Shown here one piece after another: positions 1 through 26,300 of a stretch of DNA of 26,300 nucleotides; the first letter of the stretch is position 1, and every line of letters begins with the position of its first letter. Under the pieces are notes generated by a model. The model made no database searches, was not told the origin of the DNA, and was given only the letters and a program-made list of their open reading frames with translations. The translations under genes were made by a program, and so were the position numbers. Location: positions 1-26,300 of the IMG/VR virus record IMGVR_UViG_3300017717_000062; one strand, given 5' to 3'. The stretch comes from a virus.

Positions 1-246
1 AGGTCCACGTACGACGTTTACATCTTCATCAAATTGTAGCCAACGTTCTGGGCTATCTGTGTATTTAAAAATGCTTTGTCTAGAAGTATTAGACAAAGTA
101 AGGGTATCAGAGTTGTCTGTAACAGGCACTAAACGCCCGCTTTCAAGGTTTACATCAGTTGCAGTTGTAGCTAATTCGTCCTTTAAAAGTCTAGACGAAA
201 GTTTAGGAGCAAGACCCCCGAATGTTTTAAGTTTAATATAGGCCAT
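1..246 (-). CDS. Probable tail nozzle/tubular protein, N-terminal 82 residues (partial)
   Basis: The minus strand is open without a stop from the ATG at 246 to the window edge, giving 82 residues that begin MAYIKLKTFGGLAPKLSSRL. The opening (a basic/hydrophobic stretch, FGGLAPK, then a segment reading ELATTATDVNLESGRLVPV) is the pattern I know from podovirus tail proteins of the nozzle or tail-tube-B kind, whose first residues read roughly 'GG..P......A..A.NV.L.SG.L.P'. Such proteins close the distal end of the short tail. The gene starts 7 bp after the lysozyme stop, and its Shine-Dalgarno sequence is weak, so translation may be coupled to the lysozyme. In T7 the nozzle gene sits beside the adaptor gene; here it follows lysis. 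The family call is an inference from a short N-terminus; the reading frame itself is secure. Confidence 0.6.
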   Translation of the reverse strand, partial: MAYIKLKTFGGLAPKLSSRLLKDELATTATDVNLESGRLVPVTDNSDTLTLSNTSRQSIFKYTDSPERWLQFDEDVNVVRGP

Positions 247-253
247 TTTTTCA

Positions 254-706
254 TTATACAGTATTCAGAACTGATTCTTGCAGTTCTCGACTCCTTCTTC
301 CTACTTGGTTAAACCATCTGCTGTCTTCCATTTCAGCTGCCATTTGTTTCCAATCATGTGATCTACATGCTTTTAACATATTACGGAACTTAGAAAGTCT
401 AGTCCCTCCTAGATTAAAACACATATTAACTATTACGTGTTGGATATTTTCGGGCAGGTTGTAAAAGGCTTCTTCTGTACCAAACACATGTATTGCTTCT
501 GCAAGATGCTTATTAAAATCATCTTCGTAGTACATATCTACTACTTCTTGAGATACTTTAGTACCAACTTCCCAGTCATATTCTGGGTCGTTTGGTTGAC
601 ATAGATGGCCTATGCCTAAAGTTTTATAACCTAGGCTATCTTTGTATATTTCTAAGACTTCACCTTCATGGCGTTTAATCTCAGCCTTACACCTTTGTAT
701 ATCCAT
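254..706 (-). CDS. T4-type lysozyme (GH24 endolysin)
   Basis: The protein should cleave the N-acetylmuramic acid-N-acetylglucosamine bond of peptidoglycan and release progeny at lysis. Counting from the ATG at 706 (150 aa), the catalytic triad of the T4 lysozyme family is visible with exact spacing: E14 in KRHEGEV, D23 in IYKDSLGY and T29 in YKTLGIGHL. In T4 lysozyme these are E11, D20 and T26, with the same 9 and 6 residue steps. The frame is open further to an ATG at 757, which would add 17 residues and overlap the upstream holin-like gene by 47 bp. I prefer 706 because it lies just after that gene's stop (713-711) and gives the usual N-terminus. Neither start has a strong Shine-Dalgarno sequence. 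No signal peptide is seen, so export depends on a holin. Confidence 0.9.
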   Translation of the reverse strand: MDIQRCKAEIKRHEGEVLEIYKDSLGYKTLGIGHLCQPNDPEYDWEVGTKVSQEVVDMYYEDDFNKHLAEAIHVFGTEEAFYNLPENIQHVIVNMCFNLGGTRLSKFRNMLKACRSHDWKQMAAEMEDSRWFNQVGRRSRELQESVLNTV

Positions 707-710
707 AGGT

Positions 711-941
711 TTAGGAGAAGAACCTATCAAACCCCGAAGCGACCGCAATAAGTACATATAACCCCACTATTAGTCTAGTAAATTTAGTATCCATAGCATC
801 AAACTTTTTATCACCTTTTTCTAATCTCTGTTCTATGTTCCCATATCTAATAGCGCACTCTCTTTCGTGCGCTTCGAGTTTAGTTATTGTTTCTTTGTTT
901 GATGGCATAAGTCTAAATAGTTTAGTTAACAGAAGCCTCAT
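711..941 (-). CDS. Small holin-like membrane protein (XhlA-like)
   Basis: This 76-residue protein has a charged, probably coiled-coil first part (residues about 13-55, with runs such as AHERECAIRYGNIEQRL) and one hydrophobic segment near the C-terminus (about 56-71, RLIVGLYVLIAVASGF), ending in DRFFS. That plan, helix then a single C-terminal membrane span, is like the XhlA/hemolysin-type holin-associated proteins. The gene lies directly upstream of the lysozyme and overlaps the preceding small gene by 20 bp. Context and topology suggest it opens or primes the inner membrane for lysozyme release. An internal ATG at 908 would drop 11 residues but has no ribosome binding site, whereas GAAG stands 7 nt before the ATG at 941. 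With only one membrane segment it could instead be an antiholin or accessory protein. Confidence 0.6.
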   Translation of the reverse strand: MRLLLTKLFRLMPSNKETITKLEAHERECAIRYGNIEQRLEKGDKKFDAMDTKFTRLIVGLYVLIAVASGFDRFFS

Positions 942-1212
942 CTTTAGCTTCTATAGAATCTTCTAGTACAACTTGTTCTTTCTCAAGAGGTTTTACTTTA
1001 TCTTCTTTTATAGCTTCTTTTAGGCCTTCTGTGATAACTGTTTGAGCAGCTTGGCATTTTTTGATTTGGTAAGAAAGATCGTTTAGTTCGTTTTGTATAC
1101 GAAACAACGTATTAAACTCGTTAGCCACTCTTGGCGTCAAGTCTTGTACGTTATAGTCATCACCATCAAAGTTAATATTTTGTGGTGCTTGTTGTTGATT
1201 ATTCTGTTCCAT
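922..1212 (-). CDS. Small DUF6447-like phage protein
   Basis: This 96-residue soluble protein starts with a Gln/Asn-rich stretch, then has a short motif (residues about 13-27, NINFDGDDYNVQDLTPR) and a helical part rich in Gln and Glu (about 30-75), followed by an acidic/basic tail. The motif order, 'I.FDG..Y...DL' followed by 'IQ..L..L..QI...QAAQ', is the pattern I associate with DUF6447 proteins of marine phages, whose function is unknown to me. An AGGAG box stands 11 nt before the ATG. Upstream is a 48-bp gap, one of the larger gaps in the window; downstream it overlaps the holin-like gene by 20 bp, which ties it to the lysis cassette by position only. Confidence 0.6.
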   Translation of the reverse strand: MEQNNQQQAPQNINFDGDDYNVQDLTPRVANEFNTLFRIQNELNDLSYQIKKCQAAQTVITEGLKEAIKEDKVKPLEKEQVVLEDSIEAKDEASVN

Positions 1213-1260
1213 GGTAATAATTACTCCTTAATTAATAAATTAGTTTTTATTGTATAACCT

Positions 1261-2427
1261 TTATATTTCTGAATCAACCAATACACCGTCTGCGTAGAAG
1301 TTAGACAAAGTTGTTTTTAATGTATAAGTTTTATGTGTTCCAGAATAAACCTCTATAGATGTTATTTCTTCTAAAGTGCCATCTTCTTTCATTAGTTTTT
1401 GTCCTACTGCTAACTGAGCACAATCTACATCATAGTTCTCTTTTGTTTTTGCAGGAGCAACAGAGGCTGCTGTATAGTTTTCTGTGTATAACATATGATC
1501 TTCTGTAGCCATTATGTTATTTATTTTATAAAGATTATCGTGTTCTACTGTCTTAACTTCTAATAAATCTACTAACTCTTTTTGGTTAGTATCTTTGTTC
1601 CATGACCATATTTTAGGTGGTGCTGTATCAATAATATCAGCTATAGTCATGTTGCCTTTTTGTGTAGAGACAAGCATATCTTCATGGATACAGAAACCTC
1701 CAGGACCACCTGGACCTTGGTTTTGTCCTCTGGTAGCTTGAAGCGACAAATGCTGCCCACTTGAACCTGGTCCTGAAATAGGCGTACCACTAGAACCAGC
1801 TCTTACGCTCCATTTTGGGGCTGTACCAGTATAACTACTTAAGCTTCTTGTTCCGCTTCCGCTATTTACAGTAACCGTCCATTGCCATACAGGACTATAG
1901 GTAGATGTACTTATATTTGCATAAGTACCTGATGCTGGTGAATATGAAGCAGGATTCTCTACAGATCCTACAAAACCACCTGATACTACTGAATAATCAC
2001 ATTTAGCTTGAAAGGTTGTACTAGCATGTCCGTCATACCCTACATAAAGAAAAGTAAAAATAGAAGCAGCAGCAGAGGTAAATCCTGTATATCTCATAGC
2101 TATTCTGTCATTAGTGGTGTCATTTTGAAACCCACAATTAAAACCAACTTGTACAAAAGAAGTGCTTGAATGGTTTTGACTCATAGAAGAAGCATTAGGA
2201 CCGTTGCCACCTAGACCTGTTAATTGAAACCAACTATTTTCCCCAGAACCTGGGAAGGCTGCAGAGGAAGCACCATACCATTCACTGAATGCCATAGTAG
2301 CCCCAGAGGATTTTCCTATTAAAGCTCTTATATCAGCATCATTAATAGACGCTTGAGATCCAGATGTGCCACCAGCCTCTACATGAATTTGATTTAAGGA
2401 TATTGCCCCTGAGCTTTGTAAAGGCAT
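1261..2427 (-). CDS. Tail-associated protein with C-terminal Hint (hedgehog/intein-type) domain
   Basis: Three parts are visible in 388 residues. Residues 1-55 (MPLQSSGAISLNQIHVEAGG and on to FSEWYGAS) are a short conserved opening of many marine-phage tail proteins. Residues 56-230 are Ser/Thr/Gly/aromatic-rich and probably beta-structured. After a Gly-rich linker (GQNQGPGGPGGF), residues 246-388 form a Hint fold: nucleophile C246 in CIHEDMLVSTQKGNMTIADI, a block-B-like TEDH at 308-311, and a block-F-like SNFYADGVLVDSEI at the end. Hint domains drive an N-to-S acyl shift that cuts the chain before the Cys. There is no C-terminal His-Asn and no C-extein, so splicing is not expected; self-cleavage or ester/ligation chemistry is. 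The gene starts 4 bp after the upstream stop with no clear Shine-Dalgarno sequence, suggesting coupling. It probably belongs to the distal tail or fibre. Confidence 0.75.
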   Translation of the reverse strand: MPLQSSGAISLNQIHVEAGGTSGSQASINDADIRALIGKSSGATMAFSEWYGASSAAFPGSGENSWFQLTGLGGNGPNASSMSQNHSSTSFVQVGFNCGFQNDTTNDRIAMRYTGFTSAAASIFTFLYVGYDGHASTTFQAKCDYSVVSGGFVGSVENPASYSPASGTYANISTSTYSPVWQWTVTVNSGSGTRSLSSYTGTAPKWSVRAGSSGTPISGPGSSGQHLSLQATRGQNQGPGGPGGFCIHEDMLVSTQKGNMTIADIIDTAPPKIWSWNKDTNQKELVDLLEVKTVEHDNLYKINNIMATEDHMLYTENYTAASVAPAKTKENYDVDCAQLAVGQKLMKEDGTLEEITSIEVYSGTHKTYTLKTTLSNFYADGVLVDSEI

Positions 2428-2431
2428 TTAT

Positions 2432-2716
2432 TTATTCTGCGGGAGCGATAACTCCAACGGCTACTTTATGTGCTACACCAGCTGCTACTTCTTCAATTCT
2501 TGCTAATGTCGATGCTTTATCGTACTTACCATCAGAATCTAAAACTACATTTACATTTCGTGTATGTGTTAGTGCAGGTGAATCAGAAGTAAAAGTAACT
2601 ATAACATCAGTTACATCTACTGTTGTATCAATAGTTTTACCTTCATTGTCTGGATCTGGCATAGAGGTTTTTCTTTTACCAGTGTATGTTTCATCTAATT
2701 TATATGTTATTGCCAT
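2432..2716 (-). CDS. Small tail-region protein, unknown function
   Basis: I do not recognise a named family. The 94-residue product begins MAITYKLDETYTGKRKTS, has a beta-rich middle with alternating hydrophobic residues (VDVTDVIVTFTSDSP, then THTRNVNVVLDSDGKYD) and ends with an Ala/Val-rich, probably helical stretch (TLARIEEVAAGVAHKVAVGV). There is no Cys, signal peptide or membrane segment. An AAAGGAG box 8 nt before the ATG lies inside the end of the fibre gene, and only 2 bp separate the two genes, so high expression together with the fibre is likely. Position between the fibre and the Hint protein suggests a tail structural or assembly role; that is inference from position only. Confidence 0.75.
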   Translation of the reverse strand: MAITYKLDETYTGKRKTSMPDPDNEGKTIDTTVDVTDVIVTFTSDSPALTHTRNVNVVLDSDGKYDKASTLARIEEVAAGVAHKVAVGVIAPAE

Positions 2717-2718
2717 AA

Positions 2719-5700
2719 TTATTCTCCTTTAAAAATTATATCATTTTTTTCTTTAAGTTCATCTATTTGTTTTTGTTGTTCTTTTATAGCTTCAACAAGT
2801 AAAGGTATTAATTTTTCATATTGAAGTCCTTTGAATCCGTCTTGTCTTGTTTTTACTATCTCTGGTAAAACTTCTTCAACTTCTTGTGCAACTAATCCAA
2901 TATCTTTTTTGCCTTCTGCATAAGCAGACTGTTTACTATTCCACTCAAAACTATATCCAGAAAGTTTAGAAAGTTTTTCCAATGGATTTGATATAACAGT
3001 GAGATTATCTTTTAGCCTTATATCAGAGCCTGAGTAAGCTACAATATCCGCTTCCGCTCTAAGATTACCAGTACTGTCAATACCTACAACATTATTAGTA
3101 TTATTTCTGAATACAAATCCACGGTTTGTTCCCGCAGTCATTTTAAAGTACATATTGTAGTCAGAAGTAGTTTCTCCGTCTACTCTTCCGTACGAACCAC
3201 TTGTTCCCATAAAAATTGCATAAGAACCATTTCCTACTGTACCAGTTCCACCCCAGAATCCAATTCCTTGACCGTTACCAGCTTCTATTGTTAAATTTCG
3301 TGCAGCTACTGCTTTATTTTGTGAAGCCCAAGTATAGCCGTCAAGATTATCAGCGTCTAAGCCAGAGCCTGAGCCATCGTTGCCATCATGCCATACCTTT
3401 CTCCAAGTTGGATAAGCACCTTCATTACTATTATAAGTAAACCACATATTACTATTATCATATGCAGTAAGAAGTGAAGAGTATCCTGTTCCTGTGTCTC
3501 TTCTACTTGTGATGTTATACCCAAAGTATGACTGACCATGACTTGAAGGTAATCCTGAAGAGGTACTTGCTTTTACCATTGTTTGGTAGCCAGAAGGCTG
3601 TGACCAAAGAGTTGTACTATTTAAGGTTGTTAAAGAATGTGCATCTAAACCCAATCTAGTTGTACTGCTTGTTACATATGCAGCACCATTTGTTAATTGG
3701 TTATTGTTTGTAGGTATTGTTGGTTTATTTTCTAAAGAATTATAATTAATATGACTTGCTATTTGATCGCCAAAGTTTGCAAGAGTGTAATAGCGAAGAT
3801 ATGCATCATCAGAAGCATATACTCTTGTAATTGTTTCAGTTGTTCTTGCTCCAGAAGTAGTATTAATCCAACCAGTCTGGATATATCCATTACTATCTGT
3901 TCTTACAACTTTATTTACTTCGTTGTTTCTTCCAGTATGTAGTTGTAGTCCATCTAGCAAGTCTGCGTCTAATCCTGAGCCCGAGCCATCATTTCCTGCA
4001 TGCCACATGGTATTACCGTTAGCATATATACCCGTTCTATTAAAGTAGAACCCACCAGATATATTAGTATAGATATGAGCATAAGATGTATTCATTGGTC
4101 CTAGCTGAATATATCCATGTTGTGTATTAAATTGAGCGTAAGTTTGCCCCGAAAATTGTAAATGACCTGAAGTATCCGCATAAAAACCTGATTTATTATT
4201 GTAACTATTACCTGAGTATAAAGAATAGAATCCATTGTTCTCACCTGCGAAAAATGCACCATCTACAAGAATAGACATCTGAGCATTATTTGGATGATCT
4301 CTTATAAATGCAATTTCTCCGCCATTTACTCCAAGTCCGCTATGCCTAGAACCACTAAAGTTCGAACCCATCCAACTTCCGCCTGATGGTACATAGTTAG
4401 CTCCAGAAGCAGGAGCATAGTAAGAACCCTGTTGTCCATCAAGAAGATCAGCATCTAGTCCTGAGCCAGAACCATCGTTAGCAGAATCCCACAAGTTAGC
4501 CCATGCTCTGTAAGTAGTATTCCAACCAGTACGATAGGCAAGACCACCATTCCCACTCGAAGCTTGTTCTGAAGCATAAAGTTGAAACTTAGCTTGTCCT
4601 GATTTAGAAAAACTAAGAGCCGTACCATAAGTATAATATCCTACGGGTCTATTAGAACCGCTATGATTTAAGACCGTATTCCAACTAGCCTCTGTCCCAT
4701 CAATAAATGTATTCCAATCTGCACTAGAAATGTCTGATCCTTGGTGAAGAATTGTGGTATTTGCTGGCTCATAATAAGAACCATGTTGTCCATCAAGTGT
4801 ATCAGCATCTAATCCAGAGCCTGATCCGTCATTACCTGCTGACCAAACTTTAACTAAACCACTGCCTTCATCAATTTGTAATTGACCATTTGTCGTTTTC
4901 TTAATATCCCAGCTAGCCCAGTTTCCGTCTAGGAAACCATAATTACTGCCGTCTCCATATATTTGCCATCTAAACTGACTACCACTATTTTGTCCCAAAA
5001 GACCCATTGTCCCAGTAGTTCCTGATTTGAATAAAATATTGTTTGTATTATTTGTAGTTAATACATGGTTATTGCTGGTAAACTTTAGTAATCCTCCTGT
5101 AGTTTGTATGTCAGAAGATACAGTAATCGTAGACCCTAGTGAAAAATTGTTTGCACCAGCTGCTATACCATCAAGTTTAGTTCCGTCTGCTGCTACATCT
5201 CTTCCATCTACTGTTCCTGATAAAGTAAAGTTACCGCTTCCATCTATTCTTGCAACTTGTCCTGCATTGGCATTACCAAAATAAGTTCCTGCTGTAGATG
5301 CTGCTGATTGTGAGCCGTACCAGTTTAGATATATTCCATTTCCATTGTCTGCATCAATATGTAGATTACCATTTGAGCAGCTAAGTTCTGCTCGTTTATT
5401 GGCTGTAGAACCGTTTAAATATAAAACACCGCTGTCAGTAGTAGTAAGAACTCCGACCTCAACATCCCCATCAAATCGAGAATTACCATAAACTTCAAAT
5501 TTTTGAGTGTTATTAAGATAAGGACCAAATCTTGCAATAGCAGTATAACTGTTTGCTGTGCCTTCAGAGATATCTAGAAATAATGGAAGACCCCCATTAA
5601 GATCTTGTTTTCTGAACCTGTGTCGATATTGACCTGTTACATAGTTACCATCGAACATCAAACCTTCAGTAGTATTGCTTGCCGCAACACTTCCTGTTAT

Positions 5701-8700
5701 TACACGAGCTTCTTCATTAAATCTTGCCTTACCATCAAAAATAACCGTTGGTGCTCTAAAATAGAAATTACCATCAGTATATGGCAGCCAGTTGTCTCCT
5801 GAGCTATGTCCATTACTTAATATAGCTCCTGAAAATGTTAAAGCACCTGTTGCTGAGTCAGTAGCATCACTTCTTAAAAAGGATCCGCTATTAACACCAT
5901 CTAATGTGTCAGCGTCTAGTCCCGATCCACTACCGTCATTGCCAGAACCCCATACAGTTCCTATGTTGGTATTTATTGTTGTTCTTTGTGATTCTCCAGC
6001 TCCTATTACTTGAAAATTCTTTCCTGACTGAAGTGTGTGTACTCTAAAGTGTCCTTGATAATTGTCTAAAGCAAATGATGAGCCACCACCTGTTGGAGCC
6101 CCAAAGTTTATTTCTCCACCTTCATTAGCACTTGTTCCTCCCAGAGTAGGAGTAGCAGCAAATGTAATTCCGCCTGTGGCAGTATCTGCTGCATCACTTC
6201 TTAAAAAGGATCCGCTATTAACACCATCAAGTAGATCGGCATCTAGACCTGAACCAGACCCATCGTTGCCTCCATGCCAAGCAGTGTTACCTTGAATTGT
6301 TGTAGCATAGTTAAGAGCAATTCCTGATACAGCATTATTGGTACTATTTGTGGTAATTTGAAATGGATATCCGCCTGTGTTGTTTAATCTTATTGAATAG
6401 TTTCCACCATCTGCTACATGCCACCATGTTGGGCTATTGGTAACATCAGTTTCTTGTAGTTTAATAATAGCGTTGCCACCAGATAAGACTATAGGATTTG
6501 GTAAACGAGCAGTGTTTATTGTTCCTGCATTTATATTTGAAGCGTTTCTGTAATATGATCCGTGTTGTCCATCTAAAAGATCAGCATCAAGACCAGAACT
6601 TGCACCGTCATTTCCAGCATGCCAAACTGCATTACCATTCACATAAGCAATATTTTGAGATATTTTAAAATCAGGAGTACCAGTCATTAAATGACCTGAA
6701 ACATCAAAACTTATATTATCTGGGCTGCCTTCGTAGTAGCCAATACCGTAGCCTGTATTACCTGCATTGTATTGCCATATAGGTAATATTGAAGAGCTAT
6801 GACCTGTTCCGTATAATCCGCTTGTAACGACTCTACCCGCAGTAATGTCTGGACTTCCTAATATTTGTCCGCCCCCGCTTAAAGTTAAATTGGCATCTAC
6901 AATTACATTGCCATTAAAATAACTAGTGCCATTATTGTAAAAATCATATGAACCATGAACAGAAGTAGCCATTACAGCAAATTTACCTGACGAATGACCA
7001 GTTGCCATACCAATATCACTTGCATTTGTAATATTCTGTGAACCCATATTAAGGACACCAGACATCGTGCCACCAGCTTTTGGTAGTTTGGTAGCTAATG
7101 CTGTTGTAAGTGTTGAGTTATAGTTTGAGTCATCGTTAATAGCTGCTGCAAGTTCGTTTAAAGTATCTAGTGTTCCAGGAGCACCGCCAATTAGAGAAGT
7201 AATTTCTTGTTGTACGAAGGCTGTATTAGCAAGTGCGGTAGTATTGGTACCTGCGGATGCAGTAGCAGTTGTAACATTTTCTAATACTCCAGCATTAGTA
7301 ATTCTTCTTGTTCCACCAACTTTAAAACTACCAACCACATTTACACTACTACTAGTTGCTGTTGAGTTAGAATCGACTAGGAATATTGTATCGCCACCAC
7401 TGTTGTAGACTCTAAAATCAGCATCGTCAAGAGCATCAAAAATAAGTGAGTTGCCCCCAAACTTAAGTCGCACAGCATTACCGCCAGCTCTTGTAAGTTT
7501 TGTACCATCATTTGTTCCATCTGCTTTTAGGAAATGTATATCTTTATCATTAGCTAATGTAATATCGCCTGCAAAGGTGGCATTTTGTGAGCTATTAAGA
7601 GTAAGAGCAGTTGTTGCATTTGTAACAAATTTCATATCGTTATTTGTTACACCTATTCTGTTAGCGTTACTTGTTGATGAATTATCTTCAAGAATTATAA
7701 AAGCATTAGCATCTGTTGATTCAAATTTAGCAACATAATCGTATGGTGTGGAAGTAACAAGAGGAAAGCTTCCAATAGAATTAGAGAATGTGCCAGTATT
7801 AGCAGTAGTTGTAAAAACACCCGCAGAGATAGTTCCAACTGTTATGTTTGGAGACCCAGACAAACCTGTTGCAGTTATGCCTAATGCGTTTATTTCGGAT
7901 TGAGTTTGGTCGGCTGTTGCCCCTGCTTCAATACCATCAAGTTTACTGTGGTCTCCACTTTCAAAAGGGACTGAAGCGGTACCATTAATTGTTAAAGCAT
8001 CTGTTTCTAATGTACCATCAACATCAACATTACCTGATATATCTAAAGAAGCTGCTATTATTTCCCCTTGGACTTGGACTTCTCCTGTTTGCTTTATTCT
8101 AAGTCTTTCTGTTGGTGTTATTGCTGTAGTGGACCCACCTGTGCCTTGAGGATTTGTGAAAAAAACTATTTCACCACTATTTCCAAATTCAATTTGTGAA
8201 GAACCCCCATAATTACCCTGAGTATAAGTGTATGCTGAAGAACCATCAGTAGTTATATTTGTATTAAAGGTTAATCGATGTGATCTTCCACCTGAGTGTA
8301 ATAATTCAAATATTTGTAATGCTCTATCGTTTGTTCCAGCACTGTCATCAATTCTTAAGGCTTCGCTTACCCCATAAGTAGAACCTGGGTTTGTATCGAT
8401 TGTTACTAAACCTGTTACGTCTATGCCTGTTGAGGTTGTGGAAAACTTTTGGTCACCATCATAGTAAAGCTCTACCGCATTATTTTTTTTGGCTTTGACC
8501 ATATTTTTATTGCCAGTAGTACCTCTTAAATATATTGCATCTCCATTAGTATCTAAATATAATCCGCCAGTACCAAGTTCTTTTATATAACTAAAAGAGC
8601 CTGTACTGTAAATTCGTAGGTCATTATTTGTACCAAACCGAGCTTCTACATTGTCTGGGAAAGTAAGACCGTTGGCATCTAGGTAGGCTTCTATCTCATC

Positions 8701-9012
8701 GGTTATAGCTACGCCTGTTTGGGAAAATAAGTTTAGGATTCCAGCGGTAAGTCTTAGTTCTGCTACATCACCGGTAGAAAATGCACGTGCGGTAGTGTCG
8801 TCCTGGGCCCTGACGACAGTAAGGGTGTTACTACTTCTAGCAGTAACTTTAACAACTTCTACATTAGTGCCATCATCAAAAGTACAAAAAAAGGTATTGC
8901 CCCCAGAAAGGGACGGTAGAGCGCTACCATCTGCGACTGTTACAGAAGTAGCCGAAGATGTTAGGCTAGATGCAAGGGTTGTTTTTGCATTGTTCTTAAA
9001 AACAACTGCCAC
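2719..9012 (-). CDS. Giant tail fibre with C-terminal peptidase S74 chaperone domain
   Basis: The 2097-residue protein should be the host-binding fibre. Residues 1-100 (VVFKNNAKTTLASSLTSSAT, then a beta-rich stretch to LTAGILNLF) resemble virion-anchoring ends of marine phage fibres. The long shaft is Asn/Gly/Ser/Thr-rich and carries seven copies of a motif of the form NDGSGSGLDADLLDG, plus two SKLDGI/TKLDGI-type variants (DHSKLDGIEAGA and DGTKLDGIAAGA). Residues 1996-2097 are a peptidase S74 intramolecular chaperone: SDIRLKDNL with the Ser1996/Lys2001 pair used for self-cleavage, then GLVAQEVEEVLPE and a C-terminal coiled coil (KLIPLLVEAIKEQQKQIDEL). The family trimerises fibres and then cuts itself off. 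The start is GTG at 9012, supported by AAGGAG 7 nt upstream. It lies 17 bp after the 141-aa gene and is followed by two small tail genes. Confidence 0.9.
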   Translation of the reverse strand: MAVVFKNNAKTTLASSLTSSATSVTVADGSALPSLSGGNTFFCTFDDGTNVEVVKVTARSSNTLTVVRAQDDTTARAFSTGDVAELRLTAGILNLFSQTGVAITDEIEAYLDANGLTFPDNVEARFGTNNDLRIYSTGSFSYIKELGTGGLYLDTNGDAIYLRGTTGNKNMVKAKKNNAVELYYDGDQKFSTTSTGIDVTGLVTIDTNPGSTYGVSEALRIDDSAGTNDRALQIFELLHSGGRSHRLTFNTNITTDGSSAYTYTQGNYGGSSQIEFGNSGEIVFFTNPQGTGGSTTAITPTERLRIKQTGEVQVQGEIIAASLDISGNVDVDGTLETDALTINGTASVPFESGDHSKLDGIEAGATADQTQSEINALGITATGLSGSPNITVGTISAGVFTTTANTGTFSNSIGSFPLVTSTPYDYVAKFESTDANAFIILEDNSSTSNANRIGVTNNDMKFVTNATTALTLNSSQNATFAGDITLANDKDIHFLKADGTNDGTKLTRAGGNAVRLKFGGNSLIFDALDDADFRVYNSGGDTIFLVDSNSTATSSSVNVVGSFKVGGTRRITNAGVLENVTTATASAGTNTTALANTAFVQQEITSLIGGAPGTLDTLNELAAAINDDSNYNSTLTTALATKLPKAGGTMSGVLNMGSQNITNASDIGMATGHSSGKFAVMATSVHGSYDFYNNGTSYFNGNVIVDANLTLSGGGQILGSPDITAGRVVTSGLYGTGHSSSILPIWQYNAGNTGYGIGYYEGSPDNISFDVSGHLMTGTPDFKISQNIAYVNGNAVWHAGNDGASSGLDADLLDGQHGSYYRNASNINAGTINTARLPNPIVLSGGNAIIKLQETDVTNSPTWWHVADGGNYSIRLNNTGGYPFQITTNSTNNAVSGIALNYATTIQGNTAWHGGNDGSGSGLDADLLDGVNSGSFLRSDAADTATGGITFAATPTLGGTSANEGGEINFGAPTGGGSSFALDNYQGHFRVHTLQSGKNFQVIGAGESQRTTINTNIGTVWGSGNDGSGSGLDADTLDGVNSGSFLRSDATDSATGALTFSGAILSNGHSSGDNWLPYTDGNFYFRAPTVIFDGKARFNEEARVITGSVAASNTTEGLMFDGNYVTGQYRHRFRKQDLNGGLPLFLDISEGTANSYTAIARFGPYLNNTQKFEVYGNSRFDGDVEVGVLTTTDSGVLYLNGSTANKRAELSCSNGNLHIDADNGNGIYLNWYGSQSAASTAGTYFGNANAGQVARIDGSGNFTLSGTVDGRDVAADGTKLDGIAAGANNFSLGSTITVSSDIQTTGGLLKFTSNNHVLTTNNTNNILFKSGTTGTMGLLGQNSGSQFRWQIYGDGSNYGFLDGNWASWDIKKTTNGQLQIDEGSGLVKVWSAGNDGSGSGLDADTLDGQHGSYYEPANTTILHQGSDISSADWNTFIDGTEASWNTVLNHSGSNRPVGYYTYGTALSFSKSGQAKFQLYASEQASSGNGGLAYRTGWNTTYRAWANLWDSANDGSGSGLDADLLDGQQGSYYAPASGANYVPSGGSWMGSNFSGSRHSGLGVNGGEIAFIRDHPNNAQMSILVDGAFFAGENNGFYSLYSGNSYNNKSGFYADTSGHLQFSGQTYAQFNTQHGYIQLGPMNTSYAHIYTNISGGFYFNRTGIYANGNTMWHAGNDGSGSGLDADLLDGLQLHTGRNNEVNKVVRTDSNGYIQTGWINTTSGARTTETITRVYASDDAYLRYYTLANFGDQIASHINYNSLENKPTIPTNNNQLTNGAAYVTSSTTRLGLDAHSLTTLNSTTLWSQPSGYQTMVKASTSSGLPSSHGQSYFGYNITSRRDTGTGYSSLLTAYDNSNMWFTYNSNEGAYPTWRKVWHDGNDGSGSGLDADNLDGYTWASQNKAVAARNLTIEAGNGQGIGFWGGTGTVGNGSYAIFMGTSGSYGRVDGETTSDYNMYFKMTAGTNRGFVFRNNTNNVVGIDSTGNLRAEADIVAYSGSDIRLKDNLTVISNPLEKLSKLSGYSFEWNSKQSAYAEGKKDIGLVAQEVEEVLPEIVKTRQDGFKGLQYEKLIPLLVEAIKEQQKQIDELKEKNDIIFKGE
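5864..5901. repeat. 38-bp exact direct repeat, copy 1
   Basis: This stretch inside the fibre gene is identical over 38 bp to 6191-6228. It encodes the GVNSGSFLRSDA part that follows two of the GLDADxLDG motifs. Identity at the DNA level, while the rest of the two modules differs, points to a recent duplication or gene conversion. Confidence 0.85.
6191..6228. repeat. 38-bp exact direct repeat, copy 2
   Basis: Second copy of the 38-bp sequence found at 5864-5901, same orientation, offset 327 bp (109 codons, so in the same reading frame). Recombination between the copies would delete one shaft module and keep the fibre frame open. Confidence 0.85.
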
Positions 9013-9029
9013 AGGTTACTCCTTAAAAA

Positions 9030-9455
9030 TTAAGAAACTGTTACAGTCCAGGTAATTGTCATTGAGTCAGACGCGCCTTTGTTTACAACTGAAAATACGG
9101 TTCTGCAAAGCATAGTACCGCTTGATGAGGCATTAAATAAGCCTGCTTCTGTTATAGCTCCTGTACCTGTTCCTGCTGGAAAAGTATCTACGTAAGTAAT
9201 ATCCGCTCCGCTAACAGTTGTAGAAGTTAAAGTAGTTCTAGCTGACTGACTTCCTAAAGCAGTATTACTAGCTGCTGCTGCAGTAGATCCTGTTCCAATA
9301 GCCATATGTGTCATTGCAGTAGTGCTAGCATCCTTCATCCTTGAGGCTACAAAACCTTTACCTGCGGTAACAACAAGGTTATCAACTTCTTTAACTGTTT
9401 CGCCATTTAAAGCGATAGCTAACTTACCTTTTAAAATTAAACCGTCGTTTATCAT
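9030..9455 (-). CDS. Fibre-associated tail protein, unknown function
   Basis: The 141-residue protein is rich in Ala, Thr and Ser. It opens with MINDGLILKGKLAIALNGE, has a central 'MAIGTGSTAAAASNTALGSQ' segment, and ends with ITEAGLFNASSSGTMLCRTVF and a beta-rich MTITWTVTVS tail. I recognise this pattern (TALG, then TEAGLFN, then a 'TITWT' strand) as a small protein commonly found beside tail fibre genes in tailed phages; its role is not clear to me. A good AGGAG lies 5 nt before the ATG, and the next gene, the giant fibre, begins 17 bp after the stop. A part in fibre attachment or baseplate structure is inferred from position. Confidence 0.75.
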   Translation of the reverse strand: MINDGLILKGKLAIALNGETVKEVDNLVVTAGKGFVASRMKDASTTAMTHMAIGTGSTAAAASNTALGSQSARTTLTSTTVSGADITYVDTFPAGTGTGAITEAGLFNASSSGTMLCRTVFSVVNKGASDSMTITWTVTVS

Positions 9456-9463
9456 AGTTTCTC

Positions 9464-10891
9464 CTAGTTTAGTGTCCCGATATTTAGTCCCGCTGCGTTA
9501 AAAACGCTATGGCTTTGAACGGTAACAATATTTATAACTTCTGATATTGTAGCACTATCTGTATGAGAATTGCCAAGAGATAGCGATAATGCTTCAGAAA
9601 CCGAAAAGATATCAGATTTACCAAGATTTGGGGATATGGCCTGTGTATCATTTAAAGTAGGGGTATCTAGTACTCCTTTAGTAAAAGCTAGTATCTCATT
9701 ATCAGTAAAACTAAAATTATCTGCGTGTATAGTAGCTACAGCTAAACTAGCCGCGTCCGTAGGACTAAATGTATCTGTTTTACCTAAACCTAGATCAAGC
9801 TCTTCTGTATCCGTTAAGGTCGATGTATCTGTTACGCCTTTAGTAAAACTTAAAATTTCTGTATCTGCAAACGTAAAACTATCGCTAAAAGGTTTTATAG
9901 CTTCTATTGCAGGTAAATCTGTAAACCCGTACGTGTCGCCTAACAGTTTAGCAAATACGTACGAATGATCGTCTGCAAATCCAATCACATTGGTTTTACC
10001 AGAATCTACGTCTGTTTGTAAAGGGTCATTGACAGAAGCAATATCATCTAAAGATACAGCATCTGTAAAAGTTCTAGAAAAACTAACTATACGGCTAAAT
10101 ACATCCCCCATACCAAAAGTATCTGTTTTACCTAACTCTGGTTGTAAAGAAGAAGCATCTGCAAACGTTATTAAATCAGTAGACAAAAGAGCATCAAAAC
10201 TAAGGGCGGGTGTATCTGTAAAACTAAAAGCATCTGTTTTGTTTACACCAAAACTAGCAACTTGGGTGTCAGTTAAGGTGGGGGTATCTAATACCCCTTT
10301 GTTAACATCCCTAAAGTCAGTATCTGCAAAGTTAAAAGTGTCTGCATAGAGGTTATTTAAACTAAGGCTAGGAGCATCTGCGAAACTAAAAGAGTCTGAG
10401 TATGAGGGTTGTACGGATAAAGATGTTGTATCTGTAAAGGCAAAAGTATCACTAAACTCACGTAGGAACGTTATTAAGATGGCTACAACTTCTCCAAAGG
10501 CTAAAGAATCGTTAAGAGTTTTACCTACAAATAATTCTGGTACATCTTGTATGATGGGTGTATCAATTAAAGACTTACCTACTTCTAGTGCTGTGTCCTC
10601 TAACATTGTAAGAGTTACAACATTGGGTGAGTTGTTTTGCGGTATGAAATATAAATTCTTACTATCAGCATCTAACAGTACATCTACTGCAGATAAATTT
10701 ACATAACTAACTAAAGAGTTAAGGTTAACGTATTCAACTATTGTTTGTAATAATTGGCTGTGTATAGAGGTTTTAGGAGAAGTAAAGTTAAGACTAGTGC
10801 GGGTATCAGCTTGCGATACTACTATCTTAAGCTCAGAAAAAGAGACGGACGCTTTTAGATCTACATAACTAAGTTTTGCACGAAAGGCCAT
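9464..10891 (-). CDS. Tail-region protein of tandem 18-residue repeats
   Basis: The 475-residue product has an N-terminal part (1-100) of beta-rich sequence without clear relatives. A repeat array follows at residues about 101-454, then a 21-residue end. Each unit is about 18 residues with the consensus L-x3-K-x2-TDTFSFTDTxx; examples are VNKTDAFSFTDTPALSF and LGKTDTFSPTDAASLAV. Some units replace F by P/T/L (GVLDTPTLTDTQ). No Cys is visible, and there is no membrane segment. Regular 'D-[TS]-F-x-F-x-D' spacing suggests one beta-turn or coil per repeat, possibly with Asp-bound calcium, forming a fibre or solenoid; that is inference. Its ATG overlaps the stop of the upstream Ig-like gene by one base (TAATG at 10893-10889), so the two are translationally coupled. 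Probable tail or adsorption structure. Confidence 0.75.
   Translation of the reverse strand: MAFRAKLSYVDLKASVSFSELKIVVSQADTRTSLNFTSPKTSIHSQLLQTIVEYVNLNSLVSYVNLSAVDVLLDADSKNLYFIPQNNSPNVVTLTMLEDTALEVGKSLIDTPIIQDVPELFVGKTLNDSLAFGEVVAILITFLREFSDTFAFTDTTSLSVQPSYSDSFSFADAPSLSLNNLYADTFNFADTDFRDVNKGVLDTPTLTDTQVASFGVNKTDAFSFTDTPALSFDALLSTDLITFADASSLQPELGKTDTFGMGDVFSRIVSFSRTFTDAVSLDDIASVNDPLQTDVDSGKTNVIGFADDHSYVFAKLLGDTYGFTDLPAIEAIKPFSDSFTFADTEILSFTKGVTDTSTLTDTEELDLGLGKTDTFSPTDAASLAVATIHADNFSFTDNEILAFTKGVLDTPTLNDTQAISPNLGKSDIFSVSEALSLSLGNSHTDSATISEVINIVTVQSHSVFNAAGLNIGTLN
9530..10591 (-). repeat. Array of about nineteen 18-residue coding repeats
   Basis: By hand alignment I count about nineteen units of 18 residues (a few of 19, one longer with an insert near residues 300-320). 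They are diverged at the DNA level, so this is an old, selected repeat rather than a fresh expansion. Two units are closely alike (GVLDTPTLTDTQ and GVLDTPTLNDTQ), as are two others (SFTKGVTDTSTLTDTE and AFTKGVLDTPTLNDTQ). Confidence 0.8.
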
Positions 10892-11265
10892 TAATCAAAA
10901 TCTTCACGTACCTTAAATTTTACTAGGTCTTGCACTGTCTGTATTTGGCCGTTTGACTTAGTAAACTCTAATTCACCTTCGTACGTACCAGCTGCGGTCC
11001 AAGTTCCCGTAGGGAAAGTTAAGGCACATATGCCTGCGCTAGCATTTGTAATGGTAGCGGTAATTGTTTTTAGTACTGTAGTTTGTCCTACCTCTCTAAT
11101 ACGAAACTTAACGCTGCCGCTTGATAGATCAATAGCAGCCCAAGTTGCATCGTTTTCAACGTCTAAAGTTTGCCCAGAAGCAGCCGTATTGCTATCTTTT
11201 AATGTAAAAGTTAGCTCAGGGAGTGTGTCTCCTACTACTAATTTTATTGTATCTGAATATGCCAT
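10891..11265 (-). CDS. BppU N-terminal-like (Ig-fold) baseplate/tail protein
   Basis: The 124-residue protein reads as a single beta-sandwich: a first part VGDTLPELTFTLKDSNTAA, a middle DLSSGSVKFRIREVGQTTVL, and a last part TWTAAGTYEGELEFTKSNGQ ending in VKFKVREDFD. The order 'GDT.P.L...L.D', 'DL....V.F.I', 'G.Y..E.......G...T' matches what I know of the BppU N-terminal domain family of receptor-binding baseplate proteins, there serving to attach binding modules. Here it is a free-standing domain just upstream of, and coupled by a one-base overlap to, the 18-residue-repeat protein. It may act as that protein's attachment or chaperone partner. The start at 11265 has only a weak AGG. The assignment is moderate. 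Confidence 0.65.
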   Translation of the reverse strand: MAYSDTIKLVVGDTLPELTFTLKDSNTAASGQTLDVENDATWAAIDLSSGSVKFRIREVGQTTVLKTITATITNASAGICALTFPTGTWTAAGTYEGELEFTKSNGQIQTVQDLVKFKVREDFD

Positions 11266-11278
11266 ATTTTAATTATAC

Positions 11279-14200
11279 CTATAATGCACTGTAAAATGGA
11301 ATTAAATTCTTAGGTTTAATGTCACCTGCTATTAAGTCATAACCCGTGCCTATGGTAGGCCCTAATGGCCCTACCCATAAAGGGTCTCCGTATCTTTTTC
11401 TTTCTATGAATAAAGGTAGCGCCATAGTGTAGGGCCCTAACACTCCTGACCTGTCTAGTATTTCTGTACTGTATTCGCCATAATCCATTTCTAAAGATCT
11501 TCTGTAGTTTTTATCTTGTGGGCTAACTCCTGGTAAAGCATATGCTAATCCTATTTTGAACCTTTCACGTAAATCTAAGCCTAGCATTGTTAGAGGCATC
11601 AAAGTTACAGCAGCCATAAACAATGGTATTGCGGCTCCTTTCATTCCTGCTTCTGTCATTCTAGACTGCATCTCCCTACCCGTACCCATCACAATGTTCT
11701 TACCGTAAGAATAAAAGAAAGATTTAAGTTGCCAAACTAAAGCAAACCTAGGGTCAGAAGCCCAGATAGGTCTTTCTGCTGCATTAGGCCTAACGATAGC
11801 TTCATCTACAAACCTAGCTGCTGCTAATCTAACTCTTTGGTTAGATGGAGCTGTGATATCGCCACCACCCCAGGCTATAACTTCTTCAGCAGTTACATCT
11901 AACTCTGCTAAATACCTTTGTGCGGTTTCATCCCCTTCTAAAGCCTTACTAGCGTTATCTAAAAGAAACACCCTGGCCATGCCTGCAGCAAATCGTCTAG
12001 TAAAATTAGTAAACTGTTCAAGTTGTATAAATCTAAAAAATTGGTTTGTAGCTTTTTTTGTGCCTTTACTTGTATATTGAAGCTCTCCTGCTCCTACATA
12101 CTGTTCATTCATAGCGTTTATACCTACAGCTCCTATATTTTTTCCAAAGGTATTTAATTCTTCATCCGACATAGCTGCGGTAATAGTACGCATAGTCTCT
12201 AAGAAATTAGGAATGCCTCTGTATCTTAAAATAGGACCAGCCACGTCTGGGAAAGAAGCAAAAACAGATAGGGGCAGTAAAGTAGCAACATTAAAAAATA
12301 GTCCTGCATTATTAATGTTTCGTAAAACAGCGTTGTCTACAGGGTCAACTCTACCTAAAATTGCCTTTACAGAATCTTCAGCTAACTTTCTTTCTTTAGG
12401 GTCTTTTATAAGAGCTAACTGTTCTTCAATAGCTTTAGACCCTCCTATATCAGCAAAACCTCTTCTTTTTACAGAGTTTTGTATATATCTTTGCAAAGCG
12501 TAAGAAGCATCTTCTAATAAACCAGCGTTTCTTAAATCTTGAGTATTTAAATTTCTAAAAAATTCTGCCCTTTTTGCTAACATACCCACTTCAAAAACTT
12601 GGTCTTCTTCTCTACTAAAGTTTGGATCTTCATCCGCTTTACTCAACATTTCTGTAACTGCATCTACTAACTCTGATTTATTTACTTGAGGGTTAGCTGC
12701 AGCAAGTAGATTTACTAAATCTTCTCTTAAACCAGGGTCATTAAGAAGTTCTTCCATCTTATACATCCTAGGGAAATAATTTTCTAAGAAGCCAACTCCT
12801 AATTCACCTAAGTTTAAATCGTTGTAATGCTTAATTAAAAACGTGCGCATGTTTTGAGCTTGTGGAGAAAGTTGTTCGAAAGGGGTGTTTGGGTTTTCTA
12901 GCTCTTGTAGAGTTTTTTCTACTGTTTCATTCATGTCTGCTGCTGTTTCTACATTTAAGATAGTTTGAATTTCATTCATTTTTGAACGAGCGAGACTAAA
13001 CACTTTAGTTAAGTATCCAGTTTTCTCTGTAGTGCCTACTCTTTGCTTAAATAATCTAGCCAAAGTTTTGCCTGGTTTACCAAAACTTCTAAGCAGCCCA
13101 TCAGTATCTTGGAAGATTGTTCTAAGGGTACGAGTAGCTGAATCTGTTTGTGTATTAGGTATTTCACCTGTCTCTATAATTTTATCAACTGTTCGTTTTA
13201 GATTCTTTTCCGCGCCTTTGGTTATGACTTTTTGAACTGCTTCTACCTGTTCTTCTATTTTAGCTTTTTGCTGATATTGAAATTTGTTATTTTTATTAGA
13301 AGACATTACTTCTTGTATGTAATCATTAAAAGCTGGGTCTTGTGTAAACCTTCTTTTAGCTACTGCTGAATACTTAGTGAAGAAAGCTTTTACTTTGGTG
13401 GCTATATTTTTAAAGAAAGACTCTGTTTGATTTGTAGCTTTTTTAGTTTCATCTATTAAAAATACAGCTATTTGATCTGACACCCATTCTTGAAAGCCTT
13501 TATCACCTTCTAGTTGATATTGCTTAGTAGTACCGAGGGCTTTTGCTTTTTCAAAAGCTTTTTGTAAAGCATTTCTAAGGGTTGGGTTCTTTAAACTCCT
13601 ATCTAATTCTTGATAAATAAAAGTATGCCCTATCTCGTGGGCCACAGTAAAAAGCCTCGCGCCTTGGTCTTCTACATTAAAACCATCTCTAGTTTGTATG
13701 ATGAGTACATCGGTGTTGCCGCGGCCTCGTACGTTATAGCCTCTGTAATTAGACGTAGGTCCGAACTTAGCTTGTGCCGCTTTTGCTCTTTTTTCTAAAT
13801 TTTTATCGTCTAAAGTTATAGTATCTTCTGTGCTAAAGAATAGTATTTCTCTATTTATACCAAGTGTATTTTTTGCAAGATTTTTTAAAGTATCTAAAAC
13901 CTCTACCCCAAGGTGCTTTTCTATAGTAGTGCTATATTTAATAATTTCTTTTGACGCTTTTGCTTGAATCTTACTAAGTTTTTGCTGTTCTTTAGACTGT
14001 GCTGGTTTTTTAGTCCACTCTCTAAATAAAGCACTACTATCATAAGCATATTGGTCAGTAGGATCCTCTTGAATTCTTTGTTCCATTTCGTTTTTTTGAG
14101 CATCAAATAAGTTTTGTTCTGCGATTGCTAGCCTATCATTAGAGTATTCAAGATTTTTTTCTGCTCTTTCCACAGGTCGTTGTAATTGTTGTTCCCTAGT

Positions 14201-17200
14201 GCTTCTATTGATTGCCCCTTCAGTTGAACCTTCAGGTGTAAAAGGCCTTACTTTTTTACCTTTTTTACTTACAAACACACCTGCTTTTTTCTCTTGCTCG
14301 GTTAAACCTTCGGATAAAGCTTCTGTTTCTAGCCCAGCAATAATTTTTTCATCTACAAGTTTGTCTTTTCGTTCTGCTACGTCTTCTTCAGCTAGGTCTC
14401 GAACTGCTTCTAAGCCTTCTATATCATCTCTTTCAATCCCTTCTCTTGACTCATCTTCAGTTAGTTTTACTCTGCCTTTACCACCTTCGCCTTTTCGTGC
14501 TCGTGGTACTGTTGATCCTATTGATGCCTGCATCTGATCTAATGTAAGCGCTCTGCCGTCTTTGTTATATACAGGTGCGTAGCTTGTTTGTTCATCACTA
14601 AAAGGTTTGCCTTCAAATAAAAGCGTATAACCATTGTTAGCCATCTCAGCCATTAAAAACCCAAAACCTCCTATTGCAGATTGAAAGTCTCCTTCTATTG
14701 AGTTGCCAAAAGATTTAGAAAGATTTCTACCCACGTTTATAAATTTGTTTGGGTCTACAGGAGTTTTTTCTCCGTCTTTTTCTAATTCAAATCTTGTAAA
14801 ATTATTTCTACTTCTAGGTTTGCCGGGTTCAGCTGGTTTGTTTGTCTTTCCTTTACCAACAGTTTTTGCAACTCTTTCTGCTAAATCCGGAGTAACAGTC
14901 TGTGTGCCTACAGCAGTAGATACCCCTGGCATGTCATACTTATAAATAACAACGCCATCTCCTCTTGAACTAAAACCATAAGCTTGATTACCAAGTAGGT
15001 CTGCAGCCAGCCTTTTATTAACCTCTGCATACCTTTGTACTGCAGTCTGACTGACCTTACCTTCTGACACTAGCTTGTCGAACTCTGTTACAAACTCAGC
15101 AGGTAGGGCTGTAATTTCTTCATCGCCTTTAATTACTTGATTGTAAAACTCATCTCCTTTTTTAACTACAAATTTTTCATTTTGTACTTTTGCAAAAGGT
15201 TTACCAGTTTGCTTGTTCGCGATGGGGTTTTCAAATGATCCCTGTTGTTCTTGTTTTTTATTTCCTGTTCTAGCTTTTAAATCAGGTATTATTTGTGGTT
15301 CTGTTTGAGTATCTTGAGCAAACAACCTTTCTTGTTCAGTAGTAAAAGTTTCGAAAGGTGTTTGAGAAGCTTCGTAATCATTTAAATCTTCTTCCATTGC
15401 GGATTGTTCTTCTTTGACTGGGAGCTTGCCCGCACGTTCTTCATTAAAAGCTTCTAAGGTTTGTACAACAATATTTCTATTATTAGTTCCATCTGGTCCG
15501 CCTATATAGTTTTGCGCAGCTGTAATAGCTGTTTGTTCTTCTTCTCCTATTTGTACATCATATCTTTTTAATACTTCGCTATTTTGTCCACGTACAGATA
15601 CTACAACTCTCTGTCCTTTCCCTTCTGTAGGAGGGTTGTTTCCATAGATATCTAAAAAGTTTAGTAGTCTTTGTCTATTTAAAGGTGACGCACTCATGCT
15701 GTTTACAAATCTTTGATTTAAAGTTGGGTCTAAAGAGAAGAAGGTGCCCACCCCTGGAATCATAGTTCTTTCTAAACCAGGCGTTTTATTTACTCTATTA
15801 GAAATAGGACCGAACTCTGAATAGTTTTGTTCATCTACCCATACAAACTCTCTACCTATTTTAGGGTCTATTAAGTCTGCGAATTGCGCGCTTATGTCGC
15901 TTTGTGTTTCTAAGATAGGATTTGTTTCGCCTTGTTTTGTTTGTTGATAGAGGTCAAACATTTTCTTTTCATATCCTATCTCCGCTAACTCTCTCATTTT
16001 TCCTAACACTGCGGTACCTGTACCAGTTCCAGTACCTATACCCATACCTCCTATAGCTCCCATATACAACGCTTGAAGTCTATCTAAATTAGCTTGGGTC
16101 TTTGTGTATTCACTGTCTATTCTAAATTTTTGTTGTACAGAAAGTTCTTCTTGCCCTAACTCTGCTATCCCTTCTGATGCTCCAGTTAATAAACCAGCGC
16201 CTAAACCTTTAGAAACAATATCTAATGCAGATTTAGCAGACGAAGGTGCGTCTATTACAGCTCTTTCATTTATTAAATTTTTAGCTGCTTTGCTTTTTAC
16301 ATTATTCGTAATAGCTTTATATATTAAAGCTTCGCTTCCTACCCCTATAGCACCAAACGCAATACCTTGTTGTTGTGCTCTAAAAGAAGTTATAGGATCT
16401 GTCATGCCTTGTTCGGCATAATCCCCAAAGGCAATACCAGCACCCATAGGTTGTTCTTGTGCAAAAGCACCTGCTACTGCCCCTACAGTCGCATACTTAT
16501 TTCTAAGTTGGCCACGTAGGTAAGGATAAAGAAGTTTAATAACTTTTTCTTCATCCGGCGTCATGGTGATTGCAGTTTTTTTGCCTTGTTTCTTTAAAAC
16601 ATCTAGAGTTACTTTTTTCTTTAAAATATCTTCTACTTCGGTCTGTACAAACTTTTTAGAAGCTAAACTAGCTGGAATAGTAGACAGCCCGCTACTTCCT
16701 GCTGCAGCAAAAAGTTTACTAGAACCTGTAAGATAGCTTAAACTTGCACCGACGCCTGCACCCGTCATAGCCGCAATAACACTAGTAATAGCAGTAGGAG
16801 CAAACTGTCCTGTAGCTTCTATAGCACTATCTATAAAACCGTCAAAAGTAGGGGCTTCTATAAACTCTTCAAACGATTGGCTATCTAAAAGATAATAAGC
16901 ACCTTGTTCTTGTTCTTCTTTGGCACGTCTTAGCGATTCATTCATTCGCTCTTCATTGCCGGTTATAGAAGCAATAGAAGCGTCAAAGTTTTGAAATGAA
17001 CTTACAAGGTTTTTTTGTCCGGTTTTAAAAGAAGCACGAAATCGTTCTATACCAGAAGTTAGGTCATCTACTTCTGTACGATCTTCTGGTCCAAATACTC
17101 TATCAGATTGAGTGCCTATTAAAGGTTCTAAGTCTTTAAGATTATTAGCCCTTATGTCCCTTTCGGATTGGCTGCCTATGAACTCTTTTGTTATTGCCAT
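11279..17200 (-). CDS. Giant internal virion/ejection protein with zinc metalloprotease motif
   Basis: At 1973 residues this is the second largest product. Its place after smaller internal proteins matches gp15/gp16 of T7-like phages, which leave the head and form the DNA ejection channel. Visible parts: charged N-terminus (1-130); Gly/Ala-rich hydrophobic segments (133-170 and others up to about 400); a long polar, Glu/Lys-rich middle (about 600-1150); a zincin motif HEIGH at 1188-1192 in a VAHEIGHTF context, with EWVSD at 1238-1242 as candidate third-ligand site; and a C-terminal third with hydrophobic segments (for example 1853-1875). The latter ends in a Pro/Gly/Tyr-rich tail. The fold suggests a peptidase working on host envelope or virion proteins; no lytic transglycosylase motif is evident. 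The ATG at 17200 follows the upstream stop by 3 bp with no good Shine-Dalgarno sequence, so coupling is likely. The function is inferred. Confidence 0.8.
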   Translation of the reverse strand: MAITKEFIGSQSERDIRANNLKDLEPLIGTQSDRVFGPEDRTEVDDLTSGIERFRASFKTGQKNLVSSFQNFDASIASITGNEERMNESLRRAKEEQEQGAYYLLDSQSFEEFIEAPTFDGFIDSAIEATGQFAPTAITSVIAAMTGAGVGASLSYLTGSSKLFAAAGSSGLSTIPASLASKKFVQTEVEDILKKKVTLDVLKKQGKKTAITMTPDEEKVIKLLYPYLRGQLRNKYATVGAVAGAFAQEQPMGAGIAFGDYAEQGMTDPITSFRAQQQGIAFGAIGVGSEALIYKAITNNVKSKAAKNLINERAVIDAPSSAKSALDIVSKGLGAGLLTGASEGIAELGQEELSVQQKFRIDSEYTKTQANLDRLQALYMGAIGGMGIGTGTGTGTAVLGKMRELAEIGYEKKMFDLYQQTKQGETNPILETQSDISAQFADLIDPKIGREFVWVDEQNYSEFGPISNRVNKTPGLERTMIPGVGTFFSLDPTLNQRFVNSMSASPLNRQRLLNFLDIYGNNPPTEGKGQRVVVSVRGQNSEVLKRYDVQIGEEEQTAITAAQNYIGGPDGTNNRNIVVQTLEAFNEERAGKLPVKEEQSAMEEDLNDYEASQTPFETFTTEQERLFAQDTQTEPQIIPDLKARTGNKKQEQQGSFENPIANKQTGKPFAKVQNEKFVVKKGDEFYNQVIKGDEEITALPAEFVTEFDKLVSEGKVSQTAVQRYAEVNKRLAADLLGNQAYGFSSRGDGVVIYKYDMPGVSTAVGTQTVTPDLAERVAKTVGKGKTNKPAEPGKPRSRNNFTRFELEKDGEKTPVDPNKFINVGRNLSKSFGNSIEGDFQSAIGGFGFLMAEMANNGYTLLFEGKPFSDEQTSYAPVYNKDGRALTLDQMQASIGSTVPRARKGEGGKGRVKLTEDESREGIERDDIEGLEAVRDLAEEDVAERKDKLVDEKIIAGLETEALSEGLTEQEKKAGVFVSKKGKKVRPFTPEGSTEGAINRSTREQQLQRPVERAEKNLEYSNDRLAIAEQNLFDAQKNEMEQRIQEDPTDQYAYDSSALFREWTKKPAQSKEQQKLSKIQAKASKEIIKYSTTIEKHLGVEVLDTLKNLAKNTLGINREILFFSTEDTITLDDKNLEKRAKAAQAKFGPTSNYRGYNVRGRGNTDVLIIQTRDGFNVEDQGARLFTVAHEIGHTFIYQELDRSLKNPTLRNALQKAFEKAKALGTTKQYQLEGDKGFQEWVSDQIAVFLIDETKKATNQTESFFKNIATKVKAFFTKYSAVAKRRFTQDPAFNDYIQEVMSSNKNNKFQYQQKAKIEEQVEAVQKVITKGAEKNLKRTVDKIIETGEIPNTQTDSATRTLRTIFQDTDGLLRSFGKPGKTLARLFKQRVGTTEKTGYLTKVFSLARSKMNEIQTILNVETAADMNETVEKTLQELENPNTPFEQLSPQAQNMRTFLIKHYNDLNLGELGVGFLENYFPRMYKMEELLNDPGLREDLVNLLAAANPQVNKSELVDAVTEMLSKADEDPNFSREEDQVFEVGMLAKRAEFFRNLNTQDLRNAGLLEDASYALQRYIQNSVKRRGFADIGGSKAIEEQLALIKDPKERKLAEDSVKAILGRVDPVDNAVLRNINNAGLFFNVATLLPLSVFASFPDVAGPILRYRGIPNFLETMRTITAAMSDEELNTFGKNIGAVGINAMNEQYVGAGELQYTSKGTKKATNQFFRFIQLEQFTNFTRRFAAGMARVFLLDNASKALEGDETAQRYLAELDVTAEEVIAWGGGDITAPSNQRVRLAAARFVDEAIVRPNAAERPIWASDPRFALVWQLKSFFYSYGKNIVMGTGREMQSRMTEAGMKGAAIPLFMAAVTLMPLTMLGLDLRERFKIGLAYALPGVSPQDKNYRRSLEMDYGEYSTEILDRSGVLGPYTMALPLFIERKRYGDPLWVGPLGPTIGTGYDLIAGDIKPKNLIPFYSAL

Positions 17201-17203
17201 ACA

Positions 17204-19714
17204 TTACTTGTTTAAAACTTTAATATTTTGCTTGCCTAGATTTGCGTAAAAGCTCATTTGATATTGAGAGTCTGAATTACCAAACTCTCTATTAAACTCT
17301 TGGTCTTCAATCACTACGTTAGTCCTTGCCCCACCTGTGTTGCCTGGCTGTCTTACTATGAAACGTACAGGGTCGTAGCTACCATCTTTCCTTTGGTTTA
17401 CTTCTACTTGCATGTAAGGAAAAATGTCATCTTCAGGATTTGCAAAAGGATTTCTATTAGCAAATAAATTTCTGATGGATTCAAACCAGCTAGTTTTACC
17501 TTCATATTTATTAACTAAGGTTTTTACTGTTTGGTTTGTTTGAGCTCTTTCTAATTTTTCAATCTGATTTAAGTTATTCTCAAGATTTGTCTGTTGTGTT
17601 GAGTTTAGCCCTCGTTTTGCACCATTAGCTATTATCTGAGCTCTTTTTTTATTTACAGGCCCATTGGCTGTCATTACATATTCTGGAAATAATTCTGGGT
17701 ACTTACCCGCAAACTTCTTACGCTGTAGTAACATTTGACCTTGTAATTCATCAAAACTAGTCCCATCTTCATTGGTAATAAAAAGGTCGTTAATTTCTTG
17801 AATCTCTCCGCTTGTATCAAAATCTTTTAAGTAATAGTCTGTAAACTCTGTTAGGCTTTGGCTTTGTATACTTCTTCGTTCTTTAGCAACTTCAAAACCT
17901 AATCTATCTGAGCTAGTAAGTGCAGTCAGAGTTTGATTAAAAAGTGTAGCTTGTGTTTCTTTAACTCCCCCAGATCTTTCAGCAATTAGAGCTGCCAAGG
18001 TTTGGTTCGTATTAAAATCATTACCAGGATTTATTCTTGCTTTTATTTCTTCTATATTAGTAGTAAAACTTTGAGCATCATTAATACCGAGAGTTGCAAA
18101 AGCTTCTTCTAATTTAGCTGCAATATTTTGAGCTCCTTCATTAGTTGCGGACGCAACAAAATTTGCATAGTTATTTTCATCTTGAAACCAAGTTGCCGCT
18201 TCTTGCGCACTTTTAAATTTAGGAATGTTAACAGGTTCTAGCTCAACAGCTGGGCCTGTACCTGTCATATCTGTAGCGTCATCCATCTCATCAAGTTCAC
18301 CTTGAATTATGCCACCAGCTATATTCCCACCTACACTTGTACCTACTAAACCTACCCCTGCTGCTCTACCTGGGGCAAACTCTCTTACTACGTTACCAGC
18401 AGTATCTTTAACTTGTTCAGTTACAACCCTCGGATTGCCTGTGTTACCACTACCAAAGTCTTTAACTTTGTCTATTGTAGATCTTTTTTTCAAATCTGCT
18501 TCGCCAGCTTTAACGATTTGTTGGCCTTGTGGAGAGCCTGTAGGAAATTTATTACCGCTCTTAGCTACAGCTAAAGATTCTTTTTTAGGTTTTGTTACTG
18601 CTGACTTAACAAAGTTAAGTAGTTTTGTGCTTATGTTAGCTCTAGATAACACCCCCGCGCCAAAAGCTATAGCTCTTACTCCAGCGTAAGTTGCTGCGCC
18701 TATTCCAGGAATGACTAACAAACCTGTACTTAACAAGGACACTTTTTCTCCCGTGTTCATGTTGTTCCAAGCTGCAATCATAGCGTTTTGATCTTCTTCA
18801 CTTAGGCTCGACCCTTCTACCATTTCGTAGGCCGCTTGTCCCTCTTTTGAATTTGGGTCTGGGGGTCCAACTAACTTTGCTATTTCAGGTCTCATTTCTG
18901 TCAGAGCAATTCCAGGTATTTGGTCGTCTTGCTTAGCTACTTGTTCTGGGTCTTGTTGGTCAGCAAGCATTGCTGCGATACCTTCGTTGAATTGATTAAG
19001 GTTATCTGGGTCATCTAATAAACCATTTTCGTAAGCTTCTTTTACACCCATAGCTATATTTGTATACACATTATCTGCCATCGCCTCAACGTCTTCTCGA
19101 GCGTTACTTAAATATCCCGGCTTGTAGTTGGAGTTTATGCGTTTGTACTCATAAGCTACTTTAGCTAATTCATTCCAGTCTGACAGAGTATATTCTGCTA
19201 TTTGATCTCCTTCTTTATCACTTTGCATTACTGTTTTAGGGGCCATATCGCCTTTGTAGTTTTCACCTACAACAAACACAGTGTTGGTGTTTTGATTGTA
19301 AACAGCGTCGGTCACTCTAAAGTCTTCAGTAGTACCACCTACTGTTTGGGTTGTATTTAACAAAGGTAAATCGCCGAATAGAGCTCCTATAAATTCTTTA
19401 TGTTTTGGAATAAACTGAGTACCCTCTTCGTTTTTAACTACCGATAATAAATTAGCGCCAAAAGATAACTCTTCGGTCTCTAAAGGTTGGTAATTAGCTC
19501 CAGTCAACTCGGAAGCTCTCATATCATCTAGAAGCCTATCATTAAAACCAGTAGTAACTCCCTCAGCTAGCATTTTGTCTTCATTCGCTTTTCTAGCCCT
19601 ACGCTCTTGTACGTCTTGGGGAATAAGAGCATCTTTAATAGCGTCGCCTACAACTGGTAATTTATAAAGAAGACCTTTTGGTTTATAGTCTTCTGGCAAG
19701 TATTGATTAGACAT
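17204..19714 (-). CDS. Internal virion protein, 836 aa
   Basis: I recognise no enzyme domain. The protein has a charged N-terminus (MSNQYLPEDYKPKGLLYKLP) and a mainly helical, Asn/Gln/Glu-rich body. There are two Gly/Ala-rich hydrophobic regions that could insert in membranes (about 325-357, LLSTGLLVIPGIGAATYAGV and beyond; and about 450-472, GVGLVGTSVGGNIAGG). The last third is polar with coiled-coil character (for example NLENNLNQIEKLERAQTNQ). Size, membrane-active segments and position between small internal proteins and the giant protease-motif protein match a gp15-like internal core/ejection protein of T7-type phages, though I see no sequence match to gp15. Its ATG overlaps the stop of the preceding gene by one base (TAATG at 19716-19712). 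Confidence 0.7.
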   Translation of the reverse strand: MSNQYLPEDYKPKGLLYKLPVVGDAIKDALIPQDVQERRARKANEDKMLAEGVTTGFNDRLLDDMRASELTGANYQPLETEELSFGANLLSVVKNEEGTQFIPKHKEFIGALFGDLPLLNTTQTVGGTTEDFRVTDAVYNQNTNTVFVVGENYKGDMAPKTVMQSDKEGDQIAEYTLSDWNELAKVAYEYKRINSNYKPGYLSNAREDVEAMADNVYTNIAMGVKEAYENGLLDDPDNLNQFNEGIAAMLADQQDPEQVAKQDDQIPGIALTEMRPEIAKLVGPPDPNSKEGQAAYEMVEGSSLSEEDQNAMIAAWNNMNTGEKVSLLSTGLLVIPGIGAATYAGVRAIAFGAGVLSRANISTKLLNFVKSAVTKPKKESLAVAKSGNKFPTGSPQGQQIVKAGEADLKKRSTIDKVKDFGSGNTGNPRVVTEQVKDTAGNVVREFAPGRAAGVGLVGTSVGGNIAGGIIQGELDEMDDATDMTGTGPAVELEPVNIPKFKSAQEAATWFQDENNYANFVASATNEGAQNIAAKLEEAFATLGINDAQSFTTNIEEIKARINPGNDFNTNQTLAALIAERSGGVKETQATLFNQTLTALTSSDRLGFEVAKERRSIQSQSLTEFTDYYLKDFDTSGEIQEINDLFITNEDGTSFDELQGQMLLQRKKFAGKYPELFPEYVMTANGPVNKKRAQIIANGAKRGLNSTQQTNLENNLNQIEKLERAQTNQTVKTLVNKYEGKTSWFESIRNLFANRNPFANPEDDIFPYMQVEVNQRKDGSYDPVRFIVRQPGNTGGARTNVVIEDQEFNREFGNSDSQYQMSFYANLGKQNIKVLNK

Positions 19715-20247
19715 TATCCACCACTCGCTGCGCCAGAGATTGCGCCTTTTATTAAACTACCGCCTATTTTGAATAAGTTACCTCTATAAGAAGCTTTTGC
19801 ATTTCTATATGCGTTTTCTCTAGAAACTTGAGCGAGGCCAGACTGTGCTAACATGCCTGTTGCTCCAGCTTTTTGTCTATTAAAAGAGGCTAGTAATTGT
19901 GCTCTTAAAGCTTGGTTAACTTCTCTTTGATTTCTTCTAGCTAAATTTATTGTGTTGACTGTAGCAAGTGAGCCTCCTCTTTGTTGAGCTCTTTGCATTT
20001 CTTTTCTTTGCGCTGGTGAAAGGTTACCGCCGCCGTACCTTTCTAAATTACGTTGCATTATTTGGTTTTGTTTTTCTATTTCCATAGGTGCTACTTCCCT
20101 AGCCCTATCTACAATAGAAGTATCGTTCATAGCTTGTTGAAGAAGTCGGTCCTGAAATGGAGCATCTTCTTTCATAAAATTGTCGTAGTCAGAACGTAAG
20201 AAACCTTCTAAATCGTTAGTTGGATTATATCCTTGGTCAAGTGCCAT
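19714..20247 (-). CDS. Small internal virion protein (gp14-like by position)
   Basis: The 177-residue protein is rich in Arg, Gln and Asn over most of its length (for example RRNQREVNQALRAQ), and ends in a Gly/Ala/Ile-rich amphipathic tail (NLFKIGGSLIKGAISGAASGG). This plan, a basic helical body followed by a short membrane-seeking tail, is typical of the gp14-type ejection protein that enters the host outer membrane first in T7-like phages. Support is by composition and position, not by a shared motif. An GGAG box stands 6 nt before the ATG at 20247. It overlaps the upstream gene by 11 bp and shares a one-base stop-start overlap with the 836-aa gene downstream. Confidence 0.65.
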   Translation of the reverse strand: MALDQGYNPTNDLEGFLRSDYDNFMKEDAPFQDRLLQQAMNDTSIVDRAREVAPMEIEKQNQIMQRNLERYGGGNLSPAQRKEMQRAQQRGGSLATVNTINLARRNQREVNQALRAQLLASFNRQKAGATGMLAQSGLAQVSRENAYRNAKASYRGNLFKIGGSLIKGAISGAASGG

Positions 20248-20821
20248 CGTTTTCTCCAGAAGTCATTAATTTACCACTGTACTCTGCGGCTGGTAGTAAT
20301 AGATTCATAGCAGCAGAATCACGTTTTATTTTAGCATTTGCAGTTCCTAATAAATCAGAAGTAGCTAACTTTACATTTGCTCCCAGTCCTTTTGTTAGAG
20401 TATCAAACTCTCCCATCTGGGCTTTTAAGCCAAGTAAATTAGCTTCGTCTTTTTTTATTTTTCCTTTAGTTCCACCGACGCTTACATTATTTACAGCACC
20501 TATTAAACTATCTGCAGACTTATTAACATCCATAGTTCGTCCTAAAATATTACCAACTCCTATACCAGCTTTAACTCCTACTCCAAGAACTCCTGGTATA
20601 TTTGTTGCGGCTTTCATAGCATCGAAGTTAGCTATACCTTCTCCTTCACTTACAAAATTCTTTTCACCGTAATCACGAATAGCGCCAATTGTTTTTCTAA
20701 TCTGTGGATTTAGTTTATTAAGCAACTCATTGGCAAACTGTGTTTGGAATTTTTCTATAGACGTAGCTTTATACCTATCTTTTTTAGGTTTCCCTGCCAT
20801 TTGTCTTAATTTACCGCTCAT
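20237..20821 (-). CDS. Small internal or head-neck protein, unknown function
   Basis: From the ATG at 20821 the product is 194 residues. It has a strongly basic start (MSGKLRQMAGKPKKDRYK), a helical middle, a Gly/Val-rich stretch (NIPGVLGVGVKAGIGVGNIL) and a polar end. No family is recognised. The frame is open to an upstream ATG at 20860 that would add 13 residues and overlap the previous gene by 40 bp. I choose 20821 because AGGAG stands at 20835-20831, 9 nt before it, and because this ATG overlaps the upstream stop by one base (TAATG), the same junction seen elsewhere in this operon. Its place between a gp13-like protein and a gp14-like protein suggests a virion-internal or assembly role. 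Confidence 0.7.
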   Translation of the reverse strand: MSGKLRQMAGKPKKDRYKATSIEKFQTQFANELLNKLNPQIRKTIGAIRDYGEKNFVSEGEGIANFDAMKAATNIPGVLGVGVKAGIGVGNILGRTMDVNKSADSLIGAVNNVSVGGTKGKIKKDEANLLGLKAQMGEFDTLTKGLGANVKLATSDLLGTANAKIKRDSAAMNLLLPAAEYSGKLMTSGENDGT

Positions 20822-21249
20822 TAAACTTTTCTCCTGAATATCCTTGTATCTAGTTCCCACCCTTCTTTTATAAAGTAGGATTCTAATTCCTTAATTTTAG
20901 TATGAGCCGCTACGTATGTGCAACCTATACTTTTAGCAAGCTGGCTAAACCAATCTCGCTTTTGAACCCAAATATTGTTACCTTTTTCATATGTGTAACC
21001 TAGCCATATAAATAAAGTTCGTTCTTTTGTAAACTCATCAACCTCTACCGTAAGTATTACAAACCCAAAAGCAGCCTTGTACAAAAAAGCTTGTTCTGAC
21101 ACACAAGCTGCATAAACATCTTCAGGTCTATAGCTTAAAGTTCTATCTTTAAGTATTTCAACTATGCCAGGCTTTACTTCTTCCCAACAAGTTCGAATAT
21201 CAACAGGAACAAGATCTTTAGTAGTCGATTTCCTTTCCGTACTTTCCAT
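20821..21249 (-). CDS. GNAT-fold/gp13-like small phage protein
   Basis: The 142-residue protein looks like a small acetyltransferase fold: FGFVILTVEVDEFTKERTLF then IWLGYTYEKGNNIW as central strands, followed by WFSQLAKSIGCTYVAAHTKI and a C-terminal GWELDTRIFRRKV. The pattern 'FVI..V.......L.I.......', a helix beginning L...A...GC, then 'GW.......' is that of the T7 gp13/DUF2833 type proteins, which are related to GNAT enzymes and serve in head assembly. A canonical acetyl-CoA Q/RxxGxG/A loop is not obvious, so enzyme activity is doubtful. The ATG at 21249 overlaps the upstream gene by 32 bp and is supported by AAGGAG 5 nt before it. It precedes the internal virion proteins, as gp13 does in T7. 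Confidence 0.6.
   Translation of the reverse strand: MESTERKSTTKDLVPVDIRTCWEEVKPGIVEILKDRTLSYRPEDVYAACVSEQAFLYKAAFGFVILTVEVDEFTKERTLFIWLGYTYEKGNNIWVQKRDWFSQLAKSIGCTYVAAHTKIKELESYFIKEGWELDTRIFRRKV
20831..20835 (-). promoter_or_regulatory. Ribosome binding site that decides the 20821 start
   Basis: AGGAG lies 9 nt before the ATG at 20821 and inside the coding region of the preceding gene. No comparable box precedes the longer alternative start at 20860. Confidence 0.6.
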
Positions 21250-21892
21250 ACCGTCTCCTTGGCATACCTATTCCTTTGTACTTAACAGTTCTTTTTACCC
21301 CAAGGTCTCCGCCTCGGGCCCTTAATTCTGCTTGTTTTATTTCTTGATTAAACTGAAAACTATATTCTTGTGCTGCTCCTACATCAGACCATTCTCTATT
21401 TGGCATGCGTAGTAATCTATATAAAGTGCCATATATAATTGCATCTCTATATTGATTAGAAATTACAGTATCTATGTTGTTTGAAGTTCTACTTGGTTTT
21501 AAAGCTACGCTTGCTATAACTTGTTTTGGCCCACTTGGTACTGGAACTATCCAAAAAGTAGAAGGTGTTTTTTGTAAATAAACGTGGGGATTGCCTGTTC
21601 TATTTCTCCAATCTGGATAATTTAACTCCAGGCTACGTGGGCTAATAGGGTCCATGTCATTACCATCGTGGGTCATTAGTAAGACTTGGTGTACTTCTGT
21701 GCCTGTGGGTATGTCAAAGTCATATTCAAATACACCCGAAATTGTACTAAAAGGGTCTATGTCGAGAATATATGCTTTTGATCTTTCACAAAACTCTATT
21801 GTTGCAGAACGTAAGTTTTGTTCTACCAAAGAGTCTGGACACAAAGGTACGTAAGGTAGAACTTCTTTAACTAAAGAAGAGTAGGCCGCCAC
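21218..21892 (-). CDS. Head-tail connector/neck protein
   Basis: The 224-residue protein begins VAAYSSLVKEVLPYVPLCPD and carries IEFCERSKAY, a beta-rich section (FEYDFDIPTGTEVHQVLLM), FWIVPVPSG and a helical YRDAIIYGTLYRLLRMPNRE. I know this set ('EFC..S..', 'W.......P', 'R..I..G.L..LL..P...W.D') from a widespread podovirus protein encoded next to the tail adaptor. It is thought to be part of the neck or tail tube. The C-terminus is basic (GIGMPRRRYGKYGKEID). Translation starts at a GTG at 21892, two bases after the upstream stop, with AGGTAGG close before it; an ATG two bases upstream is in another frame. The 3' end overlaps the gp13-like gene by 32 bp. Confidence 0.7.
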   Translation of the reverse strand: MAAYSSLVKEVLPYVPLCPDSLVEQNLRSATIEFCERSKAYILDIDPFSTISGVFEYDFDIPTGTEVHQVLLMTHDGNDMDPISPRSLELNYPDWRNRTGNPHVYLQKTPSTFWIVPVPSGPKQVIASVALKPSRTSNNIDTVISNQYRDAIIYGTLYRLLRMPNREWSDVGAAQEYSFQFNQEIKQAELRARGGDLGVKRTVKYKGIGMPRRRYGKYGKEIDY

Positions 21893-21894
21893 AT

Positions 21895-22620
21895 TTACCT
21901 ACCTTGCTGTTGCATTACCCTAGGAACAGCGCCTAAGTTAGAAACTGGATCATTATTTGGGTCTAACAACATTTGAGCTTGTCCGCCTTGTCCAATACTA
22001 GCTGTAAATAGCTGATAATGATTTTGTGCTCTTTGTGCATTTCCTGCGTACTCTGCATCTTTCATATACGCTCTATACAACACGAAATCAATAATCGCAT
22101 TTGCATATATATCATCTACACTAATAGTTGCAGAACTATTTGCTAGATCTGTTGGTGAATTAGAAAATACAATTTCTACAAAAGCATTCCCAGCTACCCC
22201 TGGATACACATAAAAGTTCCTTGGATCATCTTCATCAAACATATAATGTTTAACTATTGTTCCGTGGGCTGCATCTCCAGATACAGTTGGATCGTTCCAA
22301 TCTGGTTCTTGTGTATTTAAAATATCAGCGTTTACTATTCTAATAGCTCTTTTACCAGTAGCACTTCCGCTAGCTGCAGACATGTTTCTAGTTAATTTAA
22401 TTAACCTTAAACCACCAGATGGTAAAGCTTGTTTTGTACCTGTAACTAACTGTACGTTAGAGGTTGTTGCTGATGACTCAGGTCTGAAATTTACAATTTC
22501 TCTTTGAGCATCGTTTATATACCTAAGTAACTCAGCTTCTGGCCACCTAACACTAGTAGTGTCCTGTAAGGTGTCTTGAATTCTGCTAAGTAAGTTAGCG
22601 CCTGTAAGTGTCCCTGCCAT
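21895..22620 (-). CDS. Head-tail adaptor, DUF6682-like
   Basis: The 241-residue protein begins with the pattern of the DUF6682 phage adaptor family: LLSRIQDTLQDTTSVRWPEA, ELLRYINDAQREIVNFRPES, a TGTKQALPSGGLRLIKLTRN stretch, a beta-rich core (FYVYPGVAGNAFVEIVFSN) and a helical part with IDFVLYRAYMKDAEY. Proteins of this type bind under the portal and connect the head to the tail tube, like gp11 of T7 in role. The next gene begins after 2 bp and appears to be its partner in the neck. The ATG at 22620 has GGAG 9 nt upstream. The C-terminal end is Gln/Arg-rich. Confidence 0.8.
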   Translation of the reverse strand: MAGTLTGANLLSRIQDTLQDTTSVRWPEAELLRYINDAQREIVNFRPESSATTSNVQLVTGTKQALPSGGLRLIKLTRNMSAASGSATGKRAIRIVNADILNTQEPDWNDPTVSGDAAHGTIVKHYMFDEDDPRNFYVYPGVAGNAFVEIVFSNSPTDLANSSATISVDDIYANAIIDFVLYRAYMKDAEYAGNAQRAQNHYQLFTASIGQGGQAQMLLDPNNDPVSNLGAVPRVMQQQGR

Positions 22621-22626
22621 AATGTA

Positions 22627-22992
22627 TTACTCCGCTGCTTTTAATTCCTCAATTAAATCTGATTTCTTTTTACGCCTATCGAGCTCTATGCCCATAGTGC
22701 GACCATGTTCTTCTAGCTGTATTTTAGTCATAGCTTCTAAGTCTATAGAAATTTCTTCAACAGGTTCTACAACCTCTTCTGCAATTTCTTCTATAACTTC
22801 TTCTACAACCGGTTCTTCTACAGGTGCAGGAGCCATTGCTGGAACTTCTGATTCTTGTACTTCTGTACAACCTGCTTGCAAACAAAGTAACCCCATGTCA
22901 TGTCCGACTTGTCTAGGTTCATTTGCTTGTAAATTAATACTTGCACCCCAAGTTGAGGCTACATACTTGTCTTCTTTTGATACTATCCACAT
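22627..22992 (-). CDS. Acidic HeH/SAP-domain-like small head protein
   Basis: The 121-residue protein has three parts. Residues 1-45 (MWIVSKEDKY, then GHDMGLLCLQAGCTEV) form a small folded start. Residues about 46-86 are an extremely acidic Glu/Val/Pro linker (EEPVVEEVIEEIAEEVVEPV). Residues about 87-121 (MTKIQLEEHGRTMGIELDRR and KKKSDLIEELKAAE) read as a helix-extension-helix or SAP/LEM-like fold, which in other proteins binds nucleic acid or protein. Similar small proteins with a terminal HeH domain occur after capsid genes of podoviruses. It is the first gene after the capsid and its 3' hairpin, and an AAGGAG box stands 8 nt before the ATG. Head completion or decoration is a guess from position. 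Confidence 0.65.
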   Translation of the reverse strand: MWIVSKEDKYVASTWGASINLQANEPRQVGHDMGLLCLQAGCTEVQESEVPAMAPAPVEEPVVEEVIEEIAEEVVEPVEEISIDLEAMTKIQLEEHGRTMGIELDRRKKKSDLIEELKAAE

Positions 22993-23010
22993 AATCTTTA
23001 CTCCTTAAAT

Positions 23011-23035
23011 ATGGGTGACTTTAAAAGCCACCCAT
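23011..23035 (-). terminator. Stem-loop after the capsid gene (possible terminator or mRNA 3' stabiliser)
   Basis: A near-perfect inverted repeat of 25 nt (ATGGGTGGC facing GTCACCCAT, one G-U pair, A/T-rich loop) lies 15 nt after the capsid stop codon, in the 57-bp gap before the next gene. The following RNA reads ATATTTAAGG, so the U-tract is weak. It may be an inefficient factor-independent terminator or an mRNA 3'-end stabiliser, as found after capsid genes of T7-like phages. The inverted repeat is certain; the role is inferred. Confidence 0.6.
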
Positions 23036-23049
23036 AAAATATACCACAA

Positions 23050-24195
23050 TTAGTATGCTACATCTAATCTAATAACACCAAAGTCTTCAGATTGTCCTGT
23101 GACATCTGAATGATACTTAGGCTTCTTAAGACCAAATATTTTACCAATTGAAATACCGTTCTGGTTTCCGTAGTCGAATGTATCTTCTACTATCTCTGGA
23201 GCACCAATATCAGCCATAGCTAATGCTTGAGCACCACAGAATAGACATGCAGATCCGTTTACGTCAGCGTTTGCACCCCATTTGTACCCAGCAGCTCCAG
23301 CATTACTTGAAGTACCTGCTGTTGCGCCAGTGGTGTTAAACACGTGTCTAAACTCGTGAACCATTATGCCATCAACCATTAGACTTGAAGAACCAGAGAA
23401 TAAGCTTGAACCAGGTCCTCTTACTCCAGCTTGTCTTACGTTAGCAAGAAAATCTGAATCGAGTTTTAGGTCGGCCATTACTTGAGGTGTTACAAATAAA
23501 TGATATGTTTCATCATTACCTGCGCCTCTCATTCCTCTGATGTACTGATCTTTAGCATAAGCTTTTAGATCAACAATACCACCATAGCTTAGTTTGTCGA
23601 CTGCAGCAGTTGCAGTAACATCACCAGCCACGATACCATTAGTAGCATCAAATCTTCTATGTCTATTAGAAGTTGGAGCGGATACATCTGAACCAAACGC
23701 TAAGTCATTTAGATTTTGACCTGAATTCATTGACGGTCTTAGACCACCATTGTTTTTCAAGTTATATCCAATACCACTTAAAGTAAGGAACGCTAATTGG
23801 TCCATTCTGTCAGCCATTGCATAAGCAAGAGCGTCTCTTGAATGTTCCCTAAAGTTCACAACTGATTTTTGATCAGCCAGTCTACCAGACAGTCTGTTCG
23901 CAAATCTTAGTTGATCGAGTCCTACGACTATGTCGAAAGCTCTTAGTGCCTCTTCATTTCCTTCGAGAGTGTTGTCTCCAACAATACCATCACCAGTCAT
24001 ATCGGCTAAAAGTGTTAATACAGCTCTAGCTCCTTTTTCTGATTGAGTAAGTTCAGATATAGTCTGAACCATTGCGTTAGATCCGCTACCCGCGAATTGG
24101 TTAATGAAAGACATATTTCTAGCTACACGCCAGAAATCACGAGACCAGATCGTTAATTGTTCACTGGTCAACGCAGCAAAGTTTGTATTTGCCAT
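23050..24195 (-). CDS. Major capsid protein, N4-gp56/DUF4043 family
   Basis: The 381-residue protein builds the icosahedral head. The N-terminus (FAALTSEQLTIWSRDFWRVA), ISELTQSEKGARAVLTLLAD and MTGDGIVGDNTLEGNEEAL (about 66-84) are the hallmark 'G.G..GD..LEGNEE.L' signature of N4 gp56-type (DUF4043) HK97-fold capsid proteins. Later segments LDQLRFANRLSGRLADQK, a basic/aromatic core and a long C-terminal domain with FVTPQVMADLK and IMVHEFRHVFNT also fit. It follows the scaffold-like gene across a 214-bp structured gap and has a clear AGGAG 7 nt before the ATG at 24195. Very high expression is expected. T7 gp10 is of a different sequence family, so the head module combines a T7-like order with an N4-type capsid. 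Confidence 0.9.
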   Translation of the reverse strand: MANTNFAALTSEQLTIWSRDFWRVARNMSFINQFAGSGSNAMVQTISELTQSEKGARAVLTLLADMTGDGIVGDNTLEGNEEALRAFDIVVGLDQLRFANRLSGRLADQKSVVNFREHSRDALAYAMADRMDQLAFLTLSGIGYNLKNNGGLRPSMNSGQNLNDLAFGSDVSAPTSNRHRRFDATNGIVAGDVTATAAVDKLSYGGIVDLKAYAKDQYIRGMRGAGNDETYHLFVTPQVMADLKLDSDFLANVRQAGVRGPGSSLFSGSSSLMVDGIMVHEFRHVFNTTGATAGTSSNAGAAGYKWGANADVNGSACLFCGAQALAMADIGAPEIVEDTFDYGNQNGISIGKIFGLKKPKYHSDVTGQSEDFGVIRLDVAY

Positions 24196-24202
24196 GATAA
24201 GT

Positions 24203-24207
24203 CTCCT
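24203..24207 (-). promoter_or_regulatory. Ribosome binding site of the capsid gene
   Basis: AGGAG at 24207-24203, 7 nt before the capsid ATG. It lies outside the structured RNA domain described at 24241-24376, about 34 nt after its closing helix. A weak A/T-only hairpin (TTAAT, loop AAAC, ATTAA) sits just upstream of it. Confidence 0.65.
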
Positions 24208-24240
24208 ATCATTAATGTTTATTAACCAGTCGACTTATTG

Positions 24241-24376
24241 GAGCGACTTTTATCCGTGTACCCTATTTCGTTGGGATAACGCTCTCGTTATTTGCGGACA
24301 CGACCCCGGTCAATTTAACGCCTTGGACGGGCGAATACGTATGTTTTACAGGAACGACCCTGGTAAGATATCGCTC
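24241..24376 (-). ncRNA. Predicted multi-branched structured RNA in the capsid mRNA leader
   Basis: This part of the 214-bp gap (24196-24409) is non-coding on the reading strand and, at about 49% G+C by my count, richer than its neighbours. On the minus-strand RNA I can pair: a closing helix P1 of 7 bp (GAGCGAU at 24376-24370 with GUCGCUC at 24247-24241); P2, 7 bp with one bulge and a six-base loop (24366-24346); P3, 4 bp (24333-24319); P4, 6 bp (24300-24295 with 24256-24251), which encloses P5, 6 bp with AGAG loop (24291-24276), and P6, 3 bp CCC/GGG (24275-24273 with 24263-24261). The P2 loop UCGUU can pair with AACGA in the P6 loop. I do not recognise a known family. A leader with a role in processing, stability or translation of capsid mRNA is inferred. 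Confidence 0.55.
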
Positions 24377-24409
24377 TTACGTGCGAACTTATTTTTAATA
24401 TACCACCAT

Positions 24410-25459
24410 TTATCCGAAATCGCCACGCATTCTGCTTAAAGTTTCAGAAGGCAAAGCATCGAACTCATCTACTGACATAGTGCTTACATCAAATTTTTTC
24501 TCTACTTTATTTTTACCTTTTAAAGCTGGTGGTTGTTTTTCAGCTGCTTTTAATTTATTTTTAGTATTAGCTACTTGTTTTTTCTGAGCTACTTGCTGTT
24601 GTACAGAGTCCGGTGCGTTTATAGGCGCCGGATCAATACTAGTAGGCATCAATAAATCTACTGCTTTTTGTAAAGCATCTGCGCCTTCATAGCCTTGAAT
24701 AATATAAGCATCTCTTAAACCTAACACTTCTTGAGTTTTAACTTCATCATACTGAGGACTGCCTTCATCTAAAATAGGATTGTTCTCTGCAACTTCGGCT
24801 GCTTTTTGTTGCAGACGCATAGTTTCTGTACTTTGTTGCACAGTCTGGCCCATTTGATTTTGCACTTCAAACATCATTGTCTGTTTTTCAGCTGCTCGTA
24901 TTTCTGCTCTTATTTTTGCAGCGTCAGTAGGTTGGCCATTTAAAATCATGTCTTGATACTCTAACTCTTTTGCTTCAAAGTCGAACTCTGGAGCTTTGTC
25001 TATTTTTTCAATAGGGTTAGATAACTCTTCTACTCTTTTAGCTAGTGCTTTTTGTTTTGCTAGGACTTCATCAAACCTAGACTTTGGAATCATAGGTTCT
25101 TTTGGCTCTTCAGGTCGTTCCTGTACTGGTTCAGTAGGTTGTTGTGTATCTCCTTCATCTTCTGCCAATACTGTTTCTTCTCCTGTATCTTCTTCGCTTT
25201 CGTCTGTTGCTTCAAGGACTTCCTCTTCTGCTTCCTCTTCAGACTCTTCAACTGGTTCTTCTTCAGCTTTAAGTTCTTCGACTTCTTCAATTTCGTCCTC
25301 CTTGGGAAATTCTACTTCTTCGTCAGGTGTGTCAAAGTTCATATCAACTTCGAATCCTTTTGCGTCTTCTTCAGTTTTTGCATCCGACCCTGGCATAGCG
25401 TCAAACAATATCTTGTCATCTGCTGTAGGGGCTTCAGTTTTTTTATTTTTTTTAGCCAT
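24410..25459 (-). CDS. Scaffolding/capsid assembly-like protein
   Basis: The 349-residue protein stands between portal and capsid genes, the usual place of the scaffold. It opens MAKKNKKTEAPTADDKILFD, then has a very acidic low-complexity stretch (residues about 30-120, runs of Glu with Asp, Pro and Val). The MIPKSRFDEVLAKQKALAKR segment (about 122-145) is a motif I know from podovirus scaffold-like proteins. After it come a helical Gln-rich middle, and a Lys-rich C-terminal end (KNKLKAAEKQPPALKGKNKV, then MSVDEFDALPSETLSRMRGDFG). An acidic body with a basic C-terminal capsid-binding end is the normal scaffold layout. Translation is favoured by AGGAGGT 7 nt before the ATG at 25459, located in the end of the portal gene. 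Its stop is followed by the 214-bp structured gap. Confidence 0.75.
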   Translation of the reverse strand: MAKKNKKTEAPTADDKILFDAMPGSDAKTEEDAKGFEVDMNFDTPDEEVEFPKEDEIEEVEELKAEEEPVEESEEEAEEEVLEATDESEEDTGEETVLAEDEGDTQQPTEPVQERPEEPKEPMIPKSRFDEVLAKQKALAKRVEELSNPIEKIDKAPEFDFEAKELEYQDMILNGQPTDAAKIRAEIRAAEKQTMMFEVQNQMGQTVQQSTETMRLQQKAAEVAENNPILDEGSPQYDEVKTQEVLGLRDAYIIQGYEGADALQKAVDLLMPTSIDPAPINAPDSVQQQVAQKKQVANTKNKLKAAEKQPPALKGKNKVEKKFDVSTMSVDEFDALPSETLSRMRGDFG

Positions 25460-25460
25460 A

Positions 25461-26300
25461 TTAATTACCTCCTGTAGGTTTCATGGCTGCAGCAGCCATT
25501 TTAGCAGCAGCTGCAGTATCACTTTGGTTCTTTCTCATTTCGTTAGTTAGTTGTGATAACCTTTCACGTAATTGAAGTTCCTCAGTCTTAGTTTGAATTT
25601 TACTCTGTAATTCAGCAACCTTCAACTGTGGATCAGCAGCAGTTGCTTGGGTTTTTGCTTGGTTAAGCTGTGCTTCAGTTTGTAATCTAGCGACTTCAGC
25701 CTCTAGTTTAGCTATCTCAAGCTGCGTGCTTCTGATCTGAGATTCCATTTGGAATTGTTGTAATTGTACTTGTTCTTCTGTTGGAGGAGCGGTGCCCTGC
25801 ATCTGTCTGATTCTTTCTGCAATATCAGCTTTACGAGATAGATGTGAATACTCAACAATTAAATCATCTGGAATTGGTACCCCAGCACTTCTAAGTTCAA
25901 TAGCTTCAGCAAACTGCATCTCATCAAAGTTATCCCTAGCTGGAGCCGTGCCAACTACAACATCATAATCCCCTAAGGTAAGGTCATTTATAATCTCACC
26001 TGCGGGAGTCATCTGGTTTACTTTTAATTTGTTTCTAGGTTTAAATGGATCAGACTCATCTGTAATTTGTATTACACGTTCTTCTGTATAATAAGCTTGT
26101 ATCATGTGCAAAACTTTTTCTGCTAAATATTGTCTAGTTTTTGCTAAATTATCTAAAGGTACTTGTAGCATTAAAGATCCGCTATTCTGTAAATTTTTGA
26201 TTGCCACTCCAGAAAGTTCTGGGCTGGTTTGGCCAAGCATCGCATCACCAATACCACTTATCTGTTTAATATTTGCAGAAGCTTTTTGTGCAATTCTATC
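25461..26300 (-). CDS. Portal protein, C-terminal part (partial)
   Basis: The frame is open from the right edge (first residues DRIAQKASANIKQISGIGDA) to the stop at 25461, giving 279 residues. The methionine at 26240 is internal, not a start. The phrase ISGIGDAMLGQTSPELSGVAIK is the characteristic end of the portal crown region in podovirus portals. It is followed by QNSGSLMLQVPLDNLAKTRQ, a beta-rich piece (NDLTLGDYDVVVGTAPARDN) and a long Gln/Glu-rich coiled coil (about residues 160-260 of the visible part), ending in an Ala-rich AAAAKMAAAAMKPTGGN tail. The portal is the 12-subunit DNA gate of the head. The scaffold gene's AGGAGGT lies in its last codons, and only one base separates the two genes. 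Confidence 0.8.
   Translation of the reverse strand, partial: DRIAQKASANIKQISGIGDAMLGQTSPELSGVAIKNLQNSGSLMLQVPLDNLAKTRQYLAEKVLHMIQAYYTEERVIQITDESDPFKPRNKLKVNQMTPAGEIINDLTLGDYDVVVGTAPARDNFDEMQFAEAIELRSAGVPIPDDLIVEYSHLSRKADIAERIRQMQGTAPPTEEQVQLQQFQMESQIRSTQLEIAKLEAEVARLQTEAQLNQAKTQATAADPQLKVAELQSKIQTKTEELQLRERLSQLTNEMRKNQSDTAAAAKMAAAAMKPTGGN
25467..25473 (-). promoter_or_regulatory. Full-consensus ribosome binding site of the scaffold gene
   Basis: AGGAGGT, the strongest Shine-Dalgarno sequence seen in the window, lies 7 nt before the ATG at 25459 and inside the last codons of the portal gene. It suggests high scaffold output relative to the portal, as head assembly requires. Confidence 0.7.

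Follow-up and report, generated by a model that had tools for sequence, protein, structure and literature searches.

A C-terminal Hint domain with predicted self-removal in a tail-fibre-associated protein of a marine phage

The window, a stretch of 26,300 nucleotides from IMG/VR virus record IMGVR_UViG_3300017717_000062, carries on its minus strand a gene (1261..2427) whose 388-amino-acid product is a tail-fibre-associated protein with a carboxyl-terminal Hint domain. Upstream lies the gene for a 2097-amino-acid tail fibre (2719..9012, minus strand), recognized by tail fibre PHROGs, which terminates in a Peptidase_S74 autochaperone (2851-3027; PF13884, E-value 6.5e-14, residues 1996-2054). A 94-amino-acid ORF (2432..2716, minus strand) separates the two genes, and a similar ORF occupies the same place in one related contig (L007). 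A phage lysozyme gene (254..757, minus strand; PF00959, 4.7e-10) closes the module downstream and is found downstream also in several relatives. Two further minus-strand genes of the window stand out by their products: a 1973-amino-acid virion protein (11279-17200) with the metalloprotease-like motif VAHEIGHTF, unusual for an internal virion protein, and a 475-amino-acid protein (9464-10891) made of degenerate repeats of the type DTFSFTDxxxLS.

The tail context assumed in the original prediction is supported, as the Hint gene follows an S74 fibre gene in the window and in most of its relatives. An S74 fibre is encoded within about 1 kb upstream, often with a 4-base overlap, in 39 of the 42 Hint-bearing loci that have at least 400 bases upstream, several of these contigs being near-identical so that they do not count as 42 independent cases. 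Hint-less proteins are likewise placed behind S74 fibres (63 out of 74), including gp019 of the cultured Alteromonas phage AD45-P1. The arrangement spans morphotypes. A tail sheath (1e-75) marks the L028 contig as that of a myophage; the window, with its major head phrog_334, its portal phrog_156 and a weak Gp80 match, resembles a podophage. In phage T4, genes 37 and 38 are a fibre and fibre-tip gene pair. The T4-like gp38 fibre-tip companions resemble the window gene by positional analogy only: their genes come immediately after that of a long fibre, in many cases overlapping it by a few bases, and the body of the protein is variable. Gene position thus suggests that the 388-residue protein is a fibre-tip companion. 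The amino-terminal module of the protein, which has an SGxIS motif, occurs frequently behind S74 fibres (L091-L169), attached to very varied and sometimes glycine-rich bodies; these proteins seem to form a family, as yet unnamed, of companions or tip proteins of the fibre.

Judged by its relatives, the protein is an assembly of three swappable units. Residues 1-56 (MPLQSSGAISLNQIHVEAGG...; 2260..2427, minus strand) form an amino-terminal module common to many marine phage proteins (phrog_26746, 5e-21) and 75% identical to that of AD45 phage gp019. The variable body (residues 57-233; 1729..2259, minus strand) recurs in relatives with and without the Hint domain. It leads into the linker GQNQGPGGPGGF (residues 234-245; 1693..1728, minus strand), the terminus of the Hint-less relatives in the alignment with their Hint-bearing counterparts. 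A glycine-rich stretch had been noted directly before Cys246, where this linker lies. AF2 models residues 1-245 poorly (pLDDT 51). The amino-terminal module has 553 relatives in IMG/VR. One of the best 80 is the Hint-bearing L002 contig, while the other 79, among them 76 complete ORFs, yielded no Hint domain; the Hint domain is therefore an optional add-on. No Hint-less body homologous to that of the window was found among these 79 proteins. Units are also exchanged between relatives. L001 shares body and Hint domain with the window at 99-100% identity and differs in its first 56 residues (29% identity), and L011-L013 combine a related Hint domain with a different body.

The Hint domain itself comprises residues 246-388 (1264..1692, minus strand). 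The Pfam model Intein_splicing hits the single sequence below threshold (3.3e-4), and the profile searches that had been proposed as a check do retrieve Hint and intein proteins. A profile of four sequences matches the NrdJ-1 intein at 8.7e-5, and the family profile of 20 sequences matches Tetrahymena BIL2 at 3.1e-15, NrdJ-1 at 3.3e-9, a Clostridium BIL at 1.5e-8 and ataxin-1 at 0.015. The AF2 model of the domain, built from an alignment of nine sequences, is of high confidence (pLDDT 92.5, pTM 0.85). Its top structural match by Foldseek and VIA-align is again BIL2 (TM 0.86; Z 20.7, 1.6 Å over 137 residues), followed by inteins, the Clostridium BIL domain (Z 16.4) and hedgehog (Z 15.7-15.9). 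About 85 PDB chains score Z of at least 8 against the model, and each of the 50 listed entries is a Hint protein. The prediction of a Hint fold in the last 143 residues is thereby confirmed by modelling and profile comparison.

An alternative assignment to the AXH domain, the ataxin-1 module, was dropped. On this domain Pfam AXH (PF08517) gives an E-value of 1.8e-4, slightly ahead of Intein_splicing and equally below threshold, but the same model picks up an undoubted three-Hint protein at 5e-34, which reveals cross-reaction. As ataxin-1 also trails BIL2 by far in the family profile and the structural matches listed are Hint proteins throughout, the chance of an AXH fold is negligible. The hits of PF08517 to true Hint proteins (L065, with the value of 5e-34, and L076) either mislead annotation or point to remote kinship.

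The catalytic residues lie where the original prediction had put them. Structural alignment ranges place Cys246 (1690..1692, minus strand), the block A nucleophile, opposite intein Cys1 and residue 258 of hedgehog. Block B is the TEDH motif of residues 308-311 (1495..1506, minus strand), and the chain finishes with the strand SNFYADGVLVDSEI, the span from Cys246 to Ile388 being 143 residues. Residue 386 falls opposite the Asn that terminates inteins (residue 440 in RecA, the end in gp41-1). Asp385-Ser386 (1270..1275, minus strand) therefore stand at the His-Asn positions, and block G is lost. Only two residues and the stop codon follow; the absence of a terminal His-Asn and of a C-extein had been correctly recognized, and it makes splicing impossible. 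Trans-splicing with the downstream gene was discarded as well, the next ORF (922-1212) displaying no intein-like feature.

Conservation was assessed in 72 viral sequences that fall into 19 clusters at 62% identity, with a median identity of 34% between clusters. The loci were fetched by patterns near residues 296-303 and 376-383, which biases conservation there; Cys246 and TEDH are outside these patterns. Cys246 and His311 are invariant (72/72), Asp310 is kept in 71 of the 72 sequences and position 308 is Thr or Ser. The His-Asn positions are occupied by DS, DG, HS, SS, NS, YD or HD and, in a group further removed, by HN followed by K. In a tree from which those columns were left out, their state changes at least three times, with the amino-terminal residues unchanged.

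This pattern bears on the reading in which the domain does not cleave at all and serves as a stable cap, a chaperone or an additional carboxyl-terminal binding domain, its catalytic residues being structural relics. A fibre-tip protein could plausibly carry an extra carboxyl-terminal domain, the splicing residues are gone, and position 4 of block F is Thr369, an Asp never being found there in the family. In many inteins this Asp influences the amino-terminal reactions. BIL2, however, has a His at that position in the family profile alignment, and so the missing Asp need not imply inactivity. Relics would be expected to drift alike, but Cys246 and His311 persist across clusters of about 34% median identity while block G drifts. 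Absence of cleavage is therefore unlikely, although some members of the family may be inactive. A zinc switch of the BIL2 type (H48/H125) was considered and rejected, His296 and His365 not aligning with those histidines in the profile alignment.

Nei-Gojobori comparisons with L002, L003, L004 and L008 give dN/dS of 0.08-0.19 for the Hint part and 0.15-0.29 for the body, some dS values being near saturation, which points to purifying selection on the Hint domain. The carboxyl-terminal end LVDSEI or LVHSEI is maintained across dozens of contigs. These observations speak against a decaying, functionless intein whose C-terminal half-reaction and C-extein were lost by truncation. As that explanation would have it, inteins are common in phages and the domain, lacking an endonuclease, is of the mini-Hint type, but a common end and purifying selection do not fit decay, the host proteins occur whole without the Hint domain, and no conserved active site that could harbour an intein is present in the body. 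This origin is accordingly very improbable. Loss of the C-extein through a frameshift was rejected in view of the end shared among relatives and of the lack of any Hint remnant after the stops of the Hint-less proteins.

These Hint-less proteins were found by a scan with the body alone, which returned 12 loci, five of them the known Hint-bearing ones and seven without the domain. The latter end in ATRGTAGPGGGGL (L176, L177), ATRGTAGPGGGGGGL (L181) or TRGTTPQPQGPA (L178), each directly before the stop codon, and similarly in L175, L179 and L180; the window reads ATRGQNQGPGGPGGF at the same junction, followed by Cys246. The stop codon thus takes the place of the Cys codon or a place beside it. 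A second body type behaves in the same manner: L210 ends ITFQGGGFAP-stop where its relatives continue through GGGGGFGF into the Cys. No Hint remnant was seen behind the stops of the seven loci and of L210. The predicted amino-terminal product consequently exists in nature as a whole, stand-alone protein. Ends at the junction fit removal of the domain, but the addition of a non-cleaving domain to the terminus of the protein would produce the same coincidence.

Several known systems serve for comparison. The domain has the fold, the block A nucleophile and the block B T-x-x-H of the HINT superfamily. It does not have the His-Asn, +1 nucleophile and C-extein of class 1 inteins, nor the C-terminal His-Asn of A-type BILs, having Asp385-Ser386 instead. 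Accordingly, the class 1 mini-inteins NrdJ-1, Spl DnaX, Ssp DnaB and gp41-1 and the Clostridium thermocellum BIL (2lwy) share its fold and amino-terminal residues but keep a terminal Asn and, in the case of the inteins, a +1 nucleophile and C-extein as well. The blocks A, B and F without block G are those of B-type BILs, which also reside in variable proteins; the likeness is one of block content, and the host protein differs in being a phage tail-fibre companion. B-type BILs, in which block G is missing, reportedly catalyse cleavage that is not coupled to splicing (PMC4031507). BIL2, from the Tetrahymena BUBL1 polyubiquitin locus (PDB 6y75, 6tmm), is the closest in fold and the best PDB match in sequence, and shares the position of Cys1, the T-x-x-H motif, an S-x-x-P stretch after block B and the absence of the block F Asp. 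It differs by keeping its terminal Asn (N143) and by lying between two ubiquitin-like domains, whereas nothing follows the Hint domain of the window. The hedgehog autoprocessing domain (1at0) is likewise carboxyl-terminal, with the Hint fold (Z 15.7), a Cys nucleophile and no His-Asn, but it is followed by a sterol-recognition region, while the window protein and its group relatives stop at the Hint domain.

It is probable, on this sequence evidence, that the domain is a B-type-BIL-like Hint that cuts itself off before Cys246 in a simple release. In the folded protein Cys246 would attack the Phe245-Cys246 peptide bond in an N-to-S acyl shift aided by Thr308 and His311. An external agent, in the simplest case water or a small thiol, would resolve the resulting thioester, freeing the 143-residue Hint domain and leaving an amino-terminal protein that ends in GPGGPGGF. 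The Hint would hence be a removable C-terminal unit of BIL type, mounted on the amino-terminal module, the variable body and the glycine-rich tail of a protein presumably located at the fibre tip. The expectation of cleavage before Cys246, or of trapping of the thioester, is retained as the best inference, backed by the Hint-less relatives that end at this very bond. The lipid or sugar transfer also envisaged, by analogy with hedgehog, finds no particular support: no acceptor-binding part follows the Hint domain, and the nearest structure is BIL2, not hedgehog.

Another conceivable fate of the thioester is attack by a nucleophile, an amine or a hydroxyl, that belongs to a second virion protein such as the fibre or to some other molecule. 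The amino-terminal protein would then be covalently attached via residue 245, in the manner in which BIL2 conjugates the ubiquitin-like domain beside it and hedgehog conjugates cholesterol. BIL2, the nearest structure, has been reported to make isopeptide bonds with lysine (PMC8616854), which makes such covalent transfer the main rival of simple release, and a candidate partner, the fibre, is encoded next door. Yet there is no acceptor-binding region after the Hint domain, relatives that share the body but have no Hint do without activation of their carboxyl terminus, and residue 245 varies among relatives instead of being constant; acyl transfer is on balance unlikely. Less probable still is a reading in which the thioester, placed at the terminus of a fibre-tip protein, would be a one-use chemical coupling group, held until a nucleophile of the host surface or of a partner virion protein attacks. 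The phage protein would then become covalently bound and the Hint cap be shed, attachment being triggered or irreversible.

For simple release, a role can be proposed from another self-removing element of phage fibres. S74 domains are removed by autoproteolysis once they have helped the fibre to fold (PMC10579305). These intramolecular chaperones of fibres and spikes are, like the Hint domain, carboxyl-terminal units, but they have another fold and another chemistry (Ser-dependent and trimeric), the analogy being one of role only. By this analogy the Hint domain is likely a removable folding aid or cap. If so, the assembly of phage fibres would involve a second self-removing module in addition to the S74 autochaperone. 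The prediction is a sharp one, with one bond, one cysteine and a defined product, and the matched natural proteins with and without Hint offer material for testing the purpose of the domain.

Known examples of Hint chemistry come from inteins, hedgehog, BILs and toxins. Uncultured phage proteins with Hint domains are already present in the BFVD, some of them under names that refer to collagen, fibronectin or PASTA repeats, so that the occurrence of Hint in phages is not new as such. In the open-access literature searched, no paper on Hint domains of phage fibre-associated proteins was found, nor any account of an optional, removable carboxyl-terminal Hint on a marine phage tail-fibre companion. 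Among cultured phages none with a Hint domain of the window type was found, a terminase intein being the sole match of one search.

Three other groups of Hint proteins were met. The second phage protein group (L063-L066, L068-L070, L078 and L079; also L051, L059, L060, L071 and L076) has one to several tandem Hint domains behind a conserved amino-terminal domain, MKGTxFSxDFxxDxNGxLRLLEINTDT..., with no Pfam match; its Hints are joined by HN-x-x-C and the last one ends LVHNK at the carboxyl terminus. In L067 and L072-L075 the carboxyl-terminal Hint ends LVY-stop, with both block G positions truncated, and is preceded by GGGGGGCC linkers. Proteins of ~410-430 amino acids from cyanobacterial genomes (L081-L087) contain a Hint ending HNK, followed by a glycine-rich stretch and about 245 further residues.

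Follow-up and report, generated by a model that had tools for sequence, protein, structure and literature searches.

An 18-residue acidic repeat in a conserved viral gene cassette: a candidate fibre stalk that varies in length by whole units

The repeat gene and its 18-residue unit

The window analysed here is the whole of a 26,300-nucleotide stretch of viral DNA (positions 1 to 26,300 of IMG/VR record IMGVR_UViG_3300017717_000062). On its minus strand, at 9464..10891, lies a gene for a 475-residue repeat protein, a proposed fibre stalk, with an ATG start. An alignment of the 40 family members that lack an inserted domain (A1) delimits a non-repetitive N-terminal part of about 90 residues (10622..10891, minus strand). 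This proposed docking end contains short strand-like steps (YVDLKA and VSFSEL) and an LDADSKNLYF motif. Residues 109–461 (9509..10567, minus strand) form an array of 19 in-register units of 18 residues. Within the array is an irregular unit, R-x-F-x-D-x4-LDD-...-K-x-N (residues 273–301; 9989..10075, minus strand); its stretch 277–301 constitutes a single 24-residue unit with many invariant residues, D277, D282, D283, K299 and N301 being unchanged in all 40 aligned members. The protein ends in an (F/L)N-x3-LN-x3-LN motif (residues 464–475; 9467..9502, minus strand). Its N465, N470 and N475 are also unchanged in 40 of 40, with the proviso that sequences collected later were chosen partly by this motif, so that invariance there adds no evidence.

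The D-x5-D/E anchors of the units fall at residues 110, 128, 148, 166, 184, 202, 220, 239, 257, 277, 319, 337, 355, 373, 391, 409, 427 and 445; N301 replaces the first Asp in one further unit, for a total of 19. This register was read by hand, leaving out off-register anchor matches at 233 and 283, and its spacings are exactly 18 in 14 of 18 cases (the rest are 19, 20, 20 and 24). The initial annotation had described about nineteen 18-residue Asp-rich repeats, diverged at the DNA level, and both statements hold. The self-identity of the protein at a lag of 18 residues was 92, compared to 36.1 ± 5.7 in 2000 shuffles (z 9.8), with no clear repeats in the first ~100 and last ~15 residues. Tandem Repeats Finder, run on the DNA, reported no array at the repeat gene; the repeat is therefore diverged at that level.

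We collected 454 distinct 18-mers from the 40 members without an insert. They yield the unit profile S/T-D-S/T-F/V/A-S/T-hydrophobic-S/T-D/E-x-L/P-A/S-L/V/I-x-V/F-x-L/K-x-K/L. Because the collecting pattern fixes D/E at positions 2 and 8 and limits position 6, only the other positions constitute independent evidence; among these, 4, 12 and 14 show a hydrophobic preference, with a strand-like alternation. In 933 in-phase units, the distance from D2 to D8 was 6 in 860, 7 in 27 and 5 in 4, the second acid being absent in the remaining 42. The spacing between units was looser across the family: 18 in 858 cases, 20 in 227, 19 in 94 and 17 in 12, with others rare, in a count that took the neighbour nearest 18 within 16–24 and so favours 18. 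A fixed D2–D8 distance combined with a variable unit spacing fits a predicted arrangement in which a fixed turn connects two strands and consecutive units are linked by a looser loop. The acidic positions are putative calcium ligands, or they could form pairs with the basic residue often present at position 18. The protein as a whole is rich in Ser, Thr and Asp and contains neither Cys nor Trp.

It had been suggested that no named family has this repeat. For Pfam this is correct, as no model matched the repeat protein up to E 1. For PHROGs it is nearly so: only phrog_12240 (E 0.001, function label unknown) and phrog_23049 (E 0.48) were matched, the former by 2 of 40 family members at E 0.001. 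NCBIfam returned only a serine-rich model, at 15.5 bits against a cut-off of 650. A search of PDB sequences with the repeat profile gave nothing up to E 1, and tblastn of the window protein against 50,697 phage records gave nothing at E 1e-3. A literature search for an 18-residue repeat and phage tail fibres found nothing, and further searches had, among the matches listed, no title on this repeat. One listed title on a related subject, PMC6949934, concerns BACON domain repeats in crAssphage, which are a different repeat.

A conserved cassette with a repeat gene of variable length

By its own sequence, the window repeat protein has two close relatives, both in viral contigs; of 39 aligned relatives, all share 27–38% identity with it except the six nearest. 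More loci were gathered through the neighbouring 124-aa Ig protein (80 loci, the best 80 of 102) and through a profile of the repeat family (79 loci, from the best 80 of 286 kept, plus one MAG contig). Combined, they represent 111 distinct DNA stretches. Of the 80 Ig-found loci (again, the best 80 of 102), 78 contain the repeat gene; in the other two (L069 and L083), the stretch ends less than 90 bases from the Ig gene. In the profile-found loci, both neighbour genes are present wherever the contig extends. The family set of 59 members used below omits exact duplicates, repeat proteins truncated where a contig stops and one 1713-aa relative (L082:8375-13516). This last protein has a super-period of 133 residues, and we take its N-terminal part to resemble cohesin and dockerin repeats; Pfam returned nothing up to E 0.1.

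The order of the cassette is an Ig/BppU_N-like gene, the repeat gene, a 141-aa gene and then a gene of variable length. The coupled Ig-like gene of the initial annotation is real: in the window, its stop overlaps the start of the repeat gene by one base, and the same one-base overlap occurs in 107 of the 110 distinct stretches with room for it. In the remaining three (L022, L024 and L026) the Ig gene is present with one small ORF intervening. These ORFs (L022:8375-8665, L024:1507-1797 and L026:8375-8665) each encode a Lys/Arg-rich protein of 96 residues. On the other side, a 141-aa gene begins within 200 bases after the repeat gene in 96 of 96 stretches with room. The repeat gene thus sits between the tail/ejection genes and the long fibre, among conserved neighbours. 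Roles in the capsid or as a tape measure were set aside on this gene order.

The 124-aa Ig-like/BppU_N-like protein (10891..11265, minus strand), a proposed tail anchor, matches PF10651 at E 2.6e-5, its 24.4 bits exceeding the gathering cut-off of 23.1. This model, BppU_N, was matched by 34 of 39 Ig family members at E 0.01. Against the PDB, the family profile had weak matches only, including T5 p132 at E 0.15. The 141-aa fibre-base-like protein (9030..9455, minus strand), a proposed coupler to the distal fibre, matches phrog_5417 (E 3.9e-30). Its score against PF23140 (Gp80) was 17.9 bits, under the 27-bit gathering cut-off; across the family, 27 of 36 members matched PF23140 at E 0.01 (best 0.00051), and three of 36 matched the N-terminal tail-collar fibre model PF12571 at the same threshold. 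The 141-like protein of phage phiA008 exceeds the PF12571 cut-off. The 141-aa profile also matched the HFTV1 baseplate hub (E 5e-9 over the chain, with 5.7e-5 as the best single stretch), and matched chain 8jou_a of phage GP4 at only E 0.19. Last comes a 2097-aa protein (2719..9012, minus strand), the proposed distal fibre, with a C-terminal S74 chaperone domain (PF13884, E 6.5e-14).

Elsewhere in the window, the capsid protein is closest to those of Pseudomonas phages such as phiR18 and KPP25, at 53%. A 388-aa protein is encoded at 1261-2427, for which Pfam gave only a sub-threshold AXH match (20.2 vs. 33 bits); we take its stretch CIHEDMLVSTQKG to be Hint/intein-like.

The length of the repeat gene shifts in 18-residue steps. 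Measured from the LDD anchor to the C-terminus, lengths cluster near 114, 132, 150, 187, 205 and 221 residues, and a circular statistic on this segment reaches its maximum at a period of 18.0 (R 0.84, 71 sequences). Over the 18 distinct lengths, the same period gave R 0.68, a value reached by only 2 of 20,000 random sets. We also compared close pairs, defined by an Ig identity of at least 0.80 and lengths more than 6 apart; these pairs share sequences and are not independent. In 75 of 118 pairs the length difference was at most 2 residues away from a multiple of 18; in 43 it was farther off, including 16 pairs that were 5 off and eight that were 7 off. The window itself provides a clear case: its Ig protein and that of locus L006 share 93% identity, yet their repeat proteins are 144 residues apart in length, which is eight units exactly. 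Phage fibres differ in reach, and the rapid divergence of their shafts obscures how this property evolves; here a single short unit, a constant cassette and almost identical neighbours with differing copy numbers open the question to direct testing.

Some family members also carry whole inserted domains. We counted 22 in 19 of the 59 members, one or two each, by a looser motif and a profile that agree; a stricter motif counted 17 proteins. The window protein has none. In the 15 of 22 inserts that were aligned (A5), H51, C102, H105 and M108 are invariant, the C, H and M having belonged to the motif that found the inserts. When the insert profile was run over the family, no member had the domain without the motif. 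These four residues correspond to the ligand set of amicyanin-like type 1 copper sites. PF00127 (Copper-bind) matched 8 of 15 inserts at E 0.1 (best 0.0029), scoring 16.7 bits on the member shown, under its cut-off of 21.2; no PDB chain matched the inserts at E 0.1. The inserts in these 19 members are, as judged from such residues and matches, cupredoxin-like with putative copper binding. In 12 of 19 proteins the insert starts 21 residues past the last D2; for the others, visual inspection places its start close to a unit boundary. One example within the repeat array lies at L036:9035-9397; 18 other members carry inserts. Such domains are unexpected in what is probably a part of the virion, and a literature search combining cupredoxin, phage tail fibre and marine found nothing.

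The unit in tail proteins of cultured phages

A weight matrix built from the marine repeats was applied to proteins of cultured phages. Five of these contain 2–4 units in the C-terminal third of a tail protein: gp17 of Burkholderia phage BcepGomr (chain z 13.1; residues 261–335 of 372), Simon (8.2; 340–375 of 434), 83-24 (5.7; 267–322 of 358), ART (5.7; 231–304 of 341) and AMA1 (4.1; 266–319 of 355). With fewer shuffles, Simon gave z 6.2 (39.7 vs. a null maximum of 29.4). In BcepGomr, 83-24, AMA1 and ART, the unit-bearing gene lies between the tape measure and a 141-like gene, immediately adjoining the latter; in Simon, an unannotated sewage phage, it likewise immediately precedes a 141-like gene. 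A fibre gene follows the 141-like gene in Achromobacter phages 83-24 (S74 and collar domains noted) and in ART (“tail fiber protein”). Five 141-like proteins, used as controls, had z from -2.0 to 0.6. Unrelated ORFs in the same stretches, two tape measures for example, reached 2.9–3.0, and values below about 3 must therefore be treated as background. This applies to phiA008 (2.4, one unit), EBPR gp36 (2.7) and CF418P1 (3.0, two units). In phiAxp-1 (z 0.2) the unit test fails.

The A1 profile was searched against the ORFs of 13 cultured-phage stretches. It gave six matches up to E 1, and each of the six is encoded immediately before a 141-like gene (E 7e-9 to 1.4e-3, the latter being EBPR gp36); in 5 of 11 cultured stretches nothing upstream of the 141-like gene matched. 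The L170 stretch does not extend to the 141-like gene. The gene order of the cassette (Ig-like, middle, 141-like) recurs in Aeromonas phage phiA008 and Achromobacter phage CF418P1. The middle protein of phiA008 (296 aa) matches the family profile at E 8e-5 and has an 18-residue spacing by eye; that of CF418P1 (177 aa) has no family-profile match.

In PHROGs, five of nine proteins scanned matched phrog_384 (“virion structural protein”): four with z of at least 5.7, and phiAxp-1 with 0.2. AMA1 (z 4.1) was not part of that scan, and the window repeat protein does not match phrog_384. BcepGomr gp17, like the repeat profile, has no match among PDB sequences. The link to cultured phages provides an annotation handle on a family without a Pfam match. 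In the archaeal provirus Pro-Nvie1 (L173:6393-6770), a 125-aa protein just after a 141-like gene maybe has two units (z 3.1, or 4.0 with the longer ORF).

A proposed fibre stalk and its counterparts

We propose, with a probability of roughly 60%, that the repeat protein is the stalk of a receptor-binding fibre and that its copy number sets the reach of that fibre. This reading is supported by the constant cassette, the BppU_N match of the partner and the weak Gp80 and tail-collar-fibre matches of the next gene. The initial annotation had listed a second fibre, a tail spike stem and a length-setting protein as candidate roles. The evidence above favours a fibre or stalk, and nothing points to length-setting of the tape-measure type; the term could mean only the length of the stalk itself. 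In the virion, the 124-aa protein would dock on the short tail, the repeat protein would form an extended, beta-rich shaft as the proximal stalk, and the 141-aa protein would cap this shaft and couple it to the 2097-aa S74 fibre, assembly presumably keeping this order. Each unit would contribute two short strands (approximately positions 3–7 and 11–16) with a fixed turn after D8, and the looser loop before D2 would join successive units. Gain or loss of entire units would change how far the fibre reaches and leave it intact, and complete domains could be spliced in at a unit boundary.

AlphaFold2 models of the monomer had pLDDT values of 33.8 (full-length) and 48.0 (C-terminal part), and a fold assignment from either was dropped as the confidence was too poor. 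The low-confidence C-terminal model has two strands per 18 residues in the last five units, near unit positions 3–7 and 11–16. Foldseek gave six matches to it, all with E of at least 5.5, in a search weakened by the poor model. The failure of the monomer models would fit an obligate oligomer, and would fit disorder too. Given this failure, and since phage fibres are commonly oligomeric, we regard an intertwined homo-oligomer as the probable form of the shaft; the simplest version would be a trimer, as in many such fibres.

Could a monomer form the rod instead? It had been suggested that the Phe residues stack in a solenoid. In such a beta-solenoid, each unit would be one coil with Phe and Leu stacked inside and Asp ladders perhaps binding calcium. 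Indeed, a coil takes 18 residues in an RTX-type roll and in a left-handed beta-helix, the acidic residues hold fixed unit positions, and the low-confidence model has its two strands per unit. However, regular solenoids are usually well modelled as monomers and both models of this protein failed, with nothing better than E 5.5 from the weakened structural search. Moreover, the hallmark of the RTX beta-roll, the GGxGxDxUx nonapeptide, is absent from the unit profile, down to its GGxGxD core, and Pfam had no match up to E 1. The stacked-Phe proposal is thus unsupported, and we regard a solenoid as unlikely. Somewhat less probable still is a mostly disordered, flexible tether linking the anchor to the fibre, in which the repeats only keep composition and length. 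The Ser/Thr/Asp-rich composition free of Cys and Trp, the low pLDDT and the insertion of whole domains are what such a tether would show; they are countered by the hydrophobic positions 4, 12 and 14 with their alternation in 454 distinct units, by the fixed D2–D8 spacing and by the invariant residues of the irregular unit and the C-terminus. According to the initial annotation, predicted disorder combined with loss of the repeat phase among relatives would have refuted its reading. That combination as a whole is not what we see: relatives keep the phase and their lengths change by 18 at a time, though the AlphaFold models score poorly. A second, independent adhesin or decoy, standing beside the S74 fibre and not bearing it, would be in keeping with the fast divergence of the protein and its inserted domains. 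With the 141-aa gene directly next at all 96 places, and a fibre gene after its counterpart in 83-24 and ART, we consider it improbable.

The stalk reading can be taken further, to an undescribed shaft fold of 18-residue D-x5-D/E beta units that would be common to short-tailed and tape-measure-tailed phages, tuned in length unit by unit, and used as a carrier for a spliced-in cupredoxin-like domain, which would place type 1 copper sites on virion fibres. We find this extended version doubtful. Most likely, the protein is a part of a known kind, an adjustable tail-to-fibre stalk, built from a little-described repeat.

The closest counterparts of the proposed stalk are the phrog_384 tail proteins (BcepGomr gp17, 83-24, ART and Simon) and that of AMA1, which share 18-residue units and a position directly before a 141-like gene. 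These tail proteins, by contrast, have a long non-repeat N-terminal part and a gene that follows the tape measure; the window protein consists almost wholly of repeat (~19 units), with an Ig anchor encoded separately. The shafts of the adenovirus fibre and of reovirus sigma1 are triple beta-spirals with a unit of ~15 residues, arranged as strand, fixed turn, strand and looser exposed loop, and their copy number sets length. The spacing statistics of the window unit agree with such a fixed turn and variable loop, at the level of a predicted fold only; its 18 residues and acidic positions 2 and 8 set it apart. BppU of lactococcal phage TP901-1 docks receptor-binding proteins on the baseplate, and its anchor and stalk form one chain. 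The 124-aa partner matches the N-terminal domain of BppU above cut-off, whereas here separate genes encode anchor and stalk, and the latter is built from a different repeat.

The neck fibre gp80–gp82 of phage A-1(L), as described in PMC10966104, also gains its length from a repeated module. Unlike the units in one chain of the window protein, its repeats are separate trimeric gp81 beads. Acidovorax phage AP1 (L088:35344-36289) has an Ig-like gene (A3 profile, E 4.5e-5) followed by a gp82N-matching protein (E 2e-8), and is a case of a different fibre module on a similar anchor. Lastly, the 141-aa neighbour weakly resembles fibre I (gp80, PF23140; PDB 8JOU) of Ralstonia phage GP4. According to PMC13243795, GP4 8JOU_g is a fibril joining an adhesin to the nozzle collar, and Ig folds occur in that collar. 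The proposed order of anchor, stalk, coupler and S74 fibre parallels this arrangement of Ig-fold collar and collar–adhesin fibril in GP4.
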